Assembly: GCA_012521705.1 (NCBI GenBank)
Contig: JAAYLX010000049.1
Span: 62,001 to 126,000, forward strand
Reading direction: 5' to 3'
Length of the DNA stretch: 64,000 nucleotides
Origin: Clostridiaceae bacterium
GTDB lineage: Bacteria; Bacillota; Clostridia; DSM-8532
The translations under genes and the position numbers were made by a program. Numbering within the stretch: position 1 is the first letter of the stretch; each line of letters begins with the position of its first letter. The notes below the pieces were generated by a model. That model was not told the origin of the DNA. It did not search any database and was given only the letters and a program-made list of their open reading frames with translations. Positions 1-64,000 of the stretch are shown here, piece by piece.

Positions 1-178
1 CAGCAAAATCTCCCAGCTCACCGATGGGTGAGTACTTCTTCAATATAACTTCGCCTTCCCTGTCAGTGTAGATTTCCAAAGGGTCACCTTCTCTGATTCT
101 CAGAGTACGCCTGATTTCCTTCGGTATTACTACTCTGCCAAGGTCATCAATCCTTCTAACTATACCGGTTGCCTTCAA
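1..178 (-). CDS. spoVT: SpoVT, AbrB-type sporulation regulator (5' part only)
   Basis: The first 59 codons of SpoVT, cut by the window edge. SpoVT is a DNA-binding regulator of forespore genes. The visible part is the swapped-hairpin AbrB domain, starting MKATGIVRRIDDLGRVV and continuing through a basic EIRRTLRIREGDPLEI stretch. I read the start as the TTG at 176-178, because a perfect GGAGG lies at 186-190 and no ATG fits the conserved N-terminus. The C-terminal GAF-like sensing domain expected of SpoVT would lie outside the window. It follows efp on the same strand, with a terminator hairpin between them. Confidence 0.9.
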   Translation of the reverse strand, partial: MKATGIVRRIDDLGRVVIPKEIRRTLRIREGDPLEIYTDREGEVILKKYSPIGELGDFA

Positions 179-258
179 ATAAATGCCTCCTTTCAAACCC
201 GTTATCTGTGTTGTTTCATTCATAGTATTGGATAAATTCCTTAATTTATGCAAATGAA

Positions 259-285
259 AAGGAGAGCTTTTATTTAGCTCTCCTT
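259..285 (-). terminator. Intrinsic terminator downstream of efp
   Basis: A perfect 10-bp stem (259-268 with 276-285) with a 7-nt loop. On the minus strand it is followed by TTTTCATTT. It separates efp from spoVT. The plus-strand side is also T-rich (291-297), but no plus-strand gene needs it. Confidence 0.75.
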
Positions 286-311
286 AATAATTTTTTTCAG
301 AAATATACTAT

Positions 312-869
312 TTATGCTCGTCCTAAATATTCACCGGTTCTGGTGTCAATCTGAATTTTCTCACCTATCTCGATAAACAGAGGAACCTTTACCTGAGCTC
401 CGGTTTCAACTGTAGCAGGTTTTGTGGCACCGGTAGCGGTGTCTCCCTTAAATCCGGGTTCGGTAGCTATAACTTCCAGTTCAACAAACATAGGTGGTTC
501 AATTCCAAACACATTGTCCTTATATGACAGTACTTTACACACTGTGTTTTCCTTTACAAACTGCAGAGCATCTTTAACCTGGGACATATTGAGGGGCAAC
601 TGCTCGTAAGTTTCTGTATCCATGAAATAAGCCAGGTCCCCGTCGTTATAGAGGTATTCCATATCTCTGCGGTTAATCTGGGCTTTTTCAAACTTGTCGG
701 TAGGGTTGAATGTACGTTCAACTGTAGCACCAGTAATAACATTTCTGATTTTTGTTCTTACAAATGCAGCTCCCTTACCTGGTTTTACGTGTTGGAATTC
801 AATTATCTGGTAAACTTGTCCATCCATTTCAAATGTTGTACCGTTTTTAAAATCACCAGCGACTATCAT
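312..869 (-). CDS. efp: Elongation factor P
   Basis: 185 residues, the full family length. EF-P enters the ribosomal E/P site and relieves stalling on polyproline. The N-terminal KOW-like domain ([17 protein letters not shown]) carries the conserved KPGKG loop around residue 30, whose lysine is the site of modification in other bacteria. Two OB-fold domains follow, and the C-terminus ends in the typical [17 protein letters not shown]. The order aroQ, M24 peptidase, efp is conserved in Firmicutes (B. subtilis yqhS-yqhT-efp). No EF-P-modifying enzyme is visible nearby. Several neighbours (11.3-17.9 kb) have proline-rich linkers that would be natural EF-P clients; that link is inference. Confidence 0.97.
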
Positions 870-955
870 AGATTTTGAACCTCTCTCTCAAAACTTTTCT
901 CTCTGATATTTCACATTTTATATTAAGCTAAAAAATGGTTACGCGCAAGTATTTG

Positions 956-2029
956 TTAAATGATAATCATATCTTTGGTGCTTGTGGTAAGATTTCTGGG
1001 CCTATTGTCAACAAGAACAACCATGTCCTCAATTCTTACACCGCCCAGCCCCTCAACATAAATTCCCGGTTCAACACTGAAAACCATACCATTGGCAAGA
1101 ATGTCTTTACTCTTCATTGAAAGCCGTGGCTCTTCATGGATTTCTATGCCCACTCCATGTCCAAGGCTATGACCGAAATTCCTGCCATACCCTGCCTCAG
1201 AAATAATATCCCGGGCTATTTTGTCAGCATCAAACCCCGACATTCCTGATTTCAATGAATCAAGGGCTGTTTGTTGCGTTTCTCTTACTATGTTGTAAAT
1301 TTTCTTCAATTGGTCATTCGGTTCCCCTATAAATATTGTTCTCGTCATATCGGAACAATAATTGCGGTAAATAACACCAAAATCCAAAACAAGGGCGTCC
1401 CCTTTTTTAATTGCATAGTCCGATGCTGTTCCGTGGCACATGGCAGATCTTGGGCCTCCGGCCACAATTGTGTCAAAGGACGGGCCTTTTGCCCCTAATT
1501 TTTTCATCTGGTATTCCATTTCGGCAGCTATTTCATATTCTTTCATTCCAGGTTTAATAAATTTAATAATATGGTCAAAAATCCTGTCGCCAATAAGGAC
1601 GGCCTGCTGAAGTCTTTCTATTTCATCCTCTTCCTTGACCATGCGAATCCGCTCAAGGATGTTGCCAATATTCTTAAGAACTTTTGCCTTTGTGAGTTTT
1701 TCTTTAAAGTTTTCATATTCGGTCAGGGTTAGTTTGTCTCCCTCAACGCCTACTTTTTCTATTTTATTTTGTGATAATAGTTCATTGATAGTCTGTGCAA
1801 AGCTTTCCTTGTATTCAACTATCTCAATTCCTTTCGCAGCCTCTTCCTTTGCCTGGATGGTAAAACGGAAATCGACAATGAGCCATACTTTATCCATGCC
1901 TACCAGCATAAATGACGTATCGCCTGTAAACCCCGAAAGGTAAAAAGTATTTGCTCTGCCCGATATTATGGCTGCATCAAGGTCCATTTTGGACAGGGCT
2001 TCCCTGAATTTTTTAAGTCTGTTGTTCAT
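956..2029 (-). CDS. Xaa-Pro aminopeptidase/dipeptidase (M24B, YqhT/PapA-like)
   Basis: 357 residues. A cytoplasmic dinuclear-metal peptidase that releases residues preceding proline. The N-terminal creatinase-like domain covers about residues 1-125. The pita-bread catalytic domain carries all five metal ligands: two Asp in LDFGVIYRNYCSDMTR, His in GHGVGIEIHEEP, and Glu in FSVEPGIYV and GVRIEDM. The start is set at the ATG at 2027-2029 (MNNRLKKF), which has an AAAGGTGG ribosome site. An in-frame upstream ATG would add nine residues but lacks a good site. It lies between aroQ and efp, and the three probably form one transcript. Aminopeptidase P versus prolidase specificity cannot be decided from sequence alone. 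Confidence 0.9.
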   Translation of the reverse strand: MNNRLKKFREALSKMDLDAAIISGRANTFYLSGFTGDTSFMLVGMDKVWLIVDFRFTIQAKEEAAKGIEIVEYKESFAQTINELLSQNKIEKVGVEGDKLTLTEYENFKEKLTKAKVLKNIGNILERIRMVKEEDEIERLQQAVLIGDRIFDHIIKFIKPGMKEYEIAAEMEYQMKKLGAKGPSFDTIVAGGPRSAMCHGTASDYAIKKGDALVLDFGVIYRNYCSDMTRTIFIGEPNDQLKKIYNIVRETQQTALDSLKSGMSGFDADKIARDIISEAGYGRNFGHSLGHGVGIEIHEEPRLSMKSKDILANGMVFSVEPGIYVEGLGGVRIEDMVVLVDNRPRNLTTSTKDMIII

Positions 2030-2176
2030 TAAAAGACCCACCTTTATTTTTTTCAATTAAATTTATAGACAGAAAAATTGCAGACAGAATTATTATCTCC
2101 ATATCAACTTTTAAATATGGTGATGGTTTTAAGGAGAATAAGACATAAATATGAGCAGAAAGGTAATTTTCCCGGA

Positions 2177-2620
2177 TTATTTTTTTGCAAAAAGCCTTTT
2201 AATAAGAAACAGCGCAGCCGAATATGAATCCGCGCCAAATCCGGAGATCTGTCCGAGGCAGGCAGGCGCTATCACTGATTTTGCTCTGAAATCTTCTCTG
2301 TTATGTATGTTTGAAATGTGGACTTCAACGCAAGGTATTCCTACAGCGCTTATTGCATCCCTGATGGCATAACTGTAATGTGTATATGCCCCAGGATTAA
2401 TAATAATACCATCATATTTTAATTCAAAAGCCTGATGAATACTGTCAATTATTCCGCCCTCATGATTTGACTGGTAAAAGTCTATCTGAATACCATAATC
2501 CTGAGCCTCTTTTTTAAGGGATTCCTCAATAAACTGAAGAGATTTCTTTCCGTAAATATCAGGTTCTCTTACACCCAGCAAATTCAAATTGGGCCCGTTT
2601 ATTACTCTTACTTTTGGCAT
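2177..2620 (-). CDS. aroQ: 3-dehydroquinate dehydratase, type II
   Basis: 147 residues, the typical size of the dodecameric type II enzyme that makes 3-dehydroshikimate in the shikimate pathway. The family signature NGPNLNLLGVREPDIYG is at the N-terminus and contains the catalytic tyrosine loop. The substrate-binding segments NPGAYTHYSYAIRDAI and EVHISNIHNREDFR are intact. It is the first gene of the aroQ-M24-efp group. No other shikimate gene is in the window. Confidence 0.96.
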   Translation of the reverse strand: MPKVRVINGPNLNLLGVREPDIYGKKSLQFIEESLKKEAQDYGIQIDFYQSNHEGGIIDSIHQAFELKYDGIIINPGAYTHYSYAIRDAISAVGIPCVEVHISNIHNREDFRAKSVIAPACLGQISGFGADSYSAALFLIKRLFAKK

Positions 2621-2718
2621 CCTATCAAACCTCTCCTGCTTAATAACCTAAACTGCTCTGATTATTCTATCACCAAAATAAACTAATAATTATATCACTA
2701 TTCATTTTAGCGAATTTA

Positions 2719-2747
2719 TTTACACTCAGCAAGAAAACATATATAAT
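2719..2747 (+). promoter_or_regulatory. Sigma-A-type promoter for the prenyltransferase gene
   Basis: TTTACA at 2719-2724 and a consensus TATAAT at 2742-2747 with a 17-bp spacer, upstream of the TTG start at 2842. The untranslated leader would be about 85 nt. The leader contains a loose inverted repeat (CACTT and AAGTG), which may be chance. Confidence 0.65.
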
Positions 2748-2841
2748 AGCTTAGAATTATATTTTGTCCGGTTTTGGAGAGATAAAATCATTTCACTTTG
2801 TCCTTAAATTAAAATGAAATTCATTTAAGTGAGGGATTTTC

Positions 2842-3801
2842 TTGACCATAAAAAGCTTTCTGAAATTAGTTGAAATTCAGACCAAAATAGCCAGCGTAAC
2901 ACCTTTCATGCTGGGTATCGCATTTACCCTTTATTATTTTGATACTCTTAATGTGCTCACTGTCCTGGCATTTTTTGTTTCGCTTTTATGTTTTGATATG
3001 TTTACTACAGCATTGAACAATTATAAAGATTTTAAAAAGGCAATTAAAAAGGAAGGCTACAATTACGAATTCCATAATGCCATAGGCCAGTTCAATTTAA
3101 AGGAAAGCACAGTTGTTGCAACAATAATTACCCTTTTTTCAGTGGCAGTTATTTTTGGTGTTATTACCTTCCTCAGGACCGATTATGTTCTGTTGCTCTT
3201 AGGGGCGCTGTCATTTTTGATGGGTATTCTGTATTCGGCAGGACCAATACCCATTTCACGTACCTGCTTCGGAGAGGTTTTTTCAGGACTTTTTATGGGA
3301 TTTTTCATTCCTTTCCTTGTAATCTACGCATCTGTCCTGACTCAAAATCCTGTTGTAATCTCCCTTGACAGCAGTATTTTAAGTATCACTCTCAATTGGA
3401 GGGTATTGCTTCCCATACTTCTTATATCCTTGCCGACTGTGTTCTGCATTGCAAATATAATGCTGGCGAACAATATATGTGATGTTGAGGATGACTTTGA
3501 AAACCGCAGGTACACCCTCCCCATCCAGGTTGGAAGAGAAAAGGCATTAATTCTCTTTGATGTTTTATATATACTCACTTATATTGATATTATCATTTGT
3601 GTCATTTTGGGCTATCTTCCCGTAATATCTCTTATAGCCCTTCTTACAGCTATTAAAGTATATGGAAATGTCAAAGCCTTTCACAAAGTACAGACAAAAA
3701 AAGATACGTTCGCATTTTCTGTAATGAATCTCGTATTAATTGCGGTTCCGATAATACTCACGCTGTTTGTCGGATATGTATTTAAAATATTGGCAGGATG
3801 A
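2842..3801 (+). CDS. UbiA-family prenyltransferase, MenA-like
   Basis: 319 residues with eight or nine hydrophobic segments, consistent with the membrane-bound UbiA fold that attaches prenyl chains to aromatic acceptors. The second Asp motif, NNICDVEDDFENRRYTL (around residues 210-225), matches the MenA form, and so does YSAGPIPISRTCFGE. The first motif, usually N-D-x-x-D with Mg-binding aspartates, reads NNYKD (59-63), so one acidic position is Asn. The start is TTG with a GTGAGGG site seven bases upstream; no ATG fits. No menaquinone or isoprenoid chain gene is adjacent, so the acceptor is unknown. The family call is firm; 1,4-dihydroxy-2-naphthoate as substrate is only a possibility. Confidence 0.82.
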   Translation: MTIKSFLKLVEIQTKIASVTPFMLGIAFTLYYFDTLNVLTVLAFFVSLLCFDMFTTALNNYKDFKKAIKKEGYNYEFHNAIGQFNLKESTVVATIITLFSVAVIFGVITFLRTDYVLLLLGALSFLMGILYSAGPIPISRTCFGEVFSGLFMGFFIPFLVIYASVLTQNPVVISLDSSILSITLNWRVLLPILLISLPTVFCIANIMLANNICDVEDDFENRRYTLPIQVGREKALILFDVLYILTYIDIIICVILGYLPVISLIALLTAIKVYGNVKAFHKVQTKKDTFAFSVMNLVLIAVPIILTLFVGYVFKILAG

Positions 3802-3851
3802 AAAGAGTATTTACTCATAAATAAGCGCAATTCGTAGTTGCGGATGATAAG

Positions 3852-3878
3852 AAAGCAGGGATTACACCCTGCTTTTTT
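3852..3878. terminator. Bidirectional terminator between convergent genes
   Basis: A 9-bp stem (AAAGCAGGG with CCCTGCTTT) around the loop ATTACA at 3861-3866, followed by TTTTTT on the plus strand and T-rich sequence on the minus strand. It ends the prenyltransferase gene. The TAA of the opposing TIM-barrel gene (3862-3864) lies inside its loop. Confidence 0.85.
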
Positions 3879-4719
3879 CTTCCTCATAAATATTTTTGAA
3901 AGTAAGTGCGTCCTCGGCCATGGTGCCTCTGGATTCAGAGATAATTACCGGCTCCAGGTCAAGATCTATAATTGCCTGAGCAAGAGGATTAAAGTCGGGT
4001 CCGAACTGGATATCCTTATATGACCAATGCTTCTTCTCCCCGCCTTTTCCGAACTCAACCCGGCTGAAATGAATATGAACCTTTCTCATTCTCTCATTTC
4101 CAAGATACTTTTCCACAAACTTAAAGACGTTTATAAAATCCTCTTTTTCTTTCATCCCGCCCTGGGTGAGGGAGTGGAGATGCGCAAAGTCCAGACACGG
4201 GATTAGCCTTTCATCCAGATTGCATAACACGATAACTTCTTCAAGATTTCCAAGCTGGTTGTGCTTGCCCAAAACTTCCGGGCATATTGTTATATCCATC
4301 AAATCCAGTTCTTCTGCACTCCTGATTGTCTCAAGCAGACAGTCCAGCGCCAATTCCATCGCAACCTGCCTTGATACTCCCGAAACATAGCCCGGATGGG
4401 CGACAATCCTGTCGGCACCCATAATTTTAGCTGCTTTCAAGGTATCAATAATATACTGGACTGAATTTTTGCGCTTCTGTTCTTCAGTGCTTGCAAGGTT
4501 TATATAATAAGGGGCGTGGACACTCAGCCTGATATTGTACTCACGGCATTTTTGCCCTATGAGAAGGGCTGTGTCATCATTGAGGCGAACCCCTTTATTG
4601 CATTGGTATTCATAAGCATTAAGCCCCATGCTGTTAAGCCATTGGGGCATTTCATAAGACCTTTTAAAACCCTGTTCATAAAAACTGTCAGAATTCCCAG
4701 CCGGGCCAAACCAAATCAT
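3862..4719 (-). CDS. Endonuclease IV-like TIM-barrel protein
   Basis: 285 residues, similar in length to Nfo-type AP endonucleases, which cut DNA at abasic sites with three zinc ions. Metal-ligand candidates are in order: HAPYY, HPGYVSG, ICPEVLGKHNQLG, CLDFAHLHS, then HIHFSR and SESRG near the end. The start is the ATG at 4717-4719 (MIWFGPAGN) with an AAAGGA site; a longer reading frame upstream lacks one. The C-terminal codons form one arm of the shared terminator. The TIM-barrel (AP endonuclease 2) family also contains sugar isomerases. The DFAH and HIHFSR patterns favour endonuclease IV, but I have not verified all nine ligands. Confidence 0.8.
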   Translation of the reverse strand: MIWFGPAGNSDSFYEQGFKRSYEMPQWLNSMGLNAYEYQCNKGVRLNDDTALLIGQKCREYNIRLSVHAPYYINLASTEEQKRKNSVQYIIDTLKAAKIMGADRIVAHPGYVSGVSRQVAMELALDCLLETIRSAEELDLMDITICPEVLGKHNQLGNLEEVIVLCNLDERLIPCLDFAHLHSLTQGGMKEKEDFINVFKFVEKYLGNERMRKVHIHFSRVEFGKGGEKKHWSYKDIQFGPDFNPLAQAIIDLDLEPVIISESRGTMAEDALTFKNIYEEEKSRV

Positions 4720-5009
4720 ATACAATCCTTTCTTACTTAAAGCTGCTCTTTGTATGCTGTCACGCAAGTATATTTTTTATTCTGAAATATACTTTTTCTG
4801 TTAGTTAACCACCGAGCTGTATTTGCCATTAAATAAGTTCCTGAAAAAGCTCAATTTCAGAAGGGATATTTACTAATAGCTAATACCCAAAATAAAATTA
4901 GCGAAGAAAAAACCTGGTGATCCGCTCATCCTTACATTCCAAGTAGCAGACCGAAATGACTGTTGTTAAAGCAATTGGAGCTTTGCCTGGAATGGACTTA
5001 TATACTGGC

Positions 5010-6200
5010 TTATACGCTTCTTAATGCGTCAATAGGATTCAACATGCTTGCTTTTCTGGCAGGAGCCCATCCGAAAATAATACCCACACCTGCCGAGAAT
5101 CCAACACCTAAGAAGATGGCAAGATAAGATAACCTGAAATCAATGCCTATTCCCATACATGCCAGGTAAGAAATTAAAAGCCCCAAAATCAGGCCGAAAA
5201 AGCCTCCGAGCAATGACAGGAAAATTGATTCAATGAGAAACTGGAGCTGGATGTTTTTTGGCTCTGCACCCAGAGCTTTTCTGAGTCCAATTTCGGTAGT
5301 TCTTTCACTTACCGATACCAGCATCATATTCATTATTCCAATGCCGCCCACCAGAAGGGCTATTGATGCGATTCCCGCCAGAACCGCTGTCATCATGTCA
5401 TTCATGGTGTTCATGGTATCAACTATGCTGTCCAGGTTAATAATCTCAAAACTGTTATCTTTAAAGTTGAAAGTCTGGTTTAATATAAGTTCAACCTGCT
5501 CTATTACTTCATCAGTATAGGATGTATCGGAGATGTATATTTCAAGGACGTTAATGCTGCCTATACCGGCCATTCCCATAGCGGTTGTATAAGGTATGAT
5601 AATGCGGTAATCACTCTGGTTACCGGCGAATAATGTAATGACGTCAGAAGTTACTTCTTCATCTATAATTCCTGCCACAAGATATGTCGTACCCCCGATC
5701 TGGAGAGTCTTGTCCACAGGGTCCTCGCCCAGAAACAATTCTTTGGCGACAGCCTGGTTAATTATACACACCTTGTTTTTGCTCTCCATATCAAGTATGT
5801 TTAAAGGTCTGCCCCTGGCAATGAAATCAGGGCTGTTTCTGAAAAATACTTCGTTTCTGCCCTCAATTTTTATATCTTCAAGGACTTTCCCGTTCTTCAC
5901 CACAGAAGATACCAATGTAAGATTGGGGGATACGCCTGACACATTCTCGATCTCAGAAAGGCTTTTTATGTTATTGTCCGACAAACCTTGCTTCAATGGA
6001 GTTCCAAATGCCTGAACCGCAATTTTCCCTGCTCCCAGATCGGCAAACCTGCTGGTTACTTCATTCTGTAGACCCTGGACAATTGTAATGAGGGATATAA
6101 TGGCAGTTACGCCTATAACAATTCCGAGGACGGTCAAAAAAGAGCGCATTTTATTGTTAATAATATTTTTCCATGACATCTTTATGCTCTCTTTAAGCAT
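5010..6200 (-). CDS. MacB-type ABC transporter permease
   Basis: 396 residues. One membrane segment lies near residues 20-45 after a short basic N-terminus, followed by an extracytoplasmic MacB_PCD-type domain of roughly 220 residues and then three segments in the C-terminal FtsX domain. ERTTEIGLRKALGAEP is the family coupling-helix signature. It overlaps the ATPase gene by 8 nt and forms a tripartite system with the two genes upstream, most likely exporting a drug, peptide or envelope compound. The substrate cannot be inferred. Confidence 0.92.
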   Translation of the reverse strand: MLKESIKMSWKNIINNKMRSFLTVLGIVIGVTAIISLITIVQGLQNEVTSRFADLGAGKIAVQAFGTPLKQGLSDNNIKSLSEIENVSGVSPNLTLVSSVVKNGKVLEDIKIEGRNEVFFRNSPDFIARGRPLNILDMESKNKVCIINQAVAKELFLGEDPVDKTLQIGGTTYLVAGIIDEEVTSDVITLFAGNQSDYRIIIPYTTAMGMAGIGSINVLEIYISDTSYTDEVIEQVELILNQTFNFKDNSFEIINLDSIVDTMNTMNDMMTAVLAGIASIALLVGGIGIMNMMLVSVSERTTEIGLRKALGAEPKNIQLQFLIESIFLSLLGGFFGLILGLLISYLACMGIGIDFRLSYLAIFLGVGFSAGVGIIFGWAPARKASMLNPIDALRSV

Positions 6201-6885
6201 CTTTTAAATCCCCTTCTCTTAAATTGCCGTCTAATATCCTGACGATACGGTTGCCATAACTTGCAATATTTGAATCATGAGTAATCATAATTATTGTGTG
6301 GCCTTCGTTATTTAACTCCCTGAAAAGCTCCATAACCTGTTTGCCGGTTTTTTGGTCCAGTGCACCTGTCGGTTCATCGGCAAGAAGCAGGGTCGGGTTA
6401 TTGGAAAGGGCACGGGCTATGGCAACACGTTGCTGCTGACCACCGGAAAGCTGGTTCGGTCTGTGGTACATCCTGTCTGCAAGACCAACTTTCTCAAGCA
6501 TTTCCATGGCTCTCTTCCTTCTCTCTGAAGGAGGTATTTTTGAATAAATCAAAGGAAGCTCCACATTTTCCAGGGCTGTAAGTCTGGGCAACAACTGAAA
6601 TGACTGAAAAATAAAGCCGATTTCTTTATTCCTTATGCGCGCCAGTTGTTTTTGGTCCTGTTCAGATATATTTCTCCCTCTTAGGATATATGTGCCTGAA
6701 GTGGGCATATCAAGACAGCCAATTATATTCATCAGGGTGGATTTTCCGGAACCGGACGGGCCGAGCACTGACAGGAATTCGCCCTCATCGACAGATAAAT
6801 TTATACCTTTTAATACAACCTGGTCCTCATCCCCCATGTTATATGTCTTCACTATATCCTGCATTAACAGAATTTCTTTTCCCAT
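6193..6885 (-). CDS. MacB/LolD-type ABC transporter ATP-binding protein
   Basis: 230 residues, a single nucleotide-binding domain. Visible motifs are Walker A GPSGSGKST, the Q-loop FQSFQLLPRLTALEN, signature LSGGQQQR, Walker B LLLADEPTGALD and the H-loop MITHD. The NIIGCLDMPTSG segment is typical of the MacB/LolD family. It sits 12 nt after the membrane-fusion protein gene and overlaps the permease gene, so the three are surely co-transcribed. Confidence 0.95.
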   Translation of the reverse strand: MGKEILLMQDIVKTYNMGDEDQVVLKGINLSVDEGEFLSVLGPSGSGKSTLMNIIGCLDMPTSGTYILRGRNISEQDQKQLARIRNKEIGFIFQSFQLLPRLTALENVELPLIYSKIPPSERRKRAMEMLEKVGLADRMYHRPNQLSGGQQQRVAIARALSNNPTLLLADEPTGALDQKTGKQVMELFRELNNEGHTIIMITHDSNIASYGNRIVRILDGNLREGDLKDA

Positions 6886-6897
6886 GCCTGGCCCCCC

Positions 6898-8118
6898 TTA
6901 ACGATTCGCCATGCCGAAGGGAATTACTTTGTTGGGAGTAAGGATAATCTCACCCGGTTCAACACCACTGAGAATCTCTGCTACGGTTCCGTCATTTATC
7001 CCTACTTCAACATATTTGGTAATAACTTTTCCTTCTGAATCGCGGGTGTACACGAAAGGTTTATTTTCGCTGTCAAACTGGAGGGCCTTCATGGGAACGG
7101 TAACTGCATCTTTAACATTATGATTGAGAATCTTAACTTCCACCGACATTCCAACACGCAGGTCTTCATCGTTTTCCAGACTTATGGTTGTGGGGAAATA
7201 CGAAACACCGTTCACTACCTGAGCCTGTCTCGAAATTTCATCGACCTTGCCTTTAACAGTCTTGTCAAGCGCGTTAATAAAAACATCGGTTTCTTTGCCC
7301 AGAGTGACAGCTCTGAGGTCATATTCATCAACCTTTATGATAACCTGCAAATCATTGTAATTTACAATGTCCATTATTTTAGTTCCCATAATCAGGGAAT
7401 CATCTTCTTCAACATGTATCTCGTCCACTTCACCGCTGATTTCAGCGAAAATTTTAGTATCGTCCAGTTGCCTCTCCAGGTTTTTGTATGCTGCCTCAGC
7501 CTGCTTTAACTGCTCCCGTGCGGTGCGGATATTCTGCTCAATGGTCTTTTTGGTCAACTCCAGATTCTTCTCAGCGGAGTCAAGGGACACAAGGGCATTA
7601 TCATAGGCATCCTGGGCCTGTTCCAGCTCAACTTTGGATATAACGCCGTTATTATAAAGCTCAGTCATTCTTTCCAGATTGGAAGATGCGTTGTTAAAAG
7701 CCATCCGGGCGGAAACAAGGGCATTTTCCACCTGCATGAGTTGCTGGTCCTTGCCCGTTCCTGAGGCTTTTTCATAATTTATCCTGGCAATCTCGATATT
7801 TGTCCTTGCCTGCTCCAGGCTATCCCTTATTGTGGTGTCGTCAAATTCAAGAAGAAGGTCACCTTCATTTACCATGTCCCCTTCTTTGACATGGAATGTT
7901 TTTACGGTGAAAACACCCGGAGAAAAGACCGACTGGCTTGATTTGGCTTCAATATTTCCACTGAAAGTATAGTAGGTGGTTATATCCTGAACCTTGACGG
8001 TTTCTTCTGTATATGTTTTATTGTCCCGATTGGCAAAACATGCCCTTAATATCAGAACAGCAAGAAGAACTGCCATGACTATGGTAATTATTCTCTTTGT
8101 AAGTTTTTTCCCCTTCAT
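6898..8118 (-). CDS. HlyD/MacA-like membrane-fusion protein
   Basis: 406 residues. One N-terminal transmembrane segment (about residues 10-27) is followed by a biotinyl-lipoyl half (VKEGDMVNEGDLLLEFDD), a long alpha-helical hairpin with heptad character (about 110-235), the second lipoyl half and beta-barrel domains. It is the adaptor of the tripartite exporter. In a Gram-positive cell it would act outside the membrane without an outer-membrane channel. It is the first gene of the operon, with a good CGGAGGG site. Confidence 0.92.
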   Translation of the reverse strand: MKGKKLTKRIITIVMAVLLAVLILRACFANRDNKTYTEETVKVQDITTYYTFSGNIEAKSSQSVFSPGVFTVKTFHVKEGDMVNEGDLLLEFDDTTIRDSLEQARTNIEIARINYEKASGTGKDQQLMQVENALVSARMAFNNASSNLERMTELYNNGVISKVELEQAQDAYDNALVSLDSAEKNLELTKKTIEQNIRTAREQLKQAEAAYKNLERQLDDTKIFAEISGEVDEIHVEEDDSLIMGTKIMDIVNYNDLQVIIKVDEYDLRAVTLGKETDVFINALDKTVKGKVDEISRQAQVVNGVSYFPTTISLENDEDLRVGMSVEVKILNHNVKDAVTVPMKALQFDSENKPFVYTRDSEGKVITKYVEVGINDGTVAEILSGVEPGEIILTPNKVIPFGMANR

Positions 8119-8244
8119 TGGCCCTCCGGCTCTGTGCTGCCATTTTATCTTAAATAAAAATAAAAGATAAATAATAAGTCAGTGATATATTTTACAATAA
8201 GTTTGTGAACGAAATGTTAAGAAAAAATTTGATTTTGATTAGAA

Positions 8245-8535
8245 TTAAGGTAGTCTGATGACCTTGTTGTTTTTGGATTCTTTATAAAGGACAAATTTGT
8301 TTCCCATAACAGAAACCACATCCGCCTCTATAGCCTCAGATATCTCATCTGCCGCTTCTCTGGCAGTGTAAACCGAATTTTTCAGAACAGATGCCTTTAC
8401 AAGCTCTCTTGCTTCCAGGGCGTCTTCAAATTGCTTCAAAACATTTTCATCTATCCCGTTTTTGCCTATCTGGAAAATAGCCGGTATGGTGTTTGCAAGA
8501 CTTCTTAAATAACTGCGTTGTTTTCCTGTCAACAT
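8245..8535 (-). CDS. yhbY: YhbY-type CRM-domain RNA-binding protein
   Basis: 96 residues made up entirely of the CRM RNA-binding fold, associated with assembly of the 50S subunit. The GKNGI loop corresponds to the family GxxG RNA contact. The start MLTGKQRSYLR has a GAGGTGAG site; an upstream in-frame ATG adds nine non-conserved residues. It follows obgE by 10 nt, a common Firmicutes pairing of ribosome-assembly genes. Confidence 0.93.
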   Translation of the reverse strand: MLTGKQRSYLRSLANTIPAIFQIGKNGIDENVLKQFEDALEARELVKASVLKNSVYTAREAADEISEAIEADVVSVMGNKFVLYKESKNNKVIRLP

Positions 8536-8545
8536 ACTCTCACCT

Positions 8546-9892
<1,347 letters not shown>

Positions 9893-9913
9893 TTACATTA
9901 GTATATCCTGTAC

Positions 9914-10192
9914 TTAAACTGAATAAACGCTCACTTTTTTTCTGGTCTTATCAAGTCTTTCAAATTTGACCCTGCCATCAATCAGAGCATACAGTGTGTC
10001 ATCACTTCCGATACCAACATTGGTGCCCGGATGAATTTTGGTGCCTCTCTGTCTTACAAGGATGTTTCCTGCAAGCACATACTGTCCATCACCTTTTTTG
10101 ACACCAAGCCTTTTGGCCTCACTGTCACGGCCGTTCTTGGTGCTGCCCACTCCCTGCTTATGAGCAAATAATTGCAGATTAATCTTGATCAT
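9914..10192 (-). CDS. rpmA: 50S ribosomal protein L27 with Prp-cleavable leader
   Basis: 92 residues. The N-terminus [17 protein letters not shown] carries the Firmicutes extension ending LQLF, which the protease Prp removes to expose AHKQGVG for the peptidyl-transferase centre (known from S. aureus). The rest ([20 protein letters not shown]) is canonical L27. A strong AAGGAGGTG site precedes the ATG. It lies directly after prp, 2 nt away. Confidence 0.98.
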
Positions 10193-10194
10193 GG

Positions 10195-10527
10195 CTACAC
10201 CTCCTTGGTTATAACTTGTATATACCGTGAATACTCGTTTTCAATTTGTTTCAGACCAATTTCCATAGTCTCCAAAATAATCTGGGCCCTGGTCCACGCA
10301 TCAGACGCCATATTGTCGGGTAAGAACATCCTGAGGTTTCCGTCAGATTCTTTATAGGTATTAACGCAGCAAATCTCATCGAGTCCGCCAAGTGCCGTAT
10401 AGGCAACGGCAGATATTGCCGCGCATACCATATCAAATTCTCCGTTATTTGCTGAACCCGCATGGCCTCTGATGTCAAATCCCGTTATGTCACCGTTCTT
10501 GGAACGGTAGATAGTTGCTTTTGTCAT
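10195..10527 (-). CDS. prp: Ribosomal-processing cysteine protease Prp
   Basis: 110 residues, full length. The catalytic pair is visible: His22 in RGHAGSA and Cys35 in [10 protein letters not shown]. It cleaves the N-terminal leader of L27, whose gene follows. An in-frame TTG at 10534-10536 overlaps the rplU stop. I prefer the ATG at 10525-10527, since neither has a clear ribosome site and translation is probably coupled to rplU. The rplU-prp-rpmA order is standard in Firmicutes. Confidence 0.94.
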
Positions 10528-10532
10528 AACAA

Positions 10533-10841
10533 TCAAGCATTGATCTTTTCGATCTGTACTTTGGTATATGGCTGTCTGTGTCCTTGCTTTCTGCGGTAGC
10601 CTTTCTTGGGCTTGTACTTGAAGACGATAATCTTCTTGCCTTTACCCTGGCCAAGCACCTTAGCGGAAACAGTTGCACCTTCTACAGGATTTCCGGTTAC
10701 AAGAGAACCATCCTTGGACACAGCAAGCACTTTGTCAAATACAAACTGTTCACCGTCTTCAGCTTTGATCTTTTCAATGAAAAGCACATCGCCTTCCTGA
10801 ACCTTATACTGCTTTCCGCCTGTCTCAATGACTGCGTACAT
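10533..10841 (-). CDS. rplU: 50S ribosomal protein L21
   Basis: 102 residues, the full family length, starting [18 protein letters not shown] and ending in the basic [18 protein letters not shown] tail. The ATG at 10839-10841 has a near-perfect GGAGGAGGTG site. A structured leader and a consensus promoter lie upstream, consistent with feedback control by an L21 leader. Confidence 0.98.
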
Positions 10842-10927
10842 AAATAGCACCTCCTCCTACCAATCTCGCCTATAAGGGGCAGAAAACTTGCGTTTTTCTG
10901 ACTTATGTCCCTTTCTCGAGCGGTTGC
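10842..10927 (-). ncRNA. L21-leader-like structured 5' UTR
   Basis: About 85 nt of untranslated RNA precede rplU. It can fold with an outer CTCG/CGAG pairing, an AAGGG/CCCTT helix and a terminal hairpin in which CAGAAAAC pairs with GTTTTCTG around ACGCAA. That layout and position fit the ribosomal L21 leader of Firmicutes, which responds to L21. The match is by eye; a covariance-model search would decide. Confidence 0.6.
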
Positions 10928-10933
10928 CGTTAT

Positions 10934-10962
10934 ATTTTATCACAGCAGCTTATCCATGTCAA
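10934..10962 (-). promoter_or_regulatory. Consensus sigma-A promoter for rplU
   Basis: A perfect TTGACA (10962-10957) and TAAAAT (10939-10934) with a 17-bp spacer. Transcription would start near 10927 and include the whole leader. Confidence 0.8.
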
Positions 10963-11296
10963 ACAGATAAATATATTATATTTATGTGCTATAAATTTGT
11001 ATTTTAATTATATACTTCAGGCAACTTAAAACATAGCCTGTTTTATCAAAATGAACTTGGCGGCTCAAGACGCGTCTAATTATAAGAGCTTGTCTGTAAA
11101 AGAGTTATGGACACAGACAATTATATTAAATATAATAGAGCTGGTATTTTGAGCTCATCTTCTTTGCTCATTGAGACCTGTCGGGAATGCGGTAAACGGA
11201 CTAATCAATGTAACCGTAAATCGCTTCTGTGTCCGATGGGCAGGGTATTTGATGGGCAAGTTATTTTTATATAATATTTTGTTGCAGGAGTGAACC
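10963..11296. other. Intergenic region between divergent rplU and beta-lactamase-like gene
   Basis: About 330 bp without a credible gene. It is AT-rich near rplU. On the plus strand a TATAAT at 11270-11275 precedes the GCAGGAGTG ribosome site of the next gene and could be its -10 element, but the only -35 candidate (TTGATG, 15 bp away) is weak. Nothing else was recognised. Confidence 0.4.
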
Positions 11297-12343
11297 ATGA
11301 GACAATATCGTTTTAAAAGTGAGAAAGTTTACAGGAGACGTCGTACCGTGACCGCACTGCTATTGGTTACCATATTAATACTGGCAGGTATCTACGTCTA
11401 TACCAAAGTTTTATCCAATCCACAGGATAATACCACTCCACCTGAACAAACCACAGAAAATCCGGATGTTACACAAGAGCCTACAAATACACCTGAAACC
11501 CCTACCCCGACGCCAACCCCTGAACCACCCAAAGGTACTGAAACAAAAGATCACGGCTTTTTACCTGCCATTGGTTCAGTGGAGAAAAGCGGCAAGATGG
11601 ATGAAATCCGAGCCAAAGTTGAAGAGTTTATTTCCAGGCAAAAAGGCAAATACGGTGTATATTTTATAGATCTCGCAACAGGTGAAAGTTTTGGAATAAA
11701 TGACCGCGACAGTTATATCGCAGCTTCCACTTCAAAGCTTCCTATGAATCTGCTTCTTTATACCAAGATTGAATCCGGGGAAATAGATCCCAATGCCAAG
11801 CTCAAATATTTGAAGGAAGACTTTGAACCCGGAACAGGAATTATCCAGAATCAGCCTTTCGGCACTGAATATACAGTACGCGAAACATCCAGACTCTCTA
11901 TTGTCTACAGTGATAACTGCGGAATAAATATGATTATCCGTATCCTTGGCATAGAAAATATATGTCAGTATATATTGGATCTTGGCGGGGACATATACTA
12001 CGATGACGGACACAGGACGTCACCCCACGACCTCGGCCTTGTTACCCAGGAACTTTACAGGCTTTATCTCAATAACCCCGATCTCTATGGTCAACTTATA
12101 AATGACCTTGAAAATACAGTATTCAACGACAGACTGGCGGTCCTTACTTCTGAAGGGGTCAAAGTGGCGCACAAGATTGGAAACCAGGTAAGGAACGTAA
12201 ACGATGTTGGTATAGTATTTGCCTCCCATCCTTTTGTCCTTGCAGTAATGACTGATAATGTGGATGTTGGAACAGCTACAAACAAAATTGGTGAAATTGC
12301 AAAGTTAATTTACAACGAAGTGGAGGCTTATGCCGGCAAATAA
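11297..12343 (+). CDS. Membrane-anchored class A beta-lactamase-fold serine hydrolase
   Basis: 348 residues. A basic N-terminus (VYRRRRTVTA) is followed by one membrane segment (about 18-38), a Pro/Thr/Glu linker (about 45-80) and a penicillin-recognising domain. The active-site motifs are STSK (Ser144, Lys147), YSDN (205-207 SDN) and HKIG (Lys293), in the order of class A beta-lactamases. I do not see the usual ExxLN omega-loop glutamate, so a peptidoglycan or other amide/ester substrate is as likely as antibiotic hydrolysis. The domain would face outside. It starts a run of three similarly anchored proteins and ends at a terminator. Confidence 0.85.
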   Translation: MRQYRFKSEKVYRRRRTVTALLLVTILILAGIYVYTKVLSNPQDNTTPPEQTTENPDVTQEPTNTPETPTPTPTPEPPKGTETKDHGFLPAIGSVEKSGKMDEIRAKVEEFISRQKGKYGVYFIDLATGESFGINDRDSYIAASTSKLPMNLLLYTKIESGEIDPNAKLKYLKEDFEPGTGIIQNQPFGTEYTVRETSRLSIVYSDNCGINMIIRILGIENICQYILDLGGDIYYDDGHRTSPHDLGLVTQELYRLYLNNPDLYGQLINDLENTVFNDRLAVLTSEGVKVAHKIGNQVRNVNDVGIVFASHPFVLAVMTDNVDVGTATNKIGEIAKLIYNEVEAYAGK

Positions 12344-12415
12344 CCAATACACTTTCAGGAAGACACAACACAGGCAGTAGAAATAAGCAGACAGTTATAT
12401 TGCGGATATTTAAAG

Positions 12416-12479
12416 GATAAGCTTGTTTGAAGGTTCAGAGGAAAATAACCTGACGTTATACCAATAAGCTTATCTTTTT
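12416..12479 (+). terminator. Terminator after the beta-lactamase-like gene
   Basis: A 9-bp outer stem (GATAAGCTT 12416-12424 with 12466-12474) encloses a smaller AGGTT/AACCT hairpin and is followed by TTTTT. It separates the beta-lactamase-like gene from the two propeller genes. Confidence 0.7.
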
Positions 12480-12559
12480 AATGACTTAGAAATCAAAACT
12501 TCCGGCAATCTCTAAGATGATTTTCCGGAGGACCAAAGAAACAATTAAGAGGTGTAATT

Positions 12560-14365
12560 ATGTACAGGTCACCATACAGAAGGCGGCGCAGACTTAATAA
12601 GGGCAGGTTTTTTACTGTAATGTCATGCCTTATCGCTGCAATTGTTGTAATAGTGCTCGCCCTTAAAGGAAAGCTCCCTTTCATGCCAGATGAACTTAAG
12701 GAAAAAAAGCCAACTCCAACAACCCCGGCAGAATCTGCCACACCGACTCCAGTGCCAACGCCATGGCCTACTCCGGAGCCCATGCCTGAGGAAAGCACAG
12801 ATCCGGCAGTTCTTGAGGTATCATGGCAGGATCCGGCTGTATTTACCGGGCCGTTGGCTTATGAAGACGCGAAAAAGGTTTTTGACAAAGGCGACGGGAC
12901 ATCCTTATATTACTGGGTATTTGAAAATGGCAAGCCTGTCGACTATCAGCCCCGTGACCAGATAAGTTTTGGTAAACCTGAAAACTATGCCGACATCGGC
13001 GGGGTACTGGCCTTCAGAGGAAATAACTACCGCAATTCCGCCTCTTATGGAACAAGGACCATTACAGATAAAAAACTTGAGATAGTATGGACCCATGACA
13101 TAGGAGCAATCAGCACAAAGGAAAGCTACTGGCCGGGAACCGGCTGGACGGGACAGCCCCTTTTGGTGAACTGGTCTGAAGATGTCAGAAATATGATGAA
13201 CATCAAGCCTGAATTCAAGGATAAGAATCTGGTGGAAGTAATTTATCCCACTCTGGACGGAAACATTTATTTCCTTGACATTGAAACCGGTAAGGAAACC
13301 CGCGATAAGATAAAAGTAGGTTTCCCCATGAAGGGTACCGGCATGATCGATCCAAGAGGATATCCCATACTCTACACAGGAATGGGCCTTAACGAGAACT
13401 CAGGTAAATTTACTGAATTTAAATATATGATGTTCAGCCTCATTGACCAGACTCCGTTGTACAGCATATTCGGGCGAGACCCTGTCGCATTCAGAAGATG
13501 GGGAGCCTTTGACTCATCGGCGTTGGTGGACAAGAATACGGATACATTACTGGCTGCTGCCGAAAACGGTCTGGTGTACAGGGTAAAACTCAACACCAAG
13601 TTTGACAGGGATGCGGGAACCATAGCCCTTTCACCTCAGATTACCCGCTACCGTTACAGAGATTCAGTAAATGTTGAACTTGGTATTGAAAATTCACCGG
13701 CGTTTTATAAAAACTATATGTATTTCTGTGATAACGGCGGCATATTCCAGTGCCTTGACATAAATACCATGAAACCGGTCTGGACTTATGACGTCGGAGA
13801 TGACACAGATGCAACTGCTGTAATAGAAGAGACAAGTGACGGAGTATTCATTTATACAGCCAACCAGATTGACAAGAGGAGTCAGAACAGCAAACAGCGT
13901 GAGAACTGCAATATAAGAAAGTTCAATGCGCTTACCGGGGAACTTGTCTGGCAGCGTGACTACAGCTGTGTCTATAATTTCTATATTAACGGCGGCGCTC
14001 TTGGAACCCCGCTGATAGGAAAGAATGACATAAGCGACATTATTATCTTCAATATATGCTTTACTGGTTCAAACCAGGATGGAACACTGGTGGCGCTGGA
14101 CAAAAAAACCGGCAGGGAAGTCTGGACCAGACACCTTGACGCATACAGCTGGTGCTCACCTGTTGATGTCCTCAGCTCTGACGGAAAAACTTACGGACTT
14201 TTCAGCGATTTTGGCGGAAATCTGCATTTGTTCGACCCGAAAACCGGAAAGGATATTGATAAAGTATACCTTGGAGGAAATGTCGAGTCTTCCCCGGCAG
14301 TTTATGATGATATGATAGTGGTCGGGTCCTACGCCAAAAAAATATACGGTATAAAAATCAAATGA
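12560..14365 (+). CDS. Membrane-anchored PQQ-like beta-propeller protein 1
   Basis: 601 residues. An Arg-rich N-terminus (YRRRRRLNKGR) is followed by one membrane segment (about 18-35), GKLPFM, a Thr/Pro linker (about 45-75), and an extracytoplasmic propeller of about 500 residues. Repeated blades read GNIYFLDIETGKETR, LVALDKKTGREVW and GNLHLFDPKTGK, the PQQ-repeat pattern, with a final ESSPAVYDDMIVVGSY blade. It has no dehydrogenase signature or obvious catalytic residues, so a scaffold or binding role is more likely than a quinoprotein enzyme. Its stop is 53 nt from the start of a same-length paralogue. The function is unknown. Confidence 0.85.
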   Translation: MYRSPYRRRRRLNKGRFFTVMSCLIAAIVVIVLALKGKLPFMPDELKEKKPTPTTPAESATPTPVPTPWPTPEPMPEESTDPAVLEVSWQDPAVFTGPLAYEDAKKVFDKGDGTSLYYWVFENGKPVDYQPRDQISFGKPENYADIGGVLAFRGNNYRNSASYGTRTITDKKLEIVWTHDIGAISTKESYWPGTGWTGQPLLVNWSEDVRNMMNIKPEFKDKNLVEVIYPTLDGNIYFLDIETGKETRDKIKVGFPMKGTGMIDPRGYPILYTGMGLNENSGKFTEFKYMMFSLIDQTPLYSIFGRDPVAFRRWGAFDSSALVDKNTDTLLAAAENGLVYRVKLNTKFDRDAGTIALSPQITRYRYRDSVNVELGIENSPAFYKNYMYFCDNGGIFQCLDINTMKPVWTYDVGDDTDATAVIEETSDGVFIYTANQIDKRSQNSKQRENCNIRKFNALTGELVWQRDYSCVYNFYINGGALGTPLIGKNDISDIIIFNICFTGSNQDGTLVALDKKTGREVWTRHLDAYSWCSPVDVLSSDGKTYGLFSDFGGNLHLFDPKTGKDIDKVYLGGNVESSPAVYDDMIVVGSYAKKIYGIKIK

Positions 14366-14418
14366 TTGCACTTAAGCATTATTAAGCTATTTATCAGGCA
14401 TAGTACAGGAGGATATTT

Positions 14419-16224
14419 ATGGCACGATATTACAGAAAAAGGGCAAGCAGAATGGGTACAATAGTCATTGTCCTTGTCATATCTCTTTTGGCTTTGGTAA
14501 CCCTGCTTGCTGTTCAGGGAAAACTTCCATTTATGGAGGATGATCAATGGAGCGCTTCATCTCCTGCTCCATCAGAACCCGATGATACTCCTGAACCCAC
14601 AATTGAACCAACTTCCACTCCGGAGCCCACACCTCCTCCCGAGGTTACGGACCCGGCAAAACTTATCCTTAATGTAGAGGCTCCTTCACAGGTAAGCAAA
14701 ACCAAAGTTTCCACCGGAACCTACCAGAAGAAATTCCAGGATGGTGGAACAATTACCTATTCTGTATTCCGCAACGGAAATACTCCTGTAGATTATACGC
14801 CTGATTATCCTATCGCTTTTGCTTCGGACAGGTCATACTCCGAACTTAGCGGTGTCCTTGCTTTCAGGGGTAACCACTACAGAAATGCGCCTTCTTATGG
14901 AACAAGGGATATAAAAGAAAAGAAACTGGAAATCATCTGGGAGCAAAAAACCGGTGCCATTTCAGCCCAGAACAGTTTCTGGCCTGGCTCAGGCTGGACC
15001 GGTCAGCCTATTTTGGTTCAATGGCCTGAAAGTATTAAGAGAATAATGAACATAAACCCTGAGTTTAAGAACCCGGATTCAGTTGAAGTAATCTATCCCA
15101 TTCTGGACGGGAATATATATTTCCTTGATCTTGAAACGGGAAAACCGACAAGGCCGAAAATAAATCTTGGATTTACCATTAAAGGTACCGGCGCTGTTGA
15201 CCCCAGAGGATATCCGCTGTTCTATACCGGTATGGGGCTTAGGACCAATGATACCGCCGGAACTTCCACAACCTTCAAATACAGAATATATAATCTTATA
15301 AACCAGACTGAAATATTTACCTTCCCCGGCAACGACCCTGTTGCCCACAGAGACTGGGGGGCAACCGATTCATCCGGAGTGATAAACTGGCAGACCGATA
15401 CATTTATTCAGGCCGGCGAAAACGGGCTTATTTATAAGATTAAGCTTAATACCAAATTTGACGAATCAGCGGGCACGGTCACCATGTCACCTGATATAGT
15501 CAAGTATCGGTATAAATCTTCCTACAGTGCCGACCAGGGTATAGAAAGCTCTCCTGCATTCTACAGAAATCTTATGTTTTTCGTGGATAACGGAGGAACG
15601 CTGCAGTGCCTTGATATACACAAAATGGAGCCTGTATGGATTTACAATGTCAAGGATGATACCGACAGCACCATAGTCATTGAGGAAACCGAAGAAGGAG
15701 TATTCCTCTATACGGCGAATGAGGTTGACAAGCGCTGCGCAGGCGGCAAAGCTGCAAAAGCTCCCACAAACATCAGAAAATTTAATGCCCTTACCGGCGA
15801 GCTGGTATGGCAATATGACATGGATGCTTATTACAGGTATTATATCAACGGCGGAGTAATGGGAACTCCGTTGATTGGAAAAGACGATATAGCCGACAGA
15901 ATTATCTTCCCTGTATGTTTTACAGGAAGCCAGCTTGACGGAAAGATGGTCGCCCTTGACAAGAAAACAGGTAAGGAGATATGGGTGCGGGATCTGGAAC
16001 ACTATAGCTGGAGTTCTCCTGTTGACATTAAAAGTGCGGGCGGAAAAACCTACGGAATTTTCTGTGACTACGGCGGATATATGCACCTGTTTGACCCTAT
16101 GACCGGAGAGGACTACGATAAGATTTCTCTGGGCGGAAATATTGAAAGTTCGCCGGCGGTATTCAATGATATAGCGGTTGTAGGCTCCTATGCGCAGAAG
16201 ATTTTCGGAATCAGAATCAAATAG
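14419..16224 (+). CDS. Membrane-anchored PQQ-like beta-propeller protein 2 (tandem paralogue)
   Basis: 601 residues, the same architecture and length as the gene before it. The N-terminus is basic (ARYYRKRASR), with a membrane segment (about 14-32), the same GKLPFM junction, a Pro/Glu/Thr linker and a propeller. Blocks such as GWTGQP, VEVIYP, LDGNIYFLD, DPRGYP and NIESSPAVFNDIAVVGSY are shared, so this is a tandem duplication. Differences are concentrated in the linker and the region just after it. It has a GGAGG ribosome site and is probably co-transcribed with copy 1. A strong terminator follows. The ligand is unknown. Confidence 0.85.
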   Translation: MARYYRKRASRMGTIVIVLVISLLALVTLLAVQGKLPFMEDDQWSASSPAPSEPDDTPEPTIEPTSTPEPTPPPEVTDPAKLILNVEAPSQVSKTKVSTGTYQKKFQDGGTITYSVFRNGNTPVDYTPDYPIAFASDRSYSELSGVLAFRGNHYRNAPSYGTRDIKEKKLEIIWEQKTGAISAQNSFWPGSGWTGQPILVQWPESIKRIMNINPEFKNPDSVEVIYPILDGNIYFLDLETGKPTRPKINLGFTIKGTGAVDPRGYPLFYTGMGLRTNDTAGTSTTFKYRIYNLINQTEIFTFPGNDPVAHRDWGATDSSGVINWQTDTFIQAGENGLIYKIKLNTKFDESAGTVTMSPDIVKYRYKSSYSADQGIESSPAFYRNLMFFVDNGGTLQCLDIHKMEPVWIYNVKDDTDSTIVIEETEEGVFLYTANEVDKRCAGGKAAKAPTNIRKFNALTGELVWQYDMDAYYRYYINGGVMGTPLIGKDDIADRIIFPVCFTGSQLDGKMVALDKKTGKEIWVRDLEHYSWSSPVDIKSAGGKTYGIFCDYGGYMHLFDPMTGEDYDKISLGGNIESSPAVFNDIAVVGSYAQKIFGIRIK

Positions 16225-16251
16225 AATCAAAGGAAAATGTCTAAGTGCAAG

Positions 16252-16287
16252 AGGCAGAGCTGTGAAATGCAAGGCTCTGCCTTTTTT
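16252..16287 (+). terminator. Terminator of the propeller operon
   Basis: A 9-bp stem (AGGCAGAGC 16252-16260 with GCTCTGCCT 16274-16282) and TTTTTT. The 5' side reads GTGCAAGAGGCAGAGC, resembling the terminal repeat of the mobile-looking element that begins 25 bp downstream. Confidence 0.85.
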
Positions 16288-16311
16288 GCTGCTCAGCCTA
16301 AAAGCTGCGCT

Positions 16312-16470
16312 GTGCAAGTGGCAAATCCGCAATTGAAAGGTATTGTTGTTTGGGTAAGTGTAAATTGCTCTGTCTTTTGAACAATCCGCAATATAGTTGT
16401 TTTGATGGGCGCAAATGTTCTGCCGTTTGCGCGTGAGCCGAGGACATTAAAAATACTGTGCCACTTGCAC
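16312..16470 (+). repeat. MITE-like inverted-repeat element, copy C
   Basis: 159 bp bounded by GTGCAAGTGGCA (16312-16323) and its exact reverse complement (16459-16470). The right end (GAG-CGAGGAC then ACTGTGCCACTTGCAC) matches copy B at 40361-40566. The left end matches B after a 12-bp deletion and then AATCCGCA. The middle is diverged and contains a second left-end-like segment (16355-16390). It is non-coding, between the propeller operon and the carboxypeptidase gene. Confidence 0.75.
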
Positions 16471-16493
16471 TTAGTGTTAGGCACATAATAACA

Positions 16494-16531
16494 GCGCCTG
16501 ATGAGTGAGAATTGTCTCATTCATAAGGCGC
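16494..16531 (-). terminator. Possible terminator hairpin after the carboxypeptidase gene
   Basis: GCGCCT (16494-16499) pairs with AGGCGC (16526-16531), and much of the interior (ATGAGTGAGAA with TCTCATTCAT) also pairs. The T-tract on the minus strand is poor, so it may instead be an mRNA-stabilising hairpin. Confidence 0.45.
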
Positions 16532-16568
16532 TTTATGATTTCTTTATTCCAGCGATGTCCGGCCGCAC

Positions 16569-17918
16569 TCAGCGTTTTAACGCCTCCTGCGCCAAATACA
16601 GCCCTATATACTTCGCGTTCTTCCACACAAGACTGTCAAACTTCCTGTCATCATGCGGTATATCGGTATTATTCCAGGGAGTGAGTTCTATACAGAACGC
16701 AGGGCGCTTGAACTTCAACCTGAACCAGTTTTCATACCCCGCCCCATAAACCGAAGGTTTTTTGGAAACCGGGAGCATATCGTATTTCGTGAGAGCCGCA
16801 AGTCCTTTTGCTATTGACTCCGCCCCGGGTATCTGGCCCACAGTGCCTTCATCCGCCCAGAATATCGAATTGCCTTTAGTATGGAATGAACAAGCAAGAA
16901 TGAATTCATGGCTTTCCGAAAGGTTCATCATTGCCTGAACTTCAGGTTCGGTGGCAGCGGCAACACCCTTGTAGTTTTCCGAAGCGGGTCTGCCAACATC
17001 ATCGTATTTCTCTTCCCAGTGGGCAGGATACTGGCGGTTTAAATCAACACCGTTAATATTTGCTTTCCATTCACGGTACGTTTTCTTTACAAGGGCCATG
17101 GCCTGAACTTCATCTTTATTGACAACCGAACCCAATCCGTTGTTGACCAGGTTGACCCCGTCTGGATTGACCATGGAAACCACATAAATGGTTACTTTGT
17201 CCAAAATATCTCTGGTATCAAAATTCCCGAACTTTTTACTGTCGGTATAAGACCTGGCGTACTCCTCAACCATTTTCATCAGGTAGGAGCTTGTTATATA
17301 TTCCCTGGCATGATGTGCGCCACAGAAAAGTATCTTCTTATCTCCCCTGCCAAGCTTTATAAGAAGGAGATCCCTTCCCTCCACAGAACTTCCGATGGTA
17401 TCAAGAGAAATGATATCCGGATAGGTTTCAGAAAGCACTGCGCTTTCTTTCAACATCTGCTCATAGGTGTATGGAACATAAGGATTTACAATACCTGCAG
17501 AAACTACGGGTTCCGGTTCAGGAGTCGGTGTTGGCCTGGGAGTTGGGGTATGCTCAGGCTTTTCTTTGCCAGGAGTTAAATCAGGCTTGCTGTTTTCTTC
17601 TGGTTTTGGGCTGGTTTCCGGTGCCATATCCCCGGGATCTTTCTCATCAGGACTTAAATCCGATGGGGTAGGAGTTTGGCTTGCAACAAGGTCCATAGAC
17701 TCTTCCCCGGAATCTTTGGAAAACCCGTCTGAAGGAGCTGGAGTTGGTTCCAAAGTTGGAGTATTATTATCAGGACTGAACCTTGTACATGAGGTCAGAA
17801 GTATCAACGCAAGAAGAATTAAAGCAAAACACAGGTACCACATTTTACTTGAGCATCCATCCTGGAAGTTATTCAACATCACTATATGTCGGCTTGGGCG
17901 TTTTTTAGAACCAATCAC
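16569..17918 (-). CDS. M14 zinc carboxypeptidase-family lipoprotein
   Basis: Up to 449 residues. A membrane segment with lipobox LLTSC (Cys44) is followed by a Pro/Thr/Glu linker (about 50-140) and an M14 domain. Zinc ligands are His203 and Glu206 in AHHARE and His346 in SFHTKG. The substrate-binding GVDLNRQYP and catalytic Glu411 in CIELTP are intact. Homologues of this size cleave gamma-D-glutamyl-diaminopimelate bonds in peptidoglycan peptides, so a wall-remodelling role outside the membrane is likely. The first possible start is a GTG overlapping the purL stop. ATGs at codons 14 and 26 are alternatives, and none has a strong ribosome site. Confidence 0.88.
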   Translation of the reverse strand: MIGSKKRPSRHIVMLNNFQDGCSSKMWYLCFALILLALILLTSCTRFSPDNNTPTLEPTPAPSDGFSKDSGEESMDLVASQTPTPSDLSPDEKDPGDMAPETSPKPEENSKPDLTPGKEKPEHTPTPRPTPTPEPEPVVSAGIVNPYVPYTYEQMLKESAVLSETYPDIISLDTIGSSVEGRDLLLIKLGRGDKKILFCGAHHAREYITSSYLMKMVEEYARSYTDSKKFGNFDTRDILDKVTIYVVSMVNPDGVNLVNNGLGSVVNKDEVQAMALVKKTYREWKANINGVDLNRQYPAHWEEKYDDVGRPASENYKGVAAATEPEVQAMMNLSESHEFILACSFHTKGNSIFWADEGTVGQIPGAESIAKGLAALTKYDMLPVSKKPSVYGAGYENWFRLKFKRPAFCIELTPWNNTDIPHDDRKFDSLVWKNAKYIGLYLAQEALKR

Positions 17919-20900
17919 AGGAAGTATTCGACACCTGCCTCAAAGATCTTCTGATCCTTTTCACCTGGGACATTAATGAATGTATTTGTAGTATACCTCT
18001 CATTGTGTCCCATTTTGCCGAAAATCCGCCCATCCCTGCTGGTAATTCCTTCAATGGCCAACATGGAACCGTTGGGATTATACCGGATGTCCATGGTGGG
18101 ATTTCCATCAAGATCAACATATTGGGTTGCTATCTGACCATTTTTTTCAAGCTCTGCAAGCACATGATCCTTTGCCACGAATCTTCCCTCACCATGGGAT
18201 ATGGCTATGGTGTGAATATCTCCTACTTTTACTTTGGAAAGCCATGGAGATATATTGGACGCTACTCTTGTATTAACAAGCCTGGAAACATGTCTGCCTA
18301 TAGTATTGAAGGTGAGAGTCGGACATTCTTCATCAAGGGGCCTTATTTCCCCATAGGGCAAGAGCCCTAATTTGACAAGCGCCTGGAATCCATTGCAAAT
18401 ACCTAAAATCAGACCGTCCCTGTCGTTAAGAAGCTTCATAACCGACTCGGCAAGGTATGGATTTCTGAAAACCGTAGCTATAAACTTGCCGGAACCATCA
18501 GGCTCGTCACCGGCGCTGAAGCCACCCGAGAGCATAATAATCTGGCTTTCATCAATGAGCTTTTTAAGTGCCTTTACAGAATCATCAATTTCTCTGGCTG
18601 TCAGATTTCTGAATACAAATACTTCTGTTTTCGCTCCAGCCTCAATAAACTTCTTCTGTACATCATATTCGCAGTTGGTACCAAAGAATATTGGCATGGC
18701 AACTTTCGGCCGTGCGAAGTTTATTGGTGCATGCCTCTTAATTTTCGAATCTGCTTTGTATTCAATAACCTTGACATCTGTTTTTTCTTCATCCGCCTTT
18801 GCGGGCTTTGTGGGGAAAATGTTCTCCAAAGTACTTTCCCATGCTGAGCATATTTTATTGAGAGGCAGTTTAATACCGTTTATTTTGATTACAGGTTCGG
18901 CTATTGTAGTAGCAATTAACTTACAGTTAATGCTTTTGAATAATTCGCCTTCGTCAAATTCAGCAGGTATTTCAACAAGTATTGCTCCATAATTCAGCTT
19001 AAACAGGCTGTCAAAATCCATATCCTTCAGTTCAGCACCAATCATGTTACCTATTGCCATTTTGGATATGGCCTCGGCAAGTCCCCCTGCCTTAAGGGTC
19101 GAAGCAGACAATACTTTTCCTTCATGAATACTTTCAGTGAGCGCAGTATAAAGAGAAACGAGGCAGTCAAAATCCGGCAGCAACAATTCATCTCTTTTTG
19201 CTGACAGTAAAACAACCTTGCTCCCCGGTTTTTTGAATTCTGCCGAAATCAGCCTGGTAACATTAACAGGAGCCAGTGCGAAAGAAACCAAAGTAGGAGG
19301 TACATTCATGTCATTAAAAGTACCTGACATACTGTCCTTGCCACCTATGGCGGGCACTCTCAGTTTAAGTTGTGTATAAAAAGCTCCCAGAAGCGCGGAG
19401 AAAGGTTTACCCCATTTTGCCGCATCTGTTCCCAGCTTTTCAAAATACTCCTGCAGTGTGAGGCGCGCTTTTCTGTAATCGGCGCCCATGGCGACAAGTC
19501 TTGAAAGAGATTCCACTATTGCATAAACCGCACCATGGAAAGGACTCCATTTGGATATATAGGGATTGAATCCAAAGGTCATGACCGTACCTGTGGTTGT
19601 ATCACCATTCTCCACAGGAAGCTTGGCGGCCATTCCTTCCTGGGGGGTAAGCTGGTACTTGCCGCCAAAAGGCATTAACACAGTTCCTCCGCCAATGGTG
19701 CTGTCAAATCGCTCTACAAGCCCCTTTTGGCTGCAAACATTCAATCTTTCAAGATTTTTTATCCAGGCACTTTCAAGATCATCCCTCAAAGATTCCAGGG
19801 AATCGTCCATCTTTTCAAGGGGGCTTTCCTTTTCATCAGCCCCGCTGACAAATACCGATGTATATTGTTTTACGCCGTTTGTGTTCAAGAAGTCACGGCT
19901 TATGTCCACTATTGTTTTTCCCCGCCAGCTCATGCGAAGGCGTCCGGTATCTGTTACTACCGCAACCTTGGAAGCCTCCAGGTTTTCTTTTCGGGCCTCA
20001 TTAATGAAATCTTCGACATCAAATGGCGAGACAACAACTGCCATTCTCTCCTGAGATTCGGATATGGCAAGTTCCGTTCCATCCAGCCCGTCATATTTCT
20101 TTGGTATGGCATCCAGATTAATATCAAGTCCGTCGGCAAGTTCACCTATAGCAACAGATACTCCTCCTGCCCCAAAGTCATTGCATTTTTTTATCATTCT
20201 GGCAACTGAGGTTTTTCTGAATAGGCGCTGTATTTTCCTTTCAGTAGGCGCATTACCCTTCTGGACCTCTGCGCCGCATGTTGAAAGAGATTCCTCGGTA
20301 TGTTCCTTGGAAGAGCCTGTTGCGCCTCCACAACCGTCCCTTCCTGTTCTTCCGCCCAGGAGAATAATTATATCCCCTGATTCGGGTACTTTCCGGACCA
20401 CATTGTACCTGGGAGCGGCACCTATGACAGCTCCGATCTCCATTCTTTTGGCAACATAGTCAGGATGATATATTTCATTAACCATTCCGGTTGCAAGACC
20501 TATCTGGTTTCCGTAGGAGCTGTAACCATGGGCGGCAGTGGTGGTAATCACTCTCTGGGGAAGTTTGCCGGGAAGCGTTTCTGAAATCGGTGTGCGAGGA
20601 TCTCCGGAACCGGTGACTCTCATTGCATGATAAACGTATGAACGGCCCGATAGAGGATCCCTGATTGCTCCACCAAGACAGGTTGCAGCACCACCAAAGG
20701 GTTCAATTTCAGTAGGATGGTTATGGGTCTCGTTTTTGAACATAATAAGCCAGTCTTCATACCTTCCGTCGACTTCGGCCTGTACCACTATGCTGCATGC
20801 ATTGATTTCGTCAGATTCATCCAGATTGTCAAGATCCCCGGTTTGCTTAAGATACTTCATGGCAAGAGTTGCCATGTCCATGAGAGTAATATCTTTTTCC

Positions 20901-21700
20901 TTTTTCACATATACTTTTTTTCTTGTTTCAAGATAAAGTTCATAGGCTTCCCTTACTTTCTGTGCCGTGGGATTGGAAGCAAAATCTGCATTTTCTATAT
21001 TGGTAAGGAATGTTGTATGTCTGCAGTGATCTGACCAATAAGTATCTATCAGTCTTAATTCGGTCAATGTCGGGTTGCGTCTTTCCAGGTCCTTAAAGTA
21101 ACTCTGACAGAACACAAGGTCATCCAGGGACATTGCAAATCCCAGTTCTGACATCAGGGATTTCAATTCATCTATGGACATATCAATAAACCTGTCAATA
21201 ACAGGAACATCGTCCGGGACAGGATATGCTTCTCCAAGAGTTTCAGGCTTATCTAAAGATGCAAGTCTTGTTTCGATAGGGTTTATAACATAATTCTGAA
21301 TTTTCTGAAAATCTGAATCTGAAATGTCACCAGAAAGGATAATTACTTTGGCTACTCTGATATCGGGACGTTCTCCCTGAATAATAATCTGAATGCATTG
21401 TGCGGCTGAATCAGCCCTCTGATCGTATTGGCCGGGAAGAAATTCGTAAGCAAAGAACCTTTCGCCTTCATTGACGGGGATTTCTTCCTCATACACAATA
21501 TCAACCGGAGGTTCTGAAAAAACCATTATTTTGGCTTTCTCATAATCACTGTCGGTAATGCCTTCCACATCATAACGCTGCAGAATTCTTAGTCCTGTAA
21601 GTCCCCCAATCATCAGGTTATCTTTAAGTTCGGAAAAGAGCTTCTGCGCTTCAATATTAAATCCAGGCTTCTTTTCAACATACAACCTTCTAACTGCCAT
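17915..21700 (-). CDS. purL: Phosphoribosylformylglycinamidine synthase, single-chain
   Basis: 1261 residues, the large single-polypeptide form that combines the FGAM synthetase and glutaminase of de novo purine synthesis. The synthetase part holds DTYWSDHCRHTTFL, FKNETHNHPTEIEPFGGAATCLGG and DFGAGGVSVAIGELADG. The C-terminal 260 residues are the amidotransferase, with the nucleophile in LILGICNGFQALVKLG and the His/Glu pair in SHGEGRF. Many Firmicutes split this into purS, purQ and purL, so no separate purQ or purS is expected here. The start is the ATG at 21698-21700 (MAVRRLYVE) with TGGAG upstream. The stop overlaps the possible GTG start of the carboxypeptidase gene. Confidence 0.97.
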   Translation of the reverse strand: MAVRRLYVEKKPGFNIEAQKLFSELKDNLMIGGLTGLRILQRYDVEGITDSDYEKAKIMVFSEPPVDIVYEEEIPVNEGERFFAYEFLPGQYDQRADSAAQCIQIIIQGERPDIRVAKVIILSGDISDSDFQKIQNYVINPIETRLASLDKPETLGEAYPVPDDVPVIDRFIDMSIDELKSLMSELGFAMSLDDLVFCQSYFKDLERRNPTLTELRLIDTYWSDHCRHTTFLTNIENADFASNPTAQKVREAYELYLETRKKVYVKKEKDITLMDMATLAMKYLKQTGDLDNLDESDEINACSIVVQAEVDGRYEDWLIMFKNETHNHPTEIEPFGGAATCLGGAIRDPLSGRSYVYHAMRVTGSGDPRTPISETLPGKLPQRVITTTAAHGYSSYGNQIGLATGMVNEIYHPDYVAKRMEIGAVIGAAPRYNVVRKVPESGDIIILLGGRTGRDGCGGATGSSKEHTEESLSTCGAEVQKGNAPTERKIQRLFRKTSVARMIKKCNDFGAGGVSVAIGELADGLDINLDAIPKKYDGLDGTELAISESQERMAVVVSPFDVEDFINEARKENLEASKVAVVTDTGRLRMSWRGKTIVDISRDFLNTNGVKQYTSVFVSGADEKESPLEKMDDSLESLRDDLESAWIKNLERLNVCSQKGLVERFDSTIGGGTVLMPFGGKYQLTPQEGMAAKLPVENGDTTTGTVMTFGFNPYISKWSPFHGAVYAIVESLSRLVAMGADYRKARLTLQEYFEKLGTDAAKWGKPFSALLGAFYTQLKLRVPAIGGKDSMSGTFNDMNVPPTLVSFALAPVNVTRLISAEFKKPGSKVVLLSAKRDELLLPDFDCLVSLYTALTESIHEGKVLSASTLKAGGLAEAISKMAIGNMIGAELKDMDFDSLFKLNYGAILVEIPAEFDEGELFKSINCKLIATTIAEPVIKINGIKLPLNKICSAWESTLENIFPTKPAKADEEKTDVKVIEYKADSKIKRHAPINFARPKVAMPIFFGTNCEYDVQKKFIEAGAKTEVFVFRNLTAREIDDSVKALKKLIDESQIIMLSGGFSAGDEPDGSGKFIATVFRNPYLAESVMKLLNDRDGLILGICNGFQALVKLGLLPYGEIRPLDEECPTLTFNTIGRHVSRLVNTRVASNISPWLSKVKVGDIHTIAISHGEGRFVAKDHVLAELEKNGQIATQYVDLDGNPTMDIRYNPNGSMLAIEGITSRDGRIFGKMGHNERYTTNTFINVPGEKDQKIFEAGVEYFL

Positions 21701-22040
21701 ATTAAACTCCATTTCTATCAATATTAACAGAATAAAGGGGTTTTGATTAAAGCGAAAAAGTAAGCATTTGTAATTAATTATAAAGGATTGTACACCTAAA
21801 TAAAAGTCTCCAAAATTCCAATAGATGCCTGATAATAGCTCATCTCCTTGTTACATTCGACAATCCTGATTACGCGCCCTTCAAAAATTGTCCCAATCTT
21901 CCGGATTGTTTATACACGGAAAGTTTCATGGCACTTTCGAAAAAAAGTCACCGGGTCATCCTTGTAAAGAAGCTTATAATGAATATTTGGGAATACTGTG
22001 AATATAATATACGGTATGTATTTTGATGAGAGGTGTAGTC
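21701..22040. other. Intergenic region between divergent purL and P-loop gene
   Basis: 340 bp with no supported gene. TATAAT-like sequences occur on both strands near each gene, but no matching -35 could be assigned. No purine riboswitch resembling the one at 28791-28859 is present here. A 38-codon stretch open on the minus strand (21796-21909) has protein-like composition but no start. Confidence 0.4.
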
Positions 22041-23129
22041 ATGCCCGAAGGCAGAATCAGACATATGTATCCGGGCGGAAATACTCCGGAAGGTTTTTTC
22101 AGCTATTATGACCACATTATTCCGGTATCTGAAGCAAAAAGAATTTACATCCTCAAAGGGGGGCCCGGGACTGGTAAAAGCACATTAATGAAAAAAATCG
22201 GGCTTGAATATTCTAAGAAAGGTTATGATGTGGAATTCATGCATTGTTCCACTGACAGTAACAGTCTGGACGGGGTTGTTATTCCACAACTGAAAACAGC
22301 TATGGTGGATGGAACAGCTCCTCACATGAGAGATCCTGTTTTCCCCGGAGCAGTGGACGAAATAATTAATCTTGGACAGTTCTGGGATGAAAAAGGATTT
22401 GAAAATTCAAGGGATGAAATAATTAAGCTGAGCAAAAAGAAAAAAGAATGCTTTGAATGCGCATACAGTTATCTTAAAGCTGCATCCATATTGAGAAAGG
22501 ATATTAAATCAATTTACAATAAAGCTTTGAATCCCGGCCGGAAGACGTTTTTGGTCAAAGAACTTGCTGAGAAAATCTTCAGGGAATATCCGCTTTCAGA
22601 TAAACACGGAAAGCAAAGAAACATGTTTGCAAGTGCCATAACGGCAAAGGGCTTTACCGATTTTCTGGACAGCATCACATCGGATACTGAAGTTATCAGG
22701 TTAAGCGCTCCGGTAGGAAGCGATACATCTGATATTATCGATACACTGAAAAAAGAGGCCATCCAAAGAGGTTTTTATACCGAATCATTTTTCTGTCCCA
22801 TGGACCCTGAAAAAATCGAGCATCTTGTGATACCTGAACTTAAATTGTCTTTGGTTACGGCTAATGTTTATCATGACGTGGGCAATATTGACAATTGCAC
22901 TACTTACTTTATTAACGATTTGTATAACGAAGATATTATTGCAGGTTACAATAACCGTCTTTCATTCAACAACAACCATGCTGAAATCCTTATACGGCAA
23001 GCATTAAATTGTCTGGCAGAAGCAAAAAAGTACCATGATGAGATAGAAATGCATTATGTAAAAAAAATGGACTTTGACAGCATTACAAAACTTCGTGAGA
23101 GAATTACAGAAAAAATCTTATCTGCTTAA
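22041..23129 (+). CDS. Two-lobed P-loop NTPase-like protein (PRK06851-type)
   Basis: 362 residues. The first half has a clear Walker A, KGGPGTGKST (residues 39-48), followed by EFMHCSTDSNSLDGVVIPQL. The second half repeats the same plan (SFFCPMDPEKIEHLVIPEL, 249-267), but its P-loop position reads SAPVGSDTSD, without the GK[ST] lysine. The protein is thus an internal duplication with one apparently inactive lobe. It resembles a Firmicutes family usually annotated as hypothetical PRK06851. The start is the ATG at 22041-22043, preceded by GAGAGGTG. It stands alone between purL and a shared terminator. The role is unknown. Confidence 0.75.
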   Translation: MPEGRIRHMYPGGNTPEGFFSYYDHIIPVSEAKRIYILKGGPGTGKSTLMKKIGLEYSKKGYDVEFMHCSTDSNSLDGVVIPQLKTAMVDGTAPHMRDPVFPGAVDEIINLGQFWDEKGFENSRDEIIKLSKKKKECFECAYSYLKAASILRKDIKSIYNKALNPGRKTFLVKELAEKIFREYPLSDKHGKQRNMFASAITAKGFTDFLDSITSDTEVIRLSAPVGSDTSDIIDTLKKEAIQRGFYTESFFCPMDPEKIEHLVIPELKLSLVTANVYHDVGNIDNCTTYFINDLYNEDIIAGYNNRLSFNNNHAEILIRQALNCLAEAKKYHDEIEMHYVKKMDFDSITKLRERITEKILSA

Positions 23130-23143
23130 GATACTCCCCCAAG

Positions 23144-23179
23144 AAAAAGGAGCGGGCATTTATTTACCAGCTCCTTTTT
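23144..23179. terminator. Bidirectional terminator between the P-loop gene and htrA
   Basis: A 10-bp stem (AAAAAGGAGC with GCTCCTTTTT, 23144-23153 and 23170-23179). It gives a T-tract in both directions and serves two convergent genes. Confidence 0.85.
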
Positions 23180-23229
23180 CCTTAAAGGAATACATAATGT
23201 TTTATATTATAAGCTAAAATCTTAATTAT

Positions 23230-24582
23230 TTAACCTTTGTCTTCCCCAAGAACAACTTTTAATGTCATATACTTACCTTCACTGACTGCTCCGCTTTCAG
23301 GAATCCTGTAGATAGTAACTTCAACCGTATCACCGGCTTTATACTTATTCTTTTGAGTTTCAAGCTCGTTAAAGGTTGTAATGGGCACACCATTGAATTT
23401 TGTTATTATGTCGCCGGTTCTTATGCCTGCCTGGTAGGCACCACTCAAAGGTTCTACACTATAGACAAGGATTCCTTCAGGGACATTGTTTCTCTTTGCG
23501 ATTTCACTGTTGAAACGGGTATCGACGGTAATTCCCAGTTGAGGCCTTCCTTTTACATAACCGCTTTCAATAAGGCTTTCAGCTACTTCAACCGCTATGT
23601 TTGAAGGGATTGCAAAACCAAGGCCTTCAAAGTTAGCTCCCCCGATTTTGGAGGTATTAATACCAATTACTTCCCCTTTGGAATTCAAAAGCGCTCCACC
23701 GCTGTTACCGGGGTTAATTGCAGCGTCAGTCTGGATGAGTTTCATTGATTTTCCGTCATCGAATTTAAGTTCACGGTTTAATCCGCTGATTATACCCGAG
23801 GTTACAGAACCCATAAATTCAAGCCCTGCAGGGTTTCCTATTGCGATAGCCTTTTCTCCAACCCTTACTTCATCGGAGTTTCCGAAATCTGCGGCAGGAA
23901 GTTCAGATGCATTGATCTTCAATATGGCAAGGTCGGTTTTGACATCCCGTCCCACAACTGTTGCATCATAGGGTTTATCAACCTGATTGGGAAGAATGAC
24001 CTGAATTTTTGAACCGGGAGCTATTTTGTTTCCGCTGCTTCCCAGCATAGCGTCTTCTATAACGTGGTTATTGGTAATAATGTAGCCGTCGCTCCTGTAA
24101 ATAATGCCTGACCCTGAACCCTGGCTTTCCTGCAGGCCAAACAGGAAGTTGCTGGACTGGAATGATACGCTCACGCCTACGATGGAAGGGCTGACTTTCT
24201 CAGCAACCGCAGATTCTACCGAAACAGTGTTGTCAACAATCTCTATCTGCTTTATCGGTGTGATATCCGGATTTTTGTAGCTACCATTGTTCGAACTGCT
24301 GTTTTCAGGAATGAAATAAGTAAAATATGCTCCTACAATGCCGCCTGTAAGAAGCGAACTTATAAGGGCTACCACTATCATCGGTACGACAAGCCCTTTG
24401 AGTTTGCCTCTGGAGGGCTTTTTATATCCTTCGTTGTAGAAGGAAGATGTTTTTAAATCGTCATATTTATCCTCATTGTATTTATAATAAGAGTATGAAT
24501 ACTGATCCGGATTATTGCCTGGCGTATAATTCCAGCTATTGTTCTGATTATTATATTTATCATATTTATTGAAATCATCCAT
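23230..24582 (-). CDS. htrA: HtrA/DegP-family serine protease with PDZ domain
   Basis: 450 residues. An N-terminal cytoplasmic tail of about 60 residues is rich in Asn/Tyr/Lys. One membrane segment (about 63-90) follows, then a trypsin-like domain with triad His173 (TNNHVIED), Asp217 (KTDLAIL) and Ser294 (PGNSGGAL), and one PDZ domain (about 340-440). It is membrane-anchored outside the cell and handles misfolded or secreted proteins. It lies 90 nt after a sensor kinase gene, as in CssRS-HtrA and WalRK-HtrC arrangements. Regulation by that system is plausible but unproven. Confidence 0.93.
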   Translation of the reverse strand: MDDFNKYDKYNNQNNSWNYTPGNNPDQYSYSYYKYNEDKYDDLKTSSFYNEGYKKPSRGKLKGLVVPMIVVALISSLLTGGIVGAYFTYFIPENSSSNNGSYKNPDITPIKQIEIVDNTVSVESAVAEKVSPSIVGVSVSFQSSNFLFGLQESQGSGSGIIYRSDGYIITNNHVIEDAMLGSSGNKIAPGSKIQVILPNQVDKPYDATVVGRDVKTDLAILKINASELPAADFGNSDEVRVGEKAIAIGNPAGLEFMGSVTSGIISGLNRELKFDDGKSMKLIQTDAAINPGNSGGALLNSKGEVIGINTSKIGGANFEGLGFAIPSNIAVEVAESLIESGYVKGRPQLGITVDTRFNSEIAKRNNVPEGILVYSVEPLSGAYQAGIRTGDIITKFNGVPITTFNELETQKNKYKAGDTVEVTIYRIPESGAVSEGKYMTLKVVLGEDKG

Positions 24583-24672
24583 AGCTCATGTCTCCTTTCT
24601 GCTGTACTATTTATATCTTACAAGTCAATATTAACCTTTAATTTTTAAATAGATATGAATAAAATGTTAACT

Positions 24673-26154
24673 TTAGTATGACTCTATTTCAGGAACGTTA
24701 CGCAAGGTAAAAATAAACCTTGAACCAGTTCCTTCTTCGCTTTCCACTTTGATTTCCTCATTATGGGAGGTAATAATATTGCGCACAATTGCAAGTCCGA
24801 GACCCACGCCAACACGATCTTCGCTGCGGGACTTGTCTGTTTTGTAAAACCTTTCAAAAATGTATTTAAGCTCGTTGGCAGGAATTCCTTTTCCGGTATC
24901 CTCCACGCAAACATAAGCCTTTTCTTTGGCTACATAGGTTTTGACAGTGATCGTTCCTTTCTCAGGTGTGAATTTGATGGCGTTGTTCAAAAGATTCAGG
25001 ACCACTCTCTGAATTAATTCCTTATCAGCCCTGACAAAGATTTTCTCTGACTCAAAATCAGCATTGAAATTTAATTCCTTTTCAATTAACATTTGCTGAA
25101 AGCTGATTACACATCGCCTGACAAGCTCATTTATGTCAAAAACGGTAATATTCAGTTTAAGTTCTCCCGCCTGCATTTTTGCGAGGTCAAGAAGTTCATT
25201 GACAAGTTTATTCATCCGGTTGACTTCATCCCTGACAATAGTGAGGTATTCTGTGTGCCTTTCCTCGGGAATTACTCCGTCCAGTATTCCTTCCACAAAA
25301 CCTTTGATGGTTGTTATGGGTGTCCTAAGCTCGTGACTTACATTACCAATAAAGTCTTGCCTCATCTGTTCAAGATTTTTCAGGGCGGTCACCATCTCAT
25401 TAAAGCTGCGGGACAGGTCGGCAATTTCGTCTTCGCCCTTTACGGCTATTTTCTCTCCAAATTCCCCCGAAGCCACTCTTTTTGCAAGATTTTTCATTTG
25501 ATTAAGGGGCTTTACCATGCGCCTTGTAAGAATTGCCACGAACAAGAAAGCAATAACTGACCCGACAAGACCGGAGAGAACGAAAATGCCCAGAATTGAA
25601 GAACTTGTGCCGAAGACAACGGGCAATTGGGCATGAACAAGCACCAATCCGTCGACCTGAAGATTATACGGAGGGATATGTGAAATGATGAAATGCTCAC
25701 TCTTTGTTATCCATTCAACTTTTGAATTTGCAAAAAGTCCATAAAAATCCCCGGTAATATAGTCTTCCATATCAGAAGCATACTGTCTGGGATCAGGAAG
25801 CCTTGGCCATCCTTCATCCGAGCTTTCCAATTTGTCCTGCACATATTCGGGCATGGCGGAATAAAAAAGAATGGTTCCATCCTTCCTCAATACCCATATA
25901 ACCGTATCTGTGTTATGTGCAAGGGTCTGAAGAAAAGCCGTGAACAGATCTGTATCGGCAACAACAGGGTTTCTTATCAAAGTATCAAGAGCCGTTACAA
26001 CTCTTTCAGAAATATTGTCAAGCTGACGAATCTTCTGATTGACGACCATGTTTTTTAATCCGGCATTCATTAAAACACCGGTCACGGTGAAGCTAATGAC
26101 AAGAACAAGTATAACGATAATCAATATTTTCCCGAACATTGTCCTTATCATCAT
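24673..26154 (-). CDS. Membrane sensor histidine kinase
   Basis: 493 residues. TM1 is at about 8-30. An extracytoplasmic Cache-like domain (about 35-180) contains WVLRKDGTILFYSAMP. TM2 is at about 187-210, followed by HAMP (about 211-262). The HisKA domain has the phospho-accepting His274 in NVSHELRTPITTIKG. The catalytic domain has LNLLNNAIKFTPEKG, DTGKGIPANELKYIFERF and GVGLGLAIVRNI. It starts within the last codons of the response regulator gene (4-nt overlap). The class resembles WalK/ResE/PhoR kinases; the stimulus is unknown. Confidence 0.93.
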   Translation of the reverse strand: MMIRTMFGKILIIVILVLVISFTVTGVLMNAGLKNMVVNQKIRQLDNISERVVTALDTLIRNPVVADTDLFTAFLQTLAHNTDTVIWVLRKDGTILFYSAMPEYVQDKLESSDEGWPRLPDPRQYASDMEDYITGDFYGLFANSKVEWITKSEHFIISHIPPYNLQVDGLVLVHAQLPVVFGTSSSILGIFVLSGLVGSVIAFLFVAILTRRMVKPLNQMKNLAKRVASGEFGEKIAVKGEDEIADLSRSFNEMVTALKNLEQMRQDFIGNVSHELRTPITTIKGFVEGILDGVIPEERHTEYLTIVRDEVNRMNKLVNELLDLAKMQAGELKLNITVFDINELVRRCVISFQQMLIEKELNFNADFESEKIFVRADKELIQRVVLNLLNNAIKFTPEKGTITVKTYVAKEKAYVCVEDTGKGIPANELKYIFERFYKTDKSRSEDRVGVGLGLAIVRNIITSHNEEIKVESEEGTGSRFIFTLRNVPEIESY

Positions 26155-26855
26155 TTCACCTCAAATTTATAACCTACACCCCACACGGTCTTAATCTGCC
26201 ATTTGTATTCATTGGGTTCAAATTTCTCTCTGAGCCTTTTAATATGGACATCAACGGTTCTGGAATCGCCATAAAAATCAAAACCCCAGACATTTTCCAG
26301 CAGTTGTTCCCTTGTAAATACCTTGTTGGGATTGGACGCCAGAAAATACAACAGTTCCAGTTCCTTTGGCGGCAGTTCCAGTTCCTTTCCATTGAGTTTT
26401 ACGGTGTAGTTTGATTTATTGACAACAAGACCAGGGTAAACAAGTTGCATGGGTGCTTCTTCATGATGTTCATATCTTCTTAAAACAGCGCGGATTCGGG
26501 CTATAAGTTCTTTGGGCTCAAAAGGTTTTACCATATAGTCGTCGGCGCCCAATTCCAGCCCGAGAACCTTATTGAAAGTCTCGTCTTTTGCAGACAGCAT
26601 GATTATAGGGATGGAGCTTAGTTTTCTGATTTCACGGCATACCTGCCATCCGTCCATACCCGGAAGCATTATGTCAAGTATAACTATATCCGGGGCTTTG
26701 TCTTTAAAATCCTCAATGGCTTTCCTTCCGTCATGGCATACCGAAACCCTGAATCCATCCTTTTCAAGATACATCCTTATGATTTCGCAAATATTGAAAT
26801 CGTCATCCACAACCAATACGTGTGCACCAATGCTCAATTCATACACCCCATTCAT
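26151..26855 (-). CDS. OmpR-family response regulator
   Basis: 234 residues. The receiver domain has the acidic pair DDD near residue 18, the phosphorylation site Asp61 in VILDIMLPG and Lys in VKPFEPKEL. The C-terminal winged helix ends RTVDVHIKRLREKFEPN and VWGVGYKFEV. It is the partner of the overlapping kinase. The annotated ATG gives ten residues before the receiver fold. A TTG seven codons further on, with GGGGTG upstream, is an alternative start. Confidence 0.94.
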   Translation of the reverse strand: MNGVYELSIGAHVLVVDDDFNICEIIRMYLEKDGFRVSVCHDGRKAIEDFKDKAPDIVILDIMLPGMDGWQVCREIRKLSSIPIIMLSAKDETFNKVLGLELGADDYMVKPFEPKELIARIRAVLRRYEHHEEAPMQLVYPGLVVNKSNYTVKLNGKELELPPKELELLYFLASNPNKVFTREQLLENVWGFDFYGDSRTVDVHIKRLREKFEPNEYKWQIKTVWGVGYKFEVK

Positions 26856-26974
26856 ACTTGTCTGTATAAGGTTTAATCTGATTCAAAAATTATTTTCCAA
26901 AATCCATTATTATCTTTGCCCTAATTATTGCTTAAACAAAACCATATTTCAAGCGTTTTAAAAATGAAAACAAC

Positions 26975-27005
26975 AAAAAATGCCGTCCAATAATATCGGA
27001 CGGCA
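26975..27005 (-). terminator. Terminator of the purine permease gene
   Basis: An 8-bp stem (TGCCGTCC 26981-26988 with GGACGGCA 26998-27005) followed on the minus strand by TTTTTT (26980-26975). Confidence 0.85.
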
Positions 27006-27054
27006 AGTATGAAGGGATATACTATTAAAGCGTTTGCGCAATAAGAGTATCCGA

Positions 27055-28467
27055 TTAAATAATTGCGAGAATAATAAAGTTGAATATAAATAATAATGTT
27101 GAAATCCACAGAACAGGGTTGATATCCTTGGCCTCACGTTTGCAGATCTTAACTATGCAGTAGAAAATGAAGCCTGTTGCAATTCCATAGGATATGCTGT
27201 AGCACAGTGCCATGAAAATACCTGCAAAGAATGCCGGAATTGCTTCGGACAAATCTTCCCACTTAATATCCTTGAATGCTGACAACATCATGATACCAAC
27301 AGCAATCAGGGCTGCAGCGGTGGCCTGTGCAGGGATAGCGCTGATGAAAGAAGCAAAGAAAGCGCTGAGCACAAACAGGATTGCTACAACAACACTGGTA
27401 AGGCCGGTACGTCCGCCTGCTCCGATACCTGCAGCACTCTCAACATAGGTTGTGGTATTGGAAGTACCGAAAATTGCACCTATGGAAGTAGCGGTAGCGT
27501 CTGCGAAGAGAGCCTTGTCCATTTTTGACTTAAAGCCTGTGCTTGATTCAAGGGCTCTCTGATCTTCCTCAGAGAAAATACCGGTCTTGCGGCCAGTTCC
27601 TATGAATGTACCTATTGTATCAAATGTGTCGGACAAGCTGAATGCAAAGATGGTCATCAGTACCAGAGGAATTCTGCCTGGATCACTGAACAGTGATAAC
27701 ATACCAGGATTTCCGAAAGCTGCGAACATGGTCTCAGGAAGCTGTGACAGAGCTTCTGCGAAACTGATTGTTTCACCTATCTTTGTGATTCCCAAAGGAA
27801 TACCTGCAAGTGCAGTAACAGCTATACCGATCAGAATAGCGCCTCTTACATTGCATACAAGAAGAATAAAAGTAAGGACAATGCCAAAGATTGCAAGCAA
27901 AACACCTGGGGTATTTAATGCAACGAGGCCGGGTACTGCGCTTGAGCTTGCAATCACGGTGCCGCCTTCCCCCAGCTGGATATAGGTTCCGGGGTCTGAA
28001 GTAAAACTGAGAAGGCCTGCGCTTTTAATACCTATATAAGCAATGAAGATACCTATACCGCCGCCAATGGCACTCTGCAGGCTTTCAGGAATAGCTTTGA
28101 TGATTAACTTACGAATTTTTGTTACGGTAATTAAAATATTGATGATTCCACAGATAAATACCATGGCAAGCGCTTCCTGCCAGGTGAATTTGAGTCCGAT
28201 AACTACGGTGAACACAAAGAATGCATTAAGACCCATACCGGGTGCCTGTGCATATGGAACATTAGCCACCAGACCCATTACGAGTGTACCAATTACTGAT
28301 GCGATGATGGTCGCAAGGAATACAGCACCCCAGGGCATGCCTGCCTGTGAGAGAATGCTGGGATTAACCATGATGATATAAGCCATTGCAAAGAATGTTG
28401 TAAATCCCGCAACAATCTCGGTACGTACATTGGTACCATTCTCCTTGAGTTTAAAAAACTTGTCCAT
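27055..28467 (-). CDS. pbuG: Guanine/hypoxanthine permease, AzgA/PbuG family
   Basis: 470 residues with 12-14 predicted membrane segments. Family signatures are AGFTTFFAMAYIIMVNPS near the N-terminus, PGMGLNAFFVF and FGTSNTTTYVESAAGIGAGG. It imports purine bases with protons. The start is the ATG at 28465-28467 with a TAGGGGG site. A guanine-type riboswitch and a terminator lie in its 5' leader, so uptake would be shut off when guanine is plentiful. Confidence 0.95.
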   Translation of the reverse strand: MDKFFKLKENGTNVRTEIVAGFTTFFAMAYIIMVNPSILSQAGMPWGAVFLATIIASVIGTLVMGLVANVPYAQAPGMGLNAFFVFTVVIGLKFTWQEALAMVFICGIINILITVTKIRKLIIKAIPESLQSAIGGGIGIFIAYIGIKSAGLLSFTSDPGTYIQLGEGGTVIASSSAVPGLVALNTPGVLLAIFGIVLTFILLVCNVRGAILIGIAVTALAGIPLGITKIGETISFAEALSQLPETMFAAFGNPGMLSLFSDPGRIPLVLMTIFAFSLSDTFDTIGTFIGTGRKTGIFSEEDQRALESSTGFKSKMDKALFADATATSIGAIFGTSNTTTYVESAAGIGAGGRTGLTSVVVAILFVLSAFFASFISAIPAQATAAALIAVGIMMLSAFKDIKWEDLSEAIPAFFAGIFMALCYSISYGIATGFIFYCIVKICKREAKDINPVLWISTLLFIFNFIILAII

Positions 28468-28620
28468 AAAGTACCCCCTATAAGATATTGTTAATTGTGC
28501 CAAAGCTTACTGTAGTCCATAGATGCTTAAAATTATCAATTATGCATATGCAAATGTTATTATGCTCTTAAACCAGTTATTGCATTACATATGCACATGC
28601 ATAAATTCCCCGCAAAAACT

Positions 28621-28658
28621 AAAAAAAGCAAATAGATTATAAGTGAATCTATTTGCTT
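28621..28658 (-). terminator. Riboswitch-associated intrinsic terminator
   Basis: A 13-bp perfect stem (28626-28638 with 28646-28658), a 7-nt loop and a run of T on the minus strand. It lies between the guanine aptamer and pbuG. The following 117 nt, up to the start codon, contain another inverted repeat built on TATGCATATG (28541-28556 and 28583-28603). Confidence 0.85.
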
Positions 28659-28790
28659 AACCGCACAGCCGTGAATACTACATAAAAACACAACTGATGC
28701 CGGAGCACCTGCAACGTTTGGTTTTCCAAACAGTCACAAGTTTAATCAGTTTCCTGCGGGAATACTGATCTCTACAGCATTACTAGCTTC

Positions 28791-28859
28791 ACTCATAGTC
28801 AAACAATTTAAGGTTGCTTGGTAGAAACTTCCGCCCCATATCGGCAGAATTATATGAGT
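28791..28859 (-). promoter_or_regulatory. Purine riboswitch aptamer, guanine type
   Basis: The 69-nt aptamer has its P1 helix formed by ACTCATA and TATGAGT. The conserved core segments are TATAATTC, GATATGG, GTTTCTACC and TTTGACTATG. The discriminating base before P1 is C (GACTATG), which selects guanine/hypoxanthine over adenine. It lies upstream of pbuG on the same strand. Confidence 0.93.
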
Positions 28860-28886
28860 TAATCGCACTATTAAATTGACATAAAC

Positions 28887-28915
28887 ATGTTATCAGATGG
28901 TAATACCTTTGTCAA
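28887..28915 (-). promoter_or_regulatory. Promoter driving the guanine riboswitch and pbuG
   Basis: A perfect TTGACA (28915-28910) and TAACAT (28892-28887) with a 17-bp spacer. Transcription would begin about 20 nt before the aptamer. Confidence 0.75.
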
Positions 28916-28930
28916 CAAATAAGCTAACAT

Positions 28931-28969
28931 AAAAAAGACTGCCTTAAGGCGCATTATAAGACAGTCTTT
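28931..28969 (-). terminator. Terminator of the NitT/TauT-type ABC operon
   Basis: An 8-bp stem (AAAGACTG 28934-28941 with CAGTCTTT 28962-28969) and a run of six T on the minus strand, about 55 nt past the substrate-binding gene. Confidence 0.75.
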
Positions 28970-29022
28970 CTGTTTTAAGCCTATGCTCATTATAGCTTTT
29001 TTTTATTATAAGAACCAGGTTA

Positions 29023-30036
29023 TCATTTCTTGATTTCTTTAATGGCTTTTTCTGCAAAGGTTGTTGTAACAATCTTGTCATATGGCGCTCTTTGAGTCAG
29101 TTCCCCGGCTTCCTGCATAACATCCATAAGTCTGTTCAATGCTTCTTCCTTAAGTATCGGGTCCTGATTCCATGCGTCTATTTCTTTATAACGTTTTGCG
29201 ACAGCCTCCAAAGTTTCCATGTCCGTATCAGGATATGAGGGCTGGATAACCTCTGCAATCTCTTTTGGAGTATGGGACTGGCACCACAGCTGACCCTTGT
29301 AAAGCGCATTGGTGAACTTCTGGATTATTTCGGGATTCTTTTCTATAAAGCTCTTTTTCGCATAATAACAGGTGTATGGAATCTCTCCGCTCTCCTGGCC
29401 GATTGACGCCAGAACATATCCTTTGCCTTCCTTTTCCAGCATGGTAGCGGTTGGTTCAAAGAGTGTTACATAATCACCCGTACCACCGGTAAACGCTCCT
29501 GCCATTACGGCAAACTGGACACTTGTGTCTACCGTCAAATCCACATTGGGCACCAACCCGTGCTGTTTAAGCACGTATTCCAGAGTCATCAATGGCACTC
29601 CGCCTTTCCTTCCGCCAATAATGTATTTTCCTCTTAAGTTCTCCCACTTGAAATCAGGTTCGGGAGTTCTTCCCACCAGGAAGGAGCCGTCTCTCTTTGT
29701 CAGTTGCGCAAAGACAACAGCATAATCTTCTTTGCCTTCATTATAGACATATACACATGCTTCAGGTCCTGAAAAACCAATGTCCACCTGGCCCGAAATA
29801 ACTGCTGTCATAACCTTGTCAGCACCCTGGCCGGTGGTAATTTCAAGATCTATCCCTTCCTCTTCAAAGAAGCCTTTGTTTATTGCAACATATTGAGGTG
29901 CATAGAATACTGACCGTGTAACTTCGCTCAAAGTAATCTTAACTTTTTCGCCTTTGGCTGTTTTTCCGCAACCCGTAAGCAGTACGGATAACAACACAAT
30001 GGTCGTAATGAGTATAAGTCCCAACCTTTTCATCAT
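29023..30036 (-). CDS. NMT1/THI5-like ABC substrate-binding lipoprotein
   Basis: 337 residues. A lipoprotein signal ends LLTGCGK (lipobox Cys about residue 23). The SsuA/THI5-like fold includes EVTRSVFYAPQYVAINKGFF, DIGFSGPEACVYV and GGRKGGVPLMTLEYVL. It captures a small solute for the permease/ATPase pair upstream. Family members bind taurine/sulfonates, nitrate, bicarbonate, thiamine precursors or riboflavin. No thiamine or FMN riboswitch precedes the operon, so the solute stays open. Confidence 0.88.
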   Translation of the reverse strand: MMKRLGLILITTIVLLSVLLTGCGKTAKGEKVKITLSEVTRSVFYAPQYVAINKGFFEEEGIDLEITTGQGADKVMTAVISGQVDIGFSGPEACVYVYNEGKEDYAVVFAQLTKRDGSFLVGRTPEPDFKWENLRGKYIIGGRKGGVPLMTLEYVLKQHGLVPNVDLTVDTSVQFAVMAGAFTGGTGDYVTLFEPTATMLEKEGKGYVLASIGQESGEIPYTCYYAKKSFIEKNPEIIQKFTNALYKGQLWCQSHTPKEIAEVIQPSYPDTDMETLEAVAKRYKEIDAWNQDPILKEEALNRLMDVMQEAGELTQRAPYDKIVTTTFAEKAIKEIKK

Positions 30037-30060
30037 ATCACTCCTTATATTTAAATTGTT

Positions 30061-30900
30061 TTAAATACTGTCCTGTTCTCCGGCTGTCTGCTGACCCGTC
30101 AGCTTATTCTGTATCCAGACCACACCCTGATACATTAATGCAGCAGCAATTGCCAGAATAATTACACTGGTCATTACAAGATCAAGCTGGAATACCTGAC
30201 CACCATAGACTATGAGGTATCCCAGTCCGGCTTTGGAAACCAAAAATTCGCCGGTTATTACTCCAACCCAGGAGAGCCCTACATTTACCTTAAGAGCATT
30301 TATCATGGCAGGGATATTGGAGGGGAAAACGACCTTGGTAAACACCTGGAGACGGTTTGCTCCGAAGGTCTTCACAAGCTTTATCTGGTCTTCATCTGTG
30401 TGTATAAAGGCATTTAATACTTCAAGAATTGTAACTATCAAAGAAATGGCCAGAGCCATGGCAATTATCGCAAAAGGACCTGCTCCGATCCAGATAATGA
30501 ATATGGGGCCCAGGGCAACCTTGGGAAGGCTGTTTAAAACTACAAGATACGGTTCCAGAACCCTGACGGTGAAATCGGACCACCAGAGAAGAACGGCGAT
30601 GACAGTCCCAAGTATGGTACCTATGATAAACCCCGCTACTGTTTCAAGGCAAGTGACTCCTATATGTAAAAACAAATCCCCGCTGTCATATAGATTCATC
30701 AAAGTCTTTACCATCCTTGAAGGCTGGCTTGTGACAAATGAATCTATAAGATTAAGGCGGGCTGCAACTTCCCACAAGGCAAAAAATAGCACAAGAATCA
30801 TTGTCCTGATTACCCAGGTGGCGATTTTCTCCGCCCTTACTTTTTTAAGAAACGCAATCCGTTCAGGGGACAAGTTTTCATATTTTTTAGACATGCACAT
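30061..30900 (-). CDS. NitT/TauT-type ABC transporter permease
   Basis: 279 residues, about six membrane segments, with the EAA loop near EVLNAFIHTDEDQIKLVKTFGA. The start is the ATG at 30898-30900 (MCMSKKYE) behind a GGAAGGAG site. It overlaps the ATPase gene by 14 nt, so translation is coupled. It lies 24 nt before the binding-protein gene. Confidence 0.92.
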   Translation of the reverse strand: MCMSKKYENLSPERIAFLKKVRAEKIATWVIRTMILVLFFALWEVAARLNLIDSFVTSQPSRMVKTLMNLYDSGDLFLHIGVTCLETVAGFIIGTILGTVIAVLLWWSDFTVRVLEPYLVVLNSLPKVALGPIFIIWIGAGPFAIIAMALAISLIVTILEVLNAFIHTDEDQIKLVKTFGANRLQVFTKVVFPSNIPAMINALKVNVGLSWVGVITGEFLVSKAGLGYLIVYGGQVFQLDLVMTSVIILAIAAALMYQGVVWIQNKLTGQQTAGEQDSI

Positions 30901-31657
30901 CAAGCTCCTTCCAAATGTTGTTGAAGTATTCACGGAAATTAGGAGCCTCCCTGCATTTAAGAGGAGTACGCTTCTGGCAGTCAAATTCTATTTTATGTAT
31001 GCTTTTTATTTCGGCCGGTCTGTTGGTAAGTACAATAACCCTGTCTGACATGCTGATACTTTCAGCAATATCATGGGTGACCATAATGGCAGTCTTGCCC
31101 TCATTCTTGATGATGCTGTAAATATCCTCGGTAACCGCCAGTCTGGTTTGGTAGTCCAATGCGGAAAAAGCTTCATCCAACAGCAAAATTTCGGGCTGAA
31201 CAGCAAGAGTGCGTATCAGTGCCGCACGCTGGCGCATTCCGCCCGACAACTGTTTTGGATATTTGTCTTTGAATTCATAAAGCCCGTATGTCTGCAAAAG
31301 ATGTATTACATAGTCCTTGTTCTCAGGGGTAAGTTTCCTCCTGATCTCAAGCCCCAGTATTACATTCTGGTATATGGTGCGCCAATCGAAAAGGTAGTCC
31401 TTCTGGAGCATGTACCCAACTTTTTCAGAGGTTTTTAAAACTTCCTCACCTTCTATCAGAACCTTTCCTTGGCTTGGCTTCAAAAGCCCGGATATAATTG
31501 AAAGCAGTGTGGATTTGCCACAACCGCTGGGACCTACAAGACTTACAAATTCACCTTTCTTCACTGAGAATGAAATATCCTGGATGGCTGTAATTTCGCC
31601 GTTTAACGATTGGTATTTCATGCCGACATTTCGCACGTCCACAATATCTTCAGACAT
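30887..31657 (-). CDS. NitT/TauT-type ABC transporter ATP-binding protein
   Basis: 256 residues. Walker A GPSGCGKST, signature LSGGMRQR, Walker B LLLDEAFSALD and H-loop MVTHD are visible. QKDYLFDWRTIYQN is the Q-loop form seen in SsuB/TauB relatives. The start is the ATG at 31655-31657 with an AGGAGGG site. It is the first gene of the three-gene importer operon. Confidence 0.94.
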   Translation of the reverse strand: MSEDIVDVRNVGMKYQSLNGEITAIQDISFSVKKGEFVSLVGPSGCGKSTLLSIISGLLKPSQGKVLIEGEEVLKTSEKVGYMLQKDYLFDWRTIYQNVILGLEIRRKLTPENKDYVIHLLQTYGLYEFKDKYPKQLSGGMRQRAALIRTLAVQPEILLLDEAFSALDYQTRLAVTEDIYSIIKNEGKTAIMVTHDIAESISMSDRVIVLTNRPAEIKSIHKIEFDCQKRTPLKCREAPNFREYFNNIWKELDVHV

Positions 31658-31766
31658 AAATAAACCCTCCTCTTTTGGTGCTCCACACAAAGCAGCAAGC
31701 GCCCTGTACTATCATCATATTGCAATGGGGCGAGGAAGGTGAAAGTCCCTGTTTTATTTAAGGTTT

Positions 31767-32285
31767 TCAGATAAATTTACAAATATATATAGAGACCAGC
31801 ATCCCGGTATATGACGCAATTAGGGATGCCGCAACCGCATGACGTGTGTCTTTGACATTGGCTGCACCAAAATATACGGGAAGTGTATATAAAACTGTCT
31901 CACTTGAGCCCATAATGGTGGATAATGTTCTTCCCAGATAAGTATCCGCTCCAAAGAGTTTTATTTGCTGGGTAAAAAGGCCCAGTGACGCACTTCCGGA
32001 AAACGGGCGTATCAGGAGAATGGGCACAATTTCAGCAGGTACTCCAAGCAGGCTTAAAGGACCTTTTACAAGACTTGTCAAAATATCTATCAATCCGGAG
32101 GCATTAATTAAAGAGACTGCCGTCAGGATTCCCACCATTACCGGCAAAACCTCAAAGGCTGCGCTGGCCCCCTCTTTTGCCCCCTCCACAAAAGCGTCAA
32201 ATACGGGCACTTTTTTCAGATATCCTATAACAACAATGAAAAATATTACACCAGGAACCGAGAATTTTGATATAAAATCAATCAT
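31767..32285 (-). CDS. spmB: Spore maturation protein B
   Basis: 172 residues with several membrane segments. The nucleoside-recognition (gate) fold includes RPFSGSASLG, SSETVLYTLPVYFGA and NVKDTRHAV. In Bacillus and Clostridium, SpmA and SpmB are needed for spore core dehydration and heat resistance. It overlaps spmA by 4 nt. Confidence 0.95.
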   Translation of the reverse strand: MIDFISKFSVPGVIFFIVVIGYLKKVPVFDAFVEGAKEGASAAFEVLPVMVGILTAVSLINASGLIDILTSLVKGPLSLLGVPAEIVPILLIRPFSGSASLGLFTQQIKLFGADTYLGRTLSTIMGSSETVLYTLPVYFGAANVKDTRHAVAASLIASYTGMLVSIYICKFI

Positions 32286-32869
32286 CTAAAAAACATCTGC
32301 CTTTTTTCCAGTATTTTAGCCGCAAAAATACCTGCCAGTGTGGACATAATTGACGAAATCCATACGGTAGGCATAATGGACGAAGGATCGACTGCCCCCG
32401 CTTGCTGGCGTATTATCAGAATGGTTGACGGTATCATCTGAATACATACTGCATTAATTACTCCGAACATTACCATATCATTACTTGCTACAGGGGAATT
32501 GTTGTTGACTTTTGACAGTTCTTTCATTGCCATGATTCCCAGTGGTGTGGCGGCACTTCCAAGGCCGAGAAAGTCGGCACTTATACTTACGGCAATCGCA
32601 CCGTTTGCAGGGTGGTCTTTGGGTAAACCCGGAAAAAGAAACCTGAAAACACCTTTGAGGAGTTTCGCCAATTTATTTACCAGACCTGCTTTTTCCGCCA
32701 CCCTCATTATTCCTGACCACAGGCACATGGCACCCAACATGGTGATCACCACTTGCACCGAATCCACGCAACTTGCCAGGACGGCATCGGAGATTTCCTT
32801 GGTTCTCCCCATCAGAAGGCCGGTTACTACTCCCGAAAAAATCATTATGACCCAAATCAGATTAAGCAT
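32282..32869 (-). CDS. spmA: Spore maturation protein A
   Basis: 195 residues, hydrophobic throughout. The gate-domain signature is LWSGIMRVAEKAGL, with SADFLGLGSAATPLGI and NAVCIQMIPSTI further on. It works with SpmB in the spore membrane. I place the start at the ATG 32867-32869 (MLNLIWVIM), with AAGGTCAG upstream. A longer in-frame ATG at 32935 would add 22 polar residues and has no ribosome site. Between them lies a strong ribosome site serving only a three-codon frame. Confidence 0.94.
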   Translation of the reverse strand: MLNLIWVIMIFSGVVTGLLMGRTKEISDAVLASCVDSVQVVITMLGAMCLWSGIMRVAEKAGLVNKLAKLLKGVFRFLFPGLPKDHPANGAIAVSISADFLGLGSAATPLGIMAMKELSKVNNNSPVASNDMVMFGVINAVCIQMIPSTILIIRQQAGAVDPSSIMPTVWISSIMSTLAGIFAAKILEKRQMFFR

Positions 32870-32897
32870 CGCACACTGACCTTGTATAAAAAAGTAA

Positions 32898-32922
32898 CTA
32901 TTTATACATAGTAATCTCCTTT
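32898..32922 (-). promoter_or_regulatory. Three-codon minigene with strong ribosome site ahead of spmA
   Basis: AAAGGAG followed after seven bases by ATG TAT AAA TAG (32909-32898), in the spmA leader and in a different frame from spmA. It could be a translational decoy or coupling device, or coincidence in AT-rich DNA. Confidence 0.3.
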
Positions 32923-33029
32923 GAAATTTATTCATTTAATTAAGAATTTACAGATTATCTTGAAGATGACACGATATGATATAATAAAGTAAAATTTAAC
33001 AAATATTCATTAAAAATGTTCATTATTTA

Positions 33030-33059
33030 TTGACCAACATTTCAATTTTATGGTATCAT
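33030..33059 (+). promoter_or_regulatory. Promoter of the AbrB-like gene
   Basis: TTGACC (33030-33035) and TATCAT (33054-33059), 18-bp spacer, 33 bp before the ATG, with TGGGGGGATG as the ribosome site. Confidence 0.55.
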
Positions 33060-33091
33060 TCAAATGTATTAAATAGATGGGGGGATGCATT

Positions 33092-33337
33092 ATGAAGTCA
33101 ACCGGGATTGTCCGTAAGGTTGATGAGTTAGGTAGGGTTGTTCTGCCTATAGAGCTTCGTAGAACTCTTGATATCGCAGAAAAGGACGCTCTGGAGATAT
33201 ATGTTGATGGAGCTACTATTATTTTAAGAAAATATGAGCCCGCTTGTATTTTCTGCGACAACGCGAAGGATATCAAGGTTTATAAGGGCAAAAATATTTG
33301 TCCCGAATGTCTGGAAGCCCTTAAGAGTGAACTCTAA
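33092..33337 (+). CDS. AbrB-family transcription regulator with two CxxC pairs
   Basis: 81 residues. The N-terminal 48 residues are an AbrB DNA-binding domain (MKSTGIVRKVDELGRVVLP, IELRRTLDIAEKDALEIY). The C-terminus carries CIFC and CPEC separated by 16 residues, a likely zinc-binding treble-clef or ribbon tail, as in some clostridial AbrB paralogues. Such regulators act in the transition to stationary phase and sporulation. It is divergent from spmA. The start at 33092 is chosen for its conserved first residues and ribosome site. Confidence 0.92.
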   Translation: MKSTGIVRKVDELGRVVLPIELRRTLDIAEKDALEIYVDGATIILRKYEPACIFCDNAKDIKVYKGKNICPECLEALKSEL

Positions 33338-33350
33338 AAACCTTAATTTT

Positions 33351-33379
33351 AGGCTGTTTTGCAAAAAACAGCCTTTTTC
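33351..33379 (+). terminator. Terminator of the AbrB-like gene
   Basis: A 10-bp stem (AGGCTGTTTT 33351-33360 with AAAACAGCCT 33365-33374) followed by TTTTT. Confidence 0.9.
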
Positions 33380-33386
33380 ATTATAA

Positions 33387-33430
33387 AACCCGGTATATGG
33401 AAACTCTTTGTTGAGCCCATATACCGGGTT
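33387..33430 (-). terminator. Terminator of the alpha-oxoamine synthase gene
   Basis: A 14-bp perfect stem (AACCCGGTATATGG 33387-33400 with CCATATACCGGGTT 33417-33430), with TTTTAT following on the minus strand. It is 16 nt past the stop. Confidence 0.85.
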
Positions 33431-33446
33431 CATTTTATGTCAGTGA

Positions 33447-34619
33447 TCAGACTCTTGAAAATACCTTTGCAAATATTTCAGCGGCTTCATCCATGAGTTC
33501 ACGGGTATGGGTAGCCGTATAACTTGTTCTTATCATACTCTGACCTTGAGGTACGGCAGGTGAGATAACAGGATTCACATATACCCCTTCCTCCAGAAGC
33601 TCCTTGCATATTCTGAAGGTTCTCATATCGTCGTAGGTCATAACAGGAATGATTGGTACCTGAGTCTCTCTTAAGGGAATGCCCCTTTCTCTCAACAATC
33701 CTCTCATATATTCAGCAATTTCGTTAACATTTCGTACTCTCTCAGGTTCCTGTTTAATGATATTCAGGGCACAAAGCGCGGAAGCCGCGTTTGCCGGAGG
33801 GATTGATGCACTGAAAATAAAAGGCCTTGAATTATGTTTTACGTAATGGACAACTTCCTCATTGGCAGCCATAAATCCGCCCAGGCTTGCCAGAGACTTT
33901 GAAAATGTACCCATTATAATATCAACTTCATCTTCCAAACCAAAGTGCTCAGCGGTTCCTCTGCCATGCTCTCCCAATACGCCAAAGCCATGGGCATCGT
34001 CAACCATAACACGTGCGCCATACTCTTTTGCTATCCGGACAATTTCAGGAAGGTTGCAGATTTCTCCTCCCATACTGAAAACACCATCTGTCACAATGAG
34101 CTTGCCCTTGTTGTCGGGAACCTCATTGATGGCTCTCTCCAAATCCTGCATATCATTATGTTTATATCTTATCATTGTCGCAAAGCTTAAACGGCAGGCA
34201 TCATATATACTTGCATGATTCTCTTTGTCACAGAGAATTACATCATTTCGACCTGCAATGGCAGATATGATTCCTAAATTTGACTGAAATCCGGTGCTGA
34301 ATGTTATACATGCGTCCTTATTGAGAAAATCAGCCAACTGTTTTTCCAGCTCAATATGTATATCCAGAGTTCCATTTAAAAACCTGGAACCACTACAGCC
34401 GGAACCATATTTTTTCGTAGCTTCAACCGCTGCTTCAATTACTCTTGGATCTGATGTGAGGCCAAGGTAATTGTTTGAACCAATCATAATAGTCCTGCGG
34501 CCTTCCATGGTAACTACGGTGTCCTGTCCGGATTGAAGGGCATGAAAGTAGGGATATATTCCTGCCTCCATTACCTCCTTAGCCGCGGTAAAGTCCCAGC
34601 ATTTTTGAAAAAGATCCAT
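33447..34619 (-). CDS. PLP alpha-oxoamine synthase, serine palmitoyltransferase-like
   Basis: 390 residues, fold type I PLP enzyme that condenses an amino acid with an acyl-CoA. Key sites are NNYLGL, SGCSGSRFLNGTLDIH, the ring-stacking DKENHASIYD, VDDAHGFGVLGEHGRG and the PLP lysine in GTFSKSLASLGGF. The family includes Kbl, BioF, HemA and serine palmitoyltransferase. From memory, GTFSKSLAS plus YPYF near residue 25 and FIFSASIPPA are typical of bacterial serine palmitoyltransferases, while Kbl and BioF have GTLGKA. An automatic label of glycine C-acetyltransferase is likely, but no threonine dehydrogenase is adjacent. The divergent neighbour is an SDR reductase. The start has a CGGGGAG site. 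Confidence 0.8.
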   Translation of the reverse strand: MDLFQKCWDFTAAKEVMEAGIYPYFHALQSGQDTVVTMEGRRTIMIGSNNYLGLTSDPRVIEAAVEATKKYGSGCSGSRFLNGTLDIHIELEKQLADFLNKDACITFSTGFQSNLGIISAIAGRNDVILCDKENHASIYDACRLSFATMIRYKHNDMQDLERAINEVPDNKGKLIVTDGVFSMGGEICNLPEIVRIAKEYGARVMVDDAHGFGVLGEHGRGTAEHFGLEDEVDIIMGTFSKSLASLGGFMAANEEVVHYVKHNSRPFIFSASIPPANAASALCALNIIKQEPERVRNVNEIAEYMRGLLRERGIPLRETQVPIIPVMTYDDMRTFRICKELLEEGVYVNPVISPAVPQGQSMIRTSYTATHTRELMDEAAEIFAKVFSRV

Positions 34620-34848
34620 GATAACATCTCCCCGTTGAAGAAAGTTTGTAATTATCACCTGGTGTTAATACCAGTCGAAAAAAAGTATAGTTTTATTGTA
34701 CCATATCTGAAGCAATTATACAGCCATTTATTTCTAATTTGCAGTACCGGGGCCCCTGACCATGGGGCAATATGTATCTTTTCAATGTACTCTCATTCGA
34801 TTTTATATTACAATAAAATCAAAAAAGTTTTAATAAGAGGTGGGAAAT

Positions 34849-35679
34849 ATGGAAAATCAGGTAGTATTGATCACAGGCGCATCCTCGGGAATAGGAAAGG
34901 CAACTGCCCAATATCTTATGATGCGCGGTTTTAAAGTTTACGGGACCTCCAGAAAAGCCCCTTCTTGCGATGGACATACACATACCGACCCAAAAAGCGG
35001 CGGTTTTATAGATATGATAACTCTTGATGTCACAAATGACACTTCGGTTGAAAATGCAATCAGGACTGTCCTTGAGCGAGAGGGCCGAATTGATGTACTT
35101 ATATGCAATGCGGGAAACGGAATTGCCGGTTCGGTTGAGGACATCCCAATGGACCTTGCCAGGGAGCAGTTTGAAACTAATTTTTTCGGGACCTTACGTG
35201 TTGTCAAAGCGGTACTGCCCGTCATGAGAAGCCAGGGCGGAGGCAAAATAGTTGCTTTAAGCTCAATAGCAGGCGTAATCTCCATCCCCTACCAGAGCCA
35301 CTACAGTTCAAGTAAATTTGCAATTGAGGGTTTGATGGAAGCACTCCGGCATGAAGTCGCACCTTTCAATATTGATGTATGCCTTGTCGAGCCGGGCGAT
35401 ACAAAAACCGAGTTTACCAGCAACCGCCGTGTTTCTGAGTCCGCCAAAGAAAACAGCCCCTGCTTTGAAAGATTTAAGCGCTCACTTGCCCGTATGGAGC
35501 ACGATGAGCAGAACGGAGCCTCCCCGGAAAGTGTCGCCAAAGTAATATATAAAATGATTATAAAAAAGAAATCCCCTGCCCGTACCGCAGTAGGTTTCCA
35601 GTACAAATGCATATTATTTCTTAAGAAGATTCTTCCCTTCCGGGTCCTGGAGTTTGTCGTCGGAAAGCTGTATAACTAA
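34849..35679 (+). CDS. Classical short-chain dehydrogenase/reductase
   Basis: 276 residues. The dinucleotide motif is TGASSGIG, the structural motif NAGNGIAG, and the catalytic Ser and YxxxK occur in ALSSIAG and HYSSSKFAIEG. The substrate loop and hydrophobic tail (FLKKILPFRVLEFVVGKL) resemble 17-beta-hydroxysteroid or retinol dehydrogenase-like and 3-ketosphinganine reductase-like members, suggesting a lipophilic ketone substrate. The gene is divergent from the alpha-oxoamine synthase gene, 229 bp apart. A joint pathway (condensation, then keto reduction) is inference. The start is the ATG at 34849 with AGAGGTGG upstream. Confidence 0.85.
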   Translation: MENQVVLITGASSGIGKATAQYLMMRGFKVYGTSRKAPSCDGHTHTDPKSGGFIDMITLDVTNDTSVENAIRTVLEREGRIDVLICNAGNGIAGSVEDIPMDLAREQFETNFFGTLRVVKAVLPVMRSQGGGKIVALSSIAGVISIPYQSHYSSSKFAIEGLMEALRHEVAPFNIDVCLVEPGDTKTEFTSNRRVSESAKENSPCFERFKRSLARMEHDEQNGASPESVAKVIYKMIIKKKSPARTAVGFQYKCILFLKKILPFRVLEFVVGKLYN

Positions 35680-35740
35680 AGAAAACATAAAGAGGCGGTA
35701 CCGGAACTGTCTTTACATTGAATACCACCCCTGTAATGTT

Positions 35741-37000
35741 TCATCTTATACTTAATGTCAACCACCTGTTCAGGAGCATTCCCAAAGCTTTTACCAATGT
35801 ACAGCGTTCAGAGTTCTTCGCTGCTTTGACAGGTATGGATGCCAGCCTCTCACCGTCAATATCAATATTTAGCACGCCTATGGTCTGGCCTTCAACCACG
35901 GGAGCATTGACAACCTCGGGGATTTCAAGAGTTTCAGTAATTTTGTCCTTGCTTCCCTTTTTGACCACCACAATGGCGTCTTCCGAATAGGTAACGGGAA
36001 TCTCTGTCACTATGCCTTTTCTGACCTTTACTACGCCTGCCTCAAGTCCTTTCTTTTCAATTTTCACGCTTTCCCAGTTGCTGAATCCGTAATTGAGAAG
36101 TCTGGCGGATTCGGAGAATCTTAAATCATTGGTTTTAGCCCCCAACAATACTGATATGAGCTTTGTGCCCTCTCTTTCGGCAGAAGCCGACAGACAGAAC
36201 CCTGCCGCATTGGTGAAACCAGTTTTTATGCCCGTGGTCCCCTTGTAGCGTTTGACGAGTTTATTGGTGTTGTCCAGGTCGAATGTTCCGTCCCTGAAAG
36301 TATCATGCCATATGGTTGTGTAGTGAATTATCTTCGGGTGCTTTATAATGAGCTCTCTTGACATAATGGCAACGTCCGCCGCAGTGCTGTAATGTCCTTC
36401 GTCAGTCAAGCCCGTGCAGTCAAGAAATCTGGTATTTTTCATACCCAGCTCCTCGGCTTTTTCATTCATCATGGAGACAAATGCTTCCTCACTGCCTGCG
36501 ATGGCTTCGGCAAGGGCTACCGACGCATCATTTGCCGAATGGACGGCCACTGCTTTCAACAGTTCTTCAACTGTAAACACTTCCCCTTCCTTCAGGTAGA
36601 CCTGGGAGCCGCCCATTTTAGAAGCATAAGCGGATACGGTAACCGAATCAGTGGGGGCTATTTTACCCGAATCAATTGCCTCCATAACCAGAAGCATTGT
36701 CATGATCTTTGTTATGCTTGCTATGGGGAGAGGTTCATGCTCATTGAATGTGTAAAGTACTTTTCCGGTATCGGCTTCAATAAGAATTGCAGCCTTTGCA
36801 TCCACTGTGAATTTTGGTGTTTCGGAAACTTCTGTATCGTCGCCTTCCTGGTTTTGTGCATTGGTTTCCATAATGGTAATTGAAACATCACTCTGTTCAT
36901 CCGGTGCCTCTATCTGACTTGTCAGTCCTGAAGATACCGTACATGCAAAAAGACAAATGGCAATAACCAAGACAAAAAATGACCTGCACTTTTGTTTCAA
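35741..37000 (-). CDS. dacF: D-alanyl-D-alanine carboxypeptidase, DacF/PBP5-type
   Basis: 419 residues. A secretion signal with a hydrophobic core (VLVIAICLFACTV) is followed by an acidic spacer and the S11 penicillin-binding domain with SITK, SANDAS and IKTGFT motifs. A PBP5-type C-terminal beta domain follows, and the last 20 residues (LGMLLNRWLTLSI) form a probable membrane-anchoring helix. It trims the terminal D-Ala from peptidoglycan. I prefer the TTG at 36998-37000, which has GGAAGTGA upstream, over the in-frame TTG at 37027. Assignment to DacF rather than DacA or DacB is tentative. Confidence 0.9.
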   Translation of the reverse strand: MKQKCRSFFVLVIAICLFACTVSSGLTSQIEAPDEQSDVSITIMETNAQNQEGDDTEVSETPKFTVDAKAAILIEADTGKVLYTFNEHEPLPIASITKIMTMLLVMEAIDSGKIAPTDSVTVSAYASKMGGSQVYLKEGEVFTVEELLKAVAVHSANDASVALAEAIAGSEEAFVSMMNEKAEELGMKNTRFLDCTGLTDEGHYSTAADVAIMSRELIIKHPKIIHYTTIWHDTFRDGTFDLDNTNKLVKRYKGTTGIKTGFTNAAGFCLSASAEREGTKLISVLLGAKTNDLRFSESARLLNYGFSNWESVKIEKKGLEAGVVKVRKGIVTEIPVTYSEDAIVVVKKGSKDKITETLEIPEVVNAPVVEGQTIGVLNIDIDGERLASIPVKAAKNSERCTLVKALGMLLNRWLTLSIR

Positions 37001-37187
37001 GGATATCACTTCCAAAGACTTATCCAATAAATCTATATGCAGGCTTATCTCGGTTATTCAGGATAATTTTTATTTGATTCATATTTACATCATTGAGTTT
37101 TATAGCTTTTACGGGCATGCAAAGAAATGTTAAAGACTTTTTAGCCTGAATTTTATGATCAAAGATTAAGTGTAAAAGATCTGTGCT

Positions 37188-37394
37188 GTACAAGTGGTAC
37201 AGCCTTTTACGCGTCCTCGACTCAGAAAAGTTGTAAGGCTCAATACTCGCTCTCTTGGGGTACGCGGGCGAACTTGCCATCCGGGCAAGCGCCGCTCAAT
37301 CGACATCCTGTCGATTGACCCCAATCGAGCTTCGCATTTCGCCAACAACTTTAAGCTTCGTCTGCGGATTGCTTAAAGACTGTACCACTTGCAC
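37188..37394 (-). repeat. MITE-like inverted-repeat element, copy A
   Basis: 207 bp, reverse orientation relative to copy B at 40361-40566 and about nine-tenths identical to it. The ends are GTACAAGTGGTACAG and CTGTACCACTTGCAC. The interior contains a perfect 9-bp hairpin (CAATCGACA, loop TCC, TGTCGATTG, around 37297-37317) and a second one around TTGCC/GGCAA. TTGGGG/CCCCAA and AAGTTGT/ACAACTT pairs nest outside them, so the whole element can fold on itself. No target-site duplication is evident. Confidence 0.85.
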
Positions 37395-37414
37395 ATGAAC
37401 ACTGATAAACCAAA

Positions 37415-37572
37415 CCTTCGACTGCTGATTGTTCAGAGCCGTTTGCACTTAAACATCCATTATAAAGCAAAAGCAGCTCGGTGGAAGTCCTTTCTAACAT
37501 CCACAATCGAGCTGCACATTTCGTCAATAGTTTTGTCTTCACCTTCGAATTACTCAATGGCTCAAGCCATTT
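37415..37572 (-). repeat. Degenerate fragments of the inverted-repeat element
   Basis: Read on the minus strand, 37447-37415 is a decayed left end (GTGCAAACGGCTCTGAACAA, then CAGCAGTCGAAGG). Positions 37572-37500 match the left half through GACGAAATGTGCAGCTCGAT, compared with GGCGAAATGCGAAGCTCGAT in copy B. They abut copy A and end just before pdp. Confidence 0.55.
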
Positions 37573-37595
37573 TTCCTGAGTTTGTGAAGTACAAT

Positions 37596-38897
37596 TTATT
37601 CAACCATGTCAAGGATAAGCGGGGGCATTTCAGGTTTGTCAGGGCTGATTACTACCGCCCTTTCAATTTCCCTGACAGACGCATCAAAAAGATCTGCCTG
37701 GTTTGCATGGAGCACCAAAACAGGTTCGCCCCTTGAAACCTTGTCACCCGGTTTCTTAAGCAGCACAATTCCCGCCGCGGGGTCTATGGTGCTTTCTTTC
37801 GTTGCCCTTCCCGCTCCCAGAAGCATTGAGGCGACCCCTAAAATATCGGATGAAATTGATTTTATATATCCATTGTCTTTAGCTTTATATTCCAATGTAT
37901 GGACTGCTTTTGGAAGAAGAGAAGTATCTGAGACCACATCCGGAAGCCCATGCTGATTCTTTATCATATCTTTCAGTTTTTCAAGGGCTTTCCTGCTGTC
38001 TATGGCTTCCCTTGCAAGTTTCCGGCAAGTCTCGAAATCGCCTTTACCTGCCAGTTCAAGCATTTTGCCTGCAAGAGTGAGGCAGACTTCAGTGATATCT
38101 TCAGGGCCCTTTCCTTTGAGGACTTCTATTGCCTCCTTAACTTCAAGGGCGTTACCAACAGCATTTCCAAGAGGTTTATCCATATCTGTAATAACAGCCA
38201 CGGTCTTTCTGCCTGCCCCATTTCCTATATCAACCATTGCCTTTGCAAGTTTTTTCGCCTCGTCAACGGTCTTCATAAAGGCACCGCTGCCCACTTTTAC
38301 ATCCAGAACAATTGCATCTGCGCCTGCTGCAAGTTTTTTACTCATAATACTTGCCGCAATAAGCGGGATGCTTCTTACGGTGGCCGTTACGTCCCTTAAG
38401 GCGTACAGTTTTTTGTCGGCGGGCACCAAATTGCCGGTCTGGCCGACAACAGCAAGGCCGGCAGCTTTAACTGCATTTATAAATTCCCCGGTTGGAAGTT
38501 CAGTTCTGAACCCCGGGATTGATTCCAGTTTATCTATGGTGCCACCGGTATGTCCGAGGCCTCTTCCGCTCATTTTCGCTACCGGAGCTCCGCAGGCAGC
38601 CACAATTGGCCCAATTATCAGCGTGGTCTTGTCTCCCACACCACCTGTGCTGTGTTTATCTACTTTGATTCCCGGTATGGGGGACAGGTCAATTTGATCT
38701 CCCGAAGCCGCCATAAACTGCGTGAGCTGCAAAGTTTCCTCATCATCCATCCCGTTAAGACATATTGCCATAAGAAGGGCGCTTGCCTGATAATCGGGAA
38801 TTGAGCCGTCCACAACTCCTTTTACAAAGAATTCGATCTCAGCTTTGGAAAGCTTTTGTCCATCCCTTTTCTTTTCAATAATATCTACCATTCTCAT
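37596..38897 (-). CDS. pdp: Pyrimidine-nucleoside phosphorylase
   Basis: 433 residues. It splits uridine, thymidine or deoxyuridine with phosphate. The family signature is [20 protein letters not shown], with phosphate-binding [13 protein letters not shown] and the three-domain length of DeoA/Pdp. It follows deoB by 31 nt; the pair converts nucleosides to ribose-5-phosphate or deoxyribose-5-phosphate. The two genes are bracketed by inverted copies of a repeat element. Confidence 0.95.
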
Positions 38898-38928
38898 AAA
38901 AAGGCCCTCTTTCTTATATTTTTCATTA

Positions 38929-40107
38929 TTATTTAAGGATTTCGCTTAAGAAACTCTTGCCCTCTGTCTTTGCATCGATGCCCAAATATTCCGCAATGGT
39001 CGCAGCGATATCCGAAAAGCTTTCTCTGGTATGGATGTTTGCCCCGGCTTTCACATTTCTGCCGTACATAATAAGCGGGGTGTACTCCCTTGAATGGTCT
39101 GTACTCTCTGTAGTGGGGTCACATCCGTGGTCGGCGGTTATGAACAAAATATCTTCATCCTTCAGGTTGTCAAGTATCTCAGGAAGACGTTTGTCAAACT
39201 CAACCAGGCCTTTGGCATATGCTTCAGTGTCATTGCGGTGACCATAAAGCATATCAAAATCCACAAGGTTGGTGAAAAGAATTCCTGAGAAATCCTCTTT
39301 CATCCACTCCAAAGTTCTGTCAACACCATCCATATTGTTTTTGGTATGAACTGCGTGGGTAACACCAGATCCGGCAAAGATGTCTTCTATCTTTCCAACA
39401 GCCCTGACCTCGAATCCCTGCTCCTTGGCATAGTCGAGCACAGTCTTTTTTACAGGCTTTAATGAAAAATCATGTCTTCTTTCGGTACGTTTGAAACTTC
39501 CGGGTTGTCCTATAAACGGTCTGGCTATGACTCTTCCTACACCATGCTCACCCTGAAGTATCTCACGGGCTTTCTCGCACATATCATACAGCTCTTCTAT
39601 CGGAATGATTTCCTCATGGGCAGCAATCTGGAAAACGCTGTCTGCGGAAGTGTAGACAATGGGATAACCGGTTTTCATATGTTCTTCCCCGAGTTCCTCG
39701 ATAATAACGGTACCCGATGCGGGGTAATTTCCAAGAGTTTTTCTTCCAACCGCTTTCTCGAATTTTTCTATGATTTCGGGAGGAAAACCGTTTGGATATG
39801 TCGGGAACGGGCGGTCAAGAATAATGCCGGCTATTTCCCAGTGGCCTGTTGTGGTATCCTTGCCCTTTGAGCGCTCGGCCATCCTGCCCACTGCCCCTTT
39901 GACATTTGTAGGCCGGTCAAGATAATCAACACCATCTATATATCCAATTCCAAGTTCCTCAAGATTCTTAAGGCTGAACCATGGAGCATTCTTCATTTCT
40001 TTTGCAATATTTCCCAGGGTATTGCTTCCCTCATCCCCATACAATGCAGCGTCAGGCAATTCGCCAATACCTACGCTGTCCAATACAATAATAATCGCTC
40101 TTTTCAT
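38929..40107 (-). CDS. deoB: Phosphopentomutase
   Basis: 392 residues, full length, alkaline-phosphatase superfamily. The metal and phospho-threonine sites are [45 protein letters not shown] and [10 protein letters not shown]. It interconverts (deoxy)ribose 1- and 5-phosphate and feeds the products of Pdp into central metabolism. The start is the ATG at 40105-40107 with GGAGGAA upstream. Confidence 0.97.
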
Positions 40108-40360
40108 TTTTATTTCCTCCATAAGAACAAGATTATAAAATCTTACTCATCTTATTAATTTTAAAGTTTAAGGTAACAACCTTAAAGATAATATTTTTAT
40201 TCTTCTCTAATTTTACCTTTTAATTTCTATTGCAAAACATTAATTTATTCGATAACCCTAAAACCCCTAAGAACACAAGCCTCGAGCCATATAGTATTCC
40301 TTGACTGATGTTGGGAAAATGCTGAACCTTCGTACATAATTGTATTGCAAATCAGTAAAA

Positions 40361-40566
40361 GTGCAAGTGGCACAGTCTTTAAGCAATCCGCAGACGAAGG
40401 TTAAAGTTGTTGGCGAAATGCGAAGCTCGATTGGGGGCGATCGACAGGACGTCGGGCGAGCGGCGCTTGCCCGGATGGCAAGTTCGCCCGCGTCCCCCAA
40501 GAGAGCAAGCATTGAGCCTTACAACTTTCCTGAGTCGAGGACGCGAAAAGACTGTGCCACTTGCAC
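40361..40566 (+). repeat. MITE-like inverted-repeat element, copy B
   Basis: 206 bp with perfect 20-bp terminal inverted repeats: GTGCAAGTGGCACAGTCTTT at 40361-40380, and its reverse complement at 40547-40566. The GC-rich core (GGCG..TTGCC, GGCAA..CGCC) is much richer in GC than the flanks. It is the best-preserved copy. Sequence just outside the right end continues to match the outside of copies A and C (reading inward on the complementary strand, a G-C-T-rich AGCTGTGCT), so the true unit may extend about 10 bp further there. Confidence 0.88.
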
Positions 40567-40612
40567 AGCACAGCTTCCCTGAGTCAAGACATGAAAAGGA
40601 AGAGCCTTTGCA
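40567..40612 (+). repeat. Partial terminal repeat next to copy B
   Basis: CCCTGAGTCAAGACATGAAAAGGAAGAGCCTTTGCAC echoes the right end of copy B (CCTGAGTCGAGGACGCGAAAAG, then ACTGTGCCACTTGCAC) and lies immediately after it, like a decayed tandem copy of the end. Confidence 0.5.
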
Positions 40613-40775
40613 CACAAACTTCTTAACAAATTATTAAACAAACACGGAGTACTCAAAAGCATGAGCTATTTGCCTATTGCAACTTTTCAATTGAAAAAGA
40701 CTTGTGTTTCATTGCCTGAAAGCTTGTCCCTTGCCGCCCCCTTGTGATAATCTTTTAGCAGGTGGTGGACGTAAA

Positions 40776-41567
40776 GTGTACATAATTATCCTGATATTAT
40801 TATTTGCCCTTTTCATGGTACTTCAGGCAGGGCATTTAAAAAGAGAATACTTTACACTTAACGATGGAAAGACAAATTTACGGATTGCTTTTATTTCAGA
40901 CCTGCATATGGGACTTTTGCTGGTATCTGAAAAAGAAATAAAAAAAGCACTCAGAGAAGAAAAACCTGATCTTATAATTATTGCAGGCGACATAATAGAC
41001 CGGGAAAAACACATAAATGACTTCACTAAATTAATCAGAAATATTTCCCCGGCGTGTCCCGTCTTCGCAGTATTAGGCAATCACGATCATCGTTGTTTCA
41101 ACAAAAACCCAATTGTTAAAGACATGTTCTTTTTCAATATCCAGAGTCTTGGAATAGAAATTCTGGTTAATGAATGCATTACATTCCACAAAGGCGACAA
41201 AGCTGTAAATATTATTGGCATTGATGACGAAAAATGCGGTAATCCCGATGTAAAACTTGCCCTCTCACAAAAAAACACCGAGGCCGACCTTACAATATGC
41301 GTCGCCCACAACCCTGATACCGCCCTTTCTATACCCGCAGGAGAAACAGACCTCCTACTATGCGGACACTTCCATGGCGGTCAGATATGGATGCCATTTA
41401 ATCTTGAATACAGACTTTTAAGAAGGGAAAAAACCTGCAAAGCAGGTTATCGAAAGGGGTACCATGTTATTAATGGTGTTCCGACCTACATAAGCCGTGG
41501 AATTGGCAATGTAATTTTCCCCTTTCGACTTGGTTCCAAACCGGAAATTACCTTCATCGACCTTTAA
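40776..41567 (+). CDS. YkuE-like metallophosphoesterase, membrane-anchored
   Basis: 263 residues. One N-terminal membrane segment (YIIILILLFALFMVLQAG) is followed by a calcineurin-type domain with all motifs: SDLHMG, GDIID, LGNHDHR, AHNPD and GHFHGGQ. The family includes YkuE and UDP-2,3-diacylglucosamine hydrolase-like proteins; the substrate here is unknown. I chose the GTG at 40776 with GGTGG seven bases upstream. It converges on the next gene with the two stop codons overlapping. Confidence 0.85.
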   Translation: MYIIILILLFALFMVLQAGHLKREYFTLNDGKTNLRIAFISDLHMGLLLVSEKEIKKALREEKPDLIIIAGDIIDREKHINDFTKLIRNISPACPVFAVLGNHDHRCFNKNPIVKDMFFFNIQSLGIEILVNECITFHKGDKAVNIIGIDDEKCGNPDVKLALSQKNTEADLTICVAHNPDTALSIPAGETDLLLCGHFHGGQIWMPFNLEYRLLRREKTCKAGYRKGYHVINGVPTYISRGIGNVIFPFRLGSKPEITFIDL

Positions 41568-42709
41568 TCTTGCCGGTTGGCTATTTCAATCAGGCTGTCA
41601 GCAGTATACTCAATCTCATCCAATGTATTAAAATAACCCGGACTTATGCGTATAAGTCCTGTACTTTCTGTTTTCAGTTCTTTATGGGCAAGTGGCGCAC
41701 AGTGAAAACCAGGACGTACCGCTATCTCATATTTGGAATCCAAGATGTTAGCTGCCTCGGAAGAGTCAATGCCTTCTATTGAGAGAGCGATAATACTACT
41801 GTTATTCTCCGGTTTTGAATATAGTTTGATTCTCTTTATGCCGCTAAGGCGCTCATGGAGCCTGTCAATCAGAAGCTGCTTTTTCTTGCGTATTTCATCA
41901 ATCCCTGTCTTTAAGATGAAATCCACACCTGCGCCCAGTCCTGCTATTCCGGGCACGTTGAGTGTGCCGCTTTCAAGCATGTCGGGCATAAAAGATGGAT
42001 GAATCGTCTCAAAAGAACGGCTTCCCGTCCCGCCCTGGAAAATTGAGCGCAATTTTATATTATCGGCGACATAGAGTCCGCCTGTTCCCTGCGGCCCCAA
42101 TAAGCTCTTATGACCGGGAAAGGCGAGCATGGATATTTGCATTGACTCTACATCCAAAGGCAAAACACCGGCTCCCTGGGAAGCGTCAACCAAATAATGA
42201 ATACGCCTTTTCTTTAAATACTCCCCTAATTCTCTGTAAGGAAGGACAGTACCGGTGACATTGGAGGATGAGCTTACTACAACAAGTCTGGTATTGTATC
42301 TTACAGCTCTTAATATATCGCGGGCATCTATATCCCCGTAGATAGTGCGTGGTTTTACTATGGTATAACTTATAAGGCCTTTTCTTCTTAATTCATACAA
42401 AGGCCTGAGTACCGAATTGTGTTCCATGGCTGTCGTAACCACATGGTCGCCGGTTTTCAACAAGCCCTGGATTGCCATATTAAGAGCATACGTTGCATTG
42501 GGGGTAAAGGCTATTTGAAGCGGGTTCTTTATATTGAACAGTTCAGCAAGGCTGTCCCTGGTTTTCATGACACATGCGGCAGATTCCCTTGCCATCTTGT
42601 GGGATGACCTGCCCGGATTGGCGCAGGATTCCTTCATGAAGGTATATACCGTGTCATAAACTGCCTCCGGCTTGGGAAATGATGTTGCGGCATTATCCAG
42701 ATAAATCAT
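41564..42709 (-). CDS. Cysteine desulfurase-family aminotransferase V (EF2568-like)
   Basis: 381 residues, full-length fold type I PLP enzyme. The N-terminus is MIYLDNAATSFPKPEAV, with PLP contacts TAMEHNSV and DASQGAGVLPLDV and the Schiff-base lysine in FPGHKSLLGPQGTGGLYV. The catalytic cysteine lies in PGFHCAPLAHKEL. It mobilises sulfur from cysteine or selenocysteine. The extended LLGPQGTGG and HCAP form matches the EF2568 subgroup, whose role is less defined than IscS or SufS. No SufBCD or IscU partner is adjacent. Confidence 0.9.
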   Translation of the reverse strand: MIYLDNAATSFPKPEAVYDTVYTFMKESCANPGRSSHKMARESAACVMKTRDSLAELFNIKNPLQIAFTPNATYALNMAIQGLLKTGDHVVTTAMEHNSVLRPLYELRRKGLISYTIVKPRTIYGDIDARDILRAVRYNTRLVVVSSSSNVTGTVLPYRELGEYLKKRRIHYLVDASQGAGVLPLDVESMQISMLAFPGHKSLLGPQGTGGLYVADNIKLRSIFQGGTGSRSFETIHPSFMPDMLESGTLNVPGIAGLGAGVDFILKTGIDEIRKKKQLLIDRLHERLSGIKRIKLYSKPENNSSIIALSIEGIDSSEAANILDSKYEIAVRPGFHCAPLAHKELKTESTGLIRISPGYFNTLDEIEYTADSLIEIANRQD

Positions 42710-42779
42710 GCACTGCCTCTAAGGGATTAAGTCTTAGTTTTATGATATGCAAAGAGACATGCTTAAGTGTTCTTACGAT

Positions 42780-43343
42780 TTATCTTTGTTTTATTTCTGA
42801 AAGCTTTTCTTTTACCAATTTCATATCCCTGAAAAAATCAAGACGTTTGCTGTTATCCCTCAGGACAGCCGCCGGATGATATGTAGGAATCATAACGTAT
42901 CCGCCTTTTTCAATACAAGTGCCACGTACCTGGGTTATTTTCAGATCACGGTCAATTATAGCCTTGGCTGCTGTGGCTCCAAGGCAAACTAAAATTGAAG
43001 GCTTAATGTATTTTACCTGGAACCTGAGCCACGGAAGACAAGCGCTTACTTCATCCTGAGTCGGGATCCGGTTTTCGGGAGGCCTGCATTTTACTATGTT
43101 TGCTATATAATAATCCGAAGGGTCAAATTCCAGTGCTGTGAGCAAAAGGTCAAGAAGTTTTCCGGCACGGCCTACAAAGGCCTCTCCCTGGATATCCTCC
43201 TGTTCACCGGGACCTTCTCCGATAAACATCAGCGGGCAGGGTTTAGGTGTTCCCCGCCCTATGACCACATTTTTTCTATAAACGCTAAGGCCACACTTTT
43301 CACAGTTGTTGCACCGATTTATAAAGTCTTCCCATTCGTTCAC
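42780..43343 (-). CDS. Uracil-DNA glycosylase, family 4 (Fe-S)
   Basis: 187 residues. It excises uracil from DNA. The active-site GEGPGEQEDIQGEAFVGRAG and the TYHPAAVLRD motif mark the family 4 form. The four cysteines expected to hold the 4Fe-4S cluster are in CNNCEKCGL and in KCRPPENR and SACLPWL. Family 4 enzymes are common in thermophiles and anaerobes. Confidence 0.93.
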   Translation of the reverse strand: MNEWEDFINRCNNCEKCGLSVYRKNVVIGRGTPKPCPLMFIGEGPGEQEDIQGEAFVGRAGKLLDLLLTALEFDPSDYYIANIVKCRPPENRIPTQDEVSACLPWLRFQVKYIKPSILVCLGATAAKAIIDRDLKITQVRGTCIEKGGYVMIPTYHPAAVLRDNSKRLDFFRDMKLVKEKLSEIKQR

Positions 43344-43419
43344 AATACTGCCCCCAAAAATTATGAATTCAGCTTCCTGGTTGTACCCCTTATATTAACG
43401 TTCTTAAATCCTGAAGGGA

Positions 43420-45057
43420 TCAGAGGGTGTACATCCTGTCATAATATTCGTCAAGCACCCTTTTCATACCGAATCTGTTCTTGACTGAATTTATGGATGC
43501 GACCATCATTTTAATCCACTTTTCCCTGTTGTCATAGAAAGTGGGGATTACCTCCTTTGTAAGAACGTCCTTAAGCGCTTCAAAATCGTGCTTGTCACAT
43601 TCTTCCTCGTTTTCATTCTCATAACCGTCTCCGAACTGCCAGCCGTTGACACCATGCTCACAAGCCTCCGGCCACCAGCCATCAAGTATTGAAACGTTAA
43701 GAACACCGTTCATGGCCGCCTTCATACCCGAAGTACCCGAAGCTTCCTTTGGACGCCTTGGATTATTGAGCCAGATATCCGAACCCCTGGTCAGCATCTT
43801 TCCAATCTCCATATCATAATCTTCCAAAAACACTACACTGTCAGGATAACGCTTTGTCATTTCAACAATATCGGAAACTATCTTTTTGCCTCCGTCGTCC
43901 AGCGGGTGGGACTTTCCTGAAAACACTATCTGCAATTTGCCTTTCTTAAGAAGGGGCTCAATAAACGCCCTGTCCCTGAAAATAAGGTTTGAACGCTTGT
44001 AAGGCGCCGCACGCCTTGAAAAACCAATCAGAAGTACATCGGGGTCAAGTTTTACACCTGTCTTGTTGTAAATAAAATCTATCAGTTCCTTCTTGTTCTC
44101 CAAATGTCTTTGCCAGAGCTTGTCTTTGGCTTCGTTGCTTCCGTCATAGTTAGCTGCCATATCCAGCATCTTTTCGTCAACCCATGTAGGAATGTGGATT
44201 CCGTTGGTTATGCCGATTATTTTACTCTTTCCTCTTACCTTCTTCCACATTTTATTGGCAGTTACCCTGTGGAGGTCGGCAACAGCATTTGAAATTTTCG
44301 AAAGCCTCAGTGTACCCACAGTCATATTGAAAGGATTTCCACCTAACTGCTTTAACTGGCTTTTCTTCATGCTCAGGTTTGCCCCCATATACATGAATCT
44401 TTCCAGAGGGTGGGATTCATTGCCCTGTATTACAGGGGTATGGGTGGTAAACACAACCTGTTGCCTGGTCTCTTTCCAGGCTTTTCTGAATGACATTCCG
44501 ATTTCCATTTTCTCGCGGATAAGTTCAAAGCCTGCGAAAAGCGCATGACCCTCGTTAAAATGATAGACGTCGGGATTGTGTCCCAGAGCCCTCAAAGCCC
44601 TGACGCCTCCTATTCCCAGAACCATCTCCTGGGCAACGCGCTCCTCACCAAACCAGCCATAGAGCTGTCCTGTTATCCATCTTGCCTCACCATCGTTTCC
44701 GTCAATATCAGTATCAAGAAGGTACAGGTTGTTTACTCCATGTGCGTCATACTTCCATACCTTTATTTTTACGTCCCGGTTGCAGATTTTCACGCTGACT
44801 TCGACACCGGTATCCTTCAAAAACGGGTATTCCCTTATTTTATAAGCATCGTAAGGCATCCCTGTTTCCCTGTCGATGTACTGGTCGCCATAACCCTGCT
44901 TCCACTTTATTCCTACCCCGATGATAGGATAGTTTTCGTCACAGGCAGCTTTTAAATAGTCTCCGGCAAGTATTCCAAGACCTCCGGCATACAATTTCAC
45001 ATCGCTTTGAATACCGTATTCCATACAAAAATAAGCAACTTCAGGTAACTTGGACAT
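43420..45057 (-). CDS. glgP: Alpha-glucan phosphorylase (GT35, short form)
   Basis: 545 residues, shorter than classical glycogen phosphorylases of about 800, matching the compact alpha-glucan phosphorylase subgroup. The N-terminus VAYFCMEYGI, LYAGGLGILAGDYLKAA and the PLP lysine motif EASGTSGMKAAMNG are intact. It releases glucose-1-phosphate from alpha-glucans or maltodextrins. It follows the GH65 phosphorylase by 38 nt on the same strand, giving a phosphorolytic pair. Confidence 0.93.
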   Translation of the reverse strand: MSKLPEVAYFCMEYGIQSDVKLYAGGLGILAGDYLKAACDENYPIIGVGIKWKQGYGDQYIDRETGMPYDAYKIREYPFLKDTGVEVSVKICNRDVKIKVWKYDAHGVNNLYLLDTDIDGNDGEARWITGQLYGWFGEERVAQEMVLGIGGVRALRALGHNPDVYHFNEGHALFAGFELIREKMEIGMSFRKAWKETRQQVVFTTHTPVIQGNESHPLERFMYMGANLSMKKSQLKQLGGNPFNMTVGTLRLSKISNAVADLHRVTANKMWKKVRGKSKIIGITNGIHIPTWVDEKMLDMAANYDGSNEAKDKLWQRHLENKKELIDFIYNKTGVKLDPDVLLIGFSRRAAPYKRSNLIFRDRAFIEPLLKKGKLQIVFSGKSHPLDDGGKKIVSDIVEMTKRYPDSVVFLEDYDMEIGKMLTRGSDIWLNNPRRPKEASGTSGMKAAMNGVLNVSILDGWWPEACEHGVNGWQFGDGYENENEEECDKHDFEALKDVLTKEVIPTFYDNREKWIKMMVASINSVKNRFGMKRVLDEYYDRMYTL

Positions 45058-45095
45058 ATAAAGTACTCCTTTCAGAATCCAATTATAAACTAAGA

Positions 45096-47387
45096 TCAGA
45101 ATTTAAATTTGTGTTCCTCACCCGGTTTCAATACGATTTCACGGTCAAAGAGCAGGATGTCAACGGGCTCACCCTCTTCAAGAATCAGGGACACTTCGTT
45201 CTTGCTGACTATTACTTTTATCAGTCTTCCTCTGAACATCAACCTGAATGAATATCCGGCCCAGGCTTCGGGCAGGCGTGGGCTTAAGTAAAGCCTTCCC
45301 TCTTTTATTCTCATTCCTCCGAATCCATGAACTATACTCATATAGGTTCCGGCCATGGAAGTTATATGAAGACCGTCATCAGTGTCCTTGTTGTAATTGT
45401 CCAGATCAAGTCTGGCAGTTCTAAGATAAAGTTGGTATGCTTTTTCAATACGGCCTATCTCTGCGGCAATTATTGAATGTACGCAGGGTGACAATGAAGA
45501 TTCATGGACAGTCTTAGGCTCATAAAAATCAAAGTTTCTTTCTTTAACATCCAGACTGTACTGGTCATTTAAAAACCACAAGCCCTGCAATACATCCGCC
45601 TGTTTGATAAAACAGGATCTTAATATTCTGTCCCAGGACCAGTTCTTGTTAAGGGGAAGGTCTTCAGGGGAAAGGTCTGAAACAGTAAGCAGTTCCTTGT
45701 CCAGATATCCGTCCTGCTGAAGGAATATTCCAAGTTCGCTGTCCTCTGGAAGGTACATCTTATCACTGTAAAACTTGAAGGTTTCGATCTCTTCATCTGT
45801 CAGGTTCAGTCTCTTTACCGCCGAAGCGTGTAAATCAGGATATTTCTCCTTCATCATTGACAGGATCTCAATGGTATAGTCGAAATTCCACTTGACCATA
45901 CGGTTAGTATACCAATTATTATTTACATTATTTTCGTATTCATTGGGTCCGGTGACACCTAAAATCATCACCACATCTTTGCGTGGGTTATATTGAGCTC
46001 TCGATACCCAGAACCGTGAAGTTTCAACAAGTATGTCTATGCCCTTTTCAACAAGATAGGACTCGTCCTGGGTGTAATCAGTGTAATTTTTAATGGCGTA
46101 GGTTATGGCGCAGTTTCGGTGGATTTCTTCAAAGGTAATCTCCCACTCGTTATGGCATTCCTCACCGTTCATTGTGACCATGGGATAAAGGGCGCCTTTC
46201 ATGCCAAGTTTCCTTGCATTCTCCTTTGCCTTTTCCAGATGATTATAGCGGTACTGGAGAAGGTTTTTTGCAATGTCTGGTTTCCTGGTCTCCAGGTAAA
46301 AATACATGCAATAGGCCTCTGTGTCCCAGTAAGTGCTTCCCCCATACTTTTCGCCGGTAAAGCCTTTGGGACCTATGTTAAGCTCAGGATCATCGCCTGA
46401 ATATGTGCAGTTTAGCTGATAAATATTGAATCTTATTCCCTGTTGGGCAAGAACATCCCCCTCAATGGTTATGTCGCCCATGTGCCAGATTTCATTCCAT
46501 TTATCCCTATGTGAATCAAATAAAGTGTCATAGCCTGTTAAAGCCGCATTCTCCGCCTTCTCAAGAGAAATCTTTGCAATTTCCGAGGCATTGTAATAGC
46601 GGTCGCTTATTACGGCAACATACTTCTCCAGAGTCAATGTCCCGTTCTTTTTGACTGAGGAGTTAAGCCTGAATCCGACAAATTCGCCGTTCCTGTCGGT
46701 GACAGGTTCACTTGAATTCAAAATAGCCGGGAAGTTATAGCAGAAAGCAGCAGAAACATTGAAATCTGTTTTTCTGGTTTTCATGCAGACATACGCAGAT
46801 TTCTTTTCATGCCCGCTTGAAACATACTCCCAAAACTTCTCATCATAGTTGGCGTCTTCATTTCTCACGTCTCCGTTTAAGAAGGGGATAAAAGTAACCT
46901 CTGCATCTTTCGAAAGGCTTTTTACCGAATATTTTATTGCTGCCAGATCGGGATCTGCGTAACTTAAGAAGCGTTCTGTTTTGATTTCAAATTCAGATCC
47001 GTCCTTGCCAATAAAGACAAAACTTCTTCTGAGGACACTTTCCTTCATGTCCAGTTCCCTGTAATAATCGGTGAAATTGCATTTAGCCAGGTCTACTACT
47101 TCTCCGTTTATGATTACTCTTATACCGATAAAATCAATGGCATTGAGAACCTTTGCGAAATACTCCGGATAACCTATCTTCCACCAGCCTACACGGGTTT
47201 TATCCGGATAATAAACGCCTGCTACATAAGTACCTTTAAGGGAATCTCCAGAATAATCTTCTTCATGGTTGCCGCGCAGCCCCATTCTCCCGTTGCCTGA
47301 AGACATGAGACTTTCAAAAAACCTGTTCTCTTCGGATGAGAAACCTTTCTGAATTATCTTCCACGGGTCACTGACAAGAAAACTCAT
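45096..47387 (-). CDS. GH65 disaccharide phosphorylase
   Basis: 763 residues. An N-terminal beta-sandwich (about 1-280), a linker, an (alpha/alpha)6 catalytic barrel and a small C-terminal domain. The general acid lies in VTGPNEYENNVNNN. The phosphate-binding loop HESSLSPCVHSI distinguishes phosphorylases from hydrolases. GH65 members phosphorolyse maltose, trehalose, kojibiose or nigerose to beta-glucose-1-phosphate; I cannot choose from sequence. No beta-phosphoglucomutase is adjacent, although it is the usual partner. The start is the ATG at 47385-47387 behind GGGAGG. Confidence 0.92.
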   Translation of the reverse strand: MSFLVSDPWKIIQKGFSSEENRFFESLMSSGNGRMGLRGNHEEDYSGDSLKGTYVAGVYYPDKTRVGWWKIGYPEYFAKVLNAIDFIGIRVIINGEVVDLAKCNFTDYYRELDMKESVLRRSFVFIGKDGSEFEIKTERFLSYADPDLAAIKYSVKSLSKDAEVTFIPFLNGDVRNEDANYDEKFWEYVSSGHEKKSAYVCMKTRKTDFNVSAAFCYNFPAILNSSEPVTDRNGEFVGFRLNSSVKKNGTLTLEKYVAVISDRYYNASEIAKISLEKAENAALTGYDTLFDSHRDKWNEIWHMGDITIEGDVLAQQGIRFNIYQLNCTYSGDDPELNIGPKGFTGEKYGGSTYWDTEAYCMYFYLETRKPDIAKNLLQYRYNHLEKAKENARKLGMKGALYPMVTMNGEECHNEWEITFEEIHRNCAITYAIKNYTDYTQDESYLVEKGIDILVETSRFWVSRAQYNPRKDVVMILGVTGPNEYENNVNNNWYTNRMVKWNFDYTIEILSMMKEKYPDLHASAVKRLNLTDEEIETFKFYSDKMYLPEDSELGIFLQQDGYLDKELLTVSDLSPEDLPLNKNWSWDRILRSCFIKQADVLQGLWFLNDQYSLDVKERNFDFYEPKTVHESSLSPCVHSIIAAEIGRIEKAYQLYLRTARLDLDNYNKDTDDGLHITSMAGTYMSIVHGFGGMRIKEGRLYLSPRLPEAWAGYSFRLMFRGRLIKVIVSKNEVSLILEEGEPVDILLFDREIVLKPGEEHKFKF

Positions 47388-47777
47388 TATAATACCTCCC
47401 AAGGCTTTAGGTGGAATTATCTATACTTTTTATACCCCATAAACATGGCGTCAACTTACAATTAACAAAATTTTGTCTGTTGGACACTCATTATAATATA
47501 TTTCTATAATTTTGGAAAGAATATCAAAGTCAATTTCTGCCTGTACGAGTAAAAGCCTTAACAGAATGCTTTTGATACGGCGACGATAGGTTCAGCTCTC
47601 ACGGAAAGCCATTTTGTTGCACGGGAAGAAAAAAGGACTTAACCTCACCTAAGGTTAAGTCCCTTGTTATTATAATCTTTCTTGCTATTACCAAGTCTAT
47701 TGTTATTTACTAAACATCTTCTTATAACTTAATCTGTATGAATTATTTTGTCCCTTGTAAACAGACAGAATTGAGTT
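47388..47777. other. Intergenic region between purA end and GH65 start
   Basis: 390 bp without a gene. It holds the purA terminator (47629-47662) and the GH65 leader. On the minus strand a TTGACG near the GH65 end lacks a well-spaced -10 element. Nothing else was recognised. Confidence 0.4.
47629..47662 (-). terminator. Terminator of purA
   Basis: An 11-bp perfect stem (GGACTTAACCT 47635-47645 with AGGTTAAGTCC 47652-47662) followed on the minus strand by TTTTTT. Confidence 0.9.
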
Positions 47778-49097
<1,320 letters not shown>

Positions 49098-49114
49098 TTA
49101 AATAGGACAATCAT

Positions 49115-49143
49115 ATTATAAAGGCTTCCGCACTTTAACGCAA
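49115..49143 (-). promoter_or_regulatory. Promoter of purA
   Basis: TTGCGT (49143-49138) and a consensus TATAAT (49120-49115) with a 17-bp spacer, 57 nt before the ATG. Confidence 0.65.
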
Positions 49144-49250
49144 ATTTATTATGTACTTCCGTCAGAATACCCATATATTATATCAGAAAAAAGAGCAATT
49201 CCTGTACATATTATTTACCCCATGTTTTCTCTTTAAGCGTTCATAAAAAT

Positions 49251-49282
49251 AAATAAAAGACCTTCCCGAAACAGGTTGGTCT
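49251..49282 (-). terminator. Terminator of the unknown two-domain gene
   Basis: AGACC (49258-49262) pairs with GGTCT (49278-49282) on either side of an AA/AA internal loop and a short CC/GG pairing, with TTTTATTTATTT on the minus strand. Confidence 0.55.
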
Positions 49283-49338
49283 CTTAAAAAAGAGTTTTAC
49301 ATGTCACTAAAAATTTCAGATTATTGTTGTCTTATTCA

Positions 49339-50478
49339 TTAAACCACAATTTCTCCGGTTTTAAGACTGACGTATATGAGCCAGTAACCGCCCATGTCCC
49401 TGACGTCACTTTCTCTTAGAGGAACCCATCTGCATGCGGTTTCAAAAGGCCGGTTGTCTCTTTCATTTTTCGCAGGAACACCAATTACGTAATAGTCTGC
49501 GCCGTTATCACCGCGGTAAAGTCCTGCCAGTACATGCTTGAATTTGAAAAGGCCCACTAATATCTTTGGATTTGCAAACACAGGCACATTGACTCCTGCC
49601 AGATACATGATATTGCTAAGTTTGGACAGGTCTGAGACCTTGTACCATGAATATCCCCTGCTTGAACGCTTAAAAGGCACATACCTTTCAAAACTGTTTT
49701 GTAATAGTCCTTCAAGTTTGGTGACATCGCATTTCATGAAAGATGGTTCCGCAGGGAAAGCTTTTACTTTATTAAGGCTTCCTGTTTCCACGGCAGAAAT
49801 TGGTTCCTGTGAAATATCTTCCTTAACGGGCGTCGCTGTCATGGTAGCCTGTTTGACAGGGGGTTGTACATTTTCGGTTGTTTCTGCAGAAACCTTGAGG
49901 GTATCTTCATTCTCAGGCTCTCGGGCCGGCTCCTGGTTCACCTGGATCGCATTTTCCCCCAGGGAAGGAGTGGGATATCTTTCTGTTTCAGGAGCTACCT
50001 CCACGTTTTCTTCGGTTACGGTATTATCAGCCACGGTACTTGTCTCAGGCTCTTTTTTCAGTAACAGCTGACGTATACTTTCATCCCATTTATAACTTTT
50101 CTCAAAGCTTGAGAATAACGGTATCCACTTTCTGTTGTTATTTTCGGCAGTAATGGCAGCGTAACGTACGGATTCAGGCTTTACGCCATTCTCTTTCAAA
50201 GTGTCGGCATCTATTTCCAGACCACTCTGCATACCGTTGTAAGTGACATTCATATCTCCTGCCAGCAAGGGTATCAAGTTTTCACCCCGGGCGAAAATCA
50301 AATACAGCCTGTATACAAATGGCCCCTGCTTCAACCCCTTGACGTGCACTGACGCCTGAATCCTGCCTTCCCAGGAATCAAGGCGGACAAAAGCCTCCGG
50401 GGTGCTGCCTGAACTGAAGCCACTATCAAGTTCTTCCATTATTGCGTATTTCCTTGTGAAACCCGTAAGCGACTGCAT
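49339..50478 (-). CDS. Unknown clostridial two-domain protein with acidic linker
   Basis: 379 residues, not recognised. The N-terminal domain (about 1-125) is beta-rich (VRLDSWEGRIQASVHVKG, FVYRLYLIF, VRYAAITAENN), like a small sandwich. A Glu/Thr/Pro/Val-rich, probably disordered stretch follows (about 140-235). The C-terminal domain (about 245-379) contains YSWYKVSDLSKLSNIMYLAG and ETACRWVPL and ends DMGGYWLIYVSLKTGEIVV. It has no signal peptide or membrane segment, so it is probably cytoplasmic or in the forespore. It is a single gene between purA and rsmA. A comparable layout is seen in uncharacterised clostridial proteins, but I cannot name the families. Confidence 0.7.
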   Translation of the reverse strand: MQSLTGFTRKYAIMEELDSGFSSGSTPEAFVRLDSWEGRIQASVHVKGLKQGPFVYRLYLIFARGENLIPLLAGDMNVTYNGMQSGLEIDADTLKENGVKPESVRYAAITAENNNRKWIPLFSSFEKSYKWDESIRQLLLKKEPETSTVADNTVTEENVEVAPETERYPTPSLGENAIQVNQEPAREPENEDTLKVSAETTENVQPPVKQATMTATPVKEDISQEPISAVETGSLNKVKAFPAEPSFMKCDVTKLEGLLQNSFERYVPFKRSSRGYSWYKVSDLSKLSNIMYLAGVNVPVFANPKILVGLFKFKHVLAGLYRGDNGADYYVIGVPAKNERDNRPFETACRWVPLRESDVRDMGGYWLIYVSLKTGEIVV

Positions 50479-50599
50479 AATACCACCCTCTCAGCAAATT
50501 CTCATAAAATTATACGCTGATGGTACGGGTGGTATAACTTTGCCTTGGATTTAATTTTGTTTACTAATCGGAACAAAGTATCAGAAAGGATTTCAAGCG

Positions 50600-51451
50600 T
50601 CAGTTTTCAGGGGAAATATTCTCAAGAGCCTTGCATAATCTTGCAAAATCTTCAACTGAAAGCTCTTCAGCCCTGACACTTTCTTTGATATTAAGTTTCA
50701 GAAGTGCCGTCCTCACAGTATCTTTCCCGCCTGTAAGCCAGGGCTGGCCACCCAGAGAGTTTAACAAGGTTTTTCTTCTCTGGCCGAAGGACGCCCTCAC
50801 AACTTTGAAAAAGAAGGACTTGTCGATTTCTCCCGCCCAGGGGAGTTCTCTTTTTACAAGCTTTACGACTGCCGAATCCACATCGGGTTTCGGGATAAAA
50901 CAATTTCTTGAAACTGTAAATGCAATTTTGGGGTCTGAATAGTACTTAACAGCAACAGAAAGCGAACTGTAATCCTTGGTCCCGGGAGTTGCCGCCATTC
51001 TCTGGGCAACTTCCTTCTGAACCATGAAAACCATGGCATCCCATTTGGGGTCATTTTCAAGAAGTTTCATGACAATGGGCGTGGTTATATAATAGGGAAG
51101 GTTTGAGATTACTTTCAAAGGACCTTCCCATCCATCCACCAAAGATTTTAAGTCAACTTCCATGATGTCTTTATTCAATAATTCAATGTTTGAAAAATCA
51201 CTTAGATTTTCTTGTAGTGCCGGAATAAGGTGTCTGTCAATTTCAACAGCTATCACCTTTCCGGCACGCTTTGCAAGCTCACAAGTCATGGACCCGATTC
51301 CGGGCCCGATTTCGATGACAAGATCGGAAGAATCAACTTCTCCCGCCTCCACAATCTTCCTGATTATGTTAATGTCAGTAAGAAAGTTTTGGCCTAATGT
51401 TTTGGTAAGTTTCAAGTTATATTTCTTGAGTATCTCGTTTGTATTAATCAT
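50600..51451 (-). CDS. rsmA: 16S rRNA (A1518/A1519) dimethyltransferase
   Basis: 283 residues. It dimethylates two adjacent adenines in helix 45 of 16S rRNA. KTLGQNFLTD starts the fold, the SAM site is IEIGPGIGSMTCELA and the catalytic NLPYYITTP is intact. It follows the yabE-like gene as in Bacillus (yabE-rnmV-ksgA), but rnmV, the 5S rRNA-maturation ribonuclease gene usually between them, is absent here. Confidence 0.97.
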   Translation of the reverse strand: MINTNEILKKYNLKLTKTLGQNFLTDINIIRKIVEAGEVDSSDLVIEIGPGIGSMTCELAKRAGKVIAVEIDRHLIPALQENLSDFSNIELLNKDIMEVDLKSLVDGWEGPLKVISNLPYYITTPIVMKLLENDPKWDAMVFMVQKEVAQRMAATPGTKDYSSLSVAVKYYSDPKIAFTVSRNCFIPKPDVDSAVVKLVKRELPWAGEIDKSFFFKVVRASFGQRRKTLLNSLGGQPWLTGGKDTVRTALLKLNIKESVRAEELSVEDFARLCKALENISPEN

Positions 51452-51478
51452 TAACTTATCTTGTCACCTGCAGTAAAA

Positions 51479-52582
51479 TTATTCACACGGATTGTCGTTT
51501 TGTTTCCAGCGGGTATCGTTTTGCTCGGTCAGAATATAAACTACAACAGATCTTCTTCCCCAACTCTTAACACGGCTGGCTGAATCAAAATACAAGTCTA
51601 TAAGGTTACCCTTGATCGCGCTTCCAATATCGGCAGCTATGGCAAAACCATAGTCAGGCGCCGGCCCAGGCACTTCCACATACACTTTTGTGCCCAGAGG
51701 AATCACTTTTGGATCAACGGCTATAACGCCTTCCCTCACCCTAATGCCTGTGTATGTTACACCAAAGGCAGGGTGGTCAGGAGTTTTTCCCGTATCCTCA
51801 AATGAAGCTGTGTATGCAGTTGCCTGCATCTTAAGTTTTTTGGAGTATCTGATCAATTCACCTCTTGAGTTCCTGAAGTTAGGGACAGTACCGAATTCTA
51901 CAATCTGGTTGACAGCCTGCTTTACTATGGCGTCATTTACAAATTTCCTGTCAACAGGTTTGCCATCCTCATAAACAATTTTGTAGTATTCTTCTTTTAC
52001 GCCGTTTTCACCCGCTTGAACAATCTTGGTTTCGCCCTCGTTCATAGTATTATTGGGCTTTTGAACAACTTCAAACGGTATGTCCGACTTTTCTGCCACA
52101 ATCTCCTCAGTAACCCTTACTAATTTAATATCCATCCCCTCAACTACGGGATCATCGGGATTTACCCCCACAAACCGGTCCATGGGTCCGACCGAAATAC
52201 CAAAGTCTGCAAAAACTTCTTTAACAGTATCTCTAAAGGTTCTAACCTTTTTTATCTCTCCATCCACGTATAAATTAACAGGTACAGCTCTTTTAATGGT
52301 GATGACATTCAATCCATCCGGATCCAGTGCTGAATCCAATGGCACACTTACATAGTCATCCGAAGTCAGATTAATGTCAGCCAGCTCTAAAGCCTGCCGG
52401 ACATTTTTTCCCATAGTTTTTATTAACAGTGGCTTGCCATTGTCATAAATCTGAATGTCCTTACTTAATAATGAAAATAACATTAAGCCTGCACTGATTG
52501 CTAATGCTGATAAAGAAAACAGCAAAGCCAACCGTTTAAGGGGAAGGGTTCGTTTGATGTATCTGATATAAGAACCATCCAT
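51479..52582 (-). CDS. yabE: YabE-like cell-wall protein (DUF348, G5, 3D domains)
   Basis: 367 residues. One N-terminal membrane segment (about 17-40) is followed by two DUF348 repeats (about 42-160), a G5 domain (about 170-245) and a C-terminal 3D domain (about 252-350). The 3D domain has its aspartate triad in IAVDPKVIPLG, AIAADIGSAIKGN and IDLYFDS. 3D domains are lytic transglycosylase-like, and relatives resemble resuscitation-promoting factors. It probably cuts or remodels peptidoglycan outside the cell. It has a consensus promoter and a TTTAGGAGGA site. Confidence 0.93.
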   Translation of the reverse strand: MDGSYIRYIKRTLPLKRLALLFSLSALAISAGLMLFSLLSKDIQIYDNGKPLLIKTMGKNVRQALELADINLTSDDYVSVPLDSALDPDGLNVITIKRAVPVNLYVDGEIKKVRTFRDTVKEVFADFGISVGPMDRFVGVNPDDPVVEGMDIKLVRVTEEIVAEKSDIPFEVVQKPNNTMNEGETKIVQAGENGVKEEYYKIVYEDGKPVDRKFVNDAIVKQAVNQIVEFGTVPNFRNSRGELIRYSKKLKMQATAYTASFEDTGKTPDHPAFGVTYTGIRVREGVIAVDPKVIPLGTKVYVEVPGPAPDYGFAIAADIGSAIKGNLIDLYFDSASRVKSWGRRSVVVYILTEQNDTRWKQNDNPCE

Positions 52583-52634
52583 TCAAACTTCCTCCTAAAT
52601 TATTCTATTCTTAAGCAATCTGCAAAGCCCCTTA

Positions 52635-52663
52635 ATTCTATATAACTTTATTTTTATTGTCAA
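52635..52663 (-). promoter_or_regulatory. Consensus promoter of the yabE-like gene
   Basis: A perfect TTGACA (52663-52658) and TAGAAT (52640-52635) with a 17-bp spacer, just past the stop of the coiled-coil gene, so yabE-rsmA can be transcribed independently. Confidence 0.75.
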
Positions 52664-52675
52664 GTCTTCCCAAAT

Positions 52676-53398
52676 TTAAGCCGCTGTAACCATTATTATT
52701 ACCCAATTTTCAAGATCGGGGTTGTACCTGAAAGTTATTTCCAGAGTGTTGGCTCCATTGCGAAGGTTGTTCTTGATTCTTTCAGCATTAGGCTGCCTTA
52801 AAGATAAGGTTGTCTGAACTCTGGCTTTAATATCGTATGCTCCTGCATCATCCTGAAGTACAACAAAAGATTTGGTCATGTCATTTTTGGATTTCTGAAT
52901 ATAAATTGACTCGATTTCAGAGATGGTTTTTAGATATTCTTCCTTATTTAAGGGTGTGTCAAAGAAAGTGAACTCTTTGTCCAAATACAGGTAAGAAGCT
53001 TCATATCTGTTATTTGTAATGTCGCTGAACCATTTTGCCGCTATTTCCCTTACCTGGTCCTCCATGAAAACCTTGAAAGTATTAAGAGCCTGGTTCTGCT
53101 CCCGTATTTTCTGCATGTTTTCATTTTCTTTTTCCAAAGCCTCTCTTAATTGGTTTTCCAGCTCAATGATTTTATTCTGCTGGGTTTCCTTCTGGCTTTG
53201 AAGGTCTCTTACGGCATCTTCCAACTCTTCCACAGTGGTTTGAAGGGTACGATTCTGACCCCTGAGCCAATCCTGTTCAATTTTATTCATATCCCTTTGT
53301 TCCATTAGGTTTTCTTTATCCCATAAGAGATAATTCAACATTATAAAGGTAAACAGAACTAAAAATGAAACCAAGATTATAACAATTTTCTTCATCAT
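52676..53398 (-). CDS. Membrane-anchored coiled-coil protein, unknown
   Basis: 240 residues. One N-terminal membrane segment (IVIILVSFLVLFTFIML) is followed by a long coiled coil rich in Glu/Gln/Leu (about 25-105) and a C-terminal domain of about 120 residues (FSDITNNRYEASYLYL, ITFRYNPDLENWVIIMV) that resembles an NTF2-like or lumazine-binding cup. It would project outside the membrane. It lies between tatD and yabE, where Bacillus has no gene. The divisome-like anchor plus coil suggests envelope work, but no function is claimed. Confidence 0.72.
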   Translation of the reverse strand: MMKKIVIILVSFLVLFTFIMLNYLLWDKENLMEQRDMNKIEQDWLRGQNRTLQTTVEELEDAVRDLQSQKETQQNKIIELENQLREALEKENENMQKIREQNQALNTFKVFMEDQVREIAAKWFSDITNNRYEASYLYLDKEFTFFDTPLNKEEYLKTISEIESIYIQKSKNDMTKSFVVLQDDAGAYDIKARVQTTLSLRQPNAERIKNNLRNGANTLEITFRYNPDLENWVIIMVTAA

Positions 53399-53440
53399 TG
53401 CTCTCCCCACTCAAGAACAGCCAATCTTTATCCCGGCCGA

Positions 53441-54208
53441 CTACATATTAAGTCCGAACAGGTTAACAGCATTTTCTGTGGTGGCCCTTTCGACCTCTTT
53501 ATAATCTATTTCTTTTATTTGAGCTATTTTTTCAATTACATATTTTATGTTTCCTGACCAATTCCTTCTGCCTCTTAAAGGCTCAGGCGAAAGATAGGGA
53601 CAGTCGGTCTCAACCAAAATCATGTCCAGAGGCGCAAATCGTACGACCTCAACAGGCCTTGCCGCATTTTTGAAAGTGAGAGATCCGCCAATTCCTATCT
53701 TGAATCCAAGGTTGAGTACCTCCCTGGCCATTTCCACAGAACCGGAAAAGCAGTGAAGTACTCCACCTGTTTCATAAGCTTTTTCACTTTTGATTATATC
53801 AAGTATATCCTTGTGGGATTCCCGGTCATGAACTATAATAGGCATCTTCAGGCTGCGGGCAAGGTCGATCTGCCGGGCAAATACATTTTTTTGTACATCT
53901 CTTGGCGAAAAATCATAGTGGTAGTCGAGGCCTATTTCGCCGATTGCCACAACCTTTTTCTCCCCGGCAAGAGTTCTCAGGGTATCATAAGTGTCGTCCT
54001 TCCAGCCTGATGCCTCATGAGGGTGAACTCCCACAGCTGCATATATAAAAGCATAATTTTTTGAAAGCTCAATTGATTTTCTTGCGCTTTCCAAATCCGA
54101 TGCGGCGTTTACTATGTGTGTTACGCCTGCTTCAACGCATTTGTTGAGGATTTCATCCCTGTCTGTATCAAATTGTTCGTCGTCATAATGGGCATGTGAG
54201 TCTATCAA
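53441..54208 (-). CDS. tatD: TatD-family metal-dependent hydrolase/DNase
   Basis: 255 residues, TIM-barrel. Metal ligands are in IDSHAHYDD (HxH), GEIGLDYHYD, IVHDRESH, VLHCFSGS and VETDCPYLSPEPLRG. Family members are 3'-5' exonucleases acting on DNA and RNA. It sits 17 nt after metG, the same order as metS-yabD in Bacillus. Confidence 0.95.
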   Translation of the reverse strand: MIDSHAHYDDEQFDTDRDEILNKCVEAGVTHIVNAASDLESARKSIELSKNYAFIYAAVGVHPHEASGWKDDTYDTLRTLAGEKKVVAIGEIGLDYHYDFSPRDVQKNVFARQIDLARSLKMPIIVHDRESHKDILDIIKSEKAYETGGVLHCFSGSVEMAREVLNLGFKIGIGGSLTFKNAARPVEVVRFAPLDMILVETDCPYLSPEPLRGRRNWSGNIKYVIEKIAQIKEIDYKEVERATTENAVNLFGLNM

Positions 54209-54225
54209 GATAACCTTGTCCTTTC

Positions 54226-56184
<1,959 letters not shown>

Positions 56185-56368
56185 TTATAGTCCCTCCACA
56201 TACCATGTTTTCGATATATGATAACTCAGGCTGATCTATTAAGTATAATCTTTGAGTAAACTCCCAAGCGCCTGTAACTTAACAAAATCAGACACATATA
56301 TTATACTTTTGCAAATTTTGCATAACAGAATTATATCATGATTTTTCCTTAATAGTCACTTTTCTGCG

Positions 56369-56848
56369 TTAAATATCCTCAGCAGTGACAATAACAGTAC
56401 AGTAAATACCGTTTCCCCTGCCGAACTCGGTTAATCCTTCCCCGGAAGTTGCAGTAATACCGACACAATTCCCGTCTATGCCAAGAAGCCCGGCAATACT
56501 ATCCCTCATTTTTTCGATGTGTGTGGCAAGCTTTGGTCTTAATGCCTCTATGGATACTGAGACATGGATTATTTTTTTCTCTCCAAGGGTTTCCAAAGCT
56601 TTTTTCACATAAACTCTGCTGTCGGTAATCCCCTCTTCAAGGCAAAGCCGGTCAGCAACTTTACCCAATATATTAACACAGCTTATGCCTGAAATCGCGT
56701 TAGTCAGGGCATGGAGCACCACATCCGCATCACTGTTTCCTTCAAGGGGAGGATATCCTTCTATAACCACCCCTCCAAGTACAAGTTTCTTGTTGCTTTC
56801 TTTTTCCGCAAATCTATGGCTGTCCTGGCCTATTGCTACTCTGTACAA
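56369..56848 (-). CDS. ispF: IspF-like 2-C-methyl-D-erythritol 2,4-cyclodiphosphate synthase, divergent
   Basis: 159 residues from a TTG start at 56846-56848, which has CAGGAG eight bases upstream and gives the normal family length. The three metal ligands are present: Asp9 and His11 in GQDSHRF, and His46 in SDADVVLHAL. TSGEGLTEFGRGNGI covers the cytidine-binding end. Usually conserved segments are altered: TDALLG reads TNAISG, and the GDIG-x-x-FP loop is replaced by CVNILGKVADRL. No ispD is adjacent. It is probably a working or specialised IspF, with lower confidence than usual. Confidence 0.78.
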   Translation of the reverse strand: MYRVAIGQDSHRFAEKESNKKLVLGGVVIEGYPPLEGNSDADVVLHALTNAISGISCVNILGKVADRLCLEEGITDSRVYVKKALETLGEKKIIHVSVSIEALRPKLATHIEKMRDSIAGLLGIDGNCVGITATSGEGLTEFGRGNGIYCTVIVTAEDI

Positions 56849-57011
56849 ACAATCAACTCCTGACTTCAGATATTGATATTTAATAGTATAAGTAAATTGT
56901 TCCCAAAAAGGTAGAGTAGTAAAATAAATAATGGCCTGGTCAACCTGCAAAAGGTCTTCCCGGCCAAAATTTCACACGGGTTTGATTATTAATTTAATGT
57001 TGATATTCCGA

Positions 57012-57650
57012 TTACTCGGATTCCTTTTCTTTAAGTTTATAGCCCAATACCATTAAACTGTCGGACAAATGTACATTTTCTACAACTACTTCATCGCCCA
57101 GTTTTAAGTCGGTAGGCGTAAAATTCCATATACCTTTTATTCCAAGTTCTTTAATTTTATTGGCAACGCCAACTACATGTTTGTTGGGGACGGTCAGAAT
57201 GGCAATATCCACGTGATGATTCTTCACAAAATCATCAAGATCATCCAGATGGAGGACTTTAATATTGTTGATTACAGTCCCGATTTTCTTTGGATCTACA
57301 TCGAATATCCCTATCATTTCAAAACCGCGGTTTTTGAAATTCTCATAGTTTGCAATGGCGTTTCCCATATTACCGGCACCGACTATGATACATTTAAATC
57401 CCTTGTCGGTACCAAGTATTTTGCCTACTTCCTCATAAAGCAATTCCACATTATAGCCGTAGCCTTGCTGTCCGAAGCCGCCAAAGCAATTGAGATCCTG
57501 CCTGATTTGGGATGCAGTGATATCCATGCGTTGGCTCAGTTCTTTTGAAGAAATCCGCTTAATGTCCAACTTGATGAGATCCGAAAGATAGCGGAAATAC
57601 CTGGGTAGTCTCCTGATAACTGCTATTGATATTTTCTTTTCTCCACTCAT
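57012..57650 (-). CDS. rex: Redox-sensing transcriptional repressor Rex
   Basis: 212 residues. The N-terminal winged helix (about 1-80) contains SSKELSQRMDITASQIRQDL and GGFGQQGYGY. The Rossmann domain has the NADH site VGAGNMGNAIANY and a swapped C-terminal helix. Rex represses fermentative and NADH-using genes and lets go when the NADH/NAD ratio rises, central in an anaerobe. It is a single gene between ispF and hisA. Confidence 0.97.
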   Translation of the reverse strand: MSGEKKISIAVIRRLPRYFRYLSDLIKLDIKRISSKELSQRMDITASQIRQDLNCFGGFGQQGYGYNVELLYEEVGKILGTDKGFKCIIVGAGNMGNAIANYENFKNRGFEMIGIFDVDPKKIGTVINNIKVLHLDDLDDFVKNHHVDIAILTVPNKHVVGVANKIKELGIKGIWNFTPTDLKLGDEVVVENVHLSDSLMVLGYKLKEKESE

Positions 57651-57790
57651 CTGTTTAACTGCCCCTTATCCTAATTTCCAAGTAGCAAAGCCTAATAAAA
57701 TATTAACATTTCGTTATTTTTCTGTCAAACGGTATAGATATTTTTACCACATGGGTTATTCACGCAAACAGCTATTCAGGGTCAACGTAT

Positions 57791-58504
57791 TCACTTATTG
57801 ATCCTCTCAAGAGCTTCCTTAAGATCAATGGCTCCGGTATAAATAGCCTTTCCGATAATGGTTCCGGCAGCACCCGCCTTCTTAAGCTCAAGTAAATCAT
57901 TTATACTTGAAACCCCTCCCGAAGCAATCACTTCCATATTGGTTTTGGCAACCATCTGCCTTATTGCTTCAGTATTTGGTCCTGACAGCATTCCGTCAGT
58001 AGCTATATCTGTATATATTATGGTCCTGACGCCGAAAGATTCCATTCTGGCTGCCAATTCCAAAGCGCTGATACTGCTTATCTCCTCCCAGCCTTCCACG
58101 GCAACCATGCCATCCTTTGCGTCTATTCCCACGGCTATGCGCGGGCCATAAATACTTACAGCTTCTTTTACAACATCAGGATTTTTGACTGCAGCAGTTC
58201 CAATAATAACTCTTTCCACCCTGGACTGCAAAATACACTTTATATCGTCCAGGGTCCGGATTCCCCCGCCTGTCTGGACAGGGATATCCAATTGGTTTGC
58301 TATATTTATAATGAGCTTTCTGTTGTCCGAGCCGCCCCTTGCAGCATCCAAATCAACAATATGGATGTAATCTGCGCCATATTCCTGAAATTTCAATGCC
58401 ACATCAATCGGATTATCCGAATATACTGTTACATCATTGTACCGTCCCTGGGACAACCTTACGCATTTGCCCCCAAGGATATCTATCGCCGGATATAAGA
58501 CCAT
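57791..58504 (-). CDS. hisA: ProFAR isomerase
   Basis: 237 residues, a (beta/alpha)8 half-barrel duplication. It opens with YPAIDILGGKCVRLSQG and has catalytic Asp residues in this N-terminal motif and in TDIATDGMLSGPN, plus phosphate loops GGGIRTLDD and ASGGVSSI. It isomerises ProFAR in histidine synthesis. The start is the ATG at 58502-58504, where conservation begins; an upstream GTG would add five residues. It lies after purC and is not followed by hisF or hisH. Confidence 0.95.
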   Translation of the reverse strand: MVLYPAIDILGGKCVRLSQGRYNDVTVYSDNPIDVALKFQEYGADYIHIVDLDAARGGSDNRKLIINIANQLDIPVQTGGGIRTLDDIKCILQSRVERVIIGTAAVKNPDVVKEAVSIYGPRIAVGIDAKDGMVAVEGWEEISSISALELAARMESFGVRTIIYTDIATDGMLSGPNTEAIRQMVAKTNMEVIASGGVSSINDLLELKKAGAAGTIIGKAIYTGAIDLKEALERINK

Positions 58505-58563
58505 ATTAATATTATCCACCTTACTTCATCCAATTAATCCATAAGTAACGGGAAATGACTTCC

Positions 58564-58590
58564 GCCAGTAAATGGCGGGACTTTATTATA
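58564..58590 (-). other. Intercistronic hairpin between purC and hisA
   Basis: CCGCCA and TGGCGG form a 6-bp GC-rich stem around a 5-nt loop (58573-58589). There is no clear T-tract on either side, so it is more likely an mRNA-processing or stability element than a terminator. Confidence 0.4.
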
Positions 58591-58624
58591 AACAAAATTA
58601 ATGGAGAACAGACCGTGGGAAAAG

Positions 58625-59515
58625 TTATGGGTTAAACTTTTTTCCTGTCAGGCGCTCATAAGCTTCAATATACTTTGCCTCGGTTTTCCTTATTACTTCT
58701 TCGGGAAGTTTTGGAGCAGGCGGTTCCTTATTCCAGTCAAGGGTTTCAAGGTACTCCCTTAAATACTGTTTATCAAAACTCTTCTGCGCCCGTCCGGGTT
58801 CGTAGTCGGCAAGCTCCCAGAAACGCGAAGAGTCGGGAGTCAGCATTTCATCGGCAATGACAAGTTTACCGTCCAACAGCCCAAACTCAAATTTGGTGTC
58901 TGCTATGATAATACCTTTGCTGAGCGCATATTCACTGGCTTTATTGTAAATGGCGATGGATTTCTCTTTGAGCTCGGAGGCAAGCTCTTCTCCGATGGTT
59001 TCCTTTACATACTCAAAGCTGACATTCATATCATGTCCTTCTTTTGCCTTGGTTGAAGGGGTAAAGATCGGCTGTGGCAATTTATCAGCCTGTTTCAGCC
59101 CCTGGGGAAGCTTGATCCCGCTGATAGTTCCGGTCTCTTTGTAATCCTTAAGCCCCGAGCCTTCCAGATATCCGCGCACGATGCACTCGGCCTCTATCAT
59201 TTTGGCTTTTCTGACCAGCATTGATCTTCCCTGCAGTTCCTCTTTGAATTTTGAAAGGCCAAGGGGATATTCTGAAACATCGGTAGTTACCACATGGTTT
59301 CCAATTATATCTTTGCAGAAATCAAACCAGAATTCGGAGATGCCGTTTAATACTTTACCTTTATTGGGAATAAGGTCATCAAAGACTACGTCGAAAGCTG
59401 ATATCCTGTCTGTAACCACCATCAGCAACATGTCTTCTCCGACCTCATAAACATCTCTGACTTTTCCTTTTACAAAAACCGGCAAATTAATGAAATCAGT
59501 ATTTCTCAACAACAT
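58625..59515 (-). CDS. purC: SAICAR synthetase
   Basis: 296 residues, the longer form of the enzyme that joins CAIR and aspartate. The N-terminus is FVKGKVRDVYEVGEDMLLMVVTDR and the signature motifs are VRGYLEGSG, LPQPIFTPSTKA, IADTKFEFGLLDG and DEMLTPDSSRFW. It sits inside the histidine cluster between hisB and hisA. SAICAR leads to AICAR, which the histidine pathway also releases. The 62-bp gap after hisB and the 120-bp gap before hisA fit one transcript, though a separate promoter is possible. Confidence 0.96.
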   Translation of the reverse strand: MLLRNTDFINLPVFVKGKVRDVYEVGEDMLLMVVTDRISAFDVVFDDLIPNKGKVLNGISEFWFDFCKDIIGNHVVTTDVSEYPLGLSKFKEELQGRSMLVRKAKMIEAECIVRGYLEGSGLKDYKETGTISGIKLPQGLKQADKLPQPIFTPSTKAKEGHDMNVSFEYVKETIGEELASELKEKSIAIYNKASEYALSKGIIIADTKFEFGLLDGKLVIADEMLTPDSSRFWELADYEPGRAQKSFDKQYLREYLETLDWNKEPPAPKLPEEVIRKTEAKYIEAYERLTGKKFNP

Positions 59516-59577
59516 AAGTCTTCCTCCGTTTATCAGTTTTCAGACAAACTATTTATATTAATCCTGAAATTTACGTC

Positions 59578-60165
59578 TTATAATAAACCCTTGGTGGACA
59601 TGACTCCCTGAATTGAGGGGTCAATGGTGACAGCTTCTTTAAGGCTTCTTGCGAAAGCCTTGAAAACTGCTTCAATAATATGGTGATTGTTCTTCCCATA
59701 CATAAGTTTAATATGCAGAGTCATACCCGAATTTACCGCCAGTGCCATGAAGAACTCTTCAAAGAGTTCGGTATCCATTTCCCCTACCTTTGGCGAGGAG
59801 AAAGGCACATCAAATATTAGGTACGGCCTTTTGGAAAGGTCAAGGGAGACCAGAGCCAGCGATTCATCCATGGGAATTATACTGCTTCCGTACCTCAAGA
59901 TGGATTCCCTGCTTCCCAATGCGTCAGAAATAGCCTTGCCCAGAACAATACCCGTATCTTCAACTGTATGATGGGCATCCACATTCAGGTCGCCCTTACA
60001 GGTCAATTCAAGGTCAAATCTCCCGTGGGCGGCAAACAGCGTCAGCATGTGGTCCAGAAAACCTATGCCGGTATCAATGACGCTTTTTCCGGTTCCGTCA
60101 AGGTTAAGCTTAAGACTTATATCAGTTTCTTTGGTTTTCCTGTTCAATTCGACAACTCTCATCAT
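59578..60165 (-). CDS. hisB: Imidazoleglycerol-phosphate dehydratase
   Basis: 195 residues, the single-function bacterial form. The two metal-binding motifs DHMLTLFAAHGRFDL and VDAHHTVEDTGI, and the later KLMYGKNNHHIIEAVFKA, supply the His and Glu ligands. It removes water in step six or seven of histidine synthesis. It follows hisC on the same strand. Confidence 0.97.
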   Translation of the reverse strand: MMRVVELNRKTKETDISLKLNLDGTGKSVIDTGIGFLDHMLTLFAAHGRFDLELTCKGDLNVDAHHTVEDTGIVLGKAISDALGSRESILRYGSSIIPMDESLALVSLDLSKRPYLIFDVPFSSPKVGEMDTELFEEFFMALAVNSGMTLHIKLMYGKNNHHIIEAVFKAFARSLKEAVTIDPSIQGVMSTKGLL

Positions 60166-60220
60166 ATTAAACCTCTGGCTTCATTTTAAAATATTAAATC
60201 CAGGATGGAGTTCCATGGAT

Positions 60221-61282
60221 TTATTCTGCCATAATTATCCTTATGCATTCAACAACTTTTCGCATATTTTCGTCCGTACCTACAGTTATTCTGAGGAAAT
60301 CCGAAATTCTGTCAGCCCCGAAATTCCTTACAAGGATTCCATGCTGCCGAAGTTTTGCCAGAGCTTCAGGTCCTGAAATCCCCGGTATTCTGACAAACAG
60401 GAAATTTGCCCTGGAATCTGTCACATAAAGGCCCAAAGCCTTTAACTCTTCCTTTACCCACTCCCTGGTGTTAATTATCCTGTTTCTTGTCTCCATGAAA
60501 TAGTTATTGTCCCTCAAAGCAGCCTCACCGGCAATCTGGGCCATTGTGTCAAGGGGATATGAATTAAAGGAATCCTTGACTCTTTTAAGTCCCTCTATCA
60601 GAGAAGCGTTTCCTATGGCAAAACCTATCCTGAGTCCTGCCAGGGATCTTGATTTGGAAAGGGTCTGAACCACCAGCAGGTTATCATACTTTGAAATCAA
60701 AGGCACGCAGGATTCCCCGCCAAAGTCAATATAGGCTTCATCCACTACAATTAATGTATCAGGCCTTTCCTTCAACAACTTTTCAATGCGTTCTTTATCA
60801 ATATACAGCCCTGTAGGGGCATTGGGGTTTGCAAAGACAATAGCCGTAGCGTTTTCAGGGTAGCTGTCCAAATCAATTGTAAAGTCTTCTTTTACCGGGA
60901 CTTTAACGTACGGTATCTGAAAAAGGTTGCAGTACACCGGATAGAAACTGTAAGTTATATCAGGAAAAGCCACATAGGACTTTTCATCAAAAAAAGTTTT
61001 GAACAACAGTGCAAGAACTTCGTCCGAGCCGTTTCCCGCAAAGACTTCCTGCCCGGATATATTGTAATTGTCTGCGACAGCTTTTTTTAAAATTTCTCCG
61101 TCCGAATTCGGATACAGGCGAAGTAAATCGGTATTCAGGTTTTTTATTCTTTCGATTGCCAAGGGTGAAGGAGGATAAGGATTCTCGTTGGTATTGAGTT
61201 TTATAAGATTATTCTCCTTTGGCTGTTCCCCGGGCACATAAGGTACAAGATTACGGGTGTTTGAATTCCAGAACCTGCTCAT
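60221..61282 (-). CDS. hisC: Histidinol-phosphate aminotransferase
   Basis: 353 residues, fold type I PLP enzyme. NTNENPYPPSP is near the N-terminus, with NPNAPTGLY and VDEAYIDFGG further on and the PLP lysine in TLSKSRSLAGLRIGFA. Its ATG overlaps the hisD stop by one base, so the two are translationally coupled. Confidence 0.96.
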   Translation of the reverse strand: MSRFWNSNTRNLVPYVPGEQPKENNLIKLNTNENPYPPSPLAIERIKNLNTDLLRLYPNSDGEILKKAVADNYNISGQEVFAGNGSDEVLALLFKTFFDEKSYVAFPDITYSFYPVYCNLFQIPYVKVPVKEDFTIDLDSYPENATAIVFANPNAPTGLYIDKERIEKLLKERPDTLIVVDEAYIDFGGESCVPLISKYDNLLVVQTLSKSRSLAGLRIGFAIGNASLIEGLKRVKDSFNSYPLDTMAQIAGEAALRDNNYFMETRNRIINTREWVKEELKALGLYVTDSRANFLFVRIPGISGPEALAKLRQHGILVRNFGADRISDFLRITVGTDENMRKVVECIRIIMAE

Positions 61283-62580
61283 TAATTTCCACCGTCCTCC
61301 CGTATTCTTATGCTGTTGGCGTGAGCTGTGAGCCCTTCCGCATCTGCAAATGCTGCGACATCAGATGAGACTTTTTCAAAAGCTTTCTTGCTGTATGATA
61401 TAATGCTCTGCCTTTTGACAAAATCATATACTCCAAGAGGGGATGAAAATCTGGCAGTTCCGGAAGTAGGCAGAGTGTGGTTCGGCCCGGCATAATAGTC
61501 TCCCAAAGGTTCAGGAGAGAAGTTGCCGAGGAAAATGGCTCCTGCGTTATTTATTGATGGCAATAATGAGAAAGGATCCTCCACACACAGCTCAAGATGC
61601 TCAGGAGCAATTGTATTTGCTATTTCAACAGCCTGGTCAATCGAGCCGGTTATGACTATTGCTCCGTAATTGTTAACCGATTTTGAGGCTATATCTTTTC
61701 TTGGCAGTTTTTCAAGCTGGATTTGAAGTTCTTTATTCACTTCATCAGCAATTTTCTTTGATGTGGTTACCAGTATGGCAGACGCGAAAGCGTCATGCTC
61801 GGCCTGGGAAAGAAGGTCTGCAGCAACATACCTGGGATTGGCCGTCTCGTCTGCAATAACAAGCACTTCGCTGGGCCCTGCTATCATATCAATACCGCAG
61901 ATACCAAAGACCAGTTTTTTGGCAGTTGCAACATAGATATTGCCAGGCCCGACTATCTTGTCAACTTTGGGGATTGATTCGGTTCCATAGGCCATAGCTC
62001 CAATTGCCTGGGCTCCGCCTGTCTTGAATACTCTGTCGGCGCCTGCAATTTTTGCACATGCAAGAATAAGGGGATTTATTCTGCCACTCTTGTCCGGGGG
62101 AGAGCAAAGAACAATCTCCCTGACACCTGCAACTTTAGCAGGAATGACATTCATAAGTACAGTTGACGGCAGCGGGGCGCTTCCGGCAGGAACATAGACA
62201 CCTGCCCTGTCAAGAGGAGTAATCTTTTGACCAAGGACAACACCATCCTGATTTGTTGTAAACCATGAGTTTTCCTTCTGTCTTTCATGGAACGCCCGTA
62301 TATTTTCAGCTGCTCTTTTTATTACATTCAAAAGTTCTTTGTCAGCCGACTCAAGAGCTTCTTCAATTTCGGATGCTGATACCTCAAGTTCCTGGGGAGA
62401 AATTAAGACGCCGTCAAATTTTTGGGTATATTCGCTGACAGCAGCATCACCCCGTTCTTTAACTCCACGCAAAATCTCCCTTACGCTTTCTTCAATGTCA
62501 GCCCTGTTCTCAATACTCCTGCTTTTTAACTGTTCATAAAGGATATTCAATTCATCCCTGCCATATTCAAAAACCTTCAT
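61282..62580 (-). CDS. hisD: Histidinol dehydrogenase
   Basis: 432 residues. It oxidises histidinol twice with NAD to give histidine. [59 protein letters not shown] and the zinc-binding [15 protein letters not shown] and [10 protein letters not shown] segments are all intact. The start is the ATG at 62578-62580 (MKVFEYG) with AGAAGGA upstream. Confidence 0.97.
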
Positions 62581-62729
62581 AACGTATCCTTCTCTGCTTT
62601 TTTGGTTCATCGGCAAATAGCAATGTTTGTATTGTATATTGATTAAATGAATATATTGTAATATTAAAATAAAATACTATAAATTACATCTTTGCAGAAA
62701 TATATTCTTTCGTTTTTCTTTCCGGTTAC

Positions 62730-63362
62730 CTAAAGCTGTTTTCTTATATCCTGAATCAGTTTTCCAATACGTTCTTTTTCCATTTTCATGCTGACCCGGT
62801 TTACAACCATTCTGGCGCTTATATCGGCTATTTCATCCAGGACCACAAGCCCGTTTTCCTTAAGTGTTCTACCTGTCTCAACCAGGTCCACAATGACGTC
62901 TGAAAGGCCAACCAGCGGAGCAAGCTCCACCGAGCCGCTGAGTTTTATGATTTCCACTGACTCCTTTCTTTTACGTCTGAAATACATGCGGGCAATCTCA
63001 GGGTACTTGGTGGCCACCCTTGTAATGGTTATTGAGTCCATGCGGCCCTCAAGTTCCTTTGGGCCTGCAACACACATTTTGCATTTTGCAAAGCCCAGGT
63101 TCAATACTTCGTACAGGTCACGCCCTTCTTCCAAAAGGGTATCCTTGCCGACAATGCCTATATCAGCAGCGCCGTACTCAACATAAACCGGAACATCGGC
63201 AGGTTTGGCAAGGAAAAAACGTATCTTGTTTTTTTCATCAGTTAAAATGAGTTTTCTTGAATTGCTTTTTAGCTCGGTACAATCAATACCGGCTCCTTCC
63301 AGAAGGCTTATTGAAAGCTCAGTAAGACGGCCTTTCGCCAGGGCAATTGTGATATATCTCAT
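62730..63362 (-). CDS. hisG: ATP phosphoribosyltransferase, short form
   Basis: 210 residues, the short form that lacks the C-terminal regulatory domain and needs HisZ. The N-terminus is [37 protein letters not shown] and [28 protein letters not shown] are typical. It catalyses the first step of histidine synthesis. The hisZ stop and hisG start share ATGA (4-nt overlap). Confidence 0.97.
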
Positions 63363-64000
63363 AAAGGATACTCCTTTCTTGAGCCATCCCGGTTAACATA
63401 GATGATACGGCTTAATCCTTTCCTGACAGCGTATTCCTTTGTCTTTTCAATATCTTCCATAAGGATATCCAGCTCTGTCGGTATTCCCTGGTTGATAAGT
63501 TCCCTGCATAATTCACTTGCGGACTTCCTTGCCCCTTCCTCGTAGCAGACGAGGCATCCTTCCTTCTGGAATGGCTTAAGCTTTTTCTGCCTTTCAAGGG
63601 CCATCAGGGCCATGTTAATACCCAGGGAAAAGCCCGTAGCTTCACAGTCCCGGCCAAACTTGGAAATGAGTTTGTCATACCGTCCGCCGCTTAATACAGG
63701 AAATCCGATTCCATAAGTATAGCCTCTGAAAACTATCCCGGTGTAGTAATTCATGCTCTGTACCATTCCCAGGTCAATTGAGACATGCTCAGCCTGCCCC
63801 CTGTCCTCCAGGATCCTGAGTATAGCTTTTATGTTGTCAAGAGCCATGGAGGCCCTCTGGCCTATATGGTCATAATTTATCTTCTGCAGAATATCGGTCG
63901 GGCCAAAAAGCTTAGGAAGGTCGAGAATGATTGTTTTCAGCTCATCTTTTACCTTATGCCGGTCCATGACCTGTTCAACACCGACAAAGTCCTTCAGGTC
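63359..64000 (-). CDS. hisZ: ATP phosphoribosyltransferase regulatory subunit (3' part)
   Basis: The last 213 codons of HisZ, open to the window edge. HisZ is a histidyl-tRNA synthetase paralogue without aminoacylation activity that makes HisG active and feedback-sensitive. The class II motif 3 region ([25 protein letters not shown]) and [19 protein letters not shown] are visible. The C-terminal anticodon-like domain ends about residue 210 of this part. A synthetase HisS would be longer and would keep a substrate loop; the 4-nt overlap with short-form hisG supports HisZ. Confidence 0.93.

Follow-up and report, generated by a model that had tools for sequence, protein, structure and literature searches.

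The 206-bp repeat that occurs twice in the window, the 64,000-nucleotide stretch of Clostridiaceae DNA analysed here, is explained best, and with moderate confidence, as belonging to a family of scattered palindromic elements, each non-autonomous and about 206 bp long and together numbering more than 20 copies, that encode a putative CsrA-binding RNA hairpin homologous to the TwoAYGGAY motif (RF01731). This interpretation draws on features read from sequence: a long covarying stem, a tip of two hairpins with GGA loops, a high copy number and absence from the orthologous sites of congeners.

The two full copies lie at 37188..37394 on the minus strand (copy A) and at 40361..40566 on the plus strand (copy B), the strand given being the one that carries GGA. 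They are 92% identical over 206 bp, which agrees with the original prediction of a pair about nine-tenths identical. Copy B is bounded by inverted repeats on the plus strand, the left one (40361..40380) being 100% complementary to the right one (40547..40566). The host Clostridia genome (2.25 Mb in 59 contigs), which was examined by searches and in selected stretches, contains about 20 copies of nearly full length by BLAST (84-94% identity) and 23 matches to R2, a covariance model built in the present analysis, giving a genome-wide number above 20. R1, a core covariance model trained on the host-genome copies alone, recognizes the cores of copy A at 37223-37359 (-, 165.9 bits) and of copy B at 40396-40532 (+, 163.9 bits). 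The 12-mer GTGCAAGTGGCA has 12 exact occurrences in the host genome versus 0 for its reversed control, and a second end type, GTGCAAAGGCTCTGCC, is found at 34 sites with at most 2 mismatches versus 0 for the control. A single bounding sequence had been proposed for all copies; copy A departs from it, as its ends, GTACAAGTGGTA and TACCACTTGCAC, carry 2 and 1 mismatches to the 12-mer. Among named genomes, the exact core of the repeat was found in only one other MAG, Clostridiaceae bacterium isolate AS20ysBPTH_144, and searches of plasmids, phages and viral contigs returned no match.

A segment at 16312..16470 (+), first regarded as a third, diverged copy, shares only the ends of the element. Its end segments correspond to model positions 172-208 (13.8 bits) and 3-33 (7.1 bits), it lacks the tip hairpins, its folding is modest (z -2.7) and an R1 search of the window to E = 1 does not report it. 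On these grounds we dropped it as a full family member; it is a relic or an end-only array. Partial units also accompany the full copies. Next to copy A are a decayed left half (37467..37571, -; model 6-111; nhmmer 44.2 bits, E 4e-13) and a weak, decayed left-end unit (37413..37447, -; model 2-42; nhmmer 9.6 bits, E 0.015). Next to copy B are a right-end unit repeated in tandem about every 49 bp (40570..40612, +; model 162-207; direct repeat D2, spacing 49) and a possible decayed right half with a weak match (40265..40330, +; nhmmer 11.9 bits, E 0.003). The left half at 37467-37571 precedes a full copy in a nested arrangement that recurs at locus L006, where the nested left half spans 1714-1834. 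At L006, L015, L019 and L021 an older copy survives as a left half beside the full element, accompanied by tandemly repeated right-end units about 49 bp long.

Full copies fold as one long hairpin on either strand, with z-scores of about -11 (-10.9 for copy A and -11.2 for copy B, whose long stem has a minimum free energy of -118.6 kcal/mol). The tip forks into two hairpins with the loops CAGGA(C/U/A)G and CCGGAU. Within copy B, hairpin 1 (40438..40458, +) exposes AGGAC closed by a C-G pair (CAGGACG, GGA at 40447-40449) and hairpin 2 (40460..40491, +) exposes CGGAU, likewise closed by C-G (GGA at 40473-40475). The counterparts in copy A, on the minus strand, are hairpin 1 at 37297..37317 (CAGGAUG loop, GGA at 37306-37308) and hairpin 2 at 37264..37295 (CGGAU loop, GGA at 37280-37282).

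Covariation is seen in the stem both within the host genome and across families. Across 18 aligned host-genome copies, standard pairs occupy 96.5% of cells versus 35-40% in slid controls, and compensatory changes affect 9 of 46 pairs (35 cells), a level that 0 of 500 shuffles reach; the cross-family alignment has 43 of 46 pairs covarying, with a covariation of 0.41 versus 0.05-0.08 for slid controls, and pair counts lean towards structure because the A2 and A3 alignments were fitted to the model. The outer arms change together as well, with GGCAAAG in both arms of L006, GAACAAG in L009 and GGTACAG in L004. The differences between copies, previously described as scattered rather than clustered, are not simply scattered insofar as many of them are compensatory changes inside stems. 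This evidence for a folded strand could in principle reflect single-stranded DNA; we favour RNA because of the loop motif and the co-occurrence with csrA presented below.

A scan of the window at Rfam gathering scores returns a purine riboswitch alone (aptamer RF00167, 86.8 bits, 28776-28877, minus strand). For the repeat, the sole relevant Rfam match is TwoAYGGAY, which scores 24.5 bits on copy A versus a gathering score of 43; hits to rox1 and snoZ30 were judged to be chance. Two loci from relatives, L043 and L044, reach 32.4 and 31.3 bits with RF01731, both below 43, and genome G000 yields no RF01731 match at E 0.1 under strict filters. The reverse search is also positive: in other families, R1 recovers RF01731 hits with E 1e-8, and R2, with E-values from 2e-14 upwards, recovers many that had no part in its training. 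Because forward and reverse profile searches agree, the window family is a divergent branch of the TwoAYGGAY superfamily. The two share a long basal stem, a junction with two adjacent covarying hairpins that each bear a GGA-Y loop, a similar length and a high-copy dispersal. They differ in that the basal stem and terminal repeats of the window copies are unrelated in sequence to those of TwoAYGGAY, and in that the window-type loops are CAGGAY and CCGGAY, which retain GGA and depart from the literal AYGGAY. Since both the score and the literal loop motif fail, the window family should be kept apart from RF01731 proper. The earlier remark that the repeat was not recognised as a described family is correct with regard to the gathering score and has to be revised with regard to kinship.

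TwoAYGGAY is a dispersed repeat as well. RF01731 hits are multi-copy in many Clostridia (27 in G046, 11 in G051 and 8 in G056), and a scan of 393 sampled Clostridia genomes, whose stricter filters cap its copy counts, is positive in 34. Twenty hits were folded together with their flanks, and most of them form a long palindrome with the same two-hairpin tip at its centre. Genome G051 contains closely spaced inverted pairs that recall BIME arrangements, at L075 (1510-1645, - and 1781-1917, +) and at L081 (1511-1647, - and 1921-2056, +). The papers on TwoAYGGAY consulted here treat it in their main text as an RNA motif, and we found no description of it there as a dispersed repeat. What is new here is the divergent, unannotated branch, the MITE-like dispersed-palindrome nature of the superfamily and the test of csrA co-occurrence with its flagellin caveat; the CsrA hypothesis for TwoAYGGAY is already known, having been proposed independently in 2014 by Gardner and colleagues (PMC4333381).

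The link to CsrA begins with the loops. In the alignment of 75 copies, 70 of the first loops and 73 of the second retain GGA, while the stems that close them vary completely. In 19 of the 20 full copies of the host genome, loop 1 has the sequence CAGGA(C/U/A)G, which matches both the hairpin-loop repeat of CsrB, CAGGA(U/A/C)G, and the core of the CsrA SELEX consensus RUACARGGAUGU (PMC7652899). The repeat therefore resembles the CsrB, CsrC and RsmX/Y/Z RNAs of Gammaproteobacteria in presenting GGA in hairpin loops that match the CsrA motif, loop 1 being equal to the CsrB repeat (PMC7652899). The comparison is one of loop motif: CsrB-type RNAs concentrate numerous sites within a single gene or a handful of genes, whereas the repeat offers two per copy in more than 20 dispersed copies. 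Its stems are longer and more stable than those of most CsrA SELEX ligands.

The host genome encodes csrA, directly adjoining fliW, a flagellin-like gene and flgK. Across the 393 Clostridia genomes, csrA was detected in 32 of 34 RF01731-positive genomes versus 103 of 359 others (Fisher p 3e-14) and, by genus, in 24/24 RF01731-positive genera versus 81/219 overall. All csrA-positive genomes of this sample are also flagellin-positive, and motility or lineage could account for the co-occurrence because csrA nearly coincides with flagellin genes. When only flagellin-positive genomes are considered, the RF01731 excess is 32/135 with csrA versus 1/16 without (one-sided p 0.09), and an association independent of flagellin is not demonstrated in this subset. 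Five flagellin-positive genomes of one genus in family f53 (G113, G189, G279, G376 and G400) have neither a csrA match nor a TwoAYGGAY match and constitute a natural control group to separate CsrA from motility. Within the host's own family, every genome with at least three copies has csrA; it was not seen in three relatives with 1-2 copies (the drafts G005, G011 and G029), all of which retain GGA, so that loop loss was not observed in these csrA-negative relatives. One copy in the csrA-positive genome G012 (L113, 1501-1638) has the first loop CCAUAUG instead of NGGA.

The distance from the phosphopentomutase gene to the next gene is about 680 bp here; five congeners that lack the element have 177-319 bp at this position, and for this reason the insertion, or the array containing it, is lineage-specific, the comparison being made at about 70-76% identity, where exact junctions are beyond resolution. 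Terminal inverted repeats, multiple copies, empty sites in relatives and the lack of credible coding capacity, the last as originally proposed, all place the repeat close to bacterial MITEs, which are similarly short, non-coding and dispersed. It differs from them in being palindromic throughout and not at the ends alone, and in two negative results. No target-site duplication was found: whatever the offset, 3 identical flanking bases occur in no more than 2 of 18 copies, the boundaries of decayed copies being uncertain. Nor did the host genome yield a transposase with matching ends, its end motifs lying within remnants or intergenic copies with no ORF between them. From the three options first listed for the repeat (MITE, REP/BIME-like repeat or structured RNA), what stands is a structured-RNA family dispersed like a MITE. 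A purely selfish DNA element, its tip folding as single-stranded DNA to be recognized by a transposase or replication enzyme and its GGA loops serving as recognition marks with no RNA function, is in our judgement rather unlikely, even though inverted ends, dispersal, lineage-specific sites, nested and tandem end units, the lack of a detected promoter, and an absence of strand bias with avoidance of divergent promoter regions would all suit it. It is opposed by the missing target duplication, by the absence of a bracketed ORF among the further end motifs examined, and by loops that specifically match the CsrA motif and co-occur with csrA.

Gene context, based on simple ORF calls, bears on two further explanations. 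Copies lie between convergent genes 24 times and between divergent genes 5 times (binomial p 3e-4); in co-directional gaps 25 are antisense and 17 sense, which reveals no clear strand preference towards neighbouring genes, and 23 of 78 loci are upstream of a same-strand gene. No promoter or terminator above chance was detected at the copies, and no T tract follows the hairpin. This distribution is more in keeping with tolerated dispersal than with a fixed role as a leader. The convergent enrichment and the very stable hairpin would agree with REP/BIME-like 3'-end structures that halt transcription or shield mRNA ends, with incidental loops, and the repeat does resemble REP/BIME sequences in being intergenic and palindromic, in tending to gene ends and in sometimes forming inverted pairs in relatives (L075). 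We nevertheless consider such a role improbable: at about 206 nt versus 20-40 nt, with no T tract and both orientations at gene ends, the element departs from that class, and its two-hairpin tip has loops that count as some of its best-conserved parts when families are compared, loops which a terminator or mRNA stabilizer would not need. A cis-regulatory leader, the type under which Rfam lists RF01731 (Cis-reg), is disfavoured and appears highly improbable; the loci upstream of a same-strand gene are compatible with it, whereas most loci have an antisense gene downstream, neither a promoter nor an expression platform is seen, and Weinberg et al. marked the TwoAYGGAY motif as probably not cis-regulatory (PMC2864571).

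Under the preferred explanation, a dispersed palindrome encoding a CsrA-binding hairpin, copies would be transcribed by read-through or from flanking promoters, as no promoter of their own was found. The two GGA loops of one transcribed copy may occupy both RNA sites of a CsrA dimer. Each copy would then serve as a decoy or, in untranslated regions, as an element responding locally to CsrA, and together the copies would supply additional CsrA sites throughout the transcriptome. CsrA in Firmicutes has been described as antagonised by the protein FliW (PMC8523840). We tentatively propose, as a possibility that goes further, a mobile palindromic family across Clostridia with a conserved CsrA-binding hairpin pair, whose amplification would scatter CsrA sites as a distributed RNA antagonist alongside FliW and whose new insertions would rewire the CsrA network. 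TwoAYGGAY has had no assigned function since 2010; its recognition as a palindrome dispersed in high copy, together with the unannotated branch described here, accounts for the scatter of its genomic positions and allows the CsrA proposal to be tested directly in any carrier that can be cultured. Should the proposal hold, it would add RNA decoys to a regulator described as antagonised by FliW and would exemplify a mobile repeat that bears binding sites for a global RNA regulator.
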